Positions 1 to 64,000 of a DNA stretch of 64,000 bases are shown here, in pieces. The stretch is from Candidatus Saccharimonadota bacterium (GTDB lineage: Bacteria; Patescibacteriota; Saccharimonadia; Saccharimonadales; Saccharimonadaceae): NCBI GenBank assembly GCA_017431945.1, contig JAFRJZ010000026.1:1-64000 (forward strand). The letters run 5' to 3'. The position numbers and the translations under genes were made by a program. The notes below the pieces were generated by a model that was not told where the DNA came from, did no database searches, and saw nothing but the letters and a program-made list of their open reading frames with translations. The first letter of the stretch is position 1. Each line of letters starts with the position of its first letter.

Positions 1-17
1 CTGTTAAACTTTTCATA

Positions 18-83
18 GGAACAATCCTTTCTATAAATTAGTTGTTATTGCTAACTACTATTTTATAGGATTGTTCCTTTTTT
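18..83 (+). terminator. hairpin with T-run, plus-strand terminator
   Basis: An 11-bp inverted repeat (GGAACAATCCT at 18-28, AGGATTGTTCC at 67-77) is followed by a run of six T on the plus strand. It would end a plus-strand transcript coming from left of the window; the minus strand has no T-run. The rest of 84-157 is AT-rich and shows no gene. Confidence 0.55.
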
Positions 84-157
84 GTTTCCTTTCACCTATT
101 CTTACTTTTAATTTATTTCTTAATTCTTTAACTAAGCCTTTGAATTGCCGTATTCAC

Positions 158-314
158 GGAAACGGGTCCTGTCGTCGCATTTTCCCCCACTGCGCTAACG
201 CTTGTGGGGGTCCCCCAAGCGACGCCACCCGTTTCCTTGCTAATCGGCATTTCTCAAGTGGCGCCACCCGCGACCTTGTCATCCGACATCCCCCAAGCGG
301 CGTCACCAGTTTCC
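158..314 (+). repeat. palindromic element family 2, copy 1, with degenerate extra right halves
   Basis: Core at 158-236: arms GGAAAC (158-163) and GTTTCC (231-236) enclose GGGTCCTGTCGTCGCATTTT, an inner CCCCC...GGGGG hairpin and TCCCCCAAGCGACGCCACCC. Two further degenerate right halves (AAGTGGCGCCACCC and AAGCGGCGTCACCA) follow up to the rpoC stop, so the locus looks like a decayed nested insertion. It fills the space downstream of rpoC. Other copies lie at 36984, 40757 and 60473. Confidence 0.8.
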
Positions 315-3300
315 TTAAACTTCCGCTATTTCCTCGGGAGTGGGTTGGTCGATTGGGTGAACTCCGGTGCCGACTGGAATCTTGCGGCCGATGATGACGT
401 TTTCCTTCAAGCCAGTGAGGTGATCGACACGACCGTTAATGGCAGCGTTGATAAGCACACGCGTGGTATCTTGGAAGGAAGCAGCCGACAAGAAGGAATC
501 GGACCAAATCGAGACCTTGGTAATACCGAGTAGAAGTGGGGTAAAGGTGGCAGGATTTTTGCCCTCTTTTTCTAGCTCTTCATTTTCGGTGATTACGGCG
601 GACTTGGAGACGATATCACCCGACACGAAGGTAGAATCGCCTGGTTCGTCAATCAAAACCCGACTAAACATCTGGCGAACGATAATTTCAAGGTGTTTAG
701 CGGAAATCTCGTGACCTTGGGCGGCGTAAACAGCGGTGACATCATTCATGATATAACGCGCCGTAGCTTCGGCGCCCTTGTATTTCAAGAGATCTTGGAG
801 ATTTAAGGAACCAGCAGTGATACGATCACCGGCTTCAACGGTATCGCCAGACTTGACTACGAGTTCGGCGTCACCAGGAATTTCTAGGCGGACAGGGGCA
901 CTGGCGTTAGCGACAACGATAATTGCGTCGTCAACAAGTTCGGCAATGCCCGCGCAAGGCGATTTGAGCGATTCACCACCACGAGGTTTATTGGTGAGAG
1001 CTTCACCAGCCTTGACGGTAGCACCATCTTTGACCTTGGGCTTACGACCTTCAAGTGGCAAGCGAGTGGTTTCGCCAGCCTCGGGAGTGACTTGGACTAC
1101 ATAATGATTGCCATCTTCCCAAAGTTCAACAACACCGGTGACTGGACTGACCCAAGCTTGACCCTTAGGGGTACGGGCTTCAAGTAGCTCCTCAACACGC
1201 GGGAGACCGCGGGCGATAGCGCCAGAACCAGCCGAACCAGAGCTGTGCTTGGTGTCAAGCGTCAGCTGAGTACCTGGCTCGCCAAGGGACTGGGCGGCGA
1301 TAACGCCGACCGGTTCGGCCGAAGCGACTAATTCACGCGTAGCCATATCAACACCGTAAGCCTTGCGGGGGATACCCTTGACGGCGGTAGTGGTGAGTAC
1401 AGACTGAATCTTGACAGCGTCAATTTTGTCGTCGTTTTCAATTTGTTCAGCAATTTCCTTAGTAATCAGCTGGTCGGCTTCAAGGTAGCCTGGAATCGGC
1501 TCGGCAGTATAGCGACCGCTGAGACGAGCGGCAAAGCTGATACCAGTGTAATCAGATTCGGCACGATAAAGGGCAAAACCAGGATCATCAGCCTCTTCAT
1601 CGGTGGTAAAGACATCCTGAGCGACATCTACCAAGCGACGGGTGAGATAACCAGAGTCGGCAGTACGAAGCGCCGTAGACACCTGACCCTGACGCGCACC
1701 ACGAGTAACGATGAAGGATTCCAGGGTATTGAGACCCTTTTTGAAGCTTGATTTAACTGGAAGCTCAATCTCGTTGTTGTTAATATCAACCTGAATACCG
1801 ATTTCGGCGGCAGCCAACTTGATGTTGGAAACCGAACCACGCGCACCGGAGTTTACCATGACGGCGATATCGGTGTCCATCTCGGAAAGTTTACTCTTGA
1901 GAAAATCAGAGATTTCGTTATCAATATCACGCCAGTTAGCAACGGTAAGATTGTAACGCTCTTCTTCGGTAACCATACCTTGGTCAAATTGTTCTTGAAT
2001 CAGAGCAGTCTTGCCATCACCTTCGGCGATGAAATCATCAATCTCGGGGTAGGTCGGATAATCGTCCTTAGCGGTAGAAATAGAGGCGATAGTTTCGTAC
2101 TCAAAGGCGAGGTCTTTGATGGCGTCGGCGGTCTTAACCGTAACTTCGGCACCGTAATCATCAAAGATGTCGGCCATTACTTTCTTTAACTGCTTGCTAG
2201 TCTGGACGCTGTTGTCGTAAGGATAATCCTCAGGCAAAACCTCATTAAAGAAGATACGACCGAGAGTGGTATCGCGAATCTCTTTCTTGGCAAAGACGCG
2301 AATAGGAGTCTGTAAGGCAATAATTCCCTGGTCGTAGGCCATTTCAGCTTCGTAAACCGAGCTAAACGCCTTGACATCCTTAGTGTCGGTGCCAGGTTTG
2401 TCGTAGGTGAGGTAGTAAATACCGAGCACGACATCCTGATAAATCGCTAGTACTGGGGCGCCATCGGCGGGCTTTAAGAGGTTCTTGTCGGCAGCCATCA
2501 ACTCGCGCGCCTCGGCCTGAGCGGCGTTGGACAGAGGTAGATGAACCGCCATCTGGTCACCATCGTAGTCGGCGTTGAAACCGCTCGCGACTAAGGGGTG
2601 AAGCTGAATAGCTTTACCGTCTATGAGTTTAGGCTGGAACGCCTGAACTGACAAGCGGTGAAGTGACGGAGCGCGGTTTAAGAGGACATATTTGCCCTTA
2701 ATACACTCATCAAGTGCATCCCAGATAACTGGCTCGCCAGCGTCAATCATACGCGAAGCAGCGCGAATATTGGCGGCCTTTTCATTGCGCACTAACCAAC
2801 TGATAACAAAGGGTTTAAAGAGTTCTAGTGCCATCTGCTTAGGCAAGCCACATTGGTTGAGTTTGAGTTCTGGGCCGACGACGATTACCGAGCGACCAGA
2901 GTAATCAACACGCTTACCGAGCAAGTTTTGACGGAAGCGACCTTGTTTACCCTTGAGAAGATCAGAAATTGATTTGAGTTTGCGACGACCGTTTTGGGAA
3001 CTGGCAGCACGCGAACCATGAGTGGCAGAATTATCAATCAAAGCGTCAACGGCCTCTTGGAGAATGCGCATTTCATTGCGACAAATCACCGCGGGAGCGT
3101 TGAGACTGATTAACTTCTTGAGACGATTATTACGGTTAATCACACGACGATAGAGGTCGTTAAGATCAGAGGCGGCAAAACGGCCACCAGGTAAAGAAAT
3201 CATCGGGCGTAAATCTGGAGGAATCACCGGAACGACTGAGAGAATGAGATCAGTCGGCTTGATACCAGCAGATTCCATACCCTCGAGGGTTTTGAGGCGT

Positions 3301-4124
3301 TTGATGATTTTCTTCTGTTTTTGCCCCTTACAATTGTCGGCTTCCTCGTGGAGCTGAGAAATTAACTCTTTGAGGTCAATTTCTTTGAGCATGGCTTCGA
3401 TAGCGGTAGCACCCATCTCAACAGTGATGAGCTCTTCGTACTCCTCGGGGAGATTACGATAGTCTAACTCAGAGATGACACCACCCTTAACCAGGCTGGT
3501 CAAAGTGCGTTTTCTACTGGTGTAATCTTCTTCTAATTCCTCTAATTCCTTGTTTTTAGCCGTTTCTAGGGCTTTTTGGTCTGCACCTTCCTCTTTGCTG
3601 GCTTTTTCGTAACGTAAGGCTATAGCGTCGCGTGCGGCGGTCGTTTGAGCCTCTAAATCGGTCAAAACTTGGCCAATTTGCTCAGTTTTGGCGTCAATAA
3701 TTAGATAAGAGGCGAAATAAACCACTTTTTCAATGTTTTTGACGGTAAGATCGAGTAAAGTACTGAGAGCGCTCGGGGTACCGCGCATAAACCAAATGTG
3801 AACCACAGGGGCGGCAAGGGCAATGTGACCCATGCGCTCACGACGGGCAATAGATTTGGTAACTAGATTACCCTCTTTGTCAACAGCGGCCTCACGCGAG
3901 CGAACACCCTTGATCTTGGCATCGTGAGGGTTGATATCCTTGACTGGGCCAAAGATACGCTCACAGAACAGGCCGTCGCGTTCGGGTTTTTGCGTGCGAT
4001 AGTTGATAGTTTCGGGCTTCAACACCTCACCGTAGCTCCAATTTAAGATATCTTCTTTACTGGCTACTGATAAGCGAATGGCATCAAAGTCGCTGGCACT
4101 AATAAAATTATCCATCCAAGCCAT
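315..4124 (-). CDS. rpoC: DNA-directed RNA polymerase subunit beta'
   Basis: Beta' subunit of the core RNA polymerase, 1269 aa, directly downstream of rpoB with a 2-nt gap; the rpoB end (GAGGAGATG) supplies the Shine-Dalgarno. Seen: the N-terminal block SYGEVLKPETINYRT, the catalytic Mg-binding loop as NADYDGDQMAVH (Tyr where NADFDGD is usual), the bridge/trigger region and the C-terminal EPVGVIAAQSLGEPGTQLT block. Odd: the N-terminal zinc site (normally four Cys before RRERMGHI) is replaced by a Cys-free stretch, and the second zinc site (normally GVCAKCYG) reads KGIPRKAYG, so neither can bind zinc in the usual way. The stop codon abuts a palindromic element. Confidence 0.98.
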   Translation of the reverse strand: MAWMDNFISASDFDAIRLSVASKEDILNWSYGEVLKPETINYRTQKPERDGLFCERIFGPVKDINPHDAKIKGVRSREAAVDKEGNLVTKSIARRERMGHIALAAPVVHIWFMRGTPSALSTLLDLTVKNIEKVVYFASYLIIDAKTEQIGQVLTDLEAQTTAARDAIALRYEKASKEEGADQKALETAKNKELEELEEDYTSRKRTLTSLVKGGVISELDYRNLPEEYEELITVEMGATAIEAMLKEIDLKELISQLHEEADNCKGQKQKKIIKRLKTLEGMESAGIKPTDLILSVVPVIPPDLRPMISLPGGRFAASDLNDLYRRVINRNNRLKKLISLNAPAVICRNEMRILQEAVDALIDNSATHGSRAASSQNGRRKLKSISDLLKGKQGRFRQNLLGKRVDYSGRSVIVVGPELKLNQCGLPKQMALELFKPFVISWLVRNEKAANIRAASRMIDAGEPVIWDALDECIKGKYVLLNRAPSLHRLSVQAFQPKLIDGKAIQLHPLVASGFNADYDGDQMAVHLPLSNAAQAEARELMAADKNLLKPADGAPVLAIYQDVVLGIYYLTYDKPGTDTKDVKAFSSVYEAEMAYDQGIIALQTPIRVFAKKEIRDTTLGRIFFNEVLPEDYPYDNSVQTSKQLKKVMADIFDDYGAEVTVKTADAIKDLAFEYETIASISTAKDDYPTYPEIDDFIAEGDGKTALIQEQFDQGMVTEEERYNLTVANWRDIDNEISDFLKSKLSEMDTDIAVMVNSGARGSVSNIKLAAAEIGIQVDINNNEIELPVKSSFKKGLNTLESFIVTRGARQGQVSTALRTADSGYLTRRLVDVAQDVFTTDEEADDPGFALYRAESDYTGISFAARLSGRYTAEPIPGYLEADQLITKEIAEQIENDDKIDAVKIQSVLTTTAVKGIPRKAYGVDMATRELVASAEPVGVIAAQSLGEPGTQLTLDTKHSSGSAGSGAIARGLPRVEELLEARTPKGQAWVSPVTGVVELWEDGNHYVVQVTPEAGETTRLPLEGRKPKVKDGATVKAGEALTNKPRGGESLKSPCAGIAELVDDAIIVVANASAPVRLEIPGDAELVVKSGDTVEAGDRITAGSLNLQDLLKYKGAEATARYIMNDVTAVYAAQGHEISAKHLEIIVRQMFSRVLIDEPGDSTFVSGDIVSKSAVITENEELEKEGKNPATFTPLLLGITKVSIWSDSFLSAASFQDTTRVLINAAINGRVDHLTGLKENVIIGRKIPVGTGVHPIDQPTPEEIAEV

Positions 4125-4126
4125 AA

Positions 4127-7100
4127 TTACATCTCCTCTCCGAGGTCAACTGTACCGTCATCTTCGTCGAGATCGTCTCCTGGAGCTTCGTCGTCGACTG
4201 TTTCGGTAAAATCAGCCTCAATTATTTCTGCGCCTTCGGCGTCAAGATCTTCGTCAAGATCAACGAGGTCACCTTCGTTTTGGTTGCGAGCCTCAGACTG
4301 AGCCGCAGCGTAGATGAGTTCGTCGTCCTGAGAGCGTTCAATCTCGCGGGAAGTTTGTTCAATCACATCGCTGGCGTCGTTAGAACTGCCATGATCGAGT
4401 AGGTCAACTTTGAGACCAAGGCCTTGGAACTCCTTGACCAAGACATTAAAGCCTTCGGGGAGTTTAGGACCTTCAATTGGCTCGTTCTTGATAATAGCTT
4501 CGTAAGCCTTAGCACGGCCATAGACATCATCAGACTTGATAGTGAGCATCTCTTGGAGAGTGGTAGCAGCACCGTAAGCTTCAAGTGCCCAAACCTCCAT
4601 CTCACCAAAGCGCTGACCACCGTTTTGGGCCTTACCACCGAGTGGTTGTTGGGTAACCATGGTGTAAGGACCAGTGGAACGGGCGTGAATCTTGTCTTCA
4701 ACCATATGGTGAAGTTTGATGATGTGCATAATACCGACCGAGGTACGGCTATTAAACGGTTCGCCGGTGAGACCGTCGTAAAGTTGGACACGACCATCTT
4801 TATCAAAACCGGCTTTTTCAAGCTCTTTATTAATAATTTCATCGGGAACGCCATTGAAAGCGGGGGTGGCAACCTTGTAGCCAAGGGCTTTGGCGGCCAT
4901 ACCAAGATGAGTTTCAAAGAGCTGACCGAGATTCATACGGCTTGGTACACCCATCGGCGAAAGCAGGACATCTACTGGGGTACCGTCGGCCATAAAGGGC
5001 ATATCTTCAACTGGTAGAATGCGCGAGACTACACCCTTGTTACCATGACGACCAGCGAGCTTATCACCGACATCAATTTTGCGCATCTCGGCGACGAAAA
5101 TCTTAATCTGCATAAGCACGCCAGATTTGAGTTCGTGGCCTTGCTCGCGGGTGTAGATGCGAACATCAACTACTTTACCAGAGGTAGCACCATTCATACG
5201 AACAGAGGTATCGCGGACATCCTTGGCTTTTTCGCCAAAGATAGCACGAAGTAAGCGTTCCTCAGAGCTAAGCTCTTGCTCACCCTTAGGAGTAATCTTA
5301 CCAACGAGGATGTCACCAGGATAAACCTCAGAGCCAAGCGTAACGATACCATCTTCACCGAGGTGGCGGAGCGAACGCTCAGGGACATTGGGAATATCGC
5401 GAGTAACCTGCTCGGGACCAAGCTTGGTGTCGCGGACTTCTACATCGTAATCTTTGATGTTGATAGAGGTGAGTTCGTCGTTTTCAACTAGGCGCGAAGA
5501 GATGACGATAGCGTCATCCATGTTGTAACCGCGCCAAGGCATAAAGGCAACGACAAGGTTCTTGCCAAGGGCTAATTCACCATCCTCAACCGAGGCGCCC
5601 TCAATAATAACATCGCCTTTTTTGACTTTTTGGCCACGCACGACCTTGGTGCGTTGGTTATAACAACGGCCTTCGTTAGTTTTTTCAAAATGTTTGACTT
5701 TGTATTCTTTTTCGCCGCCTTTGTCATATTTGATGACAACTGAGACAGCGTCAGATTTTTTAACGGTACCTGGACCTTCGGCGAGTATCAACTGAGAGGT
5801 GTTGAGAGCAACTTCGTGTTCAATACCGGTACCGACGATAGGGTTACTGTTTCTAAGCAGAGGGACGGCTTGCTTCTGCATGGCGCAGGCCATCAAAGAG
5901 CGGTCAACGCGATTCTTCTCAACAAATGGAATCAGGCTAGCAGAAACACCGAGAATCTCCTTGTGGACGGCATCAATATGGGTAACATATTTGGCTTCAA
6001 CCTGGCTAGGCTTGCCATGGACACGAGCCGAGACCCATTCCTCAACAAATTTGCCATTTTTGTCAAGTTTGACTGAGGCGTCGGCGATCACCATGTTGTC
6101 TTCGGCAGCGGCGTCAACATAGATAACCTCATCAGTAACCTTACCGTTTTTGACGACGCGGTAAGGGGCTTCAATGAAGCCGTACTTATTGACCCGAGCG
6201 TAAGTGGCGAGATTAAGCACGAGACCGACATTGGCGCCCTCAGGAGTCTCAACAGTACAAATACGGCCATAGTGGGTAGGGTGAGCATCACGCACATCAA
6301 AACCGGCGCGTTCGCGGGTGAGGCCACCAGGACCCATAGAACTAAGACGACGCTTGTGAGAAAGCTCAGCAAAGGGGTTCGCTTCGTCCATTAACTGAGA
6401 TAGTTGTGAGCTGGTAAAGAACTCCTTGACCGCAGCGACTACTGGGCGAGAGTTGAGTAGTTGAGCTGGAGTAGCTTCCTCGGGGTTGACCATTGACATA
6501 CGGTCTAAAATATTGCGCTGTAAACGGAGCATACCGAGGCGGAACTGGCGCTGGACCAACTCACCGACCAATTTAACGCGACGATTGCTGAGTGAATCAA
6601 TGTCGTCGGCTGGCTCCTGAGTGTTATTAAGGCGGATAATTTCGCTAATGATGGCAAAAACATCATCCATTTGGAGAGTACGGTGCTTGCTGTCATTAGG
6701 GGTGTCAAACCCGAGCCTGATATTAAGCTTAAAACGGCCAACATCAGAGCTGTCGTAACGCTTGGGATCAAAGAAAGCCCGCTCAATCATCTGCTTGGCG
6801 TTCTCAACAGTAGCGAGGTCGCCAGGACGCAAACGACGATAGACCTCAATCAATGCTTCGGATTGATTGCTAGTGGTATCTTTTTCAAGAGTAGCGTCAA
6901 TGTAGCTAATCTCGCCAGTGTCAATCTTTTCAAAATGTTTCTTGATTTCAGAATCTTTGCTAACGCCGAGAGCGCGCAAGAAAGTAGTGACTGGAATCTT
7001 GCGACGGCGGTCAATTTTGACACTGATACAACCATTGGTGGCGGTCTCAAACTCTAGCCAAGCCCCGCGACCGGGGATGACTTTGGCGCCGTAATAGTTG

Positions 7101-7558
7101 CGAGTGTCAATGGTGGTGCTATTGAAAAATACACCAGCCGAACGAATAAGTTGCGATACAATCACACGCTCAGTACCGTTGATAATAAAAGTAGCGCGGT
7201 CAGTCATCCAGGGATAATTACCGAAGTAAATCTCCTGTTCTTTGACCTCGCCAGTAGTCTTATTAGTAAGCTCCACATTGACATGCAAAGCTGACTCATA
7301 AGTACTGAGGTTGTATTTAGCTTCGTGTTCATTCTCGGCTGGCGCTTTAAAGTGATAATCTTTAAAGCGTAATGAAAACTTTTGCCCGGTGTAGTCATCG
7401 ATCGGATTGATTTCGTTGAAAATCTCTCGCAGACCGTTTTTGACAAAATCTTCCCAACTGTCCTTTTGATGGGCAATCAAATCAGGGACGGGAAGCGACT
7501 GGTCGCCTTCGGTGAAAAACACACGACCAGTTTGCTTGTTTTTAGTCTTTACTTCCAC
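4127..7558 (-). CDS. rpoB: DNA-directed RNA polymerase subunit beta
   Basis: Beta subunit of RNA polymerase, 1143 aa. The start is GTG (7558-7556), reading MEVKTKNK, after an AGAGGT Shine-Dalgarno. Seen: the rifampicin region SSQLSQLMDEANPFAELSHK with the Asp, His and Ser positions associated with drug sensitivity kept, followed by GPGGLTRERAGF; NMDDAIVISSRL; GDKLAGRHGNKGVVS; and the C-terminal GGKAQNGGQRFGEMEVWALEA block (spelled here in pieces, continuous in the protein). The last ~70 residues form a very acidic tail (runs of Asp/Glu). It is co-transcribed with rpoC from the promoter at 7682-7710. Confidence 0.98.
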   Translation of the reverse strand: MEVKTKNKQTGRVFFTEGDQSLPVPDLIAHQKDSWEDFVKNGLREIFNEINPIDDYTGQKFSLRFKDYHFKAPAENEHEAKYNLSTYESALHVNVELTNKTTGEVKEQEIYFGNYPWMTDRATFIINGTERVIVSQLIRSAGVFFNSTTIDTRNYYGAKVIPGRGAWLEFETATNGCISVKIDRRRKIPVTTFLRALGVSKDSEIKKHFEKIDTGEISYIDATLEKDTTSNQSEALIEVYRRLRPGDLATVENAKQMIERAFFDPKRYDSSDVGRFKLNIRLGFDTPNDSKHRTLQMDDVFAIISEIIRLNNTQEPADDIDSLSNRRVKLVGELVQRQFRLGMLRLQRNILDRMSMVNPEEATPAQLLNSRPVVAAVKEFFTSSQLSQLMDEANPFAELSHKRRLSSMGPGGLTRERAGFDVRDAHPTHYGRICTVETPEGANVGLVLNLATYARVNKYGFIEAPYRVVKNGKVTDEVIYVDAAAEDNMVIADASVKLDKNGKFVEEWVSARVHGKPSQVEAKYVTHIDAVHKEILGVSASLIPFVEKNRVDRSLMACAMQKQAVPLLRNSNPIVGTGIEHEVALNTSQLILAEGPGTVKKSDAVSVVIKYDKGGEKEYKVKHFEKTNEGRCYNQRTKVVRGQKVKKGDVIIEGASVEDGELALGKNLVVAFMPWRGYNMDDAIVISSRLVENDELTSINIKDYDVEVRDTKLGPEQVTRDIPNVPERSLRHLGEDGIVTLGSEVYPGDILVGKITPKGEQELSSEERLLRAIFGEKAKDVRDTSVRMNGATSGKVVDVRIYTREQGHELKSGVLMQIKIFVAEMRKIDVGDKLAGRHGNKGVVSRILPVEDMPFMADGTPVDVLLSPMGVPSRMNLGQLFETHLGMAAKALGYKVATPAFNGVPDEIINKELEKAGFDKDGRVQLYDGLTGEPFNSRTSVGIMHIIKLHHMVEDKIHARSTGPYTMVTQQPLGGKAQNGGQRFGEMEVWALEAYGAATTLQEMLTIKSDDVYGRAKAYEAIIKNEPIEGPKLPEGFNVLVKEFQGLGLKVDLLDHGSSNDASDVIEQTSREIERSQDDELIYAAAQSEARNQNEGDLVDLDEDLDAEGAEIIEADFTETVDDEAPGDDLDEDDGTVDLGEEM

Positions 7559-7681
7559 AAGTTACCTCTATTATTAGTGTTGATATAATCTTAGCGCCGA
7601 AGATTACTGCTGGGTTTAATGCTCTAAAGTCGCCAAATTTAGAGCATGCATAAAAACACAACACACTGCTTCTTGTCACTC

Positions 7682-7710
7682 ATGATAGCATACTTTTTAA
7701 AAAAAGACAA
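7682..7710 (-). promoter_or_regulatory. rpoBC promoter
   Basis: On the minus strand: TTGTCT (7705-7710), 17-bp spacer, TATCAT (7682-7687) preceded by TGC (extended -10). A leader of about 115 nt follows and contains a TGCTCTAAA...TTTAGAGCA hairpin at about 7620-7646. The -35 lies in the left arm of the palindromic element at 7707-7820. Confidence 0.75.
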
Positions 7711-7820
7711 GAAAACAAACTTTTTTCTCGCGACTTGAATTAGAAAAATGCTCCCTTACGGGTGGCATTTTTCTAATTCAAATCTGACTTAACAAATGCT
7801 CGAAAAAAGTTGTTTTCTTG
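7707..7820 (+). repeat. palindromic element family 3, copy 1
   Basis: AT-rich core: CGACTTGAATTAGAAAAATGC, loop TCCCTTACGGGTG, GCATTTTTCTAATTCAA (spelled in pieces), then ATCTGACTTAACAAATGCTC. The outer arms (7707-7730 and 7801-7820) are complementary over about 20 nt and unique to this copy (ACAAGAAAACAAACTTTTTT against CGAAAAAAGTTGTTTTCTTG). The right arm stops 2 nt before the khpA stop codon. Other copies: 42107, 56190, and a short form at 38582. Confidence 0.85.
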
Positions 7821-7822
7821 CC

Positions 7823-8251
7823 TTAAATATCTAGGTCGTCTAAGTCAGCGAGTTCGGCGCGAGTTTTTTCGGCGAGCTCGGAGTTGTCGTGGTCCTCTTC
7901 GGCTTGCTCTTTGGCCTCTTCCTCGGCGACGGTTTCTTCGACTTCGTCGATAGGCTCGTCAGCCTTGGACTCAGCCTTGCTCTCAGGGGCGCCGGCGATA
8001 TAATCATCAGTGTTGACGATTTTGAGGTTGTAGCGAGCGCCGTTCTTGGTGCCAAGGACGCGAAGTAGGGTACGGATGGACTGGGCGGTAGCACCACGCT
8101 TGCCGATGACACGACCGACATCCTCGGGGTCAACAGTAAGGCTAAGCAATACACCGCGCTCGTCAATGGTGCGCTCAACGGTAACTTTTTCTGGTTTGCT
8201 TACGAGAGTCTTAACGATGAACTCTACAAATTGTTGGTCAATAGTTGACAT
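7823..8251 (-). CDS. khpA: KH-domain RNA-binding protein, KhpA type
   Basis: A small RNA-binding protein, 142 aa. The first ~80 residues form one KH domain with the GxxG motif in VGRVIGKRGATAQSIRTLLR; the last ~55 residues are an acidic Glu/Ala-rich tail, which makes it longer than the usual ~75-80 aa KhpA. KhpA lies next to rpsP in many bacteria, as here, and is associated with RNA chaperone activity and cell-wall growth in Firmicutes (family knowledge). TATAAT with an extended TGC lies 35-40 nt upstream, so it may also be transcribed separately from rpsP. Confidence 0.88.
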   Translation of the reverse strand: MSTIDQQFVEFIVKTLVSKPEKVTVERTIDERGVLLSLTVDPEDVGRVIGKRGATAQSIRTLLRVLGTKNGARYNLKIVNTDDYIAGAPESKAESKADEPIDEVEETVAEEEAKEQAEEDHDNSELAEKTRAELADLDDLDI

Positions 8252-8300
8252 ATCTGATTCTCCGATTAGTTAGTATTTACTCTATTATAGCACAAAATGG

Positions 8301-8735
8301 TTATGCTTCGGCGGGTTTTTCGGCCTCGCTGGGAGCTGGCTCAGTAGATTCAGCTGGTTCGGCGGACTCAGCGGGGGCTTCTGGGGCGGCCTCAGCAGGA
8401 GCTTCTTCGGCGGGAGCCTCTTTGGGCTGATTTTTGCGTAATTTATCAGCGTGCTTGGCTTTGGCCTGCTTCTTGGGAGCTTCCTTGTACCAATCAGGCA
8501 ATTTAATCTTATTTTTCTTCAAAATGAAGGCGACGCGACTAGAAGGCTGGGCGCCATTTTTGAGGTAAAATTCTACCTTTTCTTTGTCAAGAATAGTCTT
8601 TTTGGTATGTGGGTTGTAGTTGCCGACCTCAGCCACAACACGACCCGAGAGAGGGTGGCGCTGGGATTCTTGGACGACTATCCGATACACAGGGTAGTGT
8701 GCTCGGCCATTACGTTGCATACGAATCGCAAGCAT
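8301..8735 (-). CDS. rpsP: 30S ribosomal protein bS16
   Basis: Ribosomal protein bS16 of the small subunit, 144 aa. The N-terminal ~80 residues match the family (MLAIRMQRNGRAHYPVYRIV, GRVVAEVGNYNPH). The C-terminal ~60 residues are a low-complexity Ala/Pro/Glu tail beyond the usual length of 80-90 aa. Such tails recur here (KhpA, RpoB, NusB). SD AAGGAG precedes the ATG. It sits directly upstream of khpA, a common arrangement. Confidence 0.95.
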   Translation of the reverse strand: MLAIRMQRNGRAHYPVYRIVVQESQRHPLSGRVVAEVGNYNPHTKKTILDKEKVEFYLKNGAQPSSRVAFILKKNKIKLPDWYKEAPKKQAKAKHADKLRKNQPKEAPAEEAPAEAAPEAPAESAEPAESTEPAPSEAEKPAEA

Positions 8736-8790
8736 AAAAATCTCCTTAAATGTTAATTAGTTTTATAGTAGCATATTTTTGAAAAAAAGA

Positions 8791-8813
8791 AAAGCCCCCT
8801 TAGTCGGGGGCTT
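8791..8813 (-). terminator. intrinsic terminator of the 8820-9338 gene
   Basis: On the minus strand AAAGCCCCC, loop GACTAA, GGGGGCTTT, followed by a T-rich tract. It ends the upstream hypothetical gene and lies just before the rpsP leader. Confidence 0.85.
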
Positions 8814-8819
8814 TGAAGA

Positions 8820-9338
8820 TTAACGGGTTTTTTTAGGCTTAGGTTTGTAAGGTGGTAAGTCTCTCAAGGAGACTGGCTCGGCCAGATTTTTAATTCTGGT
8901 CTTGATTTTACCACGATAGCTGGCGGCGGTTTTGCCGTCAGTAACGTGCGTATCCAGCCAACCACGACTGATGCTTTCGACGTTCGCCTCCAGACAAAGG
9001 TCATCCAAGACCTCCAAAAGCCTTCTTAATTCCTGCTCGTCTTGGGTAATGTCACGCATGAGTTCGTTAATATTACTATTGTAATATTTTCGAATTACGT
9101 TCATCACCCTGAACTTGGTATTGGGGTTGCTGGCTGTATTATACAACTTACAACGACCCTGATACTTAGACCAGAAATCAATTACCGTTAATGCGGTATT
9201 CCAATACTTCGCCGATAAAGCGTCTGCATTGACGATTTTTTCGCAATCTGGGACGAGTTCGTCGCTCCAAGTGCGCTGGTCATCCGCTTCCTCAATCTTA
9301 AATTGGAGTTGTTCTCCAACTTCGTATTTGTTTGTCAC
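8820..9338 (-). CDS. hypothetical protein, unknown family
   Basis: I do not recognise this protein. I place the start at the GTG at 9338 (MTNKYEVGEQ, 172 aa) because the AGGGGG Shine-Dalgarno sits 8 nt before it; a GTG three codons earlier overlaps that SD. The protein is charged and predicted soluble, mostly helical, with a basic Pro/Lys-rich C terminus (PYKPKPKKTR). There is no signal peptide or membrane segment. It has its own strong promoter and its own terminator, so it is a single-gene unit between rnc and rpsP. Confidence 0.7.
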   Translation of the reverse strand: MTNKYEVGEQLQFKIEEADDQRTWSDELVPDCEKIVNADALSAKYWNTALTVIDFWSKYQGRCKLYNTASNPNTKFRVMNVIRKYYNSNINELMRDITQDEQELRRLLEVLDDLCLEANVESISRGWLDTHVTDGKTAASYRGKIKTRIKNLAEPVSLRDLPPYKPKPKKTR

Positions 9339-9382
9339 ACATATCACCCCCTATCTGTAAAGTACAAACAAACTACACTTTA

Positions 9383-9411
9383 ATTATACCACACTTTGCT
9401 CAAAAAGTCAA
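9383..9411 (-). promoter_or_regulatory. promoter of the 8820-9338 gene
   Basis: TTGACT (9406-9411), 17-bp spacer, TATAAT (9383-9388) on the minus strand: near consensus. The -35 overlaps the last codons of rnc. Confidence 0.85.
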
Positions 9412-10148
9412 TTTTTCTGCTTCTTCTTGTAGATTTCGATTGCGGTGCGGGCGGCGTTGGTTTGGGCTTCTTGCTTGCTATGACCTTCGCCTTGGCTGAC
9501 CATTTTGTCGTCCACAAATAGCCCAACAGTGAAATGTTTATCGTGATCAGGGCCCTCTTCGGTGAGGAGTTTGTAAGTCGGAACTTGACCGTCAATACTC
9601 TGGGTGAGTTCTTGAAAATACGACTTGGGGTCGCGCCAAGTACCTTCTTCAATAATTTCATCAATTTTGTTCAAAATATGCTCATCAATCACTCGCTTAG
9701 CGGTGTCATAACCTTGGTCAACATAAGTAGCGCCAATCACCGCCTCAAAACAGTCGGCAAAAATTGAATCGTGCGAGCGATCGTTGCCCTTGTTACGCTC
9801 GCCACGCGATAAGCGTACTAACGGAGCATAGCCTAGCTCGTAGCCGGCGGCGCCAATAGATTCGGTACGCACCAAGGCAGCGCGCCAGGCGGTCATAATT
9901 CCCTCTGGTTTGTCGTAATTGCGGTACAAAAAATCAGAAACAACTAATTCCAACACAGCGTCGCCGAGAAACTCCAAGCGCTCATTATGCTTGGAGCTTT
10001 TCTTGTGCTCGTTGACATAACTGCGGTGCGTCAAGGCCTCTACTAAGAGTTCGGGGTTTTTAAATTCAAAGCCTAGCTTGGCCTTGGCAAATTCTTGATA
10101 AGGGGTAATATTGACTTGGTCATTTAACTTGTCGGTTGATTTTTTCAT
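9408..10148 (-). CDS. rnc: ribonuclease III
   Basis: Double-strand-specific endoribonuclease that matures rRNA and cuts structured mRNA, 246 aa. The signature HNERLEFLGDAVLELVVSDF and the second metal-binding block DCFEAVIGATYVDQG are intact; the C-terminal ~70 residues form the dsRNA-binding domain (DPKSYFQELTQ...EAQTNAARTAIEIY). The start overlaps the stop of the upstream Nudix gene by one base. The long perfect RNA stems of the palindromic elements in this window are possible substrates (inference). Confidence 0.96.
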   Translation of the reverse strand: MKKSTDKLNDQVNITPYQEFAKAKLGFEFKNPELLVEALTHRSYVNEHKKSSKHNERLEFLGDAVLELVVSDFLYRNYDKPEGIMTAWRAALVRTESIGAAGYELGYAPLVRLSRGERNKGNDRSHDSIFADCFEAVIGATYVDQGYDTAKRVIDEHILNKIDEIIEEGTWRDPKSYFQELTQSIDGQVPTYKLLTEEGPDHDKHFTVGLFVDDKMVSQGEGHSKQEAQTNAARTAIEIYKKKQKN

Positions 10149-10750
10149 TAAACTTCTCCTGCACGAATTTTCTTTTTGGCAATTAACATTAATTTTTCAA
10201 TGTCCTCGTATTCAATAGCATCAAGGGCATCGGTAAACTTGAACCATTTGATGCCTTTCATCCATTTTTCCTTGGTAGGGGTTTCGGTATTGTCAAGAGA
10301 GTGGACTAGGTAAATCTGGGTGGTCATAAGGACGAGTTGGTCAAGCCGGCGATATTTAAAATTAATCTTGCCAAGCCAACCTAGCACCTTGATGTGATAA
10401 AGCCCCGCCTCCTCGCCAATTTCGCGGATGGCGGTCTGCTTGGCAGTTTCGCCCGGCTCAATATGCCCCTTGGGGATAGTCCAGCGATTTTTACTATCCT
10501 GGATAAGCAAAATTTCAATATCCTTACCGTCGGCACTCATGCGAAAAATCACACCACCAGCGGTCGGTTCGCGGACAATTTCCTTGATACTAGGTTTTTT
10601 GCGAAAAACTGTGGTTTTGATTCTCTCGGAAAAAGACTCTTTATACTTCTTAGTAGGTAAAGCCTCGGGGACTTTACGACTGTTTTGAATCTTGGGATTG
10701 AGATTTCTTCGGGGTTGATTGCGATTTTGACTTAGTCGATTTTGATGCAT
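10148..10750 (-). CDS. Nudix hydrolase
   Basis: Pyrophosphohydrolase of the Nudix family, about 200 aa. The Nudix box is complete: [20 protein letters not shown] followed by AGL. An N-terminal basic, Gln/Arg/Lys-rich region of about 70 residues precedes the domain. I chose the ATG at 10750 (MHQNRLSQ) because an AAAGGA Shine-Dalgarno precedes it; this start overlaps the end of nusB by 77 nt, so the low-complexity N terminus may be partly an artefact and a later start is possible. The substrate cannot be told from sequence. The gene sits in a nusB-nudix-rnc operon. Confidence 0.85.
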
Positions 10751-11201
10751 GGGTTCCTTTTTGGGCGTCTTCGGGATAAAGTTGGCGGAAAGCGGTGCCA
10801 AGGACGCCATTGACAAATTTAGAAGAGTTATCTGAACCAAACGCTTTGGCGAGCTCAACCGCTTCGTTGATGACAACTTTGGGCGGAACGGTATCGCTAC
10901 AATACTGCAACTCGTATAGCCCGATGCGCAAAATGTTGCGGTCGATGGCCGAGATGGTCTCAATGGGCCACTCGGGGGCGATAGGCTGGAGGATTTTATC
11001 TAATTCCTTAGTAACTTCGGACACGCTACGCGCCAAAGTGTAGACAAATTCGGTGTCGCCGAGCGCCTTTTGATAAGGTTCGATATTTTTGGCGATGATA
11101 ATGTCAAGGTCGGTATCTGGGTCGCCCGCCCCTTTACGAAATTCGTATTCGTACAAACTTTGTAAGACGATAATTCTACCGAGGTGCCGATTACTTGCCA
11201 T
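10674..11201 (-). CDS. nusB: transcription antitermination factor NusB
   Basis: NusB binds boxA RNA with S10 (NusE) and promotes antitermination in rRNA operons. 175 aa: the N terminus [19 protein letters not shown] and the C-terminal block [20 protein letters not shown] with [20 protein letters not shown] match the family. A Lys/Ser/Gln-rich tail of about 30 residues overlaps the start of the Nudix gene in another frame. Its start overlaps the end of rpmF by one base. Confidence 0.92.
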
Positions 11202-11407
11202 TATTTTTTACTCTTTTTACATTTACAGGGGGACTCGCCACATTTGCGACAAGAAGTGGTCTTGACTTTGAGGTTTGGGGTCTGTTTCTTGGTCTCAAAA
11301 GCCTTGACCGGAGAGGTCTTGTTGACCGAGCGAGCCAGTTTCAAGCGCAAGTGGCTACGACGCAGACCAGTCTTGCGGGGACTGCTTTGTTTTTTAGGTT
11401 CAGGCAT
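11201..11407 (-). CDS. rpmF: 50S ribosomal protein bL32
   Basis: 68-aa basic protein. The N terminus ([19 protein letters not shown]) follows the bL32 pattern of a Pro/Lys start, Ser-x-x-Arg and an RRSH core; the C terminus has [11 protein letters not shown], a possible zinc knuckle that is more compressed than usual. Its place ahead of nusB and rnc supports the call, as rpmF often lies near rnc. It is somewhat longer and more divergent than typical bL32 (~57-60 aa). SD AAGGAG precedes the ATG. Confidence 0.75.
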
Positions 11408-11480
11408 TTCTTGCTCCTTTATTTGATATGATAATTTATTTTATTTTATCACTTCAGCTTGAATTTGGCAAGATGAAAAT

Positions 11481-11508
11481 ACCCCTTGCCTTTAATTAGG
11501 CAAGGGGT
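11481..11508 (-). terminator. terminator of the 11538-12002 gene
   Basis: ACCCCTTGCC and GGCAAGGGGT form a 10-bp stem with an 8-nt AT-rich loop; on the minus strand ATTTT follows. It separates the hypothetical gene from rpmF. Confidence 0.75.
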
Positions 11509-11537
11509 GAGAGGGGGGTTAGGCATGTAAAATACCG

Positions 11538-12002
11538 TCAAGAGCGACACCTTTTACGCTTAATCATCTCTGGACTTTTTTTGCGGAACTGGGCGATTGC
11601 TAACGCAAAATAACATGCGCTCCGGCAGTCTTCTACCGCAAAGTCCGGGATGGTTTCGGGCGTGATGCGCTGAACGCGCTTCAAGAGCGCTAGCAAATCT
11701 TCGCCGAGAGTGTCCCATGTGTGACCAGTGTAATCTTTTTTACCCTTTTTCGCTTCGGTCATGATACTGACCACGCGACTCCACTCACGCGAGCGGATGA
11801 CATTATTTTGGGGATTATATCCCGTATCCAGCCCTTTTAACTCGTAAGAGCCCTCGGGGCCGTAGTTGGCTTCTACTAATTTTGTCATAGATGCCAATTC
11901 TTTTTTGTCAACCTTTTCCCGCAGTCCTTTTTTAGCGCAGCCTTTCCGAATCGGTGCAAGCGTGACACCTGGTGTTCTTCCTTTTTTGTTCTCCTCTGTC
12001 AT
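11538..12002 (-). CDS. hypothetical protein, unknown family
   Basis: 154 aa, basic, no signal peptide or membrane segment; not recognised. The N terminus is Lys/Arg-rich (MTEENKKGRTPGVTLAPIRK); the middle has NVIRSREWSRVVSIMTEAKK and the C terminus DFAVEDCRSACYFALAIAQF, which looks helical. SD GGAGGAG lies 6 nt before the ATG. It is a single-gene unit with its own near-consensus promoter, a leader of about 155 nt and its own terminator, like the 8820-9338 gene. Confidence 0.7.
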   Translation of the reverse strand: MTEENKKGRTPGVTLAPIRKGCAKKGLREKVDKKELASMTKLVEANYGPEGSYELKGLDTGYNPQNNVIRSREWSRVVSIMTEAKKGKKDYTGHTWDTLGEDLLALLKRVQRITPETIPDFAVEDCRSACYFALAIAQFRKKSPEMIKRKRCRS

Positions 12003-12162
12003 AATTTTTTCTCCTCCTCTGTAAAACTAGTGTGGTGCGACAATAACTTTAATCATTAGTGATAACTTTTAACCAGATTTAACTTACGCGCAAGCGAAAA
12101 ATCCTCTCTGATAAGGAGCGTATTCCTCGCTCGCAAAAAAGAAGAAAGGAATATACTCTTCT

Positions 12163-12212
12163 ATTATAGCACAGTTTATGCAAAAAGTCAACCCCAGTAA
12201 CGGGGTTGACTT
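12163..12212 (-). promoter_or_regulatory. fusA terminator merged with the next gene's promoter
   Basis: On the minus strand AGTCAACCCC-GTTACT-GGGGTTGACT plus a T-run forms the fusA terminator (12186-12212). The last six bases of its stem, TTGACT (12186-12191), are also the -35 of a promoter with a 17-bp spacer and TATAAT at 12163-12168. The same bases thus serve as terminator stem and -35 box. The leader that follows has a GCGAGCGA...TCGCTTGC stem. Confidence 0.8.
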
Positions 12213-12223
12213 TAAGGGGAGAG

Positions 12224-14323
12224 TTATTTACTGTTGCGCTCGTCGATGATGCCCTGCGCGACGTTGGGTGGAACTTCTTCGTAGGCGTGGAGTTCCATGC
12301 TGGAAGCAGCACGGCCTTGCGACATTGAGCGAAGGTCTGAGGTGTAGCCAAAGAGGTTCGCTAGTGGACAGAAAGCGCGAATCAGCTTGGCGCCACCGTT
12401 CAAATCTTCCATCTCATCAATGCGGCCACGGCGGGAGTTGATGTCGCCAATAACGTCGCCCATGAATTCTTCTGGGGTGGTGATTTCCATCTTCATCACT
12501 GGTTCGAGAAGCACGGGGTTAGCTTTCTTAATACCCTCGCGGGTAGCGAGCGAGCCGGCGAGTTTGAATGCGAGCTCAGAGGAGTCGACATCGTGGTAAG
12601 AGCCATCGTAGAGAGTAGCCTTGATATCAACTACTGGGTAGCCAGCAATCACACCGCCACCGAGGGTTTCTTCAACACCTTGCTGGACAGGCTTACGATA
12701 TTCCTGAGGCACCACGCCGCCTTTAATCTGATCAATAAATTCAAAGCCTTTGCCAGCCTCATTGGGTTCAAATTTAATCCAAACATCACCGTATTGACCG
12801 CGACCACCAGACTGCTTAACGTGTTTACCTTGGGCTTCGGCGGTACCGCGGATGGTTTCGCGGTAGGCGACTTGAGGCGCACCAGTGTTGGCATCTACCT
12901 TGTATTCGCGATGTAAGCGGTCAATGATAATTTCAAGGTGTAATTCGCCCATACCACTAATGATGGTTTGGCCGGTTTCTTCGTCGGTGTGGACGCGGAA
13001 GGTTGGGTCTTCCTCGGCGAGTTTCTGGAGGCCGAGCGCCATTTTTTCTTGGTCGGATTTGGTCTTGGGTTCCACAGCGATGGATACTGGAGGATCAGGA
13101 AATTCGATAGATTCAAGCAAAATCGGGTGGGCAGGGTCGCAAAGAGTGGTACCAGTAGTACAATCTTTGAGACCAACTACCGCAGCGATATCGCCAGCGG
13201 TGATTTCATTGATTTCTTCACGCTTATCGGCAAACATACGGACGATACGGCCGACACGCTCTTTATTGCCGGTAGAAGCATTCAAAATAAAGGAACCAGA
13301 TTGTAATTTACCAGCGTAGACACGGATAAAGATGAGCTTGCCGACAAATGGGTCGGTAGCGATCTTAAAGGCAAGCGCGGTAAGTGGCTCTTTGTCATCG
13401 GCTTTGCGGATGATTTCGTCGCCAGTCTTGGGGTTGGTACCGACAGTCTGGCCCTGATCGCGATCTAGCGGCGAAGGTAGATAATCAGCCATCAGGTCAA
13501 GTACTTTTTCGACGATTACACCGCGGCCGTCACCACCGGTGACAAGGAAGAAATCGCCATCAAGTACGCGTTTCCTGAGAGCGGCCTTGAGTTCGTCGGT
13601 AGTAATGGCGTCTTCACCCTGGTCAAAGAATTTTTCCATCAAAGCTTCATCGGCTTGAACAGCTTCTTCGATGAGCATGGCGCGAGCGTTTTTGGCTTTT
13701 TCTTTCATGTCTTCAGGAATTTCACCGACAGTCAACTCGTGGTCGGTGTATTCTTTGTAGGTGTAGGCTTTCATATCGATAAGGTCGACCACACCACAGA
13801 TATCTTTTTCGAAGCCAATTGGTAAGTGAATGGCGACAGCATTTTTGCTGAGGCGCTTATGAATACTATCGAGAGATTTGTAAAAATCGCCACCGATTTG
13901 GTTGATTTTATTAACAAAACAGATACGAGGCACACCGTACTTGGTAGCTTGGCGCCAGACGGTTTCGCTCTGAGCTTCGACGCCCATTTTGCCATCAAAG
14001 ACCACCACTGCGCCATCAAGCACGCGAAGCGAGCGCTCTACCTCAGCGGTAAAGTCGATATGTCCTGGGGTATCAATGATGTTAATCTTGTGGTTCTTCC
14101 AGTAAACGGTGACTGCGGCAGAGGTAATAGTGATACCGCGTTCCTTTTCCTGTTCCATCCAGTCGGTTTCGGCACCACCAGTATCACCTTTAACAAGGTC
14201 AATTTTGTGCTTGAGGCCAGTACGATAGAGGATAGCCTCAGAAGTAGTGGTCTTACCGGCGTCAATATGAGCAATGATGCCGATGTTACGAAGTTTTGAT
14301 AGGTCTTTGATTTCAGCTGCCAT
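12224..14323 (-). CDS. fusA: elongation factor G
   Basis: GTPase that drives tRNA-mRNA translocation, 699 aa, full length. G1 AHIDAGKTTTSEAI, G3 DTPGHIDFTAEVERSLRVLD, G4 NKINQIGGD, and domain IV/V blocks ESSELAFKLAGSLA and RSMSQGRAASSMELHAYEEV (all seen in continuous protein). SD AAGGAG precedes the ATG. It is monocistronic, with a promoter at 14370-14398 and a terminator at 12186-12212, and is not grouped with rpsL-rpsG as in many bacteria. Confidence 0.98.
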   Translation of the reverse strand: MAAEIKDLSKLRNIGIIAHIDAGKTTTSEAILYRTGLKHKIDLVKGDTGGAETDWMEQEKERGITITSAAVTVYWKNHKINIIDTPGHIDFTAEVERSLRVLDGAVVVFDGKMGVEAQSETVWRQATKYGVPRICFVNKINQIGGDFYKSLDSIHKRLSKNAVAIHLPIGFEKDICGVVDLIDMKAYTYKEYTDHELTVGEIPEDMKEKAKNARAMLIEEAVQADEALMEKFFDQGEDAITTDELKAALRKRVLDGDFFLVTGGDGRGVIVEKVLDLMADYLPSPLDRDQGQTVGTNPKTGDEIIRKADDKEPLTALAFKIATDPFVGKLIFIRVYAGKLQSGSFILNASTGNKERVGRIVRMFADKREEINEITAGDIAAVVGLKDCTTGTTLCDPAHPILLESIEFPDPPVSIAVEPKTKSDQEKMALGLQKLAEEDPTFRVHTDEETGQTIISGMGELHLEIIIDRLHREYKVDANTGAPQVAYRETIRGTAEAQGKHVKQSGGRGQYGDVWIKFEPNEAGKGFEFIDQIKGGVVPQEYRKPVQQGVEETLGGGVIAGYPVVDIKATLYDGSYHDVDSSELAFKLAGSLATREGIKKANPVLLEPVMKMEITTPEEFMGDVIGDINSRRGRIDEMEDLNGGAKLIRAFCPLANLFGYTSDLRSMSQGRAASSMELHAYEEVPPNVAQGIIDERNSK

Positions 14324-14369
14324 TTGGCTCCTTTATTCCTTTATTAAGCATTAAAAATAGACTTTTTCT

Positions 14370-14398
14370 ATTATAGCAGACAAGTGGGCGGTTGACAA
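14370..14398 (-). promoter_or_regulatory. fusA promoter
   Basis: TTGTCA (14393-14398), 17-bp spacer ending in TGC, TATAAT (14370-14375) on the minus strand. Confidence 0.8.
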
Positions 14399-14412
14399 GA
14401 AGAATTGTGGTA

Positions 14413-14460
14413 TAAAAGAAGTCCTCGCGCTAAGTGCATACTGCGCTCTGCGAGGACTTC
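14413..14460 (-). terminator. terminator of nuclease paralog 1
   Basis: On the minus strand GAAGTCCTCGC pairs with GCGAGGACTTC around a loop of about 20 nt, followed by TTTTAT. Stop-proximal hairpins with a C-rich stem also follow the two paralogs at 21230 and 38112. Confidence 0.8.
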
Positions 14461-14475
14461 GTTAGTTGTATTATA

Positions 14476-14865
14476 TCAAATTAGGCCAAAAATGTCAATT
14501 ATATTGCCTTTTTTCGTAATAAATAACATTCTTTTGATTTGTTTTTGCTCTCGACATTTTCGTATGAGAAATCTTTGAACTTTATCTTCTCGCATTTTTA
14601 TACGCGAAGCATCGATTATGATATTAGGAGATTGTTTTAACGCCCTACGAAGTATCTGTTCTATTGACGAGGTCTTTTTCGTTTCTGGTGACTTTAACTC
14701 ATATTCTGTCCCGTCAAGTAAGATATCTGGCGATTTTATGCTGATTTCTAGCAGAAACTCTACTTTGTATCCATTTATCGCCAAAATTTCTGCGACACGA
14801 AATTCGTGCGGCCAGGGTTTGTGTCCGGCTGAAATAATAATTTTACCTAATTTTTGATTTTTCAT
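14476..14865 (-). CDS. orphan CdiA-CT-like PD-(D/E)xK nuclease, paralog 1
   Basis: 129 aa from ATG 14865 (MKNQKLGKIIIS). A nuclease-like core is visible: His-Glu in WPHEFRVAEIL, SPDILLDGTEYELKSP (Asp then E-x-K, the PD-(D/E)xK pattern), and ALKQSPNIIIDASRI with a conserved Gln. This order resembles the CdiA C-terminal tRNase domain family, but the delivery part is absent, as is any neighbour looking like an immunity protein. Two paralogs lie at 21230-21613 and 38112-38504. The ATG is 7 nt after the -10, so the mRNA is leaderless; longer in-frame starts would read through the promoter. The function is inferred from the fold pattern only. Confidence 0.7.
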   Translation of the reverse strand: MKNQKLGKIIISAGHKPWPHEFRVAEILAINGYKVEFLLEISIKSPDILLDGTEYELKSPETKKTSSIEQILRRALKQSPNIIIDASRIKMREDKVQRFLIRKCREQKQIKRMLFITKKGNIIDIFGLI

Positions 14866-14872
14866 GTGTGGA

Positions 14873-14901
14873 GATGTAGCAAAAAGAGACCTAAAAAGCA
14901 A
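14873..14901 (-). promoter_or_regulatory. conserved leaderless promoter, copy 1
   Basis: TTGCTT (14896-14901), 17-bp spacer ending in TGC, TACATC (14873-14878), then 7 nt to the ATG. The spacer and upstream AGCTCTAGCTCGATATTTT pattern (minus-strand GAGCTAGAGCT) recur at the two paralogs and at 19849. Confidence 0.75.
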
Positions 14902-15001
14902 GCTCTAGCTCGATATTTTGTGGTACAGTGGGGGAGTATTCGGGAATACCCGCACCCCTTCTGTTAGGTTGGGGGATATTTTTATTTTTGTGTATTAAAA
15001 A

Positions 15002-15023
15002 GGCCCGGCTGGTGGCCGAGCCC
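15002..15023 (-). terminator. terminator of the 15030-15530 gene
   Basis: GGGCTCGGCC and GGCCGGGCC-type arms (minus strand GGGCTCGGCCACCAGCCGGG) followed by CCTTTTT. Confidence 0.75.
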
Positions 15024-15029
15024 AAAGTT

Positions 15030-15530
15030 TTAGGCTATCTCCTTGATTTCACTGTAAATTAACTCATTGAATGCATCGTAATATTCATAGCTCAGGCAGG
15101 TGACTGTTTTTCCTATCTTTGACTTGCCGTAACTCATAGGCGAAGTTTTAAGGGTATATTCTTCGCCTTCGCTTTCACGTTCAAGTTGAATTGTAACAAA
15201 ATAATGTATGTTACCGATGAGAGGCTTTTTGCGGTTTTTATCAATGACTTTCCTTTCAACTTTTTTAATACGGGTATTAGCTATATATGGTTTGACATCA
15301 TGGAGAAAATATATTTTACGACTAATCCTAGGACAGTCACCATAGAGTACGGCGACAGCGAATGAAATGGAAAGCAATAAAGTCGAAACAACACAACAGC
15401 AAAAGAAGCCGGGAAGAGTGTCGTAAAAATGAGTGAAGGCGGCAACGAATGATGCGACACCAGATGCGAGAAGCACGATTATGATTATTGGTTTAGCGTA
15501 ATTTTTAACCACTTTTTCAGTATATTCCAT
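15030..15530 (-). CDS. small two-helix membrane protein, unknown
   Basis: 166 aa from ATG 15530 (MEYTEKVVKN), chosen because GGAGGGAG lies directly upstream; the 26 extra N-terminal residues of the longer frame would overlap the promoter. Two adjacent hydrophobic helices (about residues 14-34 and 41-65, the second with FFCCCVV) are followed by a charged soluble domain of about 100 residues rich in Lys/Arg and Tyr. It has the same layout as the proteins at 21710 and 22944 but no sequence similarity I can see. It is divergent from the 15730 gene across a 200-nt region. Confidence 0.7.
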   Translation of the reverse strand: MEYTEKVVKNYAKPIIIIVLLASGVASFVAAFTHFYDTLPGFFCCCVVSTLLLSISFAVAVLYGDCPRISRKIYFLHDVKPYIANTRIKKVERKVIDKNRKKPLIGNIHYFVTIQLERESEGEEYTLKTSPMSYGKSKIGKTVTCLSYEYYDAFNELIYSEIKEIA

Positions 15531-15579
15531 GCTCTCCCTCCTTTCTATAGACGATTTTAAGGTGCCTAAAACTTGTTTT

Positions 15580-15658
15580 ATTTTATCATATTTGCGCTGA
15601 TTGGTCAATGGTTATAACGCCTTTTAGCCTTGACTTTTTTAAGCATTTGTGCTATAAT
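15580..15658. promoter_or_regulatory. back-to-back promoters for 15030 and 15730 genes
   Basis: Minus strand: TTGACC (15603-15608), 17-bp spacer, TAAAAT (15580-15585). Plus strand: TTGACT (15630-15635), 17-bp spacer, TATAAT (15653-15658). The plus-strand leader carries a GTACCTT...AAGGTAC hairpin at about 15680-15706. Confidence 0.8.
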
Positions 15659-15729
15659 TAGGGTATAAGTTGACACTTCGTACCTTGACAGTAAGATTAT
15701 AAAGGTACATTTCATGAGGAGGGAAAATC

Positions 15730-16413
15730 ATGATAAATAACAGAGCGGACGACGCAGTAGTTTATGTCGTTATGGGAATAGTTATTGCAATAGTACTGGC
15801 AATCATCTTTCATTCTTGGTGGGATAGTGGCCTAAAAGATGATTACGAAGATAGATTGGCCGATAGGGGCGAAACGATCCGAGCACAATACCTTGAAATA
15901 ATTAAGGATGACCCAGCGGCATTAGCTGAGGCGGTCGAGTATGTAGATGACCGTACTCGCGATTATTCTTTCATGTCTGAGGCTTTGAAAAAGGCTGAAG
16001 ACAAGGAGAAAAAGTCCGAGGACAAGGAAGCCGCGAAGGCGATTGACGAGGATCCTATTTGGACGCCTTCAGAAGGTGTTGGGAGGTCAGACAACGGGCC
16101 TGAGCCCAAAGATAAGTCACCGCAGGGACCTGGCGGCAACGGGAAACACCCAGATGGCTTGGACGTGGATGATCTGCGTGACTCGCCCCAAAAACCGATC
16201 GGCTCTAGTATATCGGGTAGTCCAACTGTAGGTGTATATAGGGATAATACTGAAGAAGATTTTATCGAACTGATTGAAAAGGACGCTGACGTTCATCAAG
16301 ACGCTCTGGTATATGTGGCTCAATACCTGATTCGAACGTCATCGATCGATATCATAGACGGTAATTATGATAAAGATCCGCATAGTCCAGAGATATACGC
16401 TCTCTACGACTAA
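15730..16413 (+). CDS. membrane-anchored protein with Pro/Gly-rich linker, unknown
   Basis: 227 aa. One N-terminal transmembrane helix (about residues 10-28, VYVVMGIVIAIVLAIIF) is followed by an acidic helical segment with a likely coiled coil (about 40-100), a Gly/Pro/Asp-rich linker (about 108-165) and a C-terminal helical part (VHQDALVYVAQYLIR). SD GAGGAGGG precedes the ATG. No known domain. The layout suggests a protein anchored in the cytoplasmic membrane with a flexible arm; which side it faces is not clear. The base composition is balanced and unlike the AT-rich nuclease genes. Confidence 0.7.
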   Translation: MINNRADDAVVYVVMGIVIAIVLAIIFHSWWDSGLKDDYEDRLADRGETIRAQYLEIIKDDPAALAEAVEYVDDRTRDYSFMSEALKKAEDKEKKSEDKEAAKAIDEDPIWTPSEGVGRSDNGPEPKDKSPQGPGGNGKHPDGLDVDDLRDSPQKPIGSSISGSPTVGVYRDNTEEDFIELIEKDADVHQDALVYVAQYLIRTSSIDIIDGNYDKDPHSPEIYALYD

Positions 16414-16421
16414 TAATCTTT

Positions 16422-16450
16422 AAAAATCCGAGGTAAAACCTCGGATTTTT
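16422..16450. terminator. bidirectional terminator
   Basis: AAAAATCCGAGGT, short A-rich loop, ACCTCGGATTTTT: a perfect stem with T-run on the plus strand after the 15730 gene. Confidence 0.85.
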
Positions 16451-16477
16451 CTTGATTTTTATAGCGTATTTTTATGA

Positions 16478-16514
16478 TATAATGAGGGTAAGATCGGTGG
16501 GCTAGGCCACCGAT
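16478..16514 (+). promoter_or_regulatory. thyX-like promoter and leader hairpin
   Basis: Extended -10 TGATATAAT (TATAAT at 16478-16483) without a clear -35. The leader contains ATCGGTGG-GCTAGG-CCACCGAT (16493-16514), an 8-bp perfect stem ending 21 nt before the Shine-Dalgarno. A TTCTTTT follows, so it could be an attenuator or a stabilising hairpin; I see no named riboswitch. Confidence 0.55.
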
Positions 16515-16550
16515 TGTTCTTTTGGAGATTACACCAAGGAGGTGGTAATA

Positions 16551-17777
16551 ATGCGAGTTAGTTTTTATGCCGAAACGGTGCCGGCGTCAATGCAGACGAC
16601 AAAAGAGCGGATGACGTTGGCCGGCCGTATGGCAGGAATTTGCTACATGCCCGGAGATTGTGACGAGATTTTTTCAGAGCCGGAAGAAAAGACTTTAAAC
16701 CGGGCTGAGGGCTGTAAGAAAAATGCTCATCACAGTGTATTTCAGCATACGTCGATCACGCTCTTAATCGAGCGGATACCGAAGATTTTGGCGATGGTGC
16801 TGAATAACGAGAACGTGTATAACACCTCAGAGAAATCGGGGCGCTATACGTTCATGAAAAACAGCTATGAGCAGGACTTGCCGCCGGAAGAGCGGACGCG
16901 AGAGCGTGAGCTGTACGAGAAATGGCATCCGCAGTTTGCTGCGAAGATCAGCGAGCTGTACCCACGGATGAAACCCGGTGACGCGAAGAAATTGGCGATG
17001 GAAAATGCGCGGTTTCTGCTGTCGGCGTTTACGCCGGCGACTTCAATGTCACACACAACCAGTCTTTGTCAGTGGAACTACTATTTAGACTGGATGAATA
17101 AGTTTATCCAGCAAACGCCCGATGAACGGCCAGAGGGTTGCCCATATGACTTCGGCGAGCGCTTGGCGAAAGTTTATAGCGATTTTCGTGAAGAGTTGGT
17201 GCCGCTGGTAGATTTGCCAGGACTAAATGACCCGAAGGGACGCGAGTTCTCCCTGTTTGCGCGGCGTGTACGGGCTAACGAGTGGGGCGAAAATTACTGT
17301 ACCACGTATATGGGGACGCTCGTCCACATAGCACAAGCCCTGCGGCACCGGACGCTAGACTATGAAATCACGCTGCCACGCCATTACCCGCAGTTTTATG
17401 TGCCGGAGTTTATCGCTGACACTGAGCTGAAAGACGAGTGGCTGCGCGATATCGGTAGCCTGGCAGATGATTATCCGCTCGGTATGCTAGTACGCATCAA
17501 TGAGCGCGGTACTTTGGAGAACTTTGTGTTGAAGTTACAGGAGCGGTTCTGCGGACATGCGCAAGTGGAGATTTGTAAGGCTACGCATAACACGCTGCTG
17601 ACTTATTATTCCAATGTGCGGAGGTATGTGCTGGATGGTCGGAGTGCTTATCGGCCGGCGTTAGAGTTGCTAGAGAAACACTTGGATAAGTCAGTGTGCC
17701 GCTTCGAGGGACTGAACCATGTCTGTAACAATCCGTGTTACTGCGGTCCAGACGGTATTTTTACCCGTAAGGTGTAA
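16551..17777 (+). CDS. tandem ThyX-like (FAD-dependent thymidylate synthase family) protein
   Basis: 408 aa from ATG 16551 (MRVSFYAE), with AAGGAGG 8 nt upstream. ThyX makes dTMP from dUMP with FAD. Two ThyX-like halves are visible. The first has EKSGRYTFMK and ENARFLLSAFTPATS but lacks the RHR of the ThyX motif. The second has ALRHRTLDYEI and ERFCGHAQVEICKAT. Canonical ThyX is about 220-250 aa with RHRxxSxNExSxRY, so here the motif looks split between halves. Thymidine and thymidylate kinases lie nearby. It may be a bona fide long ThyX variant or a relative with another role. Confidence 0.65.
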   Translation: MRVSFYAETVPASMQTTKERMTLAGRMAGICYMPGDCDEIFSEPEEKTLNRAEGCKKNAHHSVFQHTSITLLIERIPKILAMVLNNENVYNTSEKSGRYTFMKNSYEQDLPPEERTRERELYEKWHPQFAAKISELYPRMKPGDAKKLAMENARFLLSAFTPATSMSHTTSLCQWNYYLDWMNKFIQQTPDERPEGCPYDFGERLAKVYSDFREELVPLVDLPGLNDPKGREFSLFARRVRANEWGENYCTTYMGTLVHIAQALRHRTLDYEITLPRHYPQFYVPEFIADTELKDEWLRDIGSLADDYPLGMLVRINERGTLENFVLKLQERFCGHAQVEICKATHNTLLTYYSNVRRYVLDGRSAYRPALELLEKHLDKSVCRFEGLNHVCNNPCYCGPDGIFTRKV

Positions 17778-17790
17778 GCTAGAAGCCTCG

Positions 17791-19560
17791 CTAAGGTTGG
17801 CGGGGCTTTTTGCTGGCTTTACTATCAGCGGTGAGAAGATAGAGGTGATGCTTGGCGCGCGTGGTGGCGACGTAGTAAAGGCGGTGCTGATCTTCGCGGT
17901 TAGTGGTATGGTTGTCGCCAAAGATTTCAAAAAGGTTATTTTTAGGGTCGCTAAATAATATCTGGTTGTCGGCTTCGAGGATGATGATAACGTCAGCTTC
18001 GAGACCTTTGGAACGGTGGATGGTGAGCCAACTGATTTTTTGGTCAAATTCTGTGGCGGTAAGGATGTAGTTGTTGATGGCGACGGTTTTCAAAGCTTGG
18101 TGAAATTTAGACATCGTTAGTCCCGGATAAGAGGTAAAATTGTGACGGTGAAGTAAAAGAATTTGTCTAGCACGGCGGTGTTTTTTGATGATTTTGAGGG
18201 TGGATTTGAGGAGTTTGGCGGCGGCGGTAGGCGGAAGATTGATAGCGTTTGGTGGGTAGATTTCGTGTGCGAGCGCGTATTGAAACGCCGAATCGTGAAG
18301 TGCGTCACCCTTGATATCCTCGGTATCAAAACGGGTTTTAAGATAGTTAACCCGGTGGATTTTGCCGGATTTTTTACTAAAAGCAGTGATTTTGGCAGCG
18401 TTCTGACCGGTGGCGTTAATCATATATTCACTGGCGGTGTCGACAATTTTGCGGTCGCTGCGGTAATTAGTGATGAGGTTGATTTTATGAGCGTCCTCGG
18501 GGAAAAAGTCAGCAAAATTAAGGAAATAGGTGCAATCGGAGCCGGCAAAACGGTTAATCGCCTGCCAGTCGTCACCGACGGCAAAGAGATGAGCTTCAGG
18601 GCAGAGCTTGCGAAGTTGATTGACGAGGTTTAAAAATAGATAGGAAAAATCTTGATACTCGTCGATGAGAAGATGGCGCTTGGCTTGTAATACACGAATT
18701 AGCATGATAGTGCTTTTTCGGGTCGCGTCGGCGCGGCCCGTCTTCACGGGCGCGCCGCGCTCAGTCTGTCCGCGTCCCAAGGGGCGAACGGCAGCAGCCT
18801 GCGAAAGTCCCTCAAAAGCACTATCCATGCTAATTCTAGCGAGCCAGCCGGCGGCGTTGCTCATGAGGATATTGAAGTCGATTTTATCCTGCTTTTTAAG
18901 AGCTTGGCAGTATTCGCGATAGATAGGCAGGGCGAAGTCGTAAAATATTTTGGTTTGCGGGTCAGCGCTGTAATTACCGACAGCCTGAGTGAGTTTTCTA
19001 AAGCCAATCGCGCCAGGGTATTTTTGCTGAGTACGGTTGATAAACTGCGATACAAGGCTAAGAGTCTGAGCCTCGGCGGGAGTGGATGGTTGGAGGATGT
19101 GGGCGGTTTTTAATGGATTTTTAATCTTAGTGTGGCACCAAATGAGGGTTTGGAGGAGTTGGCTTCGGTCATCCTCGGAGATAATATGCGGCTTTTGACC
19201 GGCCTGTTTGAGCGTATCAAGAGCGAATTTATGAAAAGTGGTGGCGATACTGGGAGTTTCGGCGAGCAAAGGTGTGCCGTCGATTTTGACCTCAGTAAGG
19301 CGCTGGTTGATTTCGGCAGCAGCAGTACGGTTAAAGACAAAGGCCGAAATCTCCTCTGGCTTAATTCCCTCTTGATGGATAAGATAAGCAATCTTGGCGA
19401 CAATAATACGCGTCTTACCCGAACCGGCGCGCGCAGTCACTAGAGTATTCTTGTGGCTATCGCACACCGCCGCGGCCTGCTCCTTATCCAAAAAATATGA
19501 CTCACCGTGTAACGACACGTGCCGTTCAAACCATGCTTGAATTTCGCCTGGAATTGACAT
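17791..19560 (-). CDS. UvrD/Rep-family DNA helicase with in-frame palindromic insert
   Basis: ATP-dependent 3'-5' helicase of superfamily 1, about 589 aa. Walker A is TARAGSGKTRII, Walker B LLIDEYQDFSYLF, motif III GDDWQAINRFAG, motif IV/V LITNYRSDRKIV and TIHRSKGLEADVIIILEAD, motif VI YVATTRAKHHLYLL. It is smaller than UvrD/PcrA (~720 aa). I prefer ATG 19560; a TTG at 19575 is possible, and neither has a Shine-Dalgarno. Residues of about 240-285 (EGLSQAAAVRP...TRKSTIMLIRV) come from a family 1 palindromic element placed just before Walker B. The 5' side has a structured leader, a short ORF and an antisense promoter. Confidence 0.92.
   Translation of the reverse strand: MSIPGEIQAWFERHVSLHGESYFLDKEQAAAVCDSHKNTLVTARAGSGKTRIIVAKIAYLIHQEGIKPEEISAFVFNRTAAAEINQRLTEVKIDGTPLLAETPSIATTFHKFALDTLKQAGQKPHIISEDDRSQLLQTLIWCHTKIKNPLKTAHILQPSTPAEAQTLSLVSQFINRTQQKYPGAIGFRKLTQAVGNYSADPQTKIFYDFALPIYREYCQALKKQDKIDFNILMSNAAGWLARISMDSAFEGLSQAAAVRPLGRGQTERGAPVKTGRADATRKSTIMLIRVLQAKRHLLIDEYQDFSYLFLNLVNQLRKLCPEAHLFAVGDDWQAINRFAGSDCTYFLNFADFFPEDAHKINLITNYRSDRKIVDTASEYMINATGQNAAKITAFSKKSGKIHRVNYLKTRFDTEDIKGDALHDSAFQYALAHEIYPPNAINLPPTAAAKLLKSTLKIIKKHRRARQILLLHRHNFTSYPGLTMSKFHQALKTVAINNYILTATEFDQKISWLTIHRSKGLEADVIIILEADNQILFSDPKNNLFEIFGDNHTTNREDQHRLYYVATTRAKHHLYLLTADSKASKKPRQP
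18696..18836 (+). repeat. palindromic element family 1, copy in helicase gene
   Basis: Outer arms GAATTAGCATGATAGTGCTT (18696 on) and AAGCACTATCCATGCTAATTC (ending 18836) are complementary over about 22 nt with one bulge, and consist of helicase coding sequence. The core starts TCGGGTCGCG, contains the hairpin GGCCCGT-CTTC-ACGGGC and ends CCCTC. The frame stays open through the element. At 141 nt this is the longest copy. Confidence 0.9.
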
Positions 19561-19568
19561 AAACTTTA

Positions 19569-19597
19569 TTGACAATGATGGATTATTTTTATATAAT
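19569..19597 (+). promoter_or_regulatory. perfect consensus plus-strand promoter
   Basis: TTGACA (19569-19574), 17-bp spacer, TATAAT (19592-19597). It overlaps the helicase start region and points away from it. Confidence 0.85.
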
Positions 19598-19603
19598 TTA
19601 TAT

Positions 19604-19673
19604 TATTGAAAGGATTGCTAGATTATCCTTTCGTTGTGTTGTAGTCTAACCTTAATGGTTAGACTTTTCTTTT
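19604..19673 (+). ncRNA. candidate small RNA, antisense to the helicase leader
   Basis: From the expected start about 7 nt after the -10, about 70 nt contain a hairpin GAAAGGAT...ATCCTTTC (19608-19632) and an intrinsic terminator AGTCTAACC-TTAAT-GGTTAGACT with TTTTCTTTT (19643-19673). There is no ORF. It is complementary to the 5' leader of the helicase on the other strand. Promoter plus terminator make it a discrete transcription unit; the RNA itself is inferred. Confidence 0.6.
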
Positions 19674-19717
19674 GGTTTCTTGTCAAAATTGAGAATTATT
19701 AGTCCAATTTGAAGCAT
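19652..19717 (-). CDS. candidate 21-aa leader peptide upstream of the helicase
   Basis: ATG 19717 reads MLQIGLIILNFDKKPKEKSNH and stops at 19652. AGAAAGGAG lies 8 nt upstream, one of the better Shine-Dalgarno sequences nearby. The last codons lie in the 5' arm of AGTCTAACC/GGTTAGACT and the stop codon falls in its loop, a layout seen in translational attenuators. The helicase ATG is about 90 nt further on. It may be a regulatory leader peptide or chance; the length is too short for statistics. Confidence 0.4.
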   Translation of the reverse strand: MLQIGLIILNFDKKPKEKSNH

Positions 19718-19877
19718 AACAATTACTCCTTTCTGGTAGTCCTAGCCTATCTAGCATCAGCCTTTTTAGTGGACCCCCACCGACCCACAAACTACGACTA
19801 TGTTTGTGATTAAAGCCCACTAATCTCCAAAAGTACAACACGCGACGCAGTGTAGCAAAAAGACCGACAGAATTCAA
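19718..19877 (-). promoter_or_regulatory. conserved promoter copy 4 and structured leader
   Basis: TTGAAT (19872-19877), 17-bp spacer ending in TTTTTGC, TACACT (19849-19854): the same promoter type as the three nuclease genes, with the same GAGCTCAAGCTTG upstream. It is followed not by an ATG but by about 130 nt that can fold: TTAGTGG/CCACTAA closes a domain holding CACAAAC/GTTTGTG. A 21-aa ORF with a strong SD follows. Together with the ORF this fills the 19561-19911 gap between the helicase and tmk. Confidence 0.55.
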
Positions 19878-19911
19878 GCTTGAGCTCAATATTTTAAAAA
19901 GAAAATGATGT

Positions 19912-20514
19912 TTACAAAATAATTTGTTTGATTTCGGTGAAAATTTCTTCGATGGTACCAGAAGCGTCGATGATTTGGAGATTGAAATCTTTGGCAATGC
20001 GCGGATAAGCGGCGTTGACTTTTTGCTGAAAAGTGTCGGGCTTGGCTTCAAAAGTTTCAGTATCTTTACCGCGACCAGATTGGCGAGTAAGGCGAACTTC
20101 GTCTGGTACAGTGAGAATAAAGCCATAATCAGGTCGGAAATATTTTTCGGGTAATAAATCCTTAGTGATACGGATAATTTTGTTACGCGACACGCCTTCA
20201 CCATAACCTTGATAGGCCAGTGTTGACCAGTAATTGCGAGCTGATATGACGATGCCGCCGCGTTTTAGGACTGGCTCAGCGATTTTGTACCAAAGCTCCA
20301 CGCGGGCGGCCGTGAATAACAGGACATTGGTAATAGGCTCCAAGTGATAACCGCGAGACAAAATCATATCATGTAAATCATGCGCTTGAGGTAAGTCGCC
20401 GTCTGGCTCCTCGAGCATGACGACTTCTCTGCCTTGCTCCTTGAAATATTTTGTTAATAATTCGGCTTGAGTGGATTTGCCAGTACCGTCTTGGCCTTCG
20501 ATAACTATGTACAT
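19912..20514 (-). CDS. tmk: thymidylate (dTMP) kinase, copy 1
   Basis: Phosphorylates dTMP to dTDP, 200 aa from ATG 20514. P-loop IEGQDGTGKSTQAELL; LEEPDGDLPQAHD where EPGG is usual; ARNYWSTLAYQGYG in place of the DRYxxSslAYQG block. The lid shows RQSGRGKDTE. The tdk stop lies 2 nt before this start, so the two form a salvage operon. A second, very similar copy lies at 27616-28218 on the other strand. Confidence 0.93.
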   Translation of the reverse strand: MYIVIEGQDGTGKSTQAELLTKYFKEQGREVVMLEEPDGDLPQAHDLHDMILSRGYHLEPITNVLLFTAARVELWYKIAEPVLKRGGIVISARNYWSTLAYQGYGEGVSRNKIIRITKDLLPEKYFRPDYGFILTVPDEVRLTRQSGRGKDTETFEAKPDTFQQKVNAAYPRIAKDFNLQIIDASGTIEEIFTEIKQIIL

Positions 20515-20516
20515 CA

Positions 20517-21104
20517 CTAGACCTTTTCCAGATATTTTTGATAACAAGCCGGACAGAGTGCGCGATATTCAACTTTACTAGTGCCATCGTCAATTAAAAT
20601 ATCTGGACCGGTAGTGATAAGCTTATTATCGACAAAACGAACATTGCGAGTGGCTTTATGGCCGCATTCGCAGATGGTTTTGATTTCTTCGATATCATGA
20701 GCGATCTGCAATAAGCGCGTCGCGCCCTCAAAACCACCGTCGTTTTGACGAAAATTAAGGCGAAGTCCATAAGCTATAACGGGGATACTCAATTTGGTGG
20801 TGATTAGCATTAATTGGTCAGCCTGAATAGGAGTAAGAAATTGAGCCTCGTCGACCAGAACACAGTCGACCTTAGGGTAATTTTTACAAATTTCGTCATA
20901 TAAATTAGTTTTATGGCTGAAACAGAGGTCAGTTTCGCGTTCGGGACCGATACGAGTAAGTAATTTGGTACCGTTTTTGGTATCAATTTTAGGTTTGATC
21001 ACGCAGACTTGGTGACCTCGCTCCTCGTAATTGAAAGCGACCTGTAGAAGCTGCATAGTTTTGCCACATCCCATCGCGCCATAGCGAAAATATAACTTTG
21101 CCAT
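20517..21104 (-). CDS. tdk: thymidine kinase, copy 1
   Basis: TK1-type kinase making dTMP from thymidine, 195 aa. P-loop YFRYGAMGCGKTMQLLQ, DEAQFLTPIQADQL, the lasso region PVIAYGLRLNFR...GGFEGATRLL, and a zinc site CECGHKA with CPACY. The -10 TAAAAT (21111-21116) with extended TGC lies 6 nt before the ATG, so the mRNA looks leaderless. It is paired with tmk. The second copy is at 27026-27616. Confidence 0.94.
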   Translation of the reverse strand: MAKLYFRYGAMGCGKTMQLLQVAFNYEERGHQVCVIKPKIDTKNGTKLLTRIGPERETDLCFSHKTNLYDEICKNYPKVDCVLVDEAQFLTPIQADQLMLITTKLSIPVIAYGLRLNFRQNDGGFEGATRLLQIAHDIEEIKTICECGHKATRNVRFVDNKLITTGPDILIDDGTSKVEYRALCPACYQKYLEKV

Positions 21105-21157
21105 GTCTTTATTTTAGCATAGTTTATGGTTATAGTGTTGGCGGAAAATGAATTATC

Positions 21158-21202
21158 AAAAAAGAGGGCTGGGCCTCGCACCTCCGGCGCAAGGTCGCCC
21201 TC
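21158..21202 (-). terminator. terminator of nuclease paralog 2
   Basis: Minus strand: GAGGGC, a loop of 27 nt with the GCGCCGGAGGT core, GCCCTC, then TTTTTT. The loop resembles that of the terminator at 38050 (GCGCCGAAGGT). Confidence 0.75.
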
Positions 21203-21229
21203 GATACTTTTATTGTAGCATATTTGCTA

Positions 21230-21613
21230 CTAGAATTCAAGTAGTCTATGATCTTTCGTAATAATTTTTAACTGCTTACAAGAATTAATTTGCTTGAAAC
21301 ACCTCTTAAGTTCTTTTATCGCAATCTCTTCTGGCATTTTTGATTTTGACAAATCTATAATTACATTTTCGGATTGCTTAGTAGCTTTTTTGATAATATG
21401 TTCCAAAGATATTTTACTTTTACCTTGCGGACTTTTCATCTCCCATTCTTTACCCGACATTATAAAATCTGGGGTTTTAGTCTTGGGACTATTGGATGGT
21501 GGTATGAGTTCTATATCGTAACCGAGATTAGTCAAGAATAGAATTGTATCGTATTCGTGTTTTTCTAGCTTTACGCCGTTGGGTTTAATCTTTCCTGATT
21601 TTTGATTTTTCAT
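21230..21613 (-). CDS. orphan CdiA-CT-like PD-(D/E)xK nuclease, paralog 2
   Basis: 127 aa from ATG 21613 (MKNQKSGKIKPN). It shares with paralogs 1 and 3 the start MKNQKxGKI, a His-Glu (KHEYDTILFL), TPDFIMSGKEWEMKSPQGK (Asp...E-x-K) and ATKQSENVIIDLSKSKM. It is the most divergent of the three in the N-terminal third and ends KIITKDHRLLEF. Leaderless: the ATG lies 7 nt after TACATT. There is no partner gene on either side. AT-rich compared with tdk-tmk next to it, which may point to transfer. Confidence 0.7.
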   Translation of the reverse strand: MKNQKSGKIKPNGVKLEKHEYDTILFLTNLGYDIELIPPSNSPKTKTPDFIMSGKEWEMKSPQGKSKISLEHIIKKATKQSENVIIDLSKSKMPEEIAIKELKRCFKQINSCKQLKIITKDHRLLEF

Positions 21614-21620
21614 ATGCGAG

Positions 21621-21649
21621 AATGTAACAAAATGAACCGTAAAATGCAA
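21621..21649 (-). promoter_or_regulatory. conserved leaderless promoter, copy 2
   Basis: TTGCAT (21644-21649), 17-bp spacer ending in TGT, TACATT (21621-21626), 7 nt to the ATG. Confidence 0.75.
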
Positions 21650-21676
21650 GCGCTAGCCTGATATTTTACAAAAAAG

Positions 21677-21715
21677 TAGCCCCGGTCGTTTAGACCGAGG
21701 CTGAGCTTTCTAGAC
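21677..21715 (-). terminator. terminator with TCTAGAAAGCTC motif
   Basis: The motif TCTAGAAAGCTC (minus strand of 21704-21715) contains the TAG stop of the 21710-22186 gene; the stem AGCCTCGGTC/GACCGGGGCT with a T-run follows. The motif is complementary to the leader motif at 22213-22223. Confidence 0.75.
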
Positions 21716-22186
21716 CGAAACATCTATTTGGTTTAATTCAGGCCCTATTATTTCTAAATCAAATAAAGAACCGTCTGGGGCAATGTATTTTTCGACCGCA
21801 ACGACAAATATATCGCCCACTTCTACTGAATACCATAATTCTTCGTTGTTGAATTTATGGATTTCCCCATTAATTCTCGTCACGACATAGTGACGATCAT
21901 CATCGGTGCAAAATATTCTCGTGTCGCCAAAGCGATACTTATCTATAACTTCGCACCAAAGCGTCGTTTCAATCTTCTTAGCGCGACGTCTGTTCCAGGT
22001 TTTGTTTGTTTCTTCCCAATATACGATTGTCATTAACATCCAAAATGCTGAAATCTCCCATATCGCTAAAGCAGGAATATCGACGTCGTACCACACGCCA
22101 GCAACATAAAACAAACGTATAAACGCTAGAATACTCACCGTCGCCGTCCCTGAAACAATTCTTGCCGAATAGTTATGCTTCTTCAT
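21710..22186 (-). CDS. small two-helix membrane protein of the TCTAGA-UTR group
   Basis: 158 aa, MKKHNYSARIV, with GGGGG Shine-Dalgarno 8 nt upstream. Two N-terminal hydrophobic helices (about residues 11-32 and 36-57) are followed by a basic stretch TWNRRRAKKIE and a soluble beta-rich domain of about 90 residues (RHYVVTRINGEIHKF...VGDIFVVAVEKY), which may be a small OB- or SH3-like barrel. The protein at 22944 has the same layout, and both share one promoter-leader cassette with the 26702 gene. The function is unknown. Confidence 0.7.
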   Translation of the reverse strand: MKKHNYSARIVSGTATVSILAFIRLFYVAGVWYDVDIPALAIWEISAFWMLMTIVYWEETNKTWNRRRAKKIETTLWCEVIDKYRFGDTRIFCTDDDRHYVVTRINGEIHKFNNEELWYSVEVGDIFVVAVEKYIAPDGSLFDLEIIGPELNQIDVSV

Positions 22187-22212
22187 GATAAACCCCCTAT
22201 CTTTTAATGTGC

Positions 22213-22276
22213 TCTAGAAGCTCATAACCTTTTACGGTTATTTTTACATTATATCACACTTATGCTATTTTGTCAA
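22213..22276 (-). promoter_or_regulatory. promoter-leader cassette, copy A
   Basis: TTGACA (22271-22276), 17-bp spacer containing TAGCATAAGTGTGA, TATAAT (22248-22253), leader hairpin ATAACC...GGTTAT (22224-22241) and GAGCTTCTAGA (22213-22223). Nearly identical cassettes lie at 23481-23545 and 26603-26666. Confidence 0.85.
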
Positions 22277-22378
22277 TAGCCAAAACATGTTTTACTGGGG
22301 TAGTGCAAAAAAACGGCCCTGGTCTATGCTAGACTGATATTCTGTAAGAAAAGGTTTTATGATAAAATAAAAGTGCTT

Positions 22379-22909
22379 ATGGATGATATATCGACTATCT
22401 GTTTTATAACCGCGCAAGTTATTGGGCTGGTGGCGATTATTGTGGATATGCTGAGTTTTCAAAAAAACAGCAAAAACGAGCTTTTGAAATTGCAGATTGC
22501 TTCTAATTTTCTGTTTGCTGTGCAGTACATGTTTCTAGGGGCGTTTTCGGGGGCTTTGATTAATGTAGTGTGTATGGCGAGGAATTACCTCTTTCGAAAG
22601 TTTAAGAAAATACCGTTTTACCTGTTGCTGATAGTGCTGGTGGCGTTTGTGGTGTTTACGGTGGTAACTTACGACGGGCCGGAGAGCCTGCTGCCGCTGT
22701 TTGCAATGAGTATATACACCCTGGCGCTTTACACCGGTAATACTACTAAAATTCGGTTGGCCGAAATTAACGGTTGTATTTTGATGATTATTTATAACGT
22801 GATGGTGCTGGCGATATTTGGCACGATAGCGACGGCGCTAGTGATGGCGTCGACCATCGTGGCGATGGTGAGGTATCGGGGCGGCAAAAAGCCGGCGAGA
22901 GAAAAATAG
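22379..22909 (+). CDS. YgjV-family inner membrane protein
   Basis: About 176 aa from ATG 22379 (MDDISTICFITAQ); a GTG two codons earlier is possible. Five or six hydrophobic helices span nearly the whole protein, with the FQKNSKNELLKLQIASNFLFAVQYMFLG block that marks the YgjV (Imp-YgjV) family. Its role is unknown in the family. It has no Shine-Dalgarno; TAAAAT lies 10 nt before the ATG. The TAG stop overlaps the hairpin shared with the convergent gene at 22944. Confidence 0.8.
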   Translation: MDDISTICFITAQVIGLVAIIVDMLSFQKNSKNELLKLQIASNFLFAVQYMFLGAFSGALINVVCMARNYLFRKFKKIPFYLLLIVLVAFVVFTVVTYDGPESLLPLFAMSIYTLALYTGNTTKIRLAEINGCILMIIYNVMVLAIFGTIATALVMASTIVAMVRYRGGKKPAREK

Positions 22910-22943
22910 CCCCGGTCATTTAGACCGAGGCTAGCTTTCTAGA
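22907..22943. terminator. shared terminator of convergent genes, with TCTAGA motif
   Basis: TAGCCCCGGTC-ATTTA-GACCGAGGCTA forms the stem; TCTAGAAAGCTAG (minus strand of 22931-22943) directly follows the TAG of the 22944 gene. The stem is nearly identical to the one at 21677. Confidence 0.8.
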
Positions 22944-23438
22944 CTACTTTTTTAATGAGAGCGAAATAACTTTTGCTCCCTCGACATGATAGCGACCGCC
23001 GTAAAGATGGCGTGTTACCGAACACTTTACTTCTACTTTGTCGTACGCATTTATGTTTTTCCATAAATGCGGATCTACTTCTGCCCAACACGGCCAGTAA
23101 ACGTCAGTGTCGTCTTCCAAGCCAAGACTGAGCCCGCATTTTTTGTTATGAACCCAACGTTCATAGACGATTGCATCCAAGATTTCTTCTTCTTGGATTA
23201 ACGCTCCAAACCTTTTGTTTAGAGCATAGTTTATACGTCCGAAGTTCTTGTCGGTCAACGTGGCTTTGTAAACAGGGATGCCGATTGCAGCAACCACCCC
23301 CAAAAAAACAATAGTAGCTGCAAAAGCATTTTGAGGATTTCCCCTCGTGTGCAGTGCGGCTAATACGCCAGCGGCTATAATCAGCACTAAGCTCAGGCCC
23401 TGAATTACATTTTCGTAGTCGACATAAAATCTTTTCAT
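22944..23438 (-). CDS. small two-helix membrane protein of the TCTAGA-UTR group
   Basis: 164 aa, MKRFYVDYENVI, with GGGAGG 6 nt upstream. Two hydrophobic helices (about residues 11-29 and 37-55) precede a soluble domain of about 105 residues with Trp and Cys (KKCGLSLGLEDDTDVYWPCW) and a C-terminal beta-rich part (YDKVEVKCSVTRHLYGG). Layout and regulation match the 21710 gene, but the sequences differ; they could be distant paralogs. Function unknown. Confidence 0.7.
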   Translation of the reverse strand: MKRFYVDYENVIQGLSLVLIIAAGVLAALHTRGNPQNAFAATIVFLGVVAAIGIPVYKATLTDKNFGRINYALNKRFGALIQEEEILDAIVYERWVHNKKCGLSLGLEDDTDVYWPCWAEVDPHLWKNINAYDKVEVKCSVTRHLYGGRYHVEGAKVISLSLKK

Positions 23439-23480
23439 AATAACCTCCCTATTATTGAACTATTGTCATTGTGAATGTAC

Positions 23481-23545
23481 TCTAGAAAGTGTATAACCTT
23501 TTATGGTTATGCTTACATTATATCACACTTATGCTAAAAAGTCAA
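23481..23545 (-). promoter_or_regulatory. promoter-leader cassette, copy B
   Basis: TTGACT (23540-23545), 17-bp spacer with TAGCATAAGTGTGA, TATAAT (23517-23522), leader hairpin ATAACC...GGTTAT and CACTTTCTAGA (23481-23491). Confidence 0.85.
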
Positions 23546-23559
23546 TAGGTAGAACATAT

Positions 23560-24285
23560 TTAACAGGGGTAATGTTGGCAGAAATAGCGGTAAAGCTCGT
23601 CGCAGAGCTTAGGGTCCATAGGGGGTTTGTCTTGATAAGGGCTAATGCGCCCGAGCTTGGCGTATTTATCGCTGCCAAGTTTGTGATAGGGGAGAAAATC
23701 TACCCGCTCGACATTTTCAAGATGCGTGCGTAGAAACTGGGCGAGGTCGCGCATGTACTGCTTGCTATCGTGAACCTCTGGTACCACGACTTGGCGAATC
23801 CAAACTGGTTTTTTGGACTGATTAAGGGCCTTGGTAAACTCCAAAAACCTGTCTAAATAGGCTTTGGAGGTGATTTCTTGATAACCATCTGGGGTGATGT
23901 GCTTGATATCAAGTAAAACTAAATCCACATTTTGCAAAATTTCATCGTAGCGCCCGAGGCCAATACCGGCGGTATCAAGAGCGATATGAACGCCTTCTTG
24001 ATGTAATTTTTTGCAAGTTTCTAGCAATAACAGAGGCTGTAAAAGTGGCTCGCCGCCCGAAAAAGTCACCCCGCCACCTCGCTTAAAATATGGCTTATTG
24101 CGGAGAACTTTTTTAACAATTTCATCCGGGGTAATATTATCTGGCTGGCGTTCCTGCATCTCGGGGTTGTGACAATACCGACAGCGTAGCATGCAGCCGT
24201 TCAGAAACACCACGGTGCGGATGCCGGGGCCATCGGTAAGACCGAAACTTTCGATTTCGGCGACCGAACCCTTACATGTGGTCAT
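23560..24285 (-). CDS. pflA: pyruvate formate-lyase activating enzyme
   Basis: Radical SAM enzyme that installs the glycyl radical on PflB, 241 aa. The cluster motif is [12 protein letters not shown] (C-x3-C-x2-C); [15 protein letters not shown] and DTAGIG follow. The start overlaps the 3' end of pflB by 14 nt, so the two are translationally coupled. The pair points to anaerobic conversion of pyruvate to acetyl-CoA and formate. Confidence 0.95.
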
Positions 24286-26509
24286 GGAAAGTGCGGTCGA
24301 TTACTTCTTGCTGTTGCTCAGGGGTAAGACGGTTGAAACGCACCGCGTAGCCAGATACGCGGATAGTCAAAAGCGGGTATTTCTCGGGGTGATTCTTGGC
24401 GTCGATTAAGGTTTCGCGATTTAGTACGTTGACATTGAGATGATGGGCGCCTTGCGAGAAATAGCCATCCATTAGTGCTACGAGATTTTCGGTGCGGTCT
24501 TCGATAGTAATGCCGAGCGACTGAGGGATGATAGAAAATGTATTTGAGATACCATCGCGACAACATTTGGCCCAGTCGAGCTTCGCTACAGAGTTCAGTG
24601 AGGCGATCGCACCACTCTTGTCGCGCCCGTGCATCGGATTCGCCCCTGGTGCAAACGGTACTTTAGCTTTGCGGCCATCAGGGGTGGCACCAGTATTGTG
24701 GCCATAAACAACATTAGAGGTAATAGTAAGTACCGACATCGTTGGTATTGCATCGCGATAACAGGGGTGAGAAGCAAGCTCGGCATAGAATTTTTCTAGT
24801 AACTCCTCTGCCATGTTATCCACGCGATCGTCATCGTTGCCATACTGGGGGTAATCGCCTTCGATTTTGAAATCTACTGCTAGGCCGTCTTTGTTGCGAA
24901 TAGGGGTGACTTTGGCATATCTGATGGCTGAGAGTGAATCGGTCGCTACTGAAAGCCCCGCAACGCCATAAGCCATAAGGCGCCTGACGTCGGTATCGTG
25001 GAGCGCCATCTGGCTGGCCTCGTAGGCGTATTTGTCGTGCATGTAGTGGATGATATTCATGGTCTGATTGTAAATACGTGCGACTTCTTTCAACACCTTA
25101 TGGTAGGCAGATTTGACTTGGCGATAATCCAGTACCGCATCAGTTGTGGGCTCAAAACCGGGCAAAACCGTCTCGCCAGTCATCTCATCTACGCCCCCGT
25201 TAATCGCGTACAATAAGGCCTTAGCTAGGTTACAACGAGCCCCAAAGAATTGCATATCTTTACCCTCACGCATCGCCGACACGCAACAAGCAATGGCATA
25301 ATCGTCGCCCATATGGGGTCGCATCACGTCGTCGTTTTCGTATTGAATAGAATCAGTATCAATGCTGACTTTGGCGCAGTATTCTTTCCAGGGAGTGGGG
25401 AGCTTTTCTGCCCAGAGGACGGTCATATTGGGCTCAGGGGAAGATTTGAGGTTTTCGAGGGTGTGAACGATACGGAATGAGGTTTTGGTAACAAGCGATT
25501 TGTGGCCGCTAGTGGTCAAACCACCTACCGAGCAAGTGACCCACGTCGGATCGCCGGAGAACAGTTCATCATAATCAGGGGTGCGCAAGTGTCTAACTGC
25601 GCGTAGTTTAATAACAAAATTATCGATGATCTCTTGGGCTTTGCGCTCATTTAACGTGCCCTCCCTAAAATCGCGCTCGAAGTAAATATCGAGAAACGCA
25701 TCGACACGCCCGAGGCTCATAGCGGCACCGTTGTTTTCCTTGACGGCGGCTAGATAAGCAAAATAAGTCCATTGTACGGCCTCTTTGGCATTTCTGGCGG
25801 GTCGAGAGATATCAAAGCCATAACTCTTGGCCATTTTTTTAATTTTGCCTAGTGCCTTATACTGCATAGCAATTTCTTCACGCAAGCGAATCGTGGCATC
25901 ATCCATCTGGTGAATTGGCATTTCGTCCCAATCTTTGCGTTTTTCTCGCATCAGAAAATCGATGCCATAAAGTGCCACACGGCGATAGTCGCCAATAATG
26001 CGACCGCGACCATAGCTATCGGGGAGACCGGTCAGAAGTTTGTTATGGCGAGCACGGCGAATTTCAGAGGTATAAGCGTCAAACACCCCGTCGTTGTGTG
26101 ATTTGAAAAGACCGGAATTAAGGAATTTCTTGAGGTTGGCGCCCATTTCGTAACCATAGATATCGAGCTCATTATAAACCATGCGAAGACCGCCCTTAGG
26201 GACGATACTGCGACGGCCGAGTTTGTCAGTCTGCAAACCAACGATGACATTGTCTTCTCTAGAAATATAGCCCGGCTCAAAAGCATCAACATCGGCTGGA
26301 TGTATGGTGTCGATATCGATAACGTGCTTTTTGATCTCTTTGCGATTCATTTTGTTGAAAATTTCTAGAAGTCGTAAAGTTTTAGGGGTGGGACCGGCAA
26401 GAAAATCTTCACCGCCACGGTATTCACGGTAATTTTGCTTGATAAAATTGCTTACGTCAACGGTGTTTGTCCATGTGCCGGCTTTAAAGCCACGCCAGCC
26501 TTCATACAT
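24272..26509 (-). CDS. pflB: formate C-acetyltransferase (pyruvate formate-lyase)
   Basis: Glycyl-radical enzyme: pyruvate + CoA gives acetyl-CoA + formate. 745 aa, full length. The catalytic cysteine pair is seen in [20 protein letters not shown] and the glycyl-radical site in [20 protein letters not shown], close to the C terminus HDHM. AGGAGG Shine-Dalgarno precedes the ATG; the promoter has an extended TGCTATAAT about 35 nt upstream. Oxygen-sensitive, so it indicates anaerobic or microaerobic life. Confidence 0.97.
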
Positions 26510-26602
26510 AGTGTACCTCCTAAAATGTTTATGTAGTTATTATAGCATAAAAATCATTAGCGTGTTTGAAATTATTTCACCTCTGTTAATATGTTCTTAT
26601 TA

Positions 26603-26666
26603 TTGACATTTTAGCATAAGTGTGATATAATGTAAGCATAACCGTAAAGGTTATGAGCTTTCTAGA
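26603..26666 (+). promoter_or_regulatory. promoter-leader cassette, copy C
   Basis: TTGACA (26603-26608), 17-bp spacer TTTTAGCATAAGTGTGA, TATAAT (26626-26631), leader hairpin ATAACC...GGTTAT and GAGCTTTCTAGA (26655-26666). The Shine-Dalgarno AGGGAGG follows. Confidence 0.88.
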
Positions 26667-26701
26667 ACATTAAGAGTTTTAACAATAGGGAGGTTATTGT
26701 T

Positions 26702-26950
26702 ATGAAAAAGATGAAAGAAGTTTTTACTGATAATTGTCTGTCGCCTTCGTTGCCGCCCACTAATCGTTTTAGCGTGGCACTGGACGATGAACCCGGAAGT
26801 GAAGATTTGAGTGATTTTCATTTCTATAACGAAAAACTCGAAGAGTCCGAAGAAGAGGTCTTATATAGATTTAAAATATATGTGGCCCCGAATGTTTGTA
26901 GAGAATTTACCCTTGTGAAACGCCCCAAAAAACATTTGTCATCACACTAG
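26702..26950 (+). CDS. small acidic protein of the TCTAGA-UTR group
   Basis: 82 aa, MKKMKEVFTDNC. No membrane segment; acidic middle (LDDEPGSEDLSD, EKLEESEEEV) and a basic C terminus (KRPKKHLSSH). I do not recognise it. It differs from the other two cassette genes, which code for membrane proteins, so the cassette is shared by unrelated products. The TAG stop lies inside CTAGAAAGC, complementary to the leader motif, and is followed by the terminator. Confidence 0.65.
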   Translation: MKKMKEVFTDNCLSPSLPPTNRFSVALDDEPGSEDLSDFHFYNEKLEESEEEVLYRFKIYVAPNVCREFTLVKRPKKHLSSH

Positions 26951-26985
26951 AAAGCCCCGCCTCGGTCTCACGGCCGGGGCTTTTT
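26947..26985 (+). terminator. terminator with CTAGAAAGC motif
   Basis: CTAGAAAGC (26947-26955) with the stop codon, then AGCCCCG...CGGGGCT and TTTTT. Confidence 0.85.
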
Positions 26986-27025
26986 CTTGGCTAAATTGTT
27001 GTTGAAGTTGTGTTACAATGAGGGT

Positions 27026-27616
27026 ATGGCAAAGTTATATTTTCGTTATGGGGCGATGGGATGTGGCAAAACGATGCAACTGTTACAGGTGGCATTTAAC
27101 TACGAAGAGCGCGGGCACCGAGTCTGCGTGATTAAACCACAAACCGATATCAAAAACGGCACTAAATTACTAACTCGTATCGGCCCCGAGCGCGAGACGG
27201 ATTTTTGTTTTGATCGCGAGACAAATTTGTATGAAGAAATACGAAAAAATTACGCCAAAGTTGACTGCGTCTTGGTAGATGAAGCGCAGTTTTTGACGCC
27301 AACGCAAGCCGACCAATTGATGTTGATTACGGTTAAACTTCATATTCCGGTAATTGCCTATGGATTGAGGTTAAACTTTCGCCTTAACGACGGCGGGTTT
27401 GAGGGGGCGACGAGGTTGTTGCAAATTGCTCATAATATCGAGGAACTCAAAACTATTTGCGAATGCGGCCACAAGGCGACCATCAACGCGCGGTTCGTAG
27501 ATGACAAACTAGCTACTAGTGGTCCCGATGTTTTGATTGATGGTACTGATAGCAAGGTTGAATACCGTGCGCTTTGCCCGGTTTGTTATGAGAAGCATCT
27601 TGAGGGGGTGCGCTGA
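27026..27616 (+). CDS. tdk: thymidine kinase, copy 2
   Basis: 196 aa from ATG 27026 (MAKLYFRYGAMGCGKT). Same P-loop, DEAQFLTPTQADQLM and zinc-site residues (CECGHKA, CPVCY) as copy 1, with scattered substitutions over the whole length. TACAAT with an extended TGT lies 6 nt before the ATG, so it is leaderless like copy 1; an upstream in-frame start at 26987 would lie before the promoter. The stop overlaps the tmk start as TGATG. Confidence 0.94.
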   Translation: MAKLYFRYGAMGCGKTMQLLQVAFNYEERGHRVCVIKPQTDIKNGTKLLTRIGPERETDFCFDRETNLYEEIRKNYAKVDCVLVDEAQFLTPTQADQLMLITVKLHIPVIAYGLRLNFRLNDGGFEGATRLLQIAHNIEELKTICECGHKATINARFVDDKLATSGPDVLIDGTDSKVEYRALCPVCYEKHLEGVR

Positions 27617-28218
27617 TGTATATAGTGATTGAAGGCCAAGATGGCACCGGCAAATCTACCCAAGCCGAGCTTTTGACTACATATTTCAAAAAACAAGGTA
27701 AAGAAGTGGTGATGCTAGAGGAGCCAGATGGTGATTTGCCGCAGGCGCATGATTTACATGATATGATTTTGGCGCGCGGCTATCAACTGGAGCCGATCAC
27801 TAATGTGTTGCTATTTACGGCGGCGCGAGTTGAGTTGTGGCGCAAAATTGCCGAGCCGGTATTGAAACGTGGTGGTATTGTGATTTCGGCGCGTAATTAT
27901 TGGTCGACGCTCGCCTATCAAGGTTATGGCGAGGGAGTGTCGCGGAATAAGATTATTCGCATCACTAAAGATTTGTTGCCTGAGAAATATTTCAAGCCTG
28001 ATTATGGGTTTATTTTGGTCGTGCCAGATGAAGTGCGTTTGAAGCGTCAATCGGGGCGTGGCAAAAATACTGAAACTTTTGAGGCCAAACCTGATGCTTT
28101 TCAGCAGAAGGTCAACGCCGCTTATCCACGCATTGCCAAAGATTTTGGTCTAACAGTTATTGACGCTTCGGGAACTATTGAGGAAATCTTTGCTGAAATT
28201 AAGCAACATTTAGTTTGA
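27616..28218 (+). CDS. tmk: thymidylate (dTMP) kinase, copy 2
   Basis: 200 aa, MYIVIEGQDGTGKSTQ. The same EEPDGDLPQAHDLHDMIL and ARNYWSTLAYQGYGEG blocks as copy 1, with few substitutions overall. It is coupled to tdk by a TGATG overlap and ends 3 nt from the convergent gatB stop. The pair 27026-28218 is inverted relative to 19912-21104. Confidence 0.93.
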   Translation: MYIVIEGQDGTGKSTQAELLTTYFKKQGKEVVMLEEPDGDLPQAHDLHDMILARGYQLEPITNVLLFTAARVELWRKIAEPVLKRGGIVISARNYWSTLAYQGYGEGVSRNKIIRITKDLLPEKYFKPDYGFILVVPDEVRLKRQSGRGKNTETFEAKPDAFQQKVNAAYPRIAKDFGLTVIDASGTIEEIFAEIKQHLV

Positions 28219-28221
28219 TAA

Positions 28222-29736
28222 TTATTTACTAAGTTTGGTGCGGAGGATTTGCTGGACGGCGGAAGGATTGGCTTGGCCGTGAGATTCTTTCATGACTTGA
28301 CCGACGAGAAAACCGATGACTTTATCTTGACCAGCCTTGAAGTCGGCTTGGGCTTTTTGGGTTTCGGGTTTAGCGAGCACAGTGTCGACGATTTTCTCGA
28401 GAGCAGCGGTGTCATTTTCTTGGATGACGCCGAGTTCTTTGGCGATGTCTTTAGTAGATTTGGTTTTCATCTGGGGGTCGAAGAATTTCAAGAAAACTTC
28501 TTTGGTAGCGGTAGAGCTGAGTTCTTTATCGGAATTCATCTTAACGAGGTCACGGAGTTGAGCTACAGAGGGTAAATCGTTCAGATACTCAGCGGATTTT
28601 TCTTCGGCTAGCAAGACTGACGCAAACAAATTCGCGACTTTTGAGATGATTTGAACATCCTTTCTCGGCACGCTCGCGACGCCCGCCGTCGCGGGGTCGC
28701 TCGCTGCTTCTCGTCGTGACTGCGAACGCGCCTCGAAAGGATGGTTCAAATCATCTAACTCTCCTAATTTTTCCATCAGCGGTTGGTAGTCGAGGAGGAT
28801 TTCGAGAGTGTCGTGAGGGATGGCGTCAGCGAAGCGGGCGCGGTAGTCGGATGGCAGTAACGGAAGTGCGGATTTTTCGGTAGCGATATATTCGTCGGAC
28901 AGATGAATCGGCGGAACATCGGGTTCGGGCATATAGCGGTAATCTTGAGCCTCTTCCTTGCTGCGTTGAGCGGTAGTCTTGCCAGTATCGTCACTCCAAC
29001 CGCGAGTTTCCTGTTTGACTTTTTCACCTTTATCTAGCAACTTGGACTGACGTTGGTATTCATATTCTACAGCACGTTCAACTGAGCGGAAAGAGTTAAG
29101 ATTCTTAATCTCGGCGCGTGTACCAAGTTCTTTCGCCCCTTCTGGCGCGAGTGAAATGTTGACATCAAAACGCATATTGCCGTTATAAAGATCACCATAA
29201 GTAACTCCAGCGTAAGTCATGATACGCCAGAGCTCTTTGCAATAATCGCGAGCGTGAGCGGCAGAATGGATGTCGGGCATGGAAACGATTTCAATCAACG
29301 GAGTGCCGGCACGATTTAAATCAACTAGCGAGTAACTGCCGAAATGGCTGAGTTTGCCAGCATCCTCCTCGAGATGGGCGTGTTCAATGCGTACTTTGGT
29401 GCCATCAGGAAGCTCAATAAAGCCAGCACCGATAATCGGCTGATAAAGTTGGGAAATCTGATAACCCTTAGGTAAATCTGGGTAATAATAGTGCTTGCGA
29501 TCAAAGCGAGAAATCGGATTAATCTCAGCGTTCATAGCGTGACCAGCACGCACAGCAAAGCGCACCGCTTCGGCATTTAAGCGTGGCAACATCCCCGGCA
29601 AAGCATAATCTACCGGCGACACGCAAGAGTTTGGCTCCTTACCGCGCGCGTCATTGTCAACCTCGCTAAATAATTTGGTCTTGGTGGCTAATTGGACATG
29701 ACATTCAATACCGATGGTAATTTCGTATTTACTCAT
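28222..29736 (-). CDS. gatB: Asp/Glu-tRNA amidotransferase subunit B, with in-frame palindromic insert
   Basis: GatB binds misacylated tRNA and, with GatA and GatC, makes Gln-tRNA (and Asn-tRNA) from Glu/Asp-tRNA. 504 aa. Seen: IGIECHVQLATKTKLFS, RFDRKHYYYPDLPKGYQISQ, LEEDAGKLSH, SLVDLNRAGTPLIEIVS and a YqeY-like C-terminal tail domain. Residues of about 326-365 (HPFEARSQSRREAASDPATA...VPRKDVQI) come from a family 1 element in the helical domain. Its start overlaps the upstream 139-aa gene by one base. Confidence 0.96.
   Translation of the reverse strand: MSKYEITIGIECHVQLATKTKLFSEVDNDARGKEPNSCVSPVDYALPGMLPRLNAEAVRFAVRAGHAMNAEINPISRFDRKHYYYPDLPKGYQISQLYQPIIGAGFIELPDGTKVRIEHAHLEEDAGKLSHFGSYSLVDLNRAGTPLIEIVSMPDIHSAAHARDYCKELWRIMTYAGVTYGDLYNGNMRFDVNISLAPEGAKELGTRAEIKNLNSFRSVERAVEYEYQRQSKLLDKGEKVKQETRGWSDDTGKTTAQRSKEEAQDYRYMPEPDVPPIHLSDEYIATEKSALPLLPSDYRARFADAIPHDTLEILLDYQPLMEKLGELDDLNHPFEARSQSRREAASDPATAGVASVPRKDVQIISKVANLFASVLLAEEKSAEYLNDLPSVAQLRDLVKMNSDKELSSTATKEVFLKFFDPQMKTKSTKDIAKELGVIQENDTAALEKIVDTVLAKPETQKAQADFKAGQDKVIGFLVGQVMKESHGQANPSAVQQILRTKLSK
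28644..28756 (+). repeat. palindromic element family 1, copy in gatB
   Basis: Arms AGATGATTTGAACATCCTTTC (28644 on) and GAAAGGATGGTTCAAATCATC (to 28755), complementary over about 21 nt with one bulge. Core TCGGCACGCTCG, hairpin CCCGC-CGTC-GCGGG (paired change relative to other copies), CGTCGTGACTGCGAACGC, GCCTC. The reading frame stays open. Confidence 0.9.
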
Positions 29737-30155
29737 TAGATGGCTCCTAGGTCTTTAAGGGCTTGGTAGAACGAATTTAGAGCACGCTTAGCCTGCAAAT
29801 ATTCAACAGAAAAACCATGCTCATGGGCAATCTGATTGCGAAGTTTATGCGCGTGCCAAACGGCGTTTAACTGGGTAAATTTTCCACTACTACGTTTAAG
29901 GCGTTCGCCCATATTTTTGCCAGGAGTGCCCATTTCGCGCAGAGCCTTGTCGAGTAATTTGTCGGCCTCAACCACCGACATATTGTAAGTAGCGGGATTG
30001 TCTTTGACGAGAGAATTTTCGATTTTGAGCCAATCGCTCTGATACTTGGCGGTATTAAAAACGTGGCCACGTTTTTGAGTCATTAAAATTGATACAAAAA
30101 TCAAAATGCCAACAATGAGGACCGCAATTAAGAGAAACCAAACCGAGATATTCAC
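29736..30155 (-). CDS. membrane-anchored protein inserted between gatA and gatB
   Basis: 139 aa. One N-terminal transmembrane helix (about residues 4-25, VWFLLIAVLIVGILIFVSIL) followed by a soluble helical domain: AKYQSDWLKIENSLV, ADKLLDKALREMG and AVWHAHKLRNQIAHEHGFSV. The last block recalls DUF4145/HEPN-like helical proteins, but I do not assign a family. It overlaps gatA by 4 nt and gatB by 1 nt, so it is translated with the amidotransferase; a link to tRNA amidation is inferred from position only. Confidence 0.75.
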   Translation of the reverse strand: MNISVWFLLIAVLIVGILIFVSILMTQKRGHVFNTAKYQSDWLKIENSLVKDNPATYNMSVVEADKLLDKALREMGTPGKNMGERLKRSSGKFTQLNAVWHAHKLRNQIAHEHGFSVEYLQAKRALNSFYQALKDLGAI

Positions 30156-31606
30156 ATTAACTCCTTTGAAAGTTCAATTAGATTAGCATCGCTGCGGCGA
30201 GGGCCGATGAGCTGAAGGCCGAGGGGGAGATTGTCTTTAGTGGTGCCAGCAGGAATGGTGAGTGCAGGCAGGCCAGCGAGATTAATTGGGGTAGACATGA
30301 CGTCTTCAAGATACATGGCGACGGGGTCATTGACCTTTTCACCGAGCTTGAAGGGCGGATTTGGCGCTACTGGCGTCAATATAAAATCACATTTTTCAAA
30401 AGCTTTGGCATATTCTTCGATAATCAGGGTGCGGACTTTTTGAGCTTTGAGATAATAAGCATCATAAAAACCAGAGCTAAGGACGAAATTGCCAATCATA
30501 ATACGGCGCTTGTTTTCGGCCATGAAACCTTCGTTGCGGGTGTTGGCGTAGACGTCGTCGAGATTCTTGACTTTGTCGGAGCGGAAACCGTAGCGGACGC
30601 CGTCGTGGCGGCTGAGATTGCTAGAAATTTCGGCAGGGACGACGATGTAATAGACTGCGAGTGCGTATTTGAGCATTGGCATGTCGAGCTCAATGATTTC
30701 GTGACCCTTTTGCTTTAATTGCTCTACTTTGTCTTTGAGTGCTTGGCGAATCTCGGGATGAACCGTATCGTTATCGAAATCCTTGATAGCGCCAACACGA
30801 ATACTGGATGATTTTCGGCACGCTCGCTCGGGCCCGTCGTTACGGGCCTCGCTCGCTATGTTGCGCTCCCCGTCGGGCGCAAAATACCTCAAATCATCAG
30901 TATTCGTGTTGTAAAAGTCCGGCAAGGTGGTCATGTCGTACGGGTCTTGGCCGGCGCAGATGGACATGAGGAGGTCCATATCCTCGGGAGTGCGAGTGAG
31001 GAAACCGATGCTGTCGGTGCTGGAAGCCATCGCCACGATGCCATAACGCGATACGGCGCCGTAGGTAGGCTTGAGGCCGTAAATGCCGTTAAAGGCAGCA
31101 GGCTGGCGGATGGAACCACCAGTGTCGGTACCAGTAGCAAACGGAACAATATCAAGAGCGACTGCGACGGCAGAGCCGCCACTAGATCCACCGGCGACGC
31201 GAGTTTGATCGGCGGAGTTCAAAGTCGGGCCATAGTAAGAATTTTCGGTGGAAGAGCCATGGGCAAAAGCATCCAGATTAGTGCGGCCGACCAAAATTGC
31301 GCCCTCGGCTTCGAGCTTTTTGATTACCGTCGCGGTAACGGGGCTAACAAAACCTTCCAAAATGTGAGCTGAGGCGGTAGTACTACCTACGGGTGCGAGA
31401 AAATTGTCTTTAATAGCGAACGGCACACCAGCCAAACGGCCGACGTTTTCACCTTTTTTGATGCGCTTATCAATTTCGGCGGCTTTTTTCAAAGCATTTT
31501 CATTGTCTAGGAAATTAAATACATGATAATCGGCGAATTTCTGAGCTTTTTTCAAAGCTTCTTCAACCAAACTGACAGCAGTAGTATTTTTATCAGCAAT
31601 CTTCAT
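30152..31606 (-). CDS. gatA: Asp/Glu-tRNA amidotransferase subunit A, with in-frame palindromic insert
   Basis: Glutaminase subunit of GatCAB, 484 aa. The Ser-cisSer-Lys centre is present: Lys in GVPFAIKDNF, SSGGSAVAVA, and TDTGGSIRQPAAFNG. Residues of about 236-275 (TNTDDLRYFAPDGERNIASE...ACRKSSSIRVGAIKDF) are a family 1 element inserted just before the strand that in other GatA proteins reads like LRIGVPKE. The start overlaps gatC by one base; the gene order is gatC-gatA-x-gatB. Confidence 0.96.
   Translation of the reverse strand: MKIADKNTTAVSLVEEALKKAQKFADYHVFNFLDNENALKKAAEIDKRIKKGENVGRLAGVPFAIKDNFLAPVGSTTASAHILEGFVSPVTATVIKKLEAEGAILVGRTNLDAFAHGSSTENSYYGPTLNSADQTRVAGGSSGGSAVAVALDIVPFATGTDTGGSIRQPAAFNGIYGLKPTYGAVSRYGIVAMASSTDSIGFLTRTPEDMDLLMSICAGQDPYDMTTLPDFYNTNTDDLRYFAPDGERNIASEARNDGPERACRKSSSIRVGAIKDFDNDTVHPEIRQALKDKVEQLKQKGHEIIELDMPMLKYALAVYYIVVPAEISSNLSRHDGVRYGFRSDKVKNLDDVYANTRNEGFMAENKRRIMIGNFVLSSGFYDAYYLKAQKVRTLIIEEYAKAFEKCDFILTPVAPNPPFKLGEKVNDPVAMYLEDVMSTPINLAGLPALTIPAGTTKDNLPLGLQLIGPRRSDANLIELSKELM
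30794..30910 (+). repeat. palindromic element family 1, copy in gatA
   Basis: Arms AACACGAATACTGGATGATT (30794 on) and AATCATCAGTATTCGTGTT (to 30910), complementary over 20 nt. Core TCGGCACGCTCG, hairpin GGCCCGT-CGTT-ACGGGCC, then TTGCGC...GCGCAA, ACCTC. The arm on the minus strand codes for SSSIRV, which fits the conserved GatA strand, so the other arm is the likely duplicate. Confidence 0.92.
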
Positions 31607-31893
31607 TACAAAACCTTTGGTACTTTAATTTGATTATCTTGTTGTTCTTTGGTCAAAGCGAGGAGTTGCTCGCGGTCGGCTTCTTGGGGTTGAATTTCGT
31701 CAGGACGCCAGACATTTTCCATCTCAAAAACTTGATAGGTCGGCTCTACGCCTTTGACATCTAGCTCATCTAATTGTGAAATATATTTAATGATGTTTTC
31801 GAGGTCTGTACCCAGACTTTTGGCCTCCTCATCAGAGAGCGAAAAATTGGAAAGTTGAGCTAAATGATTAATTTCCTCGCGTGTAATTTTCAT
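31606..31893 (-). CDS. gatC: Asp/Glu-tRNA amidotransferase subunit C
   Basis: Small stabilising subunit of GatCAB, 95 aa: ITREEINHLAQLSNFSLSDEE, LENIIKYISQLDELDVKGVEP and VWRPDE match the family. The mRNA is leaderless: TATAAT (31901-31906) with an extended TGC lies 7 nt before the ATG. It is the first gene of the gatC-gatA-x-gatB operon. Confidence 0.95.
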   Translation of the reverse strand: MKITREEINHLAQLSNFSLSDEEAKSLGTDLENIIKYISQLDELDVKGVEPTYQVFEMENVWRPDEIQPQEADREQLLALTKEQQDNQIKVPKVL

Positions 31894-31949
31894 CTTTATT
31901 ATTATAGCACAGAAATAGTCGTAATAGATAGATTTTATGATTGATTTTG

Positions 31950-34025
31950 TTATTTTTTATGGTCTTTAAGCTCAGCAATTTGGTCGCGCAAAAGCGCGGC
32001 GCGTTCAAAATCAAGGTTGGCGGCGGCAAGTTGCATTTGAGATGTAAGTTCTTTAATAAGTGATGGAAACTCTTCGGGGGGCACGCGCCTTAAATCAAGT
32101 TTGGTAGCTTGTTCTTTTTCAGGAATGACTGCCCGCAAGCCTTTGCTAACTTCGCGCTGAATTGATTTAGGCGTAATATGGTGCTCGCGATTATAAGTTT
32201 GTTGAATCTCGCGACGACGATTAGTCTCAGAAATCGCGCGCTCCATAGATTCGGTGATATTATCGGCGTACATAATGACTTTACCCTCGACATGACGAGC
32301 AGCGCGGCCGATAGTCTGAATCAGCGCCGATTCGCTACGCAAAAAGCCTTCTTTGTCTGCGTCGAGAATTGCCACTAGTGAAACTTCAGGTAAGTCCAAA
32401 CCCTCACGCAACAGATTAATGCCCACTAGCACATCATAAACGCCGGCGCGGAGGTCGCGCAAAATATCACCGCGCTCGAGAGTATCAATATCGGAGTGGA
32501 TATAAGCAGTCTTGACGCCGCGTTCTTGCAGATGCTCGGTAAGATCTTCGGCCATGCGTTTGGTGAGAGTAGTAATGAGTACGCGCTGATGCTTAGCGAT
32601 GCGCTGGTCGATCTCTTCCATAAGATTATCAATTTGACCGTTACTAGAGCGCACTTCGACCTCGGGGTCGAGTAGACCGGTAGGGCGAATTACTTGCTCG
32701 ACCGGCTGAGGCGAATGTTCTAATTCGTATTTCCCTGGTGTAGCTGAAACATAAATAATTTGATTTAGACGTTCATCGAACTCAGTAAAAGTGAGCGGAC
32801 GATTATCAAGGGCACTAGGCAAGCGGAAGCCGTGTTCTACTAGAGTAGTTTTGCGAGCATGGTCGCCATTAAACATACCTCGCACCTGCGGAATGGTCAT
32901 GTGTGATTCGTCTATTATAAGTAGAAAATCTTTTGGAAAAAAGTCAAGGAGAGTGTAGGGTGGCTCGCCTTCCGCCCGACCTTCAAGATGGCGCGAATAG
33001 TTTTCAATTCCCTTGACCATGCCGGTGTTTTCTAACATTTCAAGGTCGTATTTGGTGCGTTGCGAGAGGCGTTGTGCTTCTAGGTATTTGCGATTGTCAT
33101 TGAAAAATTGCAAACGGTCTTTGAATTCAGCTTCGATATTGACCAGTGCGCGTTCCATGTCTTCTTGTGGTGTAGCGTAGTGGGTGTTGGGAAAAATGTG
33201 GATGTGGTCGGGCTTTTCGCGGAGTTCAAAAGTGAGGGGATGGACGATTTTGACTTCACGGAGTTCATCAAAATCAAATTCAAAACGATAGGCGTGTTCG
33301 CCGTTGGCGGGAAAGAGGTCGATGGTGTCGCCATGGACGCGGAAGTTGCCACGCTCGAACGCTAAGTCGTTGCGATGGTACTGCATCGTCACCAAGGCCT
33401 TGATGAGATCTGATTGGGTTAAAACAATTGATTTTCGGCACGCTTCGTCGCGCCCGTCTTCACGGGGCTCCTCGCTAACTTGCTCCCAGCCGGTCGCAAA
33501 ATGCCTCGAATCAATCATTTTAACCCACCTATTTTCCTTCTTCCATAACGGCAAGGACATTGCGGTGTAGTGGGCGGGGGAGCCGATGCCGTAGATGCAA
33601 GAGACACTGGCGACTACGATGACATCATTACGAGTCAGCAGAGCTTCGGTGGCACCATGACGCAAGCGGTCGATTTCTTCATTAATCGCCGAATCCTTTT
33701 CAATATAAGTATCGGTGCTAGCAATATAGGCCTCAGGCTGATAATAGTCAAAATAAGAGACGAAGAAATGCACTTCATTGTCAGGGAAAAATTCACGAAA
33801 TTCGGAATAGAGTTGAGCAGCGAGAGTCTTATTGTGCGCCAATACCAGCGTCGGGCGCTGAGTCTGCTCGATGATATTGGCCATAGTAAAAGTTTTGCCC
33901 GAGCCAGTGACGCCGAGCAAAGTTTGTTCACGCTCGCCAAATTTAATACCGTCTACTAGCTGTTTGATAGCGGTAGGTTGGTCGCCAGATGGGCGGTATT
34001 TACTCTGGAGTTTGAACTTTGGCAT
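31950..34025 (-). CDS. uvrB: excinuclease ABC subunit B, with in-frame palindromic insert
   Basis: Damage-binding helicase-like subunit of nucleotide excision repair, 691 aa. Walker [18 protein letters not shown], beta-hairpin [33 protein letters not shown], motif VI region [19 protein letters not shown] and a C-terminal UVR motif ([15 protein letters not shown]). Residues of about 165-205 ([20 protein letters not shown]...[14 protein letters not shown]) are a family 1 element between the SIYGIGSP block and VTMQYHRND. The promoter has TTGACA, 17 bp, TATAAT (34034-34062), 8 nt before the ATG. Confidence 0.97.
33416..33526 (+). repeat. palindromic element family 1, copy in uvrB
   Basis: Arms GGGTTAAAACAATTGATTTT (33416-33435) and GAATCAATCATTTTAACCC (33508-33526), complementary apart from a few mismatches. 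Core TCGGCACGCTTCG, hairpin GCCCGT-CTTC-ACGGGGC, TTGC...GCAA, TGCCTC. The frame stays open. Confidence 0.9.
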
Positions 34026-34033
34026 AATGTTTT

Positions 34034-34062
34034 ATTATATCACAGATTACTAATTTTGTCAA
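34034..34062 (-). promoter_or_regulatory. uvrB promoter
   Basis: TTGACA (34057-34062), 17-bp spacer, TATAAT (34034-34039); 8 nt to the ATG, so the transcript has almost no leader. I see no LexA-type operator. Confidence 0.88.
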
Positions 34063-34077
34063 TCGCCATACAACTGA

Positions 34078-34785
34078 CTAGATGCCGGGATTATCGCGCG
34101 TGCCAAAACCGTCGTAGTAATTATCAGAAATCTTGGGGTGACCGACCTTGTTGGCGGCAGCAATAATCTCAGCGGGGTCGTCGGTGAGTCTACAAATAGT
34201 AGTGTCATGCGGGGCAATAAATTTACCCTTGACTAGTTGATTAGCAATGTAGCGCTCAAAGGGGCGCCAGAAACTTTTACCAAAGAGATGAACTGGCATC
34301 TTAGGCATCTTGCCCTCTTGAATCAGTACTAGTACCTCAGTAAGCTCATCTAGCGTGCCAAAACCGCCCGGGAAAAACACATAGGCTTTGGATGCCATCA
34401 CCAGCATCACTTTGCGGGAGAAGAAATATTTAAACTCAATAGAGTCAGTGAGATAGGGATTAGTGTTTTGCTCGTGCGGAAGAACGATATTGAAGCCGAT
34501 TGAGCGGCCGCCGTATTCGTAAGCACCGCGGTTGGCGGCTTCCATGATGCCAGGGCCACCGCCGGTGATCACAGCGTGACCGTTCTGGGCGAGTAACTGT
34601 CCGACTTCGCGAGCTTTGGCGTAGTATTTATCATCTTCGCCAATACGAGCAGAGCCAAAAATCGTCACGCCTTGGGCAAAGGTATGGAGCTCTTTAAAAC
34701 CTTTTTCAAAATCTTTACCATAAGCAGTGGCGCGTTCAATATCGGCAATCGTATAATCTTTAAAAATGTTTGGATCTATAGACAT
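34078..34785 (-). CDS. LOG-family (TIGR00730) Rossmann-fold protein
   Basis: 235 aa. The family signature PGGxGTxxE is seen in AYVFFPGGFGTLDELTEV, and the nucleotide-binding GGGPGIMEAANRGA precedes it. Characterised relatives are nucleoside 5'-monophosphate phosphoribohydrolases (cytokinin-activating in plants) and PpnN-like nucleotidases; older annotations say lysine decarboxylase, which is not supported. It forms an operon-like string with rpe, rpiB and gap at short gaps (0-9 nt), so a link to ribose phosphate metabolism is plausible. Confidence 0.9.
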   Translation of the reverse strand: MSIDPNIFKDYTIADIERATAYGKDFEKGFKELHTFAQGVTIFGSARIGEDDKYYAKAREVGQLLAQNGHAVITGGGPGIMEAANRGAYEYGGRSIGFNIVLPHEQNTNPYLTDSIEFKYFFSRKVMLVMASKAYVFFPGGFGTLDELTEVLVLIQEGKMPKMPVHLFGKSFWRPFERYIANQLVKGKFIAPHDTTICRLTDDPAEIIAAANKVGHPKISDNYYDGFGTRDNPGI

Positions 34786-34794
34786 ATTTCCTCC

Positions 34795-35445
34795 TTAACT
34801 TAATACCACACCGCGCTTATCGGCCTCGGCGATTAGGGCTTTATAGATGGCGGGGCGCTCGGTGGAATTGGTAATAGCACTGCCAACATTAATTACATCA
34901 ACATCGGAATGGGCGATGGCGCGAATGTTACTGAGATTGACACCGCCATCCCAGCCGATTTCAACATTTTTGTTAATTGAGCGAACAATGGGGATTTTCT
35001 CAATTTGGAGCATATCGGCAGTACCACCTTGCTTGCCAAGGTCGCCAGCAAAAATCAAGACATGGTCAGAAGCGTTGATGGTTTCCTTGACGCGCCCTGG
35101 ATAGGTGCTTTTTAATAAGGCCACGCCGACTTTGATGCCAGCGTTGCGAAGTTGCTCCATGATGGGAATTAAATCTTCCTCAACTTCAGCGTGAAAAATC
35201 ACCAGTGATGGTTTTAATTTAAGGAGAGCAGGTAGATGTTCGGAGGGCTTGGCGACCATCATGTGAAGGTCGGTCTCCCATTCGCGGGGCCACCAAGTAG
35301 AAAAATCGGGGATGGTGGCGGGCTGAGCAAAAACACCGTCAGCAATATCAATTTGAACGCGACGTGTAAAAGTGTTGAAAGATTCAACCAGAGCGCGATA
35401 TTCGTTGGTGTCGGTGGTAAGAATAGTAGGAACTATAGTAGCCAT
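34795..35445 (-). CDS. rpe: ribulose-phosphate 3-epimerase
   Basis: TIM-barrel epimerase joining ribulose 5-phosphate and xylulose 5-phosphate, 216 aa. Seen: VQIDIADGVFAQPATIPDF (where most family members have HxDxMDGxFVPN, so the first His is missing), DLHMMVAKPSEHLPALLKL, and the phosphate-binding VEIGWDGGVNLSNI with INVGSAI. The divergent first block makes a related sugar-phosphate epimerase possible. It sits next to rpiB, which supports the pentose phosphate role. Confidence 0.82.
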   Translation of the reverse strand: MATIVPTILTTDTNEYRALVESFNTFTRRVQIDIADGVFAQPATIPDFSTWWPREWETDLHMMVAKPSEHLPALLKLKPSLVIFHAEVEEDLIPIMEQLRNAGIKVGVALLKSTYPGRVKETINASDHVLIFAGDLGKQGGTADMLQIEKIPIVRSINKNVEIGWDGGVNLSNIRAIAHSDVDVINVGSAITNSTERPAIYKALIAEADKRGVVLS

Positions 35446-35446
35446 A

Positions 35447-35899
35447 TTAAACCTCCTTGTCTAGGCGTTGGTTGCGACGCTCGTAACGCTCTTTGCCGGT
35501 GTATTTGGTGGTAAAGAATTCTTTGACGATGGCTTCAAGTTGGTCGGGTTTTAGTTGGTCGGCGGAAAGACAGAGGACATTGGCATTGTTGTGCTCGCGA
35601 CCTAGTTTGGCGCGCTCTTCATCTAATGGGTTAACAGCGCGAATCTGCTTAAAGCGATTGGCTTGGATACAGACGCCAAATGACGAGCCGCAAATGAGAA
35701 CACCAAAATTATGGTCGAGATCTTTGATAATATTGCGACAGACTAGAATCGCTGGGTCGTTGAAATCGTCGTTTTCGTCGTATTTAATAGGACCACAGTC
35801 TATGACCATCTCGATGTCAGGGAGTTTTTTAAGAATGGGCAAAAGTGCCTCCTTAGCTTTAAAACCGCGGTGGTCGGCGCCGATAAAAATTCTACGCAT
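35447..35899 (-). CDS. rpiB: ribose-5-phosphate isomerase B family protein
   Basis: 150 aa. RpiB/LacAB fold: FIGADHRGFKAKEALLPIL at the N terminus and GVLICGSSFGVCIQANRFKQ (usual form GTGIGxSIAANK), with the catalytic Cys position replaced by LICGSS in the same loop, and RAVNPLDEERAKLGREHNNANVLCL. It converts ribose 5-phosphate to ribulose 5-phosphate. Gap to rpe is 1 nt. Confidence 0.88.
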   Translation of the reverse strand: MRRIFIGADHRGFKAKEALLPILKKLPDIEMVIDCGPIKYDENDDFNDPAILVCRNIIKDLDHNFGVLICGSSFGVCIQANRFKQIRAVNPLDEERAKLGREHNNANVLCLSADQLKPDQLEAIVKEFFTTKYTGKERYERRNQRLDKEV

Positions 35900-36913
35900 T
35901 TATTTATCCTTTCCAAAATCAACCGCCAGCTCAACCAAGCGATTGGAGTAGCCCCATTCGTTATCGTACCAGGCGACGATTTTAATTAAATTACCGCCCA
36001 CCACATTTGTTAATGGCAAATCGACAATTGCCGAGTGCGGGTCGCCCTTGAAGTCGCACGAGACTAGCTCGCGCTCGGTGACATCTAGGATGCCCTGATA
36101 ATAAGGCTCCTCGGCCGCTTTTTTGAAAATCTTATTAAGCTGAGCGATAGTAGTTTTTTTCTTGGTGACGGCGGTGATGTCGGCGAGCGATACAACTGGG
36201 GTGGGTACGCGAATGGAGAGGCCATCAAACTTGCCTTTGAGCGACGGAATAGTGAGGGTTGCGGACTTGGAGGCGCCGGTGGTAGTAGGAATGATATTCT
36301 CAGCGGCAGCGCGAGACTCGCGCAAATCCTTCGCCGGGGCATCTTGGAGTTTTTGTGAGGCGGTATAGGAGTGAACTGTAGTCATCAGGGCTTTTTCAAT
36401 GCCGAGAGTGTCTTCCAAAACTTTCATCACTGGAGCAATACAGTTGGTAGTACAAGAGGCGTTACTGATAAGAACATCTTTGTCTTTGATGGCGTCATCA
36501 TTGACACCGAGGACGACAGTCCTGACGGTGTTTCTAGGATCCTTCTTGGCGGGGGCGGAGAGAACGACTTTGCGGGCGCCAGCCTTGATGTGCTTCTTAG
36601 CCTGGTCGGGCTCATTGAGGTGGCCGCTACATTCCATCACTACATCAACGCCGAGCTTTTTCCAGGGGAGGTTGAGCGGGTCACGCTCGTGAAAACAAGG
36701 GATAGTATGGCCATCAATGATTAAATTTTGCGTGTCATAAGTAACTTGACGATCGTAAATGCCATAGGAGGAGTCAAATTGGAGTAGTTGGGCTAGAGCT
36801 TCGTTGTCGTTAGGATCGTTGATAGCGATAATCTCAACATCGCGACGCTCAAAAGCAATCTTAAAGGCAGAGCGACCGATGCGCCCAAACCCGTTTATTA
36901 CTACCTTTACCAT
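35900..36913 (-). CDS. gap: glyceraldehyde-3-phosphate dehydrogenase
   Basis: Glycolytic enzyme, 337 aa. NAD-binding VVINGFGRIGRSAFK, catalytic NASCTTNCIAPVMKVL, and C-terminal WYDNEWGYSNRLVELA. AGGAGG Shine-Dalgarno about 10 nt before the ATG. First gene of the gap-rpiB-rpe-LOG string, with the promoter at 36945-36972 built on the rpsG terminator. Confidence 0.97.
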   Translation of the reverse strand: MVKVVINGFGRIGRSAFKIAFERRDVEIIAINDPNDNEALAQLLQFDSSYGIYDRQVTYDTQNLIIDGHTIPCFHERDPLNLPWKKLGVDVVMECSGHLNEPDQAKKHIKAGARKVVLSAPAKKDPRNTVRTVVLGVNDDAIKDKDVLISNASCTTNCIAPVMKVLEDTLGIEKALMTTVHSYTASQKLQDAPAKDLRESRAAAENIIPTTTGASKSATLTIPSLKGKFDGLSIRVPTPVVSLADITAVTKKKTTIAQLNKIFKKAAEEPYYQGILDVTERELVSCDFKGDPHSAIVDLPLTNVVGGNLIKIVAWYDNEWGYSNRLVELAVDFGKDK

Positions 36914-36944
36914 ATAAAATAAACCTCCTATTTTGCTTAAGTCT

Positions 36945-36985
36945 ATTATAGCACAAAAATAAAGCCCCGCAAGGGCTTTTTAAAT
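36945..36985 (-). promoter_or_regulatory. rpsG terminator merged with the gap promoter
   Basis: Minus strand AAAGCCC-TTGC-GGGGCTTT plus ATTTTT ends rpsL-rpsG. TTGCGG (36967-36972), inside the hairpin, stands 16 bp from TATAAT (36945-36950), the gap promoter. Same overlap principle as at 12163-12212. Confidence 0.7.
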
Positions 36986-37040
36986 ATTGGACGGGTCCTG
37001 TCGCCACATTTTCCCCCAAGTGGCGCCACCCGTCCAGTAT
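36984..37040 (+). repeat. palindromic element family 2, copy 2 (short form)
   Basis: Arms ATATTGGACGGG (36984-36995) and CCCGTCCAGTAT (37029-37040). The core GTCCTGTCGCCACATTTTCC joins CCCAAGTGGCGCCA directly: the inner CCCCC...GGGGG hairpin is missing, as if deleted between its flanking C-runs. The right arm abuts the rpsG stop codon. Confidence 0.82.
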
Positions 37041-37514
37041 CTATCTAGCGAAGTGCGCGAAGGCGCGGTTTGCTTCGGCCATACGGTGGCAATCTTCTTT
37101 CTTCTTGAAGGCGGCACCAGTTTCGTTGTAGGCGTCAACGATTTCTAGTTCAAGGCGCTTAGTATAAGGCATACCTTTGCGCTCGCGCGCAGCCTGAACG
37201 AGCCAAGAGAAGGCAAAGTGAAGTTGCCTGTGGCCCGAAATCGGAAACGGAATTTGGTAGTTGGCGCCACCGACGCGGCGCGACTTGACCTCAAAATCAG
37301 GCGAAACATTAGCAATGGCTTTTTCTAGTACCTCAACTGGGTTCTCGCTGTCTAATTTCTTGGCGGCGTTCTCAATAGCCGAATATACGGCACGCTCGGC
37401 GACTTGCTTCTTGCCGTTGAGCATGGATTTGTTAATCAAACGCTGGACCAAGACCGACTGGTACTTGCGATCAGGTGAGACTTTGCGTTGTAATGATTTG
37501 GTAACTTTGCGCAT
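37041..37514 (-). CDS. rpsG: 30S ribosomal protein uS7
   Basis: Head protein of the small subunit that nucleates assembly on 16S rRNA, 157 aa, normal length. MRKVTKSLQRKVSPDRKYQS, SMLNGKKQVAERAVYSAIE, EVKSRRVGGANYQIPFPI and AFKKKEDCHRMAEANRAFAH match the family. It follows rpsL with a 2-nt gap. The str operon is not complete here: fusA and tuf are elsewhere in the window. Confidence 0.97.
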   Translation of the reverse strand: MRKVTKSLQRKVSPDRKYQSVLVQRLINKSMLNGKKQVAERAVYSAIENAAKKLDSENPVEVLEKAIANVSPDFEVKSRRVGGANYQIPFPISGHRQLHFAFSWLVQAARERKGMPYTKRLELEIVDAYNETGAAFKKKEDCHRMAEANRAFAHFAR

Positions 37515-37516
37515 AG

Positions 37517-37927
37517 TTAATCTCCTTTCTTGGCACCATATTTAGAACGACCTTGTTTACGCCCCTGAACACCTTGTAGGTCAAGTGTGCCGCGGACAAT
37601 ATGATAACGAACACCTGGCAAATCAGGCACACGACCACCGCGCACTAGCACCACAGCGTGCTCCTGCAAATTGTGACCTTCGCCACCGATGTAGGCCCAA
37701 ACCTCCTGGCCATTGGTCAGGCGGACACGCGCGACTTTGCGCATGGCGGAGTTTGGCTTCTTAGGTGTCTTGGTAGTAACTTTGATACAGACCCCACGCT
37801 TCAAAGGAGCAGATTGGCCATAACGGCGAGTCTTGAGCGTATTGACAATAGAGCCAAGCGCTGGCGCCTTAGACTTTTTGGCTGTCTTTTTGCGGGGTTT
37901 TCGAATCAACTGATTAATAGTTGGCAT
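37517..37927 (-). CDS. rpsL: 30S ribosomal protein uS12
   Basis: Decoding-centre protein, 136 aa. [60 protein letters not shown] and [15 protein letters not shown] are present, with the usual Lys residues linked to streptomycin sensitivity ([10 protein letters not shown]). First gene of the rpsL-rpsG operon. Confidence 0.97.
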
Positions 37928-38011
37928 TGAAATTTCCTCTTAAATGGTTAATATTGATGGTGCCCAGATTATTTACAGCAATAATAACCCGAGCGTGAAA
38001 CTCTTTAGATT

Positions 38012-38040
38012 ATTATAGCAAAAAAGGTTTGAGTTGACAA
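38012..38040 (-). promoter_or_regulatory. rpsL-rpsG promoter
   Basis: TTGTCA (38035-38040), 17-bp spacer ending in TGC, TATAAT (38012-38017). A leader of about 75 nt follows. Confidence 0.85.
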
Positions 38041-38049
38041 GGGGAAATA

Positions 38050-38093
38050 AAAAAAGAAGTTTCGCGGTAGGTACCTTCGGCGCCGTGCGAAAC
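38050..38093 (-). terminator. terminator of nuclease paralog 3
   Basis: Minus strand GTTTCGC, loop with GGCGCCGAAGGTACC, GCGAAAC, then CTTCTTTTTTT. Confidence 0.8.
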
Positions 38094-38111
38094 TCCAATA
38101 ATTTAATTGTA

Positions 38112-38504
38112 TCAGATTAGAGTAGATATGTCAATTACTTTCCCTTGCTTAGTGACCAATAGGAGTTTTTTAATTTGTTTTCTTGAGCGCATTTGATTGA
38201 TAAGGAAGTTGCGAATTTTATCATTTTGGACTTTTTTAATACGAGATGTATCTATGATAATATTTTTAGATTGTCTTAATGCTTTTTTGATATTATGTTC
38301 TAGTGAATTGGCATTAGATGATTTTGGCGATTTTATTTCAAACTCAACTTCGTTTACTAAAATATCAGCTGAATGTAGGTTTCCTTCAGGTAGAAACTCA
38401 ACGCGATGCCCAGTTGATGCTAGAATTTCTGCGACACGAAATTCGTGTGACCAGGGTTTGCGTCCGGCTGAAATAATAATTTTACCTAATTTTTGATTTT
38501 TCAT
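38112..38504 (-). CDS. orphan CdiA-CT-like PD-(D/E)xK nuclease, paralog 3
   Basis: 130 aa from ATG 38504 (MKNQKLGKIIISAGRKPWSH). Closest to paralog 1: the first ~30 residues are almost identical, also at DNA level. SADILVNEVEFEIKSPKSS keeps Asp and E-x-K but has Ala for the Pro of the motif; ALRQSKNIIIDTSRIKKV follows. The C terminus KLLLVTKQGKVIDISTLI matches paralog 1. Leaderless, solitary, with its own promoter and terminator; a short palindromic element lies just upstream. Confidence 0.7.
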   Translation of the reverse strand: MKNQKLGKIIISAGRKPWSHEFRVAEILASTGHRVEFLPEGNLHSADILVNEVEFEIKSPKSSNANSLEHNIKKALRQSKNIIIDTSRIKKVQNDKIRNFLINQMRSRKQIKKLLLVTKQGKVIDISTLI

Positions 38505-38511
38505 ACGCGAA

Positions 38512-38540
38512 AATGTAGCAAAAAGAAATCTAAAAAGCAA
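38512..38540 (-). promoter_or_regulatory. conserved leaderless promoter, copy 3
   Basis: TTGCTT (38535-38540), 17-bp spacer ending in TGC, TACATT (38512-38517), 7 nt to the ATG. Upstream minus-strand GAGCTCAAGC is shared with the copy at 19872. Confidence 0.75.
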
Positions 38541-38581
38541 GCTTGAGCTCAATACTTTATGAAAAATTTTTAAGAATGACG

Positions 38582-38655
38582 GAAGGCGAATGATGGGGGT
38601 TTGTGGGTGACTTGAACTAATAAATACTCACAAAACCCCCATTACCTCGCCCTTC
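38582..38655 (+). repeat. palindromic element family 3, short form
   Basis: Arms GAAGGCGAATGATGGGGGTT (38583 on) and AACCCCCATTACCTCGCCCTTC (to 38655) pair over about 23 nt with small mismatches. The core GTGACTTGAACTAATAAATACTC keeps both ends of the family 3 core but lacks the central hairpin. The right arm ends at the stop codon of the surface-protein fragment. Confidence 0.75.
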
Positions 38656-39129
38656 TAAGACCCAGCTATACAACGTAATGAGAAGCCGTAAGACTTACTG
38701 CCGTAGTTTGACGGGCTGAAACTGCTAGCGTAGAAGTACAGTTGGTACGCGCGGTTACTAGTGTTGGCGGTACGCGACCAATAGCGGGTGAATTTACTCC
38801 TATCGTAGATCGAACCGCTGGCGTAGCCGGAATAGAGGAAGTTATTGGGATAATGGCGGAAACTGGCAGTTTTGGTGGTTGCGGAGGTAGTATCCATGGT
38901 ACTAGCAAGATAGCCAAAAGAGCCCGCAGTACTAGTAGTATTACTAATTGGCAAAGACCAGTTATAAGGGCAGATAGAGCCAGTAGTAGCACCCGATGAA
39001 GGATTACGGCCAGCGGTAGCAGTGTACCAAGGATAATAGACACCATAAGAGTAAATGTTATCGTTTTCAGAGGTTGGATTGGATGCAGGGGAGGCAATAT
39101 TATCGTTGCGAAGAGCGTTAGTGGTGGTA
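38655..39129 (-). pseudogene. 3' fragment of a FISUMP-type surface protein
   Basis: The frame codes for about 155 aa with the marks of the FISUMP / C-type-lectin-like domain common in CPR surface proteins: VYYPWYTATAG, GSICPYNWSLP, RYWSRTANTSNRAYQLYFYA and the C-terminal YGFSLRCIAGS. Signal peptide and N-terminal domains are missing. The coding sequence begins directly at the leuS stop codon, and the only upstream ATG (39209) lies inside leuS in another frame. It therefore looks like a fragment joined to leuS by recombination; expression by read-through re-initiation cannot be excluded. Confidence 0.7.
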
Positions 39130-41562
39130 CTAGATGACGATGTTGATGAGGTGGGCCTTACTAGGAATAATAATTTTCTTAGGCTTACCCGTGACGAATT
39201 TTTGGACATTAGGGTCGTTTAGGGCCAGGTCGGTGATTTTTTCGGCGTCGTGGATTTCGCTGAGGGGGATTTGGAGGCGCGAGCGGAGTTTGCCGTTGAC
39301 TTGAATGACAAATTCAACGGTGTCAGCAACGAGATATTTGGCGTCATAAGTCGGCCAAGTGTCGTCGGCATCTAAGTACTCTAACATTTCGCAAGCAAGA
39401 TGAGGAGCAAAGGGTTTGAGGAGCTTAGCGAGCGCGATTAAATCTTCCTTTTCGGGAGTGGTCTTATAAAGCTCATTGACATACTCCATGAGAGCCGCGA
39501 CGGCGGTGTTGAACGACTGGCGCCCTAGATCGTCGGTGACTTTTTTGATGGTTTTGTGGCGGACAGAAATGGTAATATGGTCTTCTTCGGGACGCTCCTC
39601 GGGCCTGTCGTCACAGGCCTCGTCGCTGCGTCCTCGTCGTAACTGCGGATGCCCCTCAGAAGACATATTACCCATTTCTGCCTCACCGCCAAAGCATAAA
39701 CTCCAGCAACGATTTAGGAAGCGGTGGACGCCGCCGATGGCGTGGGGGTTCCAAGTAGCGTCTAGTTCATAAGGGCCGATAAACATCTCATAAGTACGGA
39801 GAGTGTCGGCGCCATAGCCACTATTGACAACCTCTAGCGGATCAACGACATTGCCTTTGCTTTTGCTCATCTTCTTGCCATCTGGGGCATTAATATAACC
39901 GTTATATAATAACTTTTTAATTGGCTCGCGGAAGGGTAAGTAGCCTTGGTCGGCAAAGAATTTACACCAAAAACGAATATAAAGTAGGTGCGCTACCGCG
40001 TGGTCGGCGCCACAATAAATATCAAGTGGTTCCCAATATTTGATGGCGTCAGGATCCCAAGCGTGTTTGTCGTCGTGTGGGCTGGCATAACGCCAAAGAT
40101 ACCAACTAGAGCAGGCGTAGCCGTCCAAAGTGTCAGTTTCGCGCGTCATTTCCTCACCGTCAATTTTAACTTTGAGCCAGTCCTTAGCCTTGGCGAGGGC
40201 ACTGTGGCCGGTATTGTCGGGCTGGTAATCTTCGACTTCAGGAATCATGACCGGTAATTGGTCTTCGGGGATGGGGTGAGGATTACCATCTTTGTCATAA
40301 GCGATAGGAATCGGGCAACCCCAATAGCGTTGACGCGAAATCAGCCAATCGCGCATGCGATAATTGATTTTCTTTTCGCCAAATTTATCAAAATCACAGA
40401 AGTCGGCTTCAACGATAGGTAGATCAAACTTTTCGGCAAATTCGCGGTCGCGCTCATCATAAGCTGGCACTGCCATGATAGCGCCAGTACCATAACCCAT
40501 TAATACATAGTCGGAAATCCAGATAGGGATTTGCTCTTTGGTGGCGGGGTTAATGGCATAACTGCCAGTGAAAACGCCGGTTTTTTGTTTGTTTTCTTGA
40601 CGTTCGATTTCGGATTTTTTCAAAGACTCGGTGCGGTATTTGTCAACTTGTTGGCGGGTTTTTTCATTGACTAATTTGGAAACTAATGGATGTTCGGGGG
40701 CGAGAACTAAGAATGTCGCACCGTAAATGGTGTCGGGCCTAGTGGTGAATACTGAGATATACGGCGCAGGGCCTGCCGCCACATGTTCCCCCACCGTGCT
40801 CACTTCGTTGCGCGCGGCGGGGGTCCCCCAAGTGGCGTCACCCGCGCCTGTATTAGCAACCTCAAAATCAATCACGGCGCCTTCACTGCGGCCGATCCAG
40901 TTTTTTTGCATTACCTTGATCTTGTCGGGCCAGTCGAGAGAGTCAATGTCGTTTAATAATTCATCAGCGTAGGCGGTGATTTTGAAGAACCATTGTTTCA
41001 TTTTTTTCTTTTCAACTTCGTGGCCACAGCGCCAGCAACGACCGTTCTCAACCTGCTCGTTAGCAAGTACGGTCTGGTCTACTGGGCACCACCACTGATA
41101 CGATTCTTTTTGGTAGGCTAGGCCCTTTTTGTAGAGTTGCAAGAAACACCATTGAGTCCAGCGGTAATATTCGGGATCAGAAGTATTGATTTCGCGTGAC
41201 CAGTCAATAGCAAAGCCGAGAGTTTTGGCTTGATTGCGGAAATTATCAATATTGGTCTTGGTAGCGGACTGGGGTGAGATGCCGGTTTTGATGGCATAAT
41301 TCTCGGCTGGTAAGCCAAAAGTGTCATAACCAAAGGGGCGTAAAACATTTAAACCTTTTTGGGCATAATAACGAGCGAGGACATCTACGATCGTAAAATT
41401 GCGCACATGACCGACATGAAGCCCAGCACCGCTGGGGTATGGAAACATCTCGGCGAGGAACATTTTGTCTTTTTTGCTATCCTCAGTAGCCTTAAAGGCC
41501 TCGGTATCGGCCCAAATTTTTTGCCATTTTTGCTCAATTTTTAACGGATCGTATCTATTCAT
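39130..41562 (-). CDS. leuS: leucyl-tRNA synthetase with two in-frame palindromic inserts
   Basis: Charges tRNA-Leu, 810 aa. HIGH motif in FPYPSGAGLHVGHVRN, KMSKS in DGKKMSKSKGNVVDPLE, and a complete C-terminal domain ending KAHLINIVI. Two foreign segments are read in frame: a family 2 element (VANTGAGDATWGTPAARNEV...AAGPAPYI) before VFTTRPDTIYG at the start of the editing domain, and a family 1 element (MSSEGHPQLRRGRSDEACDD...EEDH) in the anticodon-binding domain before ISVRHKTIKKVTDD. Leaderless: TATAAT (41570-41575) lies 7 nt before the ATG. Confidence 0.97.
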   Translation of the reverse strand: MNRYDPLKIEQKWQKIWADTEAFKATEDSKKDKMFLAEMFPYPSGAGLHVGHVRNFTIVDVLARYYAQKGLNVLRPFGYDTFGLPAENYAIKTGISPQSATKTNIDNFRNQAKTLGFAIDWSREINTSDPEYYRWTQWCFLQLYKKGLAYQKESYQWWCPVDQTVLANEQVENGRCWRCGHEVEKKKMKQWFFKITAYADELLNDIDSLDWPDKIKVMQKNWIGRSEGAVIDFEVANTGAGDATWGTPAARNEVSTVGEHVAAGPAPYISVFTTRPDTIYGATFLVLAPEHPLVSKLVNEKTRQQVDKYRTESLKKSEIERQENKQKTGVFTGSYAINPATKEQIPIWISDYVLMGYGTGAIMAVPAYDERDREFAEKFDLPIVEADFCDFDKFGEKKINYRMRDWLISRQRYWGCPIPIAYDKDGNPHPIPEDQLPVMIPEVEDYQPDNTGHSALAKAKDWLKVKIDGEEMTRETDTLDGYACSSWYLWRYASPHDDKHAWDPDAIKYWEPLDIYCGADHAVAHLLYIRFWCKFFADQGYLPFREPIKKLLYNGYINAPDGKKMSKSKGNVVDPLEVVNSGYGADTLRTYEMFIGPYELDATWNPHAIGGVHRFLNRCWSLCFGGEAEMGNMSSEGHPQLRRGRSDEACDDRPEERPEEDHITISVRHKTIKKVTDDLGRQSFNTAVAALMEYVNELYKTTPEKEDLIALAKLLKPFAPHLACEMLEYLDADDTWPTYDAKYLVADTVEFVIQVNGKLRSRLQIPLSEIHDAEKITDLALNDPNVQKFVTGKPKKIIIPSKAHLINIVI
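39564..39680 (+). repeat. palindromic element family 1, copy in leuS
   Basis: Arms CAGAAATGGTAATATGGTCT (39564 on) and AGACATATTACCCATTTCTG (to 39680), complementary over about 22 nt with single-base bulges. Core TCGGGACGCTCC, hairpin GGCCTGT-CGTC-ACAGGCC (T-A pair where other copies have C-G), CGTCGTAACTGCGGATGC, CCCTC. Confidence 0.92.
40757..40853 (+). repeat. palindromic element family 2, copy in leuS
   Basis: Arms ATATACGGCGCAGGG (40757 on) and CCCGCGCCTGTAT (to 40853), complementary with bulges. Core GCCTGCCGCCACATGTTCCC, inner hairpin CCCCACCGTGCTCACTTCG.../...GCGGCGGGGG, TCCCCCAAGTGGCGTCACCC. The inner loop GTGCTCACTTCGTTGCGCGC is identical to the copy at 60496. The frame stays open. 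Confidence 0.88.
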
Positions 41563-41608
41563 AGAGATAATTATAACATATTTTAGGGATTTATGATATT
41601 CTATGGGT
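41563..41608. promoter_or_regulatory. compact divergent leaderless promoters of leuS and trmH-like gene
   Basis: Only 46 nt separate the two ATGs. Minus strand: TGTTATAAT (-10 at 41570-41575), 7 nt to the leuS ATG. Plus strand: TATTCT (41597-41602 approximately), 6 nt to the ATG at 41609. Confidence 0.65.
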
Positions 41609-42115
41609 ATGGTTTTAAAAGTAGTATTACATAATATCCGCTCAGTCTATAATGTAGGGGCGATTCTCAGAACTTGTGAAGGGTTTGGGGTGGATGAGGT
41701 AGTGCTGTCGGGGTATACGCCGCGCTATGACGATAAAGAATTATTACCGCACTTAAGAGATAAATTAAATAAGCAGATTGCAAAAACTGCACTGGGGGCC
41801 GAAAAGCTTTTGAATATTTATGCGTCGGGTGATATATTTGCGAATTTAACAGAGTGGAAAAAACAGGATTATAAGATAGTAGGGTTAGAGAATAATATTC
41901 AGGATACGAGATTAAGACGTCTAAATGAGCCGGGATTGAAAGATGAGATTGACGAAAAAGTAGTGCTAATTTTAGGTGAAGAGGTGAACGGAATTGATCA
42001 AAAATTATATGAATTAATTGATGTTTTTGTGGAGATTCCAATGCGAGGTAAAAAAGAATCTTTCAATGTATCAGTAGCAGCTGGGATTGCGATCTATACA
42101 CTAAATGAAAGTTAA
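41609..42115 (+). CDS. SpoU/TrmH-family RNA methyltransferase
   Basis: 168 aa from ATG 41609 (MVLKVVLHNIRS); an ATG two codons earlier is possible. SAM-dependent 2'-O-ribose methyltransferase of the SPOUT class. Motif 1 HNIRSVYNVGAILRTCEGFG, motif 2 VVLILGEEVNGID, motif 3 IPMRGKKESFNVSVAAGIAI. It has only the catalytic domain, so the target RNA (tRNA or rRNA) cannot be told. The stop codon lies inside the left arm of a family 3 palindromic element. Confidence 0.9.
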   Translation: MVLKVVLHNIRSVYNVGAILRTCEGFGVDEVVLSGYTPRYDDKELLPHLRDKLNKQIAKTALGAEKLLNIYASGDIFANLTEWKKQDYKIVGLENNIQDTRLRRLNEPGLKDEIDEKVVLILGEEVNGIDQKLYELIDVFVEIPMRGKKESFNVSVAAGIAIYTLNES

Positions 42116-42224
42116 TAAGTAATTTTGTTCGTGGCTTGAATTGAAAAAATGCTCCCTTACGGGTGGCATTTTTTCAATTCAAATCTGACTTAACAAATAC
42201 TCACAAAATTACTTATTAACTTTC
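42107..42224 (+). repeat. palindromic element family 3, copy 2
   Basis: Arms GAAAGTTAATAAGTAATTTT (42107 on) and AAAATTACTTATTAACTTTC (to 42224) are perfectly complementary over 22 nt. The left arm is the end of the methyltransferase gene with its TAA stop, so the right arm is an inverted copy of it. Hairpin GAATTGAAAAAATGC/GCATTTTTTCAATTC differs from the other copies by paired changes. Confidence 0.92.
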
Positions 42225-42226
42225 GC

Positions 42227-43450
42227 CTAGCTTAGTTCGATGTCGTCTTCTTCCTCTTCATCTTTGCGGCGGCGCTTGGCGGCGACGAGGATGATGATAC
42301 CGGCGGTGGCGGTGGCAGCGCTGACGCTGAGGAGCGAGGCAAGGAGAGCGGTGTCAGCATTAGAGGACTTGCTGGTATCGTAGGAATCAATGGCGCCTTG
42401 TGGCTCGACATTGTTGGAGTTGGCATCGCCAGAGTTGGTGGAGTCACTATTGCCACTATTGTTGGTACTGGCAAAGCCACGGGTCGGGCTAGTGGTGATC
42501 GTACGAGTGGAAGCGCCTTGGTTAGCGCCAGTTTCGGTGACGGCGCTACCGCTAACTGTGATGCCGGTGACGGTGCCAGACTTAGTGATGCCATTATCGG
42601 TGTAGGAAATAGTAACGGAAGTTTGGCCGGCAGTCAAAGGATTACCACCGTTGACTGTATATTGGCCATCAGTCAGCAAGACTTGCTTACCGTCGCTATA
42701 AACCGCATAGATGGTAAGACCGTCGGTATTGAAGTAGTTGCCGGGAGCGTATTGTGTCTGAGTGGGAGTACCAGAAATGGTAAGGCTACTGAGAGTAATA
42801 GCGTCATTAGCAGTAGCGGTGACGGTAACAGTGTTTTGATAAATCGCATTTTGGACGGTAGTCGGAGGTAAGACACCAAAAGTCAGCGTAGTAGTGTCAG
42901 CGCTGGCTGTGGTGTGGGTGCGTTTAAGATTCAAGGTATTATAGGTACTACCATTAACGGTCGGCAATGGACGATAGTTGGTAGCATCAAGGGCAAAACC
43001 CCAACCACCAGTGGTAGGATTTTGTTCAAAAGCAGCTTGTCTTTGGACCTTAGTGATAGACGGAATATATTCAGAAGAAGTGTAATATAAGGTGTTGGTA
43101 GAGCCGGCAGTCTGGCTCTCGGACATCTGCATAGATAGAGTATAACCATTGGCACTGTTGGTAGTGACAGAAACTGTAGCGTTACTAGAATAGAAAACAC
43201 CTGGAGTTAAATCGTTATCACTATTGAAGGTGACGAGGGGTGAACCGGTAATAGAAATGGAGCTGGGAACGACTAGGTTAACGGTAGTGTTACAAGAAGC
43301 GCTACTAGTACCGCTACTAGAGCAGTCAACGGCGCTCGCATCAGAGCCAGCTAGGCCCATGGTCGTCAGCAAACCAGCTAAGATTAACAAGCTAAAAGCA
43401 GGAAACATCACATTATTAGCTGTTTGGTGTTTGTTGTGACCTTTACGCAT
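42227..43450 (-). CDS. cell-surface protein with Ig-like domain and C-terminal anchor
   Basis: 407 aa. Signal peptide (FPAFSLLILAGLLTTMGLAG, residues ~15-38, cleavage near SAVDC), a Thr/Ser-rich beta domain (ISITGSPLVTFNSDNDLTPG, VSVTTNSANGYTLSMQM) seen in CPR surface proteins, a bacterial Ig-like domain at about 215-300 (TISGTPTQTQYAPGNYFNTD...VYSDGKQVLL), a Ser/Asn-rich linker and a C-terminal transmembrane helix with RRRKDEEEEDD. Likely exported and held in the membrane. Leaderless: -10 six nt before ATG. Confidence 0.85.
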   Translation of the reverse strand: MRKGHNKHQTANNVMFPAFSLLILAGLLTTMGLAGSDASAVDCSSSGTSSASCNTTVNLVVPSSISITGSPLVTFNSDNDLTPGVFYSSNATVSVTTNSANGYTLSMQMSESQTAGSTNTLYYTSSEYIPSITKVQRQAAFEQNPTTGGWGFALDATNYRPLPTVNGSTYNTLNLKRTHTTASADTTTLTFGVLPPTTVQNAIYQNTVTVTATANDAITLSSLTISGTPTQTQYAPGNYFNTDGLTIYAVYSDGKQVLLTDGQYTVNGGNPLTAGQTSVTISYTDNGITKSGTVTGITVSGSAVTETGANQGASTRTITTSPTRGFASTNNSGNSDSTNSGDANSNNVEPQGAIDSYDTSKSSNADTALLASLLSVSAATATAGIIILVAAKRRRKDEEEEDDIELS

Positions 43451-43456
43451 ATCCTT

Positions 43457-43485
43457 ATTATATAGTACATTCTAAAAAAACACAA
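43457..43485 (-). promoter_or_regulatory. promoter of the surface-protein gene
   Basis: TTGTGT (43480-43485), 17-bp spacer, TATAAT (43457-43462), 6 nt to the ATG. Confidence 0.8.
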
Positions 43486-43514
43486 CCACTTTTTTGGACT
43501 TTTTTTAAAAAGTT

Positions 43515-46500
43515 TTAATTAATTTTGACTTTTTCAGCGCCTAACAAATCTTTGAGAGCTGATAGCATTACATTATTAGTATCAACGCGGAAAGGCAACC
43601 TCAAAGGGCGCTTAGTATCGCCGTCTTTTAGCACCAAAACAATCTCGCGCACTCCGGGGTGCTGATTACAAATATGGCGAATTTGGTTTAGGGTATCGGT
43701 ATCGTCGGGATTCTCTAGTAGTATATAGAGGCGCTCGGGATGGGGGCGAGTGGCGACCGGCTTGCCAGTGACAGGCTTAGCGGGGGCGGGCTGAGGAGCA
43801 GGTTTGGTAAATTTGCGCGATTTACTAACACCAGTAGAACGAGTGCGAACTTTACTAGCCTCGGGCAAGAGTAATTTTTGCCCAGTAGGGCGGTAATTTT
43901 CTAATTCTTCGTCGGTGATAACAGTGATGTCTTCGGCGATAATTTTAATTTCAGTGGCCGGGCGGCCGTCACGGTCGGTGGCGTTGATGCGACCACGTAC
44001 TTTGATGACGGTATCTTGTTGGATTTTGCCACCAACTTGGCTGAATAAATCGGGAAATACAATAACTTCGGTTTCGGAGGTTTTGTTTTCTAATTTAACG
44101 AAGGCCATGTGGGTATTAGACTTAGTAAGAATGTTACGGACTGACGAGATAATGCCACCGACAGTAATGATTTTGTTGTCGTTTTCGTGATTAATTAAGT
44201 CAAAGCCGTGAGTTTGCTCATCAAAATAAGTGTCGTATTTGTCAAGCGGGTGAGCAGAAAGATAAAGCCCCATCAGTTCGCGCTCCCATAATAACTGCTC
44301 TTTTTCGGAAGCTTGGGCGGGAGCAGGCTTAATCTCAACCTCGGGAATCTGACCAGCATCGCCAAAGGCGCCGAATAAATCAGTCTGACCGTTTTTAGCA
44401 TCTTTTTGAATCTTGGCGCCGTAGCCTTGGATGGCTTCAAGATTAAATAATATATCGGAGCGGGTGGCAAATTTGTCAAAAGCACCAGTTTTGATAGCGG
44501 CTTCCCAGGATTTTTTATTGAATTTAGTACTATCGACGCGCTTAGCAAAATCGCAAATACTCTTGAAGGGGCCATTTTCGTCGCGCTCGGGAATTACGAT
44601 GTCTTCAATAAGAGATTTACCCATGCCTTTAACGCCACTGAGGCCAAAACGGATAGTATTTTCACCACCGACAATCGCAAAATCACCATAAGATTGGTTG
44701 ATGTCTGGGCCGAGGACTTTGAGCCCCATGTGCTGACATTCGGACATTTCAATAGCAAGGCGATCGGTAGAGTTCATGTCGGCCGTCATTAGAGCCGCCA
44801 TGAAAGCATCTGGGTAGTGGGCTTTGAGATAAGCAGTCCAATAAGCGATTAAAGCATAGCACGCAGCGTGCGACTTATTAAAACAGTAATTAGCAAATTC
44901 AAGTAGCTGACTCCAAAAAGTCTCGGCGATTTCTTCGGTAGCCCCGCCAACTTTGATAGCACCTTCGATAAATTCGGGTTTGACCTTTTTCATTAAGTCA
45001 ATTTTCTTTTTACCGACTGCTTTGCGTAAAGTGTCCGCCTGGCCACCGGTAAAACCACACCATTCCTTAGAAATCTGCATGAACTGCTCTTGGTAGATGA
45101 GAATACCATAAGTGCTCTTGAGGGCATTCTCAAGGCCGGGGTGAAGGTAAGTAATCGGTTCCTGGCCATGCTTGCGACGAATAAATGAATCAATAAATTG
45201 CATCGGGCCGGGGCGATAAAGCGCCACCATAGCGATGATATCTTCAAAAGTAGAGGCTTTGAGATCTTTGAGGTAGCGCTTCATACCGGCAGATTCTAGC
45301 TGGAAGACACCGGTAGTCTCGGCGCGTTGGAAAAGTTCGTAGGTTTTTTGGTCGTCTAGTGGTAGAGTGGAGAGATCAATGTCGTTGTGGTAGACTTTAC
45401 GCACCATCCTGAGGGCATTATTAATCACTGAAAGGTTGGAAAGGCCAAGGAAATCCATTTTGAGTAGGCCAATTTCTTCAACGGTGCCCATCGGGAATTG
45501 AGCGGCGAGCGGGCCTTTTTGGGAGACTTCAAGGGGGAGAAACTTGACCAAATCATCAGGGGCGATAATGACACCGCAAGCGTGAACGCCATGATTGCGA
45601 ATAGTTCCCTCCAGGCGGATGGCAAAATCTAAGACCTCTTTGCTGGTGGGGTTGGTCTCGTATTCTTGTTTTAATTCTGGCACATCTTTAATGGCGTCGG
45701 CGAGATGGACATGGTGGCCCATGGTGGGGTCGGGCACCATCTTGGCGAGGCGATCGGCCTCGGCGTAAGGGACTTCAAGTACGCGGGCGACATCACGCAC
45801 CGCGTTTTTGGCCATCATTTTACCGAAGGTGACGATATTAGAAACGCGCGGTTCAAGAAAATTGCCATCTTTATCTTTTTCAGTATATTTATTAGTACAA
45901 TAATCAATCACTTCGTCGCGACGCGTATCTTGGATGTCGGTATCAATATCGGGCATTGAGATACGGTCGGGATTTAAGAAGCGCTCAAAGAGCAAGTCGT
46001 ATTTGAGTGGGTCAAGATCGGTGATTTTGAGGGCGTAGGCGAGAATGGAGCCAGCGGCCGAGCCACGCCCGGGACCAAAGACAATACGCTGGGATTTGCC
46101 CCAGTTAATAAAATCTTGGACAATCAAAAAGTAGCCATTGTATCCCATTTTATCAACTACTGATAATTCATAATCAATACGCGGGAGGATTTTGTGGAGG
46201 TCGTCGCGTTCTTTGTCGGCCGTTTCAAGCAATTTGCGACAATCTTTGATAGATAATTTTTCGGATTCTTCAAGCGTTTTACCAGCATAACGGTAAGCAA
46301 GGCCCTGAAAAACTAAAGTGTCGAGATGTGATTTTTCAGTCTCGCCTTTAGGTACGGGAAATTTTGGAATTAGAATACGATCAAGATCAAGTTCAACATT
46401 ACAGCGGTCGGCGATTTGCTTGGTGTTTTTGACAGCTTCAGGGCAAGTTTTGCCCCAACGCTTGATAATATCCTCGGGCGGGATGACATGAAGTTCAAAA

Positions 46501-47249
46501 TCTTTGAGGCTCATGCGGTTGGTATCAGAAATATTGGAGCCGGTACCGACACAAAGTAGGACTTCGTGAGCCTCTTGGTCTTCGTGCTTTAAGTAGTGAG
46601 CATCGCAAGTAACTACGAGAGGGAGGTTTAATTCCTTGGCGTGGTCCATAAACCATTGGTTGATACGATTTTGCTTGTCCCAGTGAGTAGGCGAATCGGG
46701 GTGGCCATGATCTTGCATTTCAAGGTAAAAACGGTCTTTGAAAGTCTGAGCGTACCAATTGATGAGTTCACGAGCGCGCTTATCGTCACCGTTAGCAATA
46801 GCTTCAGAAATTTCGGAGCCGGCACAACCCGAGAGGCAAATTACGCCTTCACTGAATTTTTCTAGCATCTCGTGATCGGTGCGCGGTTTGTAGTATTTAC
46901 CGTTAATCTCGGCATCGGTAATTAGGCGACAGAGATTTTCAAAGCCCTTGTTATTCATCGCTAATAGAGTGACATGAAAGCGTGGTTTGTCTTTTTGTGG
47001 GTCCTTGTCAGTACGTTTGCGAGCAGCGACATAAGCTTCAAGCCCAAGGATGGGCTTGATGTCGTTGTCTTTACAAGTTTTATAAAGCTCCACCAGGCCA
47101 CTCATGGTACCATGATCAGTAACCGCGACCGCTTCCATACCATGACTTTTGACAAAATCAACTAGCTCTGGAACTTTGGTTAGACCATCTAACAAAGAAT
47201 AGTGGGTGTGATTGTGCAGATGAACAAAATCACTGGGCTTTAAAGTCAT
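43515..47249 (-). CDS. dnaE: DNA polymerase III subunit alpha
   Basis: Replicative polymerase, 1244 aa. PHP domain LHNHTHYSLLDGLTKVPELV, catalytic block GPGRGSAAGSILAYALKITD and SMPDIDTDIQDTRRDEVIDY, helix-hairpin-helix region SGVKGMGKSLIEDIV, and an OB domain near residue 1000 (ITVGGIISSVRNILTKSN). No intein or palindromic insert. Its start overlaps the end of the upstream membrane-protein gene by one base (galU - 47249 gene - dnaE). Confidence 0.97.
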   Translation of the reverse strand: MTLKPSDFVHLHNHTHYSLLDGLTKVPELVDFVKSHGMEAVAVTDHGTMSGLVELYKTCKDNDIKPILGLEAYVAARKRTDKDPQKDKPRFHVTLLAMNNKGFENLCRLITDAEINGKYYKPRTDHEMLEKFSEGVICLSGCAGSEISEAIANGDDKRARELINWYAQTFKDRFYLEMQDHGHPDSPTHWDKQNRINQWFMDHAKELNLPLVVTCDAHYLKHEDQEAHEVLLCVGTGSNISDTNRMSLKDFELHVIPPEDIIKRWGKTCPEAVKNTKQIADRCNVELDLDRILIPKFPVPKGETEKSHLDTLVFQGLAYRYAGKTLEESEKLSIKDCRKLLETADKERDDLHKILPRIDYELSVVDKMGYNGYFLIVQDFINWGKSQRIVFGPGRGSAAGSILAYALKITDLDPLKYDLLFERFLNPDRISMPDIDTDIQDTRRDEVIDYCTNKYTEKDKDGNFLEPRVSNIVTFGKMMAKNAVRDVARVLEVPYAEADRLAKMVPDPTMGHHVHLADAIKDVPELKQEYETNPTSKEVLDFAIRLEGTIRNHGVHACGVIIAPDDLVKFLPLEVSQKGPLAAQFPMGTVEEIGLLKMDFLGLSNLSVINNALRMVRKVYHNDIDLSTLPLDDQKTYELFQRAETTGVFQLESAGMKRYLKDLKASTFEDIIAMVALYRPGPMQFIDSFIRRKHGQEPITYLHPGLENALKSTYGILIYQEQFMQISKEWCGFTGGQADTLRKAVGKKKIDLMKKVKPEFIEGAIKVGGATEEIAETFWSQLLEFANYCFNKSHAACYALIAYWTAYLKAHYPDAFMAALMTADMNSTDRLAIEMSECQHMGLKVLGPDINQSYGDFAIVGGENTIRFGLSGVKGMGKSLIEDIVIPERDENGPFKSICDFAKRVDSTKFNKKSWEAAIKTGAFDKFATRSDILFNLEAIQGYGAKIQKDAKNGQTDLFGAFGDAGQIPEVEIKPAPAQASEKEQLLWERELMGLYLSAHPLDKYDTYFDEQTHGFDLINHENDNKIITVGGIISSVRNILTKSNTHMAFVKLENKTSETEVIVFPDLFSQVGGKIQQDTVIKVRGRINATDRDGRPATEIKIIAEDITVITDEELENYRPTGQKLLLPEASKVRTRSTGVSKSRKFTKPAPQPAPAKPVTGKPVATRPHPERLYILLENPDDTDTLNQIRHICNQHPGVREIVLVLKDGDTKRPLRLPFRVDTNNVMLSALKDLLGAEKVKIN

Positions 47250-47590
47250 TATTTTGTGGCTTTGCTAGATTTAGTAGTCTTGGTTGATGAGGTTGATGAT
47301 TTTGACGAGGTTGATGATTTGCGAACGCTCTCATTGGCAGCGGCGGCTTTGTTGTTAATATAACTGCTAGCAAAAGTCTTGACCACGCCGCCAATTGAAG
47401 TCATATCTTTGATGTTGCCAGCAACATCATCGGCTTTGTCGGCGATTTGCTGGCTAGTAGCAATGACTTGCTTGGCGTCTTTGGTGAGACTGATAATCTT
47501 GGCGAGCAAGATAATGGCCAAAACCAAAAAGACAAATAGTGTGACAACTAGGATAATGGCGATAATCCATTCGGCAGTGTTTAAATTCAT
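47249..47590 (-). CDS. small membrane-anchored protein between galU and dnaE
   Basis: 113 aa. One N-terminal transmembrane helix (about residues 8-30), an amphipathic helical stretch (SLTKDAKQVIATSQQIADKA) resembling DUF948-type proteins, then a low-complexity Ser/Lys/Thr tail (SSTSSKSSTSSTKTTKSSKA). The function is unknown. It overlaps galU by 4 nt and dnaE by 1 nt, so the three are translationally coupled. Confidence 0.75.
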   Translation of the reverse strand: MNLNTAEWIIAIILVVTLFVFLVLAIILLAKIISLTKDAKQVIATSQQIADKADDVAGNIKDMTSIGGVVKTFASSYINNKAAAANESVRKSSTSSKSSTSSTKTTKSSKATK

Positions 47591-48480
47591 AAGTTACCTC
47601 CTTTGATGATTTGTTTAATTTCCTCAGCATAATCTGAATATTTGAGATTATATTGAAGAAGCGCGAGAAAGTAGTTCTTGGGGTCGCCAGTGGTGAGCCA
47701 GTGACCTTCGCTCTTGACGACATATACATCGCCGGTTTCGGCGAGCTTGGTGACAGCGTCGACAGTCCAGAGCTCATCGTCAAGGCCAACATTTTTGGAA
47801 TTAAGATATTGAAAAACTTCTGGAGTAAGTAGATAGCGACCGTAAGAGGTGAGATTGCTGGGAGATAGCTCGGGGGTCTCAGGTTTTTCAACGATGTGAC
47901 TTAAAGTATGCTTGGCTTCGTCCTTGATGGCGATCATGCCGTATTTGTGCCAAACTTCGCGCGGCATCTCTTGAGCAGAAATCACACCCTTGGCATCGGG
48001 GTGCTCCTTAAAGGCGTCAATGAGAGTCTTGATATCGCTAGCACCGATAATGAGGTCATCACTATAAAGTACCACAAAGGCCTCATCGTCATCAATAAAT
48101 TCGCGGGCACTGACGATAGGTGAACCATTGCCATAGGGCAAGCTCTTGTCCTGCTCGATGACGGTAATCTTGGGAAAATCTAGGACTTCTTTGACTGGAT
48201 CAAAGCGCTCGGCCTTGCCCTGCCTTTCAAGCAGAACGCGGACATTTTCGGAAGGATTATGAAAATAATCGTCATAAATCTCTTTACTTTTAGTGCCAGG
48301 GGTGGCAACGATGATAATCTCGGTGATGCCAGCGGCGACACATTCTTCAATACAAAGTTGCATCACTGGCTTGGCACCCATAGGGGTCATGGCCTTAGGG
48401 ATAGTCTTGGTAATTGGTAAGAAACGACTGGCAAAACCAGCGTCGGTAATGATGGCTTTGGTGGGTGTTTTATAGCTCAT
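47587..48480 (-). CDS. galU: UTP-glucose-1-phosphate uridylyltransferase
   Basis: Makes UDP-glucose for envelope glycans, 297 aa. Nucleotide-binding start TDAGFASRFLPITKTIPKAM, EQDKSLPYGNGSPIVSAREF, VVLYSDDLIIG and IVEKPETPELSPSNL fit the bacterial GalU family. Strong promoter (TTGACA, 17 bp, TATAAT at 48495-48523) followed by an AAGGAG Shine-Dalgarno. First gene of the galU-dnaE string. Confidence 0.93.
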   Translation of the reverse strand: MSYKTPTKAIITDAGFASRFLPITKTIPKAMTPMGAKPVMQLCIEECVAAGITEIIIVATPGTKSKEIYDDYFHNPSENVRVLLERQGKAERFDPVKEVLDFPKITVIEQDKSLPYGNGSPIVSAREFIDDDEAFVVLYSDDLIIGASDIKTLIDAFKEHPDAKGVISAQEMPREVWHKYGMIAIKDEAKHTLSHIVEKPETPELSPSNLTSYGRYLLTPEVFQYLNSKNVGLDDELWTVDAVTKLAETGDVYVVKSEGHWLTTGDPKNYFLALLQYNLKYSDYAEEIKQIIKGGNL

Positions 48481-48494
48481 TGGTATAACTCCTT

Positions 48495-48523
48495 ATTATA
48501 TCACATTATTTCTTTTTTGTCAA
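48495..48523 (-). promoter_or_regulatory. galU promoter
   Basis: TTGACA (48518-48523), 17-bp spacer, TATAAT (48495-48500). The -35 lies in the last codons of the 48506-49138 gene. Confidence 0.88.
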
Positions 48524-49138
48524 CCTACCTTGGGATTTGGAAATTTTGGGGGTAGATTTCTTATGAGCAGTACTGCGGGCGAGGCGGTCTTCTTCTTTTT
48601 GGTCGCGATTGTGGACACCGTAAATGAGGTCAGAAAGCCCGATAATCATAAGGTAAGAACCAAAGAATTTGACAAAAGTGCCGGGACTGAAATGCCCGGA
48701 ATTAAAGACGATAAAGGCAAAGATGATGCCACAAATGCCACAAAGAAGCCAGATAAAGCGATCGGTGGTATCGTCAATGGAACGGATGGCAATTAAAATC
48801 TCAAAGACGCCCCGCACCAAAGCGTAGGCAGAGAGTATAATCATCGCGACGGCAGAGTTCTGCGAGAGTGAAGCGAGCAGAGCGAGAGCGGTGACTAGTT
48901 CAAAAATGGCAATAACTGCCGAAAAGCCCCAGGTACTGCGGAAATGTTCGCGGTGGAGGACATTAAAAAGCTCAATCAGCCCAAGAATTAAGAGCATACA
49001 GCTGATAGTAGCGGTGAGAAATGTGGTATCTTGACTGTTGGAAAACAGGACGAACCAGCCAAAGATAAGCGCAACCACACCCTCGACGCCAAAGACTAAC
49101 CAGTGGCTATCGATATATTTACGTTGGATTTTAGGCAT
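48506..49138 (-). CDS. HdeD/DUF308-family membrane protein
   Basis: 210 aa with six hydrophobic helices (about residues 12-30, 38-58, 70-90, 95-112, 125-145, 150-168) and the repeated two-helix layout of DUF308 proteins (HdeD, linked to acid resistance in E. coli). A basic Ser/Lys-rich C terminus of about 35 residues faces the cytoplasm. SD AAGGAG before the ATG and an extended TGATATAAT just upstream. Role here unknown. Confidence 0.82.
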   Translation of the reverse strand: MPKIQRKYIDSHWLVFGVEGVVALIFGWFVLFSNSQDTTFLTATISCMLLILGLIELFNVLHREHFRSTWGFSAVIAIFELVTALALLASLSQNSAVAMIILSAYALVRGVFEILIAIRSIDDTTDRFIWLLCGICGIIFAFIVFNSGHFSPGTFVKFFGSYLMIIGLSDLIYGVHNRDQKEEDRLARSTAHKKSTPKISKSQGRLTKKK

Positions 49139-49176
49139 AATATTTCTCCTTTGCCTTAATTATATCACAAGTGGCA

Positions 49177-50196
49177 CTAGACATGGCGGACTTTTTTGCG
49201 AATAGTTTCGATAGTTTTGGTGGCGAGGTATTTTTTGGGGTCGATGATAAGATCGTGGGCGGGGGTGTATTTGAGCTCAGTGACGCCAAAACTGCGTTTA
49301 AAACTAGAGACGCCATAAAAGCGGTGTTTAGTATCGTCAAGATCAACGATGCCCCAAAAGTTGTAGCGACCGATGCCTTTTTGGCGGGCATCACGCATCG
49401 CTTCTAGGTGGAGTAAGGGCGCGGCAGAGTACTTGGTACCGAGGTCGCTTGAAACACCATAGTGGTAGCTGGCCTCGTTGCCGTAGAAAATGATGAAATT
49501 TTGGGCAAGAATTTCATCGCCGAGTTTGGCAGTATACATAGTGACTTCGTGATTTTTGGCAAAAGCAATGAACTGTTTGGTGAGAAAATCCTCGGAAAAG
49601 GCGTAAAACTTTTGACGTGCGGCGGTCTGAAGCTGAATTTGGTAAAAAGTTTTGACAGAAGCGGGATCTTCGGACTTTTCAATAGTGATATTATTTTTCT
49701 GGGCTTTGCGAATCTTGCGGCGTAGACCCTGAGAGGCGCCTTGGAGGATTTCTTCTTCGGTTTTGCTAAGATCGAGGATGCCGGCGTATTCAACTGAGAG
49801 GTACATAGGAGCTTTCCTCAGTCCAAGGTCAGCCATGAGTTTTAATGACTCAGCAGAGAGTTCAAGTTGCGGGCGAACTCTGACAAAAGCACAGTGATTT
49901 TTAATTCCCTGCTCTTTGATGTCGGCAAAAACCGCCTTAACGAGTTTGCGGTCAGTCCAGTCTAAAATCGGACCGCCGGCGATTGCTAGGTGATGACCAC
50001 GTTTGGCAAGCTCAACTACGCCGGCATAGGCGGAGATAATTTTACCCTTATCATCTACCGCGATACGGCGAACGATAGGATTGCCACGCGAGGCATGAAA
50101 TTCGTAAAAATCCCAAGATTGAAGAAAGTTGGCTTCGGGATGACTGGTGACAAACTTGTCCCATTTGGTGCGAGAAGTAGCATCAGTAATTTTCAT
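49177..50196 (-). CDS. FemAB/FemX-family aminoacyltransferase, copy 1
   Basis: 339 aa. Family members add amino acids from aminoacyl-tRNA to the peptidoglycan stem peptide. The two GNAT-like halves are visible: SHPEANFLQSWDFYEFHASR and GPILDWTDRKLV in the first; FYQIQLQTAARQKFYAFSED, ILAQNFIIFYGNEASYHYGV and GIGRYNFWGIVDLDDTKHRF in the second. It overlaps the upstream paralog by one base. Two such enzymes in a row suggest a two-residue cross-bridge or branched stem (inference). Confidence 0.9.
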   Translation of the reverse strand: MKITDATSRTKWDKFVTSHPEANFLQSWDFYEFHASRGNPIVRRIAVDDKGKIISAYAGVVELAKRGHHLAIAGGPILDWTDRKLVKAVFADIKEQGIKNHCAFVRVRPQLELSAESLKLMADLGLRKAPMYLSVEYAGILDLSKTEEEILQGASQGLRRKIRKAQKNNITIEKSEDPASVKTFYQIQLQTAARQKFYAFSEDFLTKQFIAFAKNHEVTMYTAKLGDEILAQNFIIFYGNEASYHYGVSSDLGTKYSAAPLLHLEAMRDARQKGIGRYNFWGIVDLDDTKHRFYGVSSFKRSFGVTELKYTPAHDLIIDPKKYLATKTIETIRKKVRHV

Positions 50197-51191
50197 TAGA
50201 GGTGTCTCCTTTTTTTGCGGACGGTTTCAATGGCAAAGTTTACTTTGTAGCGAATCGGATCAATGATAAGGTCATGAGCGGGGATAAATTCGGTGACCTC
50301 GCCACCAAAACCAGTCTTAAAAGTGGTGACACCGGCATAGCGGTGGTTGGGCTGATTTTTAGGAGCAATGCCCCAGAGGTTGTAACGTTTGATGCCCTGT
50401 TTTTTAAGGTCTCTAATAACTTGCCATTGGAGAGCGTAGGCGCCAGGAAGCTTGCGATTAAGGTCGGTACTGGCAGCCTCGTAATAGTCACCCTCGCCGT
50501 TGCCAGTGAGGATGAGGCCGTAAGCAATTGGTTCGCCTTCCTTAGTGGTGGCTTTGTAAATCATCGCATTATCTTGAAAAGCTTTGTGTTCAGCCATCAA
50601 GACATCAAGAGTGGGCGGAATAAAGTGCTGGCGCGCGGCGGTTTGGGTCTGTATCTTATGAAACTCTTTGAAAATCGCTTCAGTATTGGACTTTTCTACT
50701 TTGATTTCAAGTTTGCCGGCGCGACGAACTTCGTAACGAGTCTGGCGACGCATATTGGCGAGTAGTTCATCTTCGGGAGGGGTAAGATCAATCATTACGG
50801 TGTGCTCGGCGGCAAGGTGCATAGGGGCAATTTTTAACCCCAGTTTGGCAAGCTTGGCGCGGTTTTCTTTGGAGTCCAAAATTTGAGGACGGATACGGAC
50901 AAAGGCACAGTTAAGGTCAGTAGCGACCTTTTTTAGCTTGGTAAACACTGCGTTAATGGCGGCTTCGTCGTCCCAATCCAGGATGGGGCCACCCGGCACT
51001 TCAAGGTAGTGCCCGCGCTTGGCGTGCTTATCAAAGGCAACGAATAGGCCATGGTCGGTAATTTCAATCAGGGGCGAAAAACCCATCAAGCGGTTGGCTT
51101 CAGCCCATACCTTGGTTTGGAGAAAATTAGCTTCGGGGTGAGCTTTGATGATTTTTTGCCATTTGGCGCGCTGGTCACTGCTAATCTTCAT
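50196..51191 (-). CDS. FemAB/FemX-family aminoacyltransferase, copy 2
   Basis: 331 aa, a paralog of the 49177 gene with the same blocks: AHPEANFLQTKVWAEANRLM, GGPILDWDDEAAINAVFTKL, FHKIQTQTAARQHFIPPTLD, YALQWQVIRDLKKQGIKRYN and NHRYAGVTTFKTGFGG. It overlaps the 3' end of the aminotransferase gene by 11 nt. Expected to act in the cytoplasm on lipid II or its precursor. Which amino acid is added cannot be read from the sequence. Confidence 0.9.
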   Translation of the reverse strand: MKISSDQRAKWQKIIKAHPEANFLQTKVWAEANRLMGFSPLIEITDHGLFVAFDKHAKRGHYLEVPGGPILDWDDEAAINAVFTKLKKVATDLNCAFVRIRPQILDSKENRAKLAKLGLKIAPMHLAAEHTVMIDLTPPEDELLANMRRQTRYEVRRAGKLEIKVEKSNTEAIFKEFHKIQTQTAARQHFIPPTLDVLMAEHKAFQDNAMIYKATTKEGEPIAYGLILTGNGEGDYYEAASTDLNRKLPGAYALQWQVIRDLKKQGIKRYNLWGIAPKNQPNHRYAGVTTFKTGFGGEVTEFIPAHDLIIDPIRYKVNFAIETVRKKRRHL

Positions 51192-52278
51192 AGGGGTGCT
51201 CCTTGATAATTTTAACGGCGGGCTTTAGTTGTTCCTTGCTATAATAATCGGGTAAATTAACGATGTGAGCGGAGATTTTGGTGGCATTGGGGCACTCAGC
51301 TTCGTCAAAATGGACTTTTTTGTAGTAGCGGGCGGGCGAAATTGGGGTTTCGTACCAGATTTCTTGGAAAATATAACCTTGGTCGGCTAATTTGGCGAGA
51401 ACTCGGTCGCGATTGTCTACTAGATATGGCTCGCGTAGGGGTGGGCGGCGACGGGCGGGGCGAGCCTTGAGTTTGCTAAGGGCGAGGCGAGCCTGCCAGT
51501 GGGTGAGGCGGACTTTGGGATCGAGCACTGCGTCGGCCGAACGCTCAATCAGCCTTAGCTTCAAGAATACGCCGGTGACGATTTTGTGAGCATGAAGGTG
51601 GCGAGCCCCGCGCATAATCGCACCGAGTACGGGGTACCAGCGGTCGCGCAGGGAGTCAGAAAGTGGCGTGCGCTCCAATGGTTGAGTCACAGTAACATCA
51701 TGCATGATGAGAGCACCGCCCGAGATAGTATCAATAGATTTACCCTTGCCAAAAGATAGGGCCGTAGCATTGCCGACGGTGCCAACCTCGCGACCATCTT
51801 TATATTTAGTGCCAGTGCAATGCGCTAAATCTTCAATAATTATCAGCTGGTGCTGTTTGGCAATTTTTTCTATTTTAGCAATATCAACGGTGATACCGAG
51901 TGAATTTTGAATAATAATTGCTTTTAAATTGGGGTGCTGTTTGATTTTTGATTCTAATTCGGTGGCGTCGTAGTGCAAAGTGGCCTCATTGATATCGGCA
52001 AAAACTGGAGTGAGGCGAGCCGAGCGTACCGCTTCAACTACCGCAAAGCAGGTAAAACCATTGACCAGCACCTCTGCATGAGTTGGCAAGAGGAGTTTGA
52101 GCGCGTGCGCCAACGCCGAACGGCCATTATGAAATAGAGCCACTTTATCGGGGGTGGATTGATAGCGGACCGCTAGATAACGCCGTAAATCCTTGGAATC
52201 GTCGGCATTGCCAATCGCAAAGAGATGCTTAAATATATCACCAGGCGAATAATTGGCAGACTGACCGAGGAAAAACAT
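51181..52278 (-). CDS. DegT/DnrJ/EryC1/StrS-family aminotransferase
   Basis: PLP-dependent sugar aminotransferase family, 365 aa from ATG 52278 (MFFLGQSANYSPGD); the longer frame reads into the hydrolase gene. Seen: ALFHNGRSALAHALKLLL, VNGFTCFAVVEAVRSARLTP, IIEDLAHCTGTKYKDGREVG and the likely PLP lysine in ALSFGKGKSIDTISGG. The start overlaps the upstream stop (TGATG). In an envelope operon it may make an amino sugar for surface glycans, or act on another substrate. Confidence 0.85.
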   Translation of the reverse strand: MFFLGQSANYSPGDIFKHLFAIGNADDSKDLRRYLAVRYQSTPDKVALFHNGRSALAHALKLLLPTHAEVLVNGFTCFAVVEAVRSARLTPVFADINEATLHYDATELESKIKQHPNLKAIIIQNSLGITVDIAKIEKIAKQHQLIIIEDLAHCTGTKYKDGREVGTVGNATALSFGKGKSIDTISGGALIMHDVTVTQPLERTPLSDSLRDRWYPVLGAIMRGARHLHAHKIVTGVFLKLRLIERSADAVLDPKVRLTHWQARLALSKLKARPARRRPPLREPYLVDNRDRVLAKLADQGYIFQEIWYETPISPARYYKKVHFDEAECPNATKISAHIVNLPDYYSKEQLKPAVKIIKEHPYED

Positions 52279-52955
52279 CACTTTTTTCCCTCTTTTAGGG
52301 TAGCGAGGATAGCGCTGGCGAGTTCTTGGGGATGAGAAATATAGGGTGCGTGAGTCCAACTGTTGAATAATTTTAGCGTGCTGCCAGAGATAGCGCGATG
52401 AATCACCGAGGCTTGGCGGGGTGGCGTGACGGTATCGGCACGACCCCAAAGGATACTGGTAGGGGTGGTGACCTTAGTGAGGTCAAGATTTTTATCGGAA
52501 TCAATCATATTAGCGAGAGTCTGCTTCATGTTTTCAGGGGCTTTAGAATAATCACTAGCGCCAGTTAGTTTATGAACGACTTTTTGCAGATATGGCACTT
52601 TTTTGAGTGGAGCGAGGGTCTTACTGAGGTGGCGCATGAGGTTGCGCTTGGTGGATTCTTCGTAGACGCCGGCCGAATCAAGCAAAATCAAGTGTTTGAG
52701 CTTGTCAGGTTTTTGGTCACAAAGATTTAAAAGGATACGACCGCCATTACTGTGACCAAGCGCAATTGCACCATCAGGGATGTTTTGGTCGGCCCATTTG
52801 ACATATTCGTCGATAGTCCAAACTTTTTGGGAAGGAGCGGTAAGACCGGGAACATTTAGCATCTTGATATTGACGCCTTTTTCTTTTAATAAAGCGATAG
52901 TCTTGGCCCAAGGTTTGGTGGTGTAAGTCCAGCCATGAATTACGTATAGCACCAT
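52278..52955 (-). CDS. alpha/beta-fold hydrolase
   Basis: 225 aa. Oxyanion start LYVIHGWTYTTKPWAKTIAL, nucleophile elbow ALGHSNGGRILLNLCDQKPD (GHSNGG, Ser nucleophile), the acid in ILWGRADTVTPPRQA and the His in SWTHAPYISHPQEL. Substrate unknown. No signal peptide, so cytoplasmic. Translationally coupled on both sides inside the MurF - hydrolase - aminotransferase - FemX - FemX operon. Confidence 0.88.
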   Translation of the reverse strand: MVLYVIHGWTYTTKPWAKTIALLKEKGVNIKMLNVPGLTAPSQKVWTIDEYVKWADQNIPDGAIALGHSNGGRILLNLCDQKPDKLKHLILLDSAGVYEESTKRNLMRHLSKTLAPLKKVPYLQKVVHKLTGASDYSKAPENMKQTLANMIDSDKNLDLTKVTTPTSILWGRADTVTPPRQASVIHRAISGSTLKLFNSWTHAPYISHPQELASAILATLKEGKK

Positions 52956-54226
52956 TAGTCTAGCCCTCGTTTATGACGACGTTTGACGGCAGCTGGCTCA
53001 CGACGACAGAGCTTGCTGGCGTCTTCGGGATTTTTTAATAATTTTTCAATAATCCATTCCAAATATTGGCTACCCTTGAAAATCAAGGTTTCATCACCGA
53101 CAGTGTTCTTTTCAATATATTGTAGAGCCTTCTTGGGGTCTAAGGTAGTCTGGACGGTAAAACCGAGTTCTTTGAGGCGGGGGGCGGTGTACTGCTTGGT
53201 GCGACGACCTACCAGGATGATTTTTTCGGGCTTAACCTTGGCAATCATATCGGCAAGTTTGGTGTGTTCCTCGCCTTCAATAGAGCCTTGATCAACAATG
53301 TCGCCAATAATTAACCATTTGTGGCCGGCTTTTAGATGCTTAGCCATATCAAGAATCGATTCGACACTGATAAGGTGAGCGTTGTAACTGCTATCGATGA
53401 TTTTGAGGCCGTTTTTGCCTTCAAGATAGGAGCTACGCCCGGGTGGAAACGGAGTGTTGGAAAAATCAGTCTTGAGCGAAATTTTAAGATATTTGACTAA
53501 TTTTTCTAACATCAGGAGCTGGATAGTAAGGTCGCGCGGCTGAGGTTGAGCAAAATGAAAAGTGGTGCCCTCAAAGACAAAATCGGTGCGAGTGGGGTAT
53601 ACCGAGTAACGCTTGAGCTCGGCTTGGCTAACCTTGGTGACTTTGGCCTTGATATTAGAAGTGGCCTCAACCATCTGCGGGACATCACCATCTATGAAAA
53701 CTTGCTTGGTGGTGTTCTGAGGCAAAGTAGCAAATTCGTGTGAAATTGCGGTCTTTAAATCAGGGAATTTGCCAGCTTCAACCTCTTGTTCAAACTGGAC
53801 GGCATGTGACAGACCAAAAGATATCCATAAAGTGACTTCGGGCTTCAGCCAACTGGCGAGAAACTCGGTCTCGCGCGGGCGTTCGCCGTCAATTTCAACT
53901 ACATAGAATTTTTCGTGACGAGTGTAGTAAAATGACCTGATCAGTGCTGCCGGAAATAAGTAGAGCCAGCGCAATTTGCTACCCCTTATACCTTGAAGCC
54001 CAAGGATATCAAAAGCGATACCAAAAGCAGAGTTGGCATCATGCGAATAATGCGCCTTATCTCCTAGTTCGGCTTCTACTAAGTGCAACATGGTAGTTTT
54101 GCCAACCGAGCCGGTAATTGCAATTACTCGGGGACGCCAACGCTGTAAAGAGCGGTCGGCGAAAAAGCGAAAGTACTTGGCCGCTACGAAGTAAAAGCGT
54201 TTCTTAAAGCGAGCAAAGAAAGTCAT
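52955..54226 (-). CDS. MurF-like Mur ligase family protein
   Basis: 423 aa. ATP-binding loop VIAITGSVGKTTMLHLVEAE, central domain with GERPRETEFLASWLKPEV, and a MurF-type C-terminal block: GLKIIDSSYNAHLISVESIL, GDIVDQGSIEGEEHTKLADM and LVGRRTKQYTAP. MurF joins D-Ala-D-Ala to the UDP-MurNAc-tripeptide. This protein lacks the usual MurF N-terminal UDP-binding domain (it starts with a basic segment, RFKKRFYFVAAKYF), so it may act on a different precursor. Leaderless: TATAAT ends 6 nt before the ATG. Confidence 0.82.
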   Translation of the reverse strand: MTFFARFKKRFYFVAAKYFRFFADRSLQRWRPRVIAITGSVGKTTMLHLVEAELGDKAHYSHDANSAFGIAFDILGLQGIRGSKLRWLYLFPAALIRSFYYTRHEKFYVVEIDGERPRETEFLASWLKPEVTLWISFGLSHAVQFEQEVEAGKFPDLKTAISHEFATLPQNTTKQVFIDGDVPQMVEATSNIKAKVTKVSQAELKRYSVYPTRTDFVFEGTTFHFAQPQPRDLTIQLLMLEKLVKYLKISLKTDFSNTPFPPGRSSYLEGKNGLKIIDSSYNAHLISVESILDMAKHLKAGHKWLIIGDIVDQGSIEGEEHTKLADMIAKVKPEKIILVGRRTKQYTAPRLKELGFTVQTTLDPKKALQYIEKNTVGDETLIFKGSQYLEWIIEKLLKNPEDASKLCRREPAAVKRRHKRGLD

Positions 54227-54238
54227 AAGCTTATTATA

Positions 54239-54628
54239 TTACATTTTGATTTCTGGGTCTACACCCGCAGGGAGGGAGAGATTCTGCAAAGAATCAATGG
54301 TCTTGGGTGAAGCGTTGCTGATGTCAATCAGGCGTTTGTGGACTTTCATTTCAAAAGCTTCACCACCAGTCTTGTAAACATGGGGAGACTTGACGACAGT
54401 AAAAGTGCTGCGCTTGGTCGGTAGAGGTACTGGACCACTGACGGTAGCACCGGTACGGATGGCGGTGTCAACAATCTGCTTGGCGCTCTGGTCAATTACG
54501 CGATGGTCGTAAGCCTTGAGACGAATGCGGATTTTGAGACCGGTTTCGTTCTTAGTGGCTGGTTTTTTGGCCGCTGGTTTCTTGGTAGCGGGTTTTTTGG
54601 TGGTTTTGGTAGTTTTGGCTTCTGCCAT
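54239..54628 (-). CDS. rpsJ: 30S ribosomal protein uS10 with basic N-terminal extension
   Basis: 129 aa; the uS10 domain ([52 protein letters not shown]) is preceded by about 28 residues of Lys/Ala/Thr/Pro repeats ([17 protein letters not shown]) not present in most S10 proteins. uS10 is also NusE, partner of NusB, which is encoded here too. It normally heads the S10 operon; here it lies alone downstream of tuf with its own promoter. Confidence 0.95.
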
Positions 54629-54723
54629 TTTGATGCCTTTCTTCTCTGTAATCTTAGATGCGGGCTAGACGCCGTGTCGATAAGTTATCAGAGATGGATA
54701 ATTAATAGTTAATATGTAACTAT

Positions 54724-54751
54724 ATTATACACTATTTTGTAAAAAATACAA
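54724..54751 (-). promoter_or_regulatory. rpsJ promoter
   Basis: TTGTAT (54746-54751), 16-bp spacer, TATAAT (54724-54729); leader of about 90 nt with AAAGG Shine-Dalgarno. Confidence 0.75.
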
Positions 54752-54755
54752 CAAA

Positions 54756-54872
54756 AAAATTTGATTACGTTTCCCTCGGGGACGCGTCGCCACGGCCCGT
54801 CGTCACGGGCGTGGCGCGCTCCTTCTCGGCCGTAGCCTCCGAACGGCCCCGAGTGAAAGTAATCAAATTTTA
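54756..54872 (+). repeat. palindromic element family 1, intergenic copy between tuf and rpsJ
   Basis: Arms AAATTTGATTACGTTTCCCT (from ~54757) and GAGTGAAAGTAATCAAATTTT (to 54871). Core CTCGGGGACGCG, GGCCCGT-CGTC-ACGGGC, GGCCGTAGCCTCCGAACGGC, CCCGAG. It is the only family 1 copy here outside a gene and may double as the tuf terminator, since a T-rich arm follows on the minus strand. Confidence 0.9.
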
Positions 54873-54885
54873 AATGTCACCTACG

Positions 54886-56070
54886 CTATTTGATAATCTT
54901 GGTGATGACGCCGGAGCCGACGGTTTTGCCGCCTTCGCGGATGGCAAAACGGTCGTTGTTGTTCATGGCGATTGGGGCAAGTAATTTCGCCTTGAAGGTA
55001 ACGGTGTCACCTGGCATGACGATTTCCTTGTCATCTGGAAGCTCTACTTCACCAGTCACATCGGTGGTGCGGAAGTAGAATTGAGGTTTGTAACCCTTGG
55101 AAAATGGAGTGTGGCGGCCGCCCTCCTCTTTCTTAAGGATATAAACTTCAGCTTCAAATTCAGTGTGTGGGGTAATGGAGCCTGGTTTGGCGATTACTTG
55201 ACCACGCTCAATCTGATCGCGTTCGATACCACGGAGGAGCAAACCAGCGTTGTCGCCAGCTTGACCTTGATCGAGAGTCTTGTGGAAGGCTTCGATACCG
55301 GTAACGACGGATTTTTGCGTATCTTTGAGACCAACGATTTCAACTTCGTCGTTAATCTTGACGACGCCTTGCTCGATACGACCGGTGGCAACAGTACCAC
55401 GGCCTTTGATAGAGAAGACATCTTCGATTGGCATCAAGAATGGTTTGTCAAGATCGTGTTCTGGGACATCAAAGTATTCATCCATAGCCTTGACGAGTTC
55501 CATGATAGCTTCTTCGTTCTCAGCATCACCTTCGAGAGCCTTAGTAGCAGAACCCTTGATAATAGGAGCGTTGTCGCCATCGAAACCGTATTTATTCAAA
55601 AGTTCGCGGACATCCATCTCGACGAGCTCGACGAGTTCTGGATCAGCAAGGTCCATCTTGTTCAAGAAAACGATAATCTTAGGTACGTTTACCTGGTGAG
55701 CGAGAAGGACGTGCTCACGAGTCTGTGGCAGAGGGCCATCATTCGCAGCAACTACGAGGATGGCGCCGTCAATCTGGGCAGCACCGGTAATCATGTTCTT
55801 GATGTAGTCGGCGTGACCTGGCATATCGACGTGAGCGTAGTGACGCTTGTCACTTTCGTACTCTTGGTGAGAAGTGGCGATGGTAATACCACGAGCCTTT
55901 TCTTCAGGAGCGTTGTCGATTTGGTCATAAGCGACGGACTTGTTAACTTCGGAAGGAAGCTTTTTTGCTAGGACGCTGGTAATAGCAGCGGTAAGAGTGG
56001 TTTTGCCGTGGTCAACGTGACCCATGGTGCCGACGTTGATGTGTGGCTTGGAACGGTCGAAATTTGCCAT
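54886..56070 (-). CDS. tuf: elongation factor Tu
   Basis: GTPase delivering aminoacyl-tRNA, 394 aa, normal length. G1 [15 protein letters not shown]3 [20 protein letters not shown] (Met where Cys is most usual), G4 [20 protein letters not shown], and domain 2/3 blocks [20 protein letters not shown] and [28 protein letters not shown]. Monocistronic with the promoter at 56145-56173. Confidence 0.98.
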
Positions 56071-56144
56071 TCTAATTTTTCTCCTTATTTTATTATTATG
56101 TCAGGAGCGCTAATATCAACCAGCTCCAGACTTCTACATCTTAT

Positions 56145-56173
56145 ATTCTATATGATTTTTGAAAAAATGTAAA
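56145..56173 (-). promoter_or_regulatory. tuf promoter
   Basis: TTTACA (56168-56173), 17-bp spacer, TAGAAT (56145-56150). The palindromic element at 56190 begins 17 nt upstream of the -35. Confidence 0.7.
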
Positions 56174-56189
56174 GCACTTTTGATAAAAT

Positions 56190-56303
56190 AGTGAAATAGG
56201 CCCTTTTGTTCGCGACTTGAATTAGAAAAATGCTCCCTTACGGGTGGCATTTTTCTAATTCAAATCTGACTTAACAAATGCTTACAAAAGGGCCTATTTC
56301 ACT
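56190..56303 (+). repeat. palindromic element family 3, copy 3
   Basis: Arms AGTGAAATAGGCCCTTTTGT (56190-56209) and ACAAAAGGGCCTATTTCACT (56284-56303): a perfect 20-bp inverted repeat not found in other copies. Core as in copy 1, with the same GAATTAGAAAAATGC stem and TCCCTTACGGGTG loop. It lies between the diverging tuf and 56444 genes and, with the two promoters, accounts for the 56071-56443 gap. Confidence 0.93.
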
Positions 56304-56314
56304 TATTCTTTCGC

Positions 56315-56343
56315 TTTACTTTTTTTGAAATTCGTGTCATAAT
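56315..56343 (+). promoter_or_regulatory. promoter of the 56444 gene
   Basis: TTTACT (56315-56320), 17-bp spacer, CATAAT (56338-56343); leader of about 95 nt. Confidence 0.65.
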
Positions 56344-56443
56344 AGAAATAAGAGGGGTGTACATTACAAACTTGGTGTTTTTTGTTCGTTATTGCTGATT
56401 AAGGTCATTGCTTGATGATTGTTTGAGGAAGCGAGGAGAATAT

Positions 56444-57286
56444 ATGGTAAAAATGACAAAGCAAGAACAGAGAAAACATATAGCGAAGGTTTTTGCAAAA
56501 ATCAATGATGATTTTAGTTTAGCCGAAGCGTGTGAACAATTGCACGAAGAAGGAATCGACGAAAAACTACTATTCAGAAAGTCCAAGGAAATCTTTGGCG
56601 TGTGGATTAGGAACTATTATTTTGAGCCTGAGAAAGCGCGCGATTTTATGGCTGTGATGCAAACTTTTTGGAATCGTGGCCTTGACCAGAAAACCACCTT
56701 AGATAAAATTGAAGAGTTTATTGAGGACGAAACATTTTACTTTTTCCTCTATAAGCGGGGTCCGAGATACGGCATGAAATTTGATAAAGTAGAACTGGGC
56801 AAACATTTCCTGATAGACTTCACTGACTATGTACATACGCATTTTCAGATGCTGGTAGAAGGTTTTGAACTGAGTAGTGACGATATTTTGGAGATTATCA
56901 CCGACCCAACGGTGGTTAGTATTGTGGGCGTGAACCCTGATACTTACGAAACGATTTTGGAAGATTGCCTTGACTCGAACTGCTTTGAGTATGATATTGA
57001 TGATATAGCCGAGCGCTATGTGGATGTCATTGGTTACAGTACGGCGCCAATCTGGCTGATTGAGGTAATGGGCAGGTTAATTGATAACGGAGCTAGCGTC
57101 ATTGACATTGATAATTTTGCCGAAAATGTCTTATTCCTAAAAGAAAAAGAAGGAGTAAACTGGAGCTTAGCCGACCAAGATTTTTACGAAGATTTGCTGA
57201 GCAAATACGGCGCTGATTATCGTTTAATCGAAGCCTTAGTCGTTGAAAATGACCGCAATCATTACGATAGGTTATTAGTAAATTAA
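56444..57286 (+). CDS. hypothetical protein, unknown family
   Basis: 280 aa from ATG 56444 (MVKMTKQEQRKHIAKVFAKI), chosen for the GAGGAGAA Shine-Dalgarno just upstream; the longer frame starts from TTG without one. Soluble, acidic, helical throughout, with many Phe/Tyr/Asp (FFLYKRGPRYGMKFDKVELG, DSNCFEYDIDDIAERYVDVI). It seems to consist of repeated helical units of about 60 residues, each with an Asp-Ile-Asp/Glu motif near a turn (SSDDILEII, YDIDDIAERY, IDIDNFAENV). No family recognised. Single-gene unit with its own terminator. Confidence 0.75.
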   Translation: MVKMTKQEQRKHIAKVFAKINDDFSLAEACEQLHEEGIDEKLLFRKSKEIFGVWIRNYYFEPEKARDFMAVMQTFWNRGLDQKTTLDKIEEFIEDETFYFFLYKRGPRYGMKFDKVELGKHFLIDFTDYVHTHFQMLVEGFELSSDDILEIITDPTVVSIVGVNPDTYETILEDCLDSNCFEYDIDDIAERYVDVIGYSTAPIWLIEVMGRLIDNGASVIDIDNFAENVLFLKEKEGVNWSLADQDFYEDLLSKYGADYRLIEALVVENDRNHYDRLLVN

Positions 57287-57321
57287 TTACCACCTCTTAA
57301 AAAACACTGAGTTTAACGAAA

Positions 57322-57350
57322 AAGGGAGCTTAAATTAAGCTCTCTTTTCC
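57322..57350 (+). terminator. terminator of the 56444 gene
   Basis: GGGAGCTT-AAATT-AAGCTCTC followed by TTTTCC on the plus strand. Confidence 0.8.
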
Positions 57351-57416
57351 ACACTCTACCAATTAACTTCATAGGTCTAATCTCGCAGTTGACCTTGACT
57401 AATTCTATATCAGTGG

Positions 57417-57488
57417 CTGGGATGGAGGGATTAGAACACCCGAATGGTGGGACAAGAACCCACTGCCTTACCACTTGGCGACATCCCA
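57417..57488 (-). tRNA. tRNA-like gene, Gln-type acceptor but anticodon CTT; possibly decayed
   Basis: 72 nt fold as a tRNA: 7-bp acceptor TGGGATG/CATCCCA with G73, D-arm GCCAAGTGGTAAGGC, anticodon stem GTGGG/CCCAC with loop TTCTTGT (anticodon read as CTT), variable CATTC, T-arm GGGTG-TTCTAAT-CCCTC. The U1-A72 pair and G73 are typical of tRNA-Gln, while CTT would read a Lys codon. The T-stem has a T-C mismatch at 52-62, the T-loop has T57 in place of a purine, and G37 follows U36. No CCA is encoded. The rest of 57287-57534 shows only the upstream gene's terminator. Confidence 0.6.
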
Positions 57489-57534
57489 TGACCCATAGAT
57501 GCTTTATAGTAAGTAGTCTTTTTGCATTATAGCA

Positions 57535-58467
57535 CTAATCGTGAGCGAAATCAAGTACTTTTTTCTCGATTTTTGCCCCGAGAGCGGCGATTTTGATGGG
57601 ATTAATTTTGCTAGTCATGACTACAATGGCGTAGTGATGCGGGGTGTCGTCAAGGTTGCTAGAAATTTCGGTAATAGCGGCATCATGGTAAAGGTTCCAA
57701 TAGCCGTCGGGATTGTAATCCCAGCCGACTTTATTGTAAACTTTGGTGGCGGGGTCGGTAAAACCGCTGGGCAGGCCTTGACGCCAGTCGCAGTAGCCGT
57801 CACAGAGTTCGCTATGGGTTACTGGTTGGTTGAGCATTGAGTCAAGAATTTTAGCATAAGTGTCGGCAGATAATTCGGGATGGTGGTAGTATTTTTGTAG
57901 GACCTTAATAATGTCGCTGGGGGTGGATTGGAGGCCGGATACATTGGTGCTTACAGTTCCCCACTCGTTGGCGGATTGTTGGATTTGATCAGCGCCGATG
58001 GACTTAACTAATAATTCGGCACAGGTAGAGTTGGATTCGCGCAAGGCGAGGTCAAGACATTCGCTGATGGTGTGGCCGTCGGCGAGTTTGGTGGTGGAAT
58101 TGAATTGACCTTTTTCAACGGCGGTGTAGCCGGTATAGACTGGGAATAATTTATAGAGTGAGGCAGTGGCGAAAATGTCATCTGGCTGGTACTGGGCAGA
58201 AACGCGATCATGGTCAAGGTCGTAGATAATAACACCTTTGGCGCCAGGGGTGCTATTGATCCACTCATCAAGGGTGGATTGGAGGTCAATAAAATCTGGT
58301 TTGTTAGTAGGGGCTGTAACAGGGGTGGATTCGATGTTTGATGACGCGCTCTGATTATCTTCGTGATGAGCAATAAGGGCGGAAATTGCAAAACAGGCGA
58401 TAAAACTTAGTACCGCGATGCCGACTAAAATTAGCGGTGTGACTGACCGAGGCGGGCGAGAAACCAT
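57535..58467 (-). CDS. membrane-anchored serine hydrolase of the class A beta-lactamase fold
   Basis: 310 aa. An N-terminal transmembrane helix or uncleaved signal (about residues 11-33), a linker rich in Ser/Thr/Pro, then the catalytic domain. SxxK is seen as FATASLYKLFPV, the SDN-like motif as LRESNSTCAELLVK, and the KTG position as VYNKVGWDYN (a KVG). Such proteins are beta-lactamases or peptidoglycan peptidases; here a wall-modifying role is more likely given the neighbours. Overlaps capA by 37 nt. Confidence 0.82.
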   Translation of the reverse strand: MVSRPPRSVTPLILVGIAVLSFIACFAISALIAHHEDNQSASSNIESTPVTAPTNKPDFIDLQSTLDEWINSTPGAKGVIIYDLDHDRVSAQYQPDDIFATASLYKLFPVYTGYTAVEKGQFNSTTKLADGHTISECLDLALRESNSTCAELLVKSIGADQIQQSANEWGTVSTNVSGLQSTPSDIIKVLQKYYHHPELSADTYAKILDSMLNQPVTHSELCDGYCDWRQGLPSGFTDPATKVYNKVGWDYNPDGYWNLYHDAAITEISSNLDDTPHHYAIVVMTSKINPIKIAALGAKIEKKVLDFAHD

Positions 58468-59900
58468 CGCGAAGTCTCCTCATCCATTAAGGTAGGTTGG
58501 AAATTACCATCGTAGACAGTAGGCGAGATACGAGTTTGGGTGTATTTGCCATTGATAAAGTAGTGCGTGAGAACCAGGCTGCGGGTAGTGCCGGGCCACC
58601 AGCTCTGGTCAAAGAAGAGGTTGCCGAGGCCGTAATAAATCGGCTTGTCGTGATAAAGTTCGTAAATTTGAGGTTGGTGAGCCGAAGTGCCAATAACGAT
58701 ATCGGCACCGAGATCGGCGATTTCGTGAAATAGTTCGGTTTGGCCAGCAACTGGGGCGTCACAGGCGGTGTTTTCGCTGGCGGTGTCGTATTCACTACAT
58801 TCATAAAACTGAACATCGACGATGACAAAATCACCGTTGTTTTTGGCGGATTCAATATCGGTTTTGGCCTTTTCGGTGGTATAGAAATTGGCCCCGGGGG
58901 TATTGTCGGTGGTGTAGCCACCGGTGGAAAGGTTGTAGCCAAGAAGAGTGATTTTGGTATTTTTGGCATCAATAATAGCCGGCTCAGCAGCCTCAGCGGC
59001 GTTTTTACCACCACCAAAGACCTGAATGTCATTATCTTTATAAATATCAATTGTCTTGATAGCGTCCTCGTCGCCACAATCTTGATTGTGATTGCCGGTG
59101 AGCTCAACTACATCGAGGCCGATTGCGGTAAGGGCGCTGAGCATCTCGGGCTTAGAGCAGATATTTTCAGAGGTGGCGGAGTCAGAAAAAGAAGCCTCGT
59201 TGGAGGTATGGGTGTAATCTTTACTAGAAAGAAAATCTTTGATATTGGCAGCAAAATAGCTAGCGTCACCGACTTGGCTGAGCTTGGCGGCCATGGCGCG
59301 CGAAAGGGCGATAACCCCGGTCTGGGCGAAAGAAAGAACGGTATCATCAGTGGGGCGAACTTGAAGGTGGGGGGTAATGAGTTCGCGAGCCTCGGTCTGG
59401 TCTTTACTATCGAGGTTAAAAACGCGGTAATAGGCACCCGAATCGAGGGTATCAAGGAAATAATTGCCGTCTAAGGCAAGGAGTTTGTGGTCGGGGGTGA
59501 GGTCGCTGAGGGAGATGAGCCTAATATCGGGGTTGGTGCTAGTGGGGATACCGTCGGTATTTTCGGTGTTGAAAGACGCGCCGTCGATGTCATTACCAGG
59601 GTAATAAAAATCGGCTATGGGTACCAAAATATCGTAGATGAGGCCATCATCGTCATCTCCGGGAGGTGAATTTTTGGTGACGGCCGAGATAGTAACATCG
59701 TTTTTTAGTTTGGTGTCTTCGGTAAAGATGTTGGTGAGAAAGGATTTTTCGCTGTCAGTGAGAGAGGCATCGTAAGTAACCTCGCCTGGTTTGATGAAAA
59801 GTTGCGAAAATAGCCAGACGCCGACAAAAGCCAGCCCAGCGACGAGGACGAAAACCAAGGGGAGTAAAATAGCGGACTTGTTGGCCAGCTTTTTAGTCAT
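58431..59900 (-). CDS. CapA-family (PGA_cap) metallophosphatase-fold surface protein
   Basis: 489 aa. N-terminal transmembrane helix (about residues 12-33), then the CapA fold: VVELTGNHNQDCGDEDAIKT, IQVFGGGKNAAEAAEPAIID, VIVDVQFYECSEYDTAS, ADIVIGTSAHQPQIYELYHD and PIYYGLGNLFFDQSW. Relatives take part in poly-gamma-glutamate capsule synthesis or attachment. The normal metal-binding first block (DxMxGR) is not visible in its usual form. The start overlaps the sortase gene by 8 nt. Confidence 0.85.
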   Translation of the reverse strand: MTKKLANKSAILLPLVFVLVAGLAFVGVWLFSQLFIKPGEVTYDASLTDSEKSFLTNIFTEDTKLKNDVTISAVTKNSPPGDDDDGLIYDILVPIADFYYPGNDIDGASFNTENTDGIPTSTNPDIRLISLSDLTPDHKLLALDGNYFLDTLDSGAYYRVFNLDSKDQTEARELITPHLQVRPTDDTVLSFAQTGVIALSRAMAAKLSQVGDASYFAANIKDFLSSKDYTHTSNEASFSDSATSENICSKPEMLSALTAIGLDVVELTGNHNQDCGDEDAIKTIDIYKDNDIQVFGGGKNAAEAAEPAIIDAKNTKITLLGYNLSTGGYTTDNTPGANFYTTEKAKTDIESAKNNGDFVIVDVQFYECSEYDTASENTACDAPVAGQTELFHEIADLGADIVIGTSAHQPQIYELYHDKPIYYGLGNLFFDQSWWPGTTRSLVLTHYFINGKYTQTRISPTVYDGNFQPTLMDEETSRWFLARLGQSHR

Positions 59901-60414
59901 TAAGGGCCTCCGCGGTAATAATTAGACGCTCAGGATATTCGCCATTAATAGGGGTGCCAGCGCAAGTCATGATAATCAAAGTAGGGCGCTGAGCGGGAGC
60001 GAGGATATCGCTCATATCAATCTGCTCGGTTGGCTGATAAGTCATAGCGGTAACGACATAAGTATGGTCGGCATAAGTGAGGACGTCGCCCACTTGAGTA
60101 GTGTGGAGATTAGCAAAAATAGTGGATGAATGGCCGATAATGAGAGTCTTATTAAGACTATTAGAATAGGCGCCAGCGATGGTATCAGGGGCAACGAGGC
60201 GATGTTCGCTGTTTAGAGTGATTGGTTTGACAGGGGCGGTAAGGTTAATGTTGGCAATATTTAGGGTGTCGTAATTAAACTCGGCGGGGTCGGCGGCGGT
60301 AGCAGGCTGAAGGCCGATGATGAAATAAATCGGCACAAAAATCCCGCAGAACACCGCAAAAGCGATTTTAACGGTGCGTGTAGACCAATTAAAAGGGTTT
60401 AGCTTACTCAACAC
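59893..60414 (-). CDS. sortase
   Basis: Transpeptidase that anchors surface proteins, 173 aa, GTG start with AGGAGG 6 nt upstream. N-terminal membrane helix (about residues 14-34), catalytic His in TLIIGHSSTIFANLHTTQVG, Cys in PTLIIMTCAGTP and Arg in EYPERLIITAEA, the last two in the usual order. Small single-domain sortase of the class D/E size range. In an operon with capA and the serine hydrolase. No LPxTG-type substrate is evident in the surface protein at 42227. Confidence 0.88.
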   Translation of the reverse strand: MLSKLNPFNWSTRTVKIAFAVFCGIFVPIYFIIGLQPATAADPAEFNYDTLNIANINLTAPVKPITLNSEHRLVAPDTIAGAYSNSLNKTLIIGHSSTIFANLHTTQVGDVLTYADHTYVVTAMTYQPTEQIDMSDILAPAQRPTLIIMTCAGTPINGEYPERLIITAEALND

Positions 60415-60472
60415 ACTCCTCCTATGCCTCTATTATAACATAAGATTTATAAGTTGTGTGGACTTTTTATTA

Positions 60473-60601
60473 CGGAAGCGGGCCCTGTCGTTTTTACGGT
60501 TGTGGGTCCTGCCGCCACATATTCCCCCGCCGTGCTCACTTCGTTGCGCGCGTCGGGGGTCCCCCAAGTGGCGTCACCCACAACCTTGTCACCCGTTTCC
60601 G
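60473..60601 (+). repeat. nested palindromic element, family 2 within family 2
   Basis: Outer copy: arms CGGAAGCGGG (60473-60482) and CCCGTTTCCG (60592-60601) around CCCTGTCG and CTTGTCA remnants. Inner copy at 60496-60585 is complete: arms ACGGTTGTGGGT and ACCCACAACC, CCTGCCGCCACATATTCCCC, loop GTGCTCACTTCGTTGCGCGC, GGGGTCCCCCAAGTGGCGTC. The inner arms contain sequence of the outer element, as expected if it inserted into it. It lies between the two sortase genes. Confidence 0.85.
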
Positions 60602-60604
60602 AGC

Positions 60605-61219
60605 CTAATCAGCGTATACGATAAAGCGTTGGGAGTCATTGGCGCCATAACAGGTCATGAGAGAGATGTTGTGTCCGCCGGCGCCGACTACTTCGTCCAT
60701 CCTCGCTTGAACTTCGCTATACGACAGAGAGAAAGCTTTCTTGACTTTATAAGTCTGACCACCTAACACGATATAATCGCCACGCTCGGCGCTGGGAAGT
60801 TGGGCGAAGGCGCCGGCGCGGTGGGCGTAATAAAACTTGGCGCCGTAGTCCATACAGTGAATAATGCCAGCACCGGCGTCGTATTCGGTACAGTAGGTGT
60901 TGCCGACCTTGGATTTAGGGGTGATAGATTGATTGAAATACAAGGTTTTAGGACCGCTAACAGAGGCGCTAGCGGTGGTAACAGGGGCGGAATAGGTAGA
61001 ACCACTAGTGGTTTTGAAAGATTGGGCGATATCAGGGGTGTCAGTCTGGTCAGTAGTGTCTTTGACAGAGGTGATAGTACTCTTATTAATACCACCGGTG
61101 TCGCGGATTTCAGAGGTGGGGTAACCAAAAATATGACTACCGAGCGCAACAGCGCCGATAAAGGCGAAACAGACGGTTTGATAGAGGGCACGGAGCCCTG
61201 TTAGCTCAAAATATCTCAT
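60605..61219 (-). CDS. second sortase-like protein
   Basis: 204 aa from ATG 61219 (MRYFELTGLRALYQ), with GGGAG just upstream. N-terminal membrane helix (about residues 15-33), Ser/Thr-rich linker to residue ~95, then a sortase-like domain: His in FYYAHRAGAFAQLPSAERGD, VLGGQTYKVKKAFSLSY, Cys in NISLMTCYGANDSQ and Arg in SQRFIVYAD at the C terminus. Four extra Cys (two in the YCTEYDAGAGIIHCMDYG stretch) may form a disulfide, consistent with the DsbA-like protein nearby. Its own promoter is at 61248-61276. Confidence 0.8.
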   Translation of the reverse strand: MRYFELTGLRALYQTVCFAFIGAVALGSHIFGYPTSEIRDTGGINKSTITSVKDTTDQTDTPDIAQSFKTTSGSTYSAPVTTASASVSGPKTLYFNQSITPKSKVGNTYCTEYDAGAGIIHCMDYGAKFYYAHRAGAFAQLPSAERGDYIVLGGQTYKVKKAFSLSYSEVQARMDEVVGAGGHNISLMTCYGANDSQRFIVYAD

Positions 61220-61247
61220 ACACACTCCCAATTAAGGTTATGCTCTA

Positions 61248-61276
61248 ATTATATCACAGATTGCAAAATTAGTCAA
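61248..61276 (-). promoter_or_regulatory. promoter of the second sortase gene
   Basis: TTGACT (61271-61276), 17-bp spacer, TATAAT (61248-61253). The -35 overlaps the stop region of the 61269 gene. Confidence 0.85.
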
Positions 61277-61817
61277 CCCCTGGGGAGAAGTGTTTTAATT
61301 TACGGCGATGATCTTTATAATTGGGGTCGTGGTGGGCGACTTCGACCCAGAAGGCGGGCGAGTGGTCCATGTGGTTGAGGTGGGCGAGTTCGTGCAAAAT
61401 CACATAATCGCGCAACACCGGCGGGACTTTCATCAGGCCAATATTGAGAGAAATCGTGCGGTTGGATGAGCAACTACCCCAGCGAGTGTTGGCGTGAGAG
61501 AGGCGACATTTGTCATAATTATAGCTATATTTAGTGGCGAGATATTCAAGACGATAAGGTAACTCGGCGCGAGCCTGCTTGGTAAGCAACTTTTTCTTAG
61601 CGTCGCGGGCACGCTGAGTGGTGGGGTTTTTGACTGGCAACTGGGTGCGGATGGCGGAACGGCTGTAATTCAAGAACTTGCGCACTGCGCGGTCACTGGT
61701 ATACTTGGGTACCGACATTTGCAACCTCCCAGAGGTAGAAATGGAAAAACGCGCCGAGCGTGCCAAAGCGTTACGGCGCACAATCACCTCGCCAAATTCG
61801 GGATCTTCAATAATCAT
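61269..61817 (-). CDS. YgjP/DUF45-type metallopeptidase (M48-like)
   Basis: 182 aa. Zinc motif YVILHELAHLNHMDHSPAFW (HExxH followed by HxxxFW), preceded by SHANTRWGSCSSNRTISLNI, which is the YgjP/WLM signature. The N terminus VRRNALARSARFSISTSG fits the family. No signal peptide, so probably cytoplasmic; its biological substrate is unknown. It overlaps the kinase gene by one base. Confidence 0.88.
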   Translation of the reverse strand: MIIEDPEFGEVIVRRNALARSARFSISTSGRLQMSVPKYTSDRAVRKFLNYSRSAIRTQLPVKNPTTQRARDAKKKLLTKQARAELPYRLEYLATKYSYNYDKCRLSHANTRWGSCSSNRTISLNIGLMKVPPVLRDYVILHELAHLNHMDHSPAFWVEVAHHDPNYKDHRRKLKHFSPGVD

Positions 61818-62302
61818 TACTCGGCGAGCTGGGTTAGCACATGTTTGGCTTGGGTGGGATAGGTGTGCTTACCAGAGAGGATGATAGCGGACTCGGTGTC
61901 GGATGGGGCTTCTAGACGCTTGACTTTATTGTCGTATTCGGCCTTGGCCTTGGAGACGGATTTGAGGCGAGTCTTGAGGCGGGACTTGATGGTAGAGACA
62001 TCAGTCTGAATCCAGACGAGCGAAGGTTCGTAGCCGGCTTTGCGTAAGAGGTTACGCAGTTCCTGGCGGTCGGCCTCGGTATCGATGCCGCCTTCTAATA
62101 CAAAAGTAACGCCGGTCTTGGCGATCTGCTCAACTAGCATCACGAGCTGCTTTCTGGATAAGTTATATTCGGTTTTGAGTTGGCTCAGGTCATAATACGG
62201 AGCCTTGAATTGGTTTGAGAATTTTTTGCAAAAAGTGGACTTGCCGCTGCAAGGGGCGCCAAACACCAAGATTGCGCGTGAGATTGATTTTTTACCTTCC
62301 AT
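61817..62302 (-). CDS. P-loop kinase-like protein
   Basis: 161 aa. Walker A at the N terminus, AILVFGAPCSGKSTFCKKFS; VTFVLEGGIDTEADRQELR in the Walker B region; VWIQTDVSTIKSRLKTRLKS in the lid region. This is the pattern of small AAA_33/zeta-toxin-like nucleotide or small-molecule kinases. Substrate not recognisable. Coupled to the YgjP gene downstream, with the YhhN-like gene 7 nt upstream. Confidence 0.8.
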   Translation of the reverse strand: MEGKKSISRAILVFGAPCSGKSTFCKKFSNQFKAPYYDLSQLKTEYNLSRKQLVMLVEQIAKTGVTFVLEGGIDTEADRQELRNLLRKAGYEPSLVWIQTDVSTIKSRLKTRLKSVSKAKAEYDNKVKRLEAPSDTESAIILSGKHTYPTQAKHVLTQLAE

Positions 62303-62309
62303 AATAATC

Positions 62310-62834
62310 TTATTTTAACACAGGTTCTTTGCTTATGGCAAGTAGAATTTGCGCTGGTAAATAGAAAATCCAACAAAGCCAGCTGGTGATGGATTCGGGA
62401 ACAAGACCGACAAAACCAATGACAATACAGAGGTCGCAGGCGATAAAAAGAGCGAAGCCGAGAGCAGTGCGACGGTCTTGCTTGAGGGTAAAAATGAGGT
62501 TAAAGACTTCGGTGATGGCGTAAACAGCGGAGTAGACGAAAATATTAGGAATAAAGAGCGCAGTTAGGATGAGCGGGAGATAGATTTTGAGAAAAGTTTT
62601 GTGCGGGCAGTGACGGCAAAAGTAGGCAAGCTGAGCGAAACAAAAGACCATGGTGCCAACGGGGAGCAGACTATCAATGTTATTAGCAGTAGCGATGGCG
62701 AGGATAACATCAGAGGCGAGAGTAAAAAGAAAAGCAATTTTGAGTAGATAATCTTTGTCCTTGCGCTGTAAAACATAAATAAACAGGGCAAGAATCAGGA
62801 GAACTTTGATAATATTAATAATAAGCATAATCAT
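62310..62834 (-). CDS. YhhN-like membrane protein
   Basis: 174 aa, six or seven hydrophobic helices covering the entire length. LFTLASDVILAIATANN and ALGFALFIACDLCIVIGFVG resemble the paired Asp-containing helices (SDxxL, CDxxI) of the YhhN/TMEM86 family, whose animal members hydrolyse lysoplasmenyl lipids. The match is weak and the substrate unknown. Confidence 0.6.
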   Translation of the reverse strand: MIMLIINIIKVLLILALFIYVLQRKDKDYLLKIAFLFTLASDVILAIATANNIDSLLPVGTMVFCFAQLAYFCRHCPHKTFLKIYLPLILTALFIPNIFVYSAVYAITEVFNLIFTLKQDRRTALGFALFIACDLCIVIGFVGLVPESITSWLCWIFYLPAQILLAISKEPVLK

Positions 62835-62857
62835 AGAATATTTTGCGGTTTGTGAGA

Positions 62858-63544
62858 TTATTTGAGACCGGTTTTGAGGTAGGTTTTGAGGATATCCCAG
62901 CCGCGAGTACCGTCAATGGCGCCCTCTTCGCCATTATAAAAAACTGAGGGCATACCGCTGACAACCTTGGCGGTCTTAGCGGTGGCGTCTTCGACCGCTT
63001 CGGCGGTGGCATGAGTATCAAGGCAATCTTTGAAACTTTCACCGAGGCCAACGGATTGGCCGATTTTATACCAGTAATCGTCGGGGAGGTTCTTGATCTG
63101 GGGAGAGGTCTTGCTAATAGCGACACCTTTAGACTGGTAATCTTGGTAAAGTTTCTCGAGGGCGGCGGAGTAATAATCCCAGAATTTGCCTTCATTTTTA
63201 GCACAATAGATTGATTCGGCGGCGGGGCGCGAGGAATCAATATCACTGCCTTCGTAGAGATAGTCGGTGATACGGACTTCCCAGAGGACATCGTTGTCGG
63301 CGAGCCACTGCTTGAATTCATCTTGGTTGTGGATAATCGTCTGGCCGAGCACCGCGCAATAGGGGCACATAATGTCAGTATAGAGGACAAAATGATTCTT
63401 GGCCTCGAGGCTACCGATGGTAGTCTGTTGATCCCAGACTTGCTCGGCGGTGGATTTTTGACCAGTGAATAGGCTGATTGAAATTAACGCGCCGATGGCG
63501 ACGATGATAGCGACGATGATAGCAATTCTACCGGCTTTTTGCAT
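62858..63544 (-). CDS. DsbA-like thiol oxidoreductase, membrane-anchored
   Basis: 228 aa from ATG 63544 (MQKAGRIAIIVAI), chosen because AAAGGAGG lies just upstream. N-terminal helix (about residues 4-25), then a thioredoxin fold of the DsbA/BdbD type: HFVLYTDIMCPYCAVLGQTI with a CPYC active site and a cis-Pro region SGMPSVFYNGEEGAIDG. It likely forms or isomerises disulfides outside the membrane, for instance in the Cys-rich second sortase. It overlaps the partial membrane-protein gene. Confidence 0.88.
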   Translation of the reverse strand: MQKAGRIAIIVAIIVAIGALISISLFTGQKSTAEQVWDQQTTIGSLEAKNHFVLYTDIMCPYCAVLGQTIIHNQDEFKQWLADNDVLWEVRITDYLYEGSDIDSSRPAAESIYCAKNEGKFWDYYSAALEKLYQDYQSKGVAISKTSPQIKNLPDDYWYKIGQSVGLGESFKDCLDTHATAEAVEDATAKTAKVVSGMPSVFYNGEEGAIDGTRGWDILKTYLKTGLK

Positions 63545-64000
63545 TTGATTTCCTCCTTTTACGATATTCTTCATCTTTGATTATAACATAAGTTTCGAGT
63601 CCAAGCTTTTTGAGGGTCAAAATTGCTACGATGAGGGCAAGCGCCATTAGAGTCCAAGAGAGGAAGCCGGCGAGAAAATAACTACCAGTGCTGGTAAGAG
63701 CACCGATCAACGGAGCAAGTAGAGTGGTACCACAGGTGGGGCAGCCAGAGCCAAGCACCGCTAGCCCGGTGACAATGCCGACATTTTGGAGTTCGTCGGT
63801 GGCCTTGCGTTTTTTGATGATGAGTGCAATCAGGCCGATGAGGATGCCTTGCAAGAGAGAGATAGAGAATACTAGGAGCCAGTCGGTAAAAGTACGGCCA
63901 ACGCCGAAAGTAGCGAGAAAAGCGTCACTTAAAATTTGCCATTTGCCAGTTAAATCGGCGACAAATAGGGCTTTAAAAGTGCTAAAACCGGTGAATAAAA
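63528..64000 (-). CDS. partial membrane protein with GCPTCG motif, cut by the window edge
   Basis: The frame stays open from 63528 to the end of the window, so only the C-terminal ~156 aa are visible. About three hydrophobic helices; VLGSGCPTCGTTLLAPLIGA holds a CxxC at the start of a helix; the tail DEEYRKRRKSNAKSR is basic. The 3' end overlaps the DsbA-like gene, so the two are coupled. The CxxC next to a DsbA-like partner suggests a quinone-linked or DsbD/VKOR-like redox partner, but I cannot assign a family. Confidence 0.6.
   Translation of the reverse strand, partial: LFTGFSTFKALFVADLTGKWQILSDAFLATFGVGRTFTDWLLVFSISLLQGILIGLIALIIKKRKATDELQNVGIVTGLAVLGSGCPTCGTTLLAPLIGALTSTGSYFLAGFLSWTLMALALIVAILTLKKLGLETYVIIKDEEYRKRRKSNAKSR

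Follow-up and report, generated by a model that had tools for sequence, protein, structure and literature searches.

What does a short RNA do that would be transcribed from a perfect promoter directly ahead of a helicase gene, on the opposite strand? The locus lies in the genome of a Candidatus Saccharimonadota bacterium, within a stretch of 64,000 nt that was analysed as a whole and is called the window here. Saccharibacteria are ultra-small parasitic bacteria. A sequence-only reading had described the promoter, two hairpins behind it, the second an intrinsic terminator, and an RNA without an ORF, and had regarded the whole as a compact antisense module directed against the leader of the helicase mRNA. 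This anatomy is correct, and the module is indeed compact and antisense: the RNA is complementary to the hairpin region that ends a conserved 21-aa ORF on the minus strand. Judged by their sequences, this small gene and the RNA opposite form a self-contained unit, which looks like an undescribed putative toxin with an RNA antidote and not like a helicase switch.

The antisense RNA and the peptide gene

The elements of the plus-strand RNA are as follows.

19569 to 19597, plus strand: antisense (antitoxin-like) promoter TTGACA-17-TATAAT, an exact match, at the same place in all four copies in this genome and, in relatives, included in the stretch that the covariance model matches (model positions 1-114).
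19604 to 19673, plus strand: predicted antisense RNA of ~70 nt, its 5' end placed from the -10 box, its structure from the fold z-score and covariation.
19608 to 19632, both strands: hairpin 1, the 5' hairpin of the antisense RNA and, read on the minus strand, a hairpin in the 3'UTR of the peptide mRNA, with a conserved CUAG loop.
19643 to 19665, both strands: hairpin 2, the intrinsic terminator of the plus-strand RNA and, on the minus strand, the last codons and the stop codon of the peptide gene.

In the promoter, TTGACA (19569-19574), the 17-nt spacer and TATAAT (19592-19597) are all exact. As the window holds six exact TTGACA-16 to 18-TATAAT promoters, it is not special in itself, just a strong promoter of the housekeeping type. 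Consensus-like promoters followed directly by a small hairpin (ATAACC...GGTTAT), 84-92% alike, also occur at 22231-22291, 23500-23560 and 26588-26648, as a conserved 5'UTR element. For the 70-nt RNA the folding energy is -22 kcal/mol (z = -5.4), a value equalled by none of 200 shuffled sequences. Hairpin 2 reads AGTCTAACC-TTAAT-GGTTAGACT and is followed by TTTCTTTT; the peptide stop codon lies within its loop in the window copy and, across the family, within the antisense terminator stem or next to it. Most relatives have a U-rich tract behind hairpin 1 on the minus strand, and in most copies this hairpin is probably what terminates the peptide mRNA; the sense terminator of the window copy is weak, being without a good U-run. 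The plus-strand RNA carries no ORF of its own, and what is conserved is the 21-aa ORF opposite, which belongs to the following minus-strand features.

19876 to 19891, both strands: motif AAGCTTGAGCTCAATA upstream of the peptide promoter, exact at 38539-38554 and degenerate at 14900-14915, also in the C6, C9 and C26 modules.
19849 to 19877, minus strand: predicted peptide promoter TTGAAT-17-TACACT with extended TG, recognised from sequence and conserved in the four copies in this genome.
19827 to 19841, minus strand: mRNA 5'-end region GUGUUGUACUUUUGG, near the predicted 5' end, the 5' strand of the 5'-3' long-range helix.
19766 to 19824, minus strand: leader helix AUUAGUGG/CCACUAA (19817-19824 with 19766-19772).
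19749 to 19756, minus strand: leader segment UGCUAGAU, a perfect complement of the 3'UTR hairpin-1 loop AUCUAGCA (19616-19623).
19726 to 19734, minus strand: Shine-Dalgarno sequence AGAAAGGAG, recognised from sequence, with a similar one before nearly every homologue.
19652 to 19717, minus strand: 21-aa peptide gene, putative toxin, MLQIGLIILNFDKKPKEKSNH, conserved in C9, in a family of 54 distinct peptides and by dN/dS.
19669 to 19675, minus strand: CCAAAAG in the 3' part of the ORF, pairing with CUUUUGG of the mRNA 5' end (19827-19833).
19636 to 19642, minus strand: ACAACAC, the linker of the two hairpins and the complement of GUGUUGU (19835-19841) at the predicted 5' end of the mRNA, with a swap test and minimum-energy folds in support.

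The predicted peptide promoter is weaker than the antisense promoter. The 60 modules examined in detail encode 54 distinct peptides of 20-32 aa, every one with a net positive charge (+1 to +8, mean +5.3) and with an N-terminal half more hydrophobic than the C-terminal half, which is basic. At ~10 residues the hydrophobic stretch is short for a classical transmembrane helix, and some of the peptides have an alternating, beta-type look. Their coding sequence is constrained. In the MTIQINLLCIIF group (24 distinct sequences), compared over the first 14 codons and so outside the antisense overlap, pS is 0.584 and pN 0.179 (dN/dS = 0.18); for the window's own peptide type (10 sequences), the values are 0.855 and 0.201. 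No such synonymous excess appears in the other reading frames, and this purifying selection identifies the 21-aa ORF as a real gene. Near the end of the peptide, 130 of 185 lysine codons are AAA, the complement of the U-tract of the antisense terminator, so that one piece of DNA serves both. Profile searches with the peptides in Pfam, NCBIfam and PHROGs, a weak test for sequences this short, gave no family and one spurious match (E = 0.056), and the antisense RNA had no match at gathering in Rfam, the best chance match being at E = 5.

The leader of the peptide mRNA, from ~19844 to the start codon, is conserved across modules. Six of the eight predicted pairs of its helix show changes on both sides among 24 leaders, and all 24 aligned leaders contain CUAG, whose flanks co-vary with the hairpin-1 loop. 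Three stretches of the mRNA are complementary over a long range. The 5' GUGUUGU matches the linker ACAACAC, the counterpart in most relatives being GGGUUG with CAACCC. CUUUUGG matches CCAAAAG near the end of the ORF, with the variants CUUCGG/CCGAAG and CUUUGG/CCAAAG. A leader segment of the form N-CUAG-N matches the hairpin-1 loop, as GCUAGA/UCUAGC in the window copy, UCUAGG/CCUAGA in most others and CCUAGU/ACUAGG in L039. When partners were swapped between modules, without regard to relatedness, the swapped duplexes were as good in energy as the modules' own in 0, 0 and 1 of 10000 cases for the three pairings, respectively. In the minimum-energy folds of all six mRNAs folded, a helix brings the two ends together around hairpin 2, so that a 5'-3' long-distance pairing like that of hok and aapA is present in predicted folds as well as in the complementarity. 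Masking of the Shine-Dalgarno sequence by this helix is unsupported by simple folding, its predicted unpaired probability being 0.33 in the full-length and 0.35 in the 3'-trimmed mRNA.

Copies, relatives and genomic neighbours

The unit spans 19566-19908 and has three further copies elsewhere in this genome, next to alaS, an ABC transporter gene and prfB. A search of the genome with 19540-19930 as query returned a 78% identical stretch just upstream of alaS (C9:438-780) and shorter matches in C6, in C26 and at 38.5 kb of the window. Sequence reading was used to tell full from decayed copies: C26 lies upstream of the ABC transporter gene, C6 upstream of prfB, and the match at 38.5 kb is the promoter motif only, before a CdiA_C gene. 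All four copies retain the plus-strand promoter, the two hairpins and the UGUUGU linker. Among three paralogues (the window copy, C9 and C26), 11 of 19 hairpin pairs have changed on both sides and the stems stay paired. The C9 and C26 peptides are MFQIGLIILNFGKKPKEKSNR and MTIHIELNIFNFKGWHRRRSQDSQSKSSLAE; of the C6 peptide only ...NIFNFKGWRRHRSKDGQSKNLVA is left, the leader, Shine-Dalgarno sequence and start codon being deleted.

The motif AAGCTTGAGCTCAATA, which contains the nested palindromes TTGAGCTCAA and CAAGCTTG, lies at the -35 region both in the peptide modules and in two of three CdiA_C-type genes, and a regulator common to both is possible. These three genes (14476-14901, 21230-21649 and 38112-38552, all on the minus strand) are paralogues of ~130 aa; of these, 21230-21649 and 38112-38552 were tested, and both match Pfam CdiA_C (PF18451). 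Their start codons lie ~7 nt past the -10 box, and their mRNAs are probably leaderless. Lipoprotein genes of the Fibrobacter-major-paralogous type, named from sequence (L006 1-225, L007 59-1438, L008 1655-3001 and window 38655-39209), adjoin three of the four peptide modules of the genome and one CdiA_C gene. A longer pattern of the sense promoter motif was found in none of 146 other genomes sampled from the genus; as the motif is thus specific to this genome, covariance models were used for the relatives instead.

The first of these models, of the antisense RNA, was built from three copies with C6 left out and matched 26 of 197 relatives, all in the same genus. Covariation of the two hairpins in relatives, the check that the sequence-only reading had proposed, is clear, and together with the paralogue comparison it speaks most strongly against a chance structure. 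In a re-alignment of 40 distinct homologues, 94% of cells are paired, all 19 pairs show changes on both sides, and the covariation score is 0.907 against 0.242 +/- 0.016 for shuffled and at most 0.191 for slid partners. This alignment was fitted to the model and leans toward the structure, but the slid and shuffled controls agree with the result from the three paralogues. A second model matched 83 of 147 genomes of the genus, with 1-8 copies each, ~40% of the sampled genomes being without a match at the cut-off used. In the family it matched 27 of 199 genomes, in 8 of 61 sampled genera, and a phylum sample of 287 genomes gave nothing credible beyond the family. One phylum-wide match (G431/L127, E = 4e-4) has neither leader nor peptide and was taken as chance, and the weak matches L040 and L054 were dropped on the same grounds. 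The genus includes a record of Candidatus Nanosyncoccus alces, and other members are rumen or gut Saccharibacteria genomes. The leader pattern is absent from IMG/VR, so there is no sign of carriage by phages. In two relatives, three antisense RNA copies lie on one contig, within 3.1 kb (G053:C28 9564-12643) or 30 kb (G103:C3 41780-70980), which suggests local duplication.

Several copies per genome (up to eight), clusters and degenerate copies are also what a non-autonomous mobile repeat would display, its hairpins and ORF having no cellular function. This explanation is extremely improbable in view of the dN/dS of 0.18 and the compensatory changes in every stem pair; moreover, the promoters are retained, the long-range pairs co-vary and no terminal inverted repeats are seen in the alignments.

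Might the module nevertheless serve the gene next to it? As a control of the helicase through pairing with its 5' leader would require, the start of the RNA lies ~45 nt ahead of the helicase start codon, on the other strand, and the RNA would be complementary to any transcript running from the tmk side into the helicase. In relatives, the neighbours are recJ-, topA-, polIV- and dnaE-like, MFS and lipoprotein genes (named from sequence), on either strand. Helicase homologues, found in 7 of 29 relatives sampled, have no such RNA nearby, and many module-bearing genomes lack a helicase match. Since the module adjoins unrelated genes in both orientations and the helicases of relatives do without it, the link with the helicase is accidental. 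The small ORF is the conserved partner, and the helicase leader as the target is contradicted by this genomic context; the antisense character of the RNA stands, directed at the end of the 21-aa ORF. Helicase control is accordingly a highly improbable explanation. Much the same evidence bears on the suggestion that the ORF encodes a leader peptide and that hairpin 2 attenuates the gene behind it (helicase, alaS or prfB). All four units of this genome are co-directional with the next gene, as an attenuator would be, but in relatives the gene that follows often lies on the other strand and is unrelated in function. In addition, the peptide sequence itself is constrained and has no run of regulatory codons, and the terminator U-tract belongs to the plus strand: ACAACAC, and no run of U's, comes after hairpin 2 on the minus strand. 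We consider attenuation very unlikely.

A thymidine kinase-thymidylate kinase gene pair is duplicated in the window (19900-21119 and 27011-28230, 75% identity), and the two inverted pairs enclose a pyruvate formate-lyase gene (24272-26509) and that for its activase.

One-sided decay

If the peptide is harmful to the cell that makes it, the antisense RNA should outlive the peptide, and never the reverse. A separate model of the leader was applied to the 147 genomes; the loci used to build it came from the antisense model, which brings some sample bias, but the scan itself did not require an antisense RNA. It gave 99 leader matches. Downstream of 91 of them, in nearly all cases at a distance of 44-68 nt, is an antisense match on the opposite strand. 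Three of the other eight lie at contig ends. The remaining five seemed to be leader-only loci and were rejected as such, since the antisense RNA is present once the filters of the search are off. There is thus no assessable leader without an antisense RNA (96/96). Conversely, about ten antisense RNAs lie beside a dead or missing peptide gene, most of them with a recognisable antisense promoter. The peptide gene is dead by deletion in C6, by a change of ATG to ATA in L052 and by a stop after seven codons in L017; L016, L031, L036, L044, L073 and L076 are further antisense RNAs beside a broken or missing one. Among the assessable loci the antisense RNA outlives the peptide and not the reverse, which is what self-toxicity predicts.

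This asymmetry also bears on whether the peptide is directed outwards. It could be made on demand against other cells, as an antimicrobial or host-directed product of an episymbiont, and be kept off by the antisense RNA, without being an addiction or stress toxin inside the cell. The peptides are small, cationic and partly hydrophobic. Cultured Saccharibacteria are described as epibiotic parasites of other bacteria (PMC8080830), and some type I toxins, SprA1 among them, lyse other cells if supplied from outside (PMC8309996). However, no export signal and no secretion or immunity gene is seen in the module, and an antisense RNA persisting beside a dead peptide gene fits self-toxicity better, so that we regard an outward-acting peptide as unlikely.

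The locus is, with good probability, a chromosomal type I toxin-antitoxin-like module. A small protein gene faces an antisense RNA that overlaps its predicted mRNA; the peptide has fewer than 60 aa, is hydrophobic with a charged end (the hydrophobic stretch being short) and is under coding constraint; and all assessable leaders come with the antisense RNA, about ten loci having the antisense RNA only. The module can be pictured as working in the following way. The minus strand would give an mRNA of ~240 nt encoding the 21-aa peptide, which is hydrophobic in its N-terminal and basic in its C-terminal half, and the plus strand, from its stronger promoter, a ~70-nt antisense RNA lying over the 3' end of this mRNA (last codons, stop codon, linker and 3'UTR hairpin). 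Both hairpins would serve both strands: hairpin 2 would end the antisense RNA and hold the last part of the ORF, and in most copies hairpin 1 would probably terminate the mRNA. Pairing of the mRNA's own 3' end with its 5' end and leader loop would give, we infer, a poorly translated form. An antisense duplex at the 3' end may then block folding or activation, or route the mRNA to RNase III. Were the antisense RNA lost, the peptide would be made and would probably act on the cell's own membrane.

Known type I systems and significance

In hok/Sok, the ends of the toxin mRNA pair with each other, and the antisense RNA has a separate strong promoter. The module shares with it an mRNA closed, by prediction, through end pairing (compared in PMC6733600) and the separate strong antisense promoter. 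It differs in that no mok-like overlapping leader ORF was identified, the peptide is much shorter, and the antisense RNA lies at the 3', not the 5', side. Like the module, txpA/ratA and bsrG/SR4 of Bacillus have a toxin mRNA and an antisense RNA that converge and overlap at their 3' ends (PMC4147584) and a small peptide with a basic C-terminus. RatA, however, spares the coding region, whereas the overlap in the module, ~70 nt, reaches into the last codons and the stop codon; the peptides have 20-32 aa against 59 aa for TxpA, and the module is without an Rfam, Pfam or NCBIfam match. With Fst/RNA I-RNA II (par of pAD1) the module has in common converging RNAs with common hairpin/terminator DNA at their 3' ends (PMC4147584). 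In contrast to that system, no DRa/DRb direct-repeat pair was noticed and the antisense overlap enters the coding region, and the PxxxG motif of Fst/Ldr is absent from the peptides.

The aapA/IsoA systems of Helicobacter pylori resemble the module in having several copies per chromosome, a 30-aa peptide and an 80-nt antisense RNA (PMC6733600), as well as a 5'-3' long-distance interaction in the toxin mRNA (PMC6733600) and a positively charged C-terminus. IsoA3, however, forms an 80-bp duplex with the 3'-truncated mRNA, whereas the antisense RNA of the module covers the 3' end of the ORF and the 3'UTR; the 5'-3' helix of the module encloses hairpin 2, and masking of the Shine-Dalgarno sequence by it is not predicted. 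By analogy, the module would work like txpA/ratA, through 3' overlap, and it is similar to aapA/IsoA in the number of copies, the size of the peptide and the folding of the mRNA. It matches no described type I family.

A 2025 paper names Proteobacteria, Firmicutes and Tenericutes as the only phyla in which type I toxin-antitoxin systems were known, and it adds the first cyanobacterial case (PMC12390103). A literature search found no type I system for Saccharibacteria or the candidate phyla radiation. We lean towards the broader view that the modules are a type I family native to Saccharibacteria (Patescibacteria). Its marks would be two dual-strand hairpins, an antisense terminator U-tract that in reverse encodes the lysine tail of the toxin, and an mRNA whose two ends close around the antisense target; the family would multiply within genomes, its copies diversifying to their own antisense specificity. 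A covariance model can find such loci through RNA covariation and not through similarity to known toxins. With a lineage-wide family present in 1-8 copies in genomes of just ~0.7 Mb, one may ask what use reduced epibionts make of toxins.
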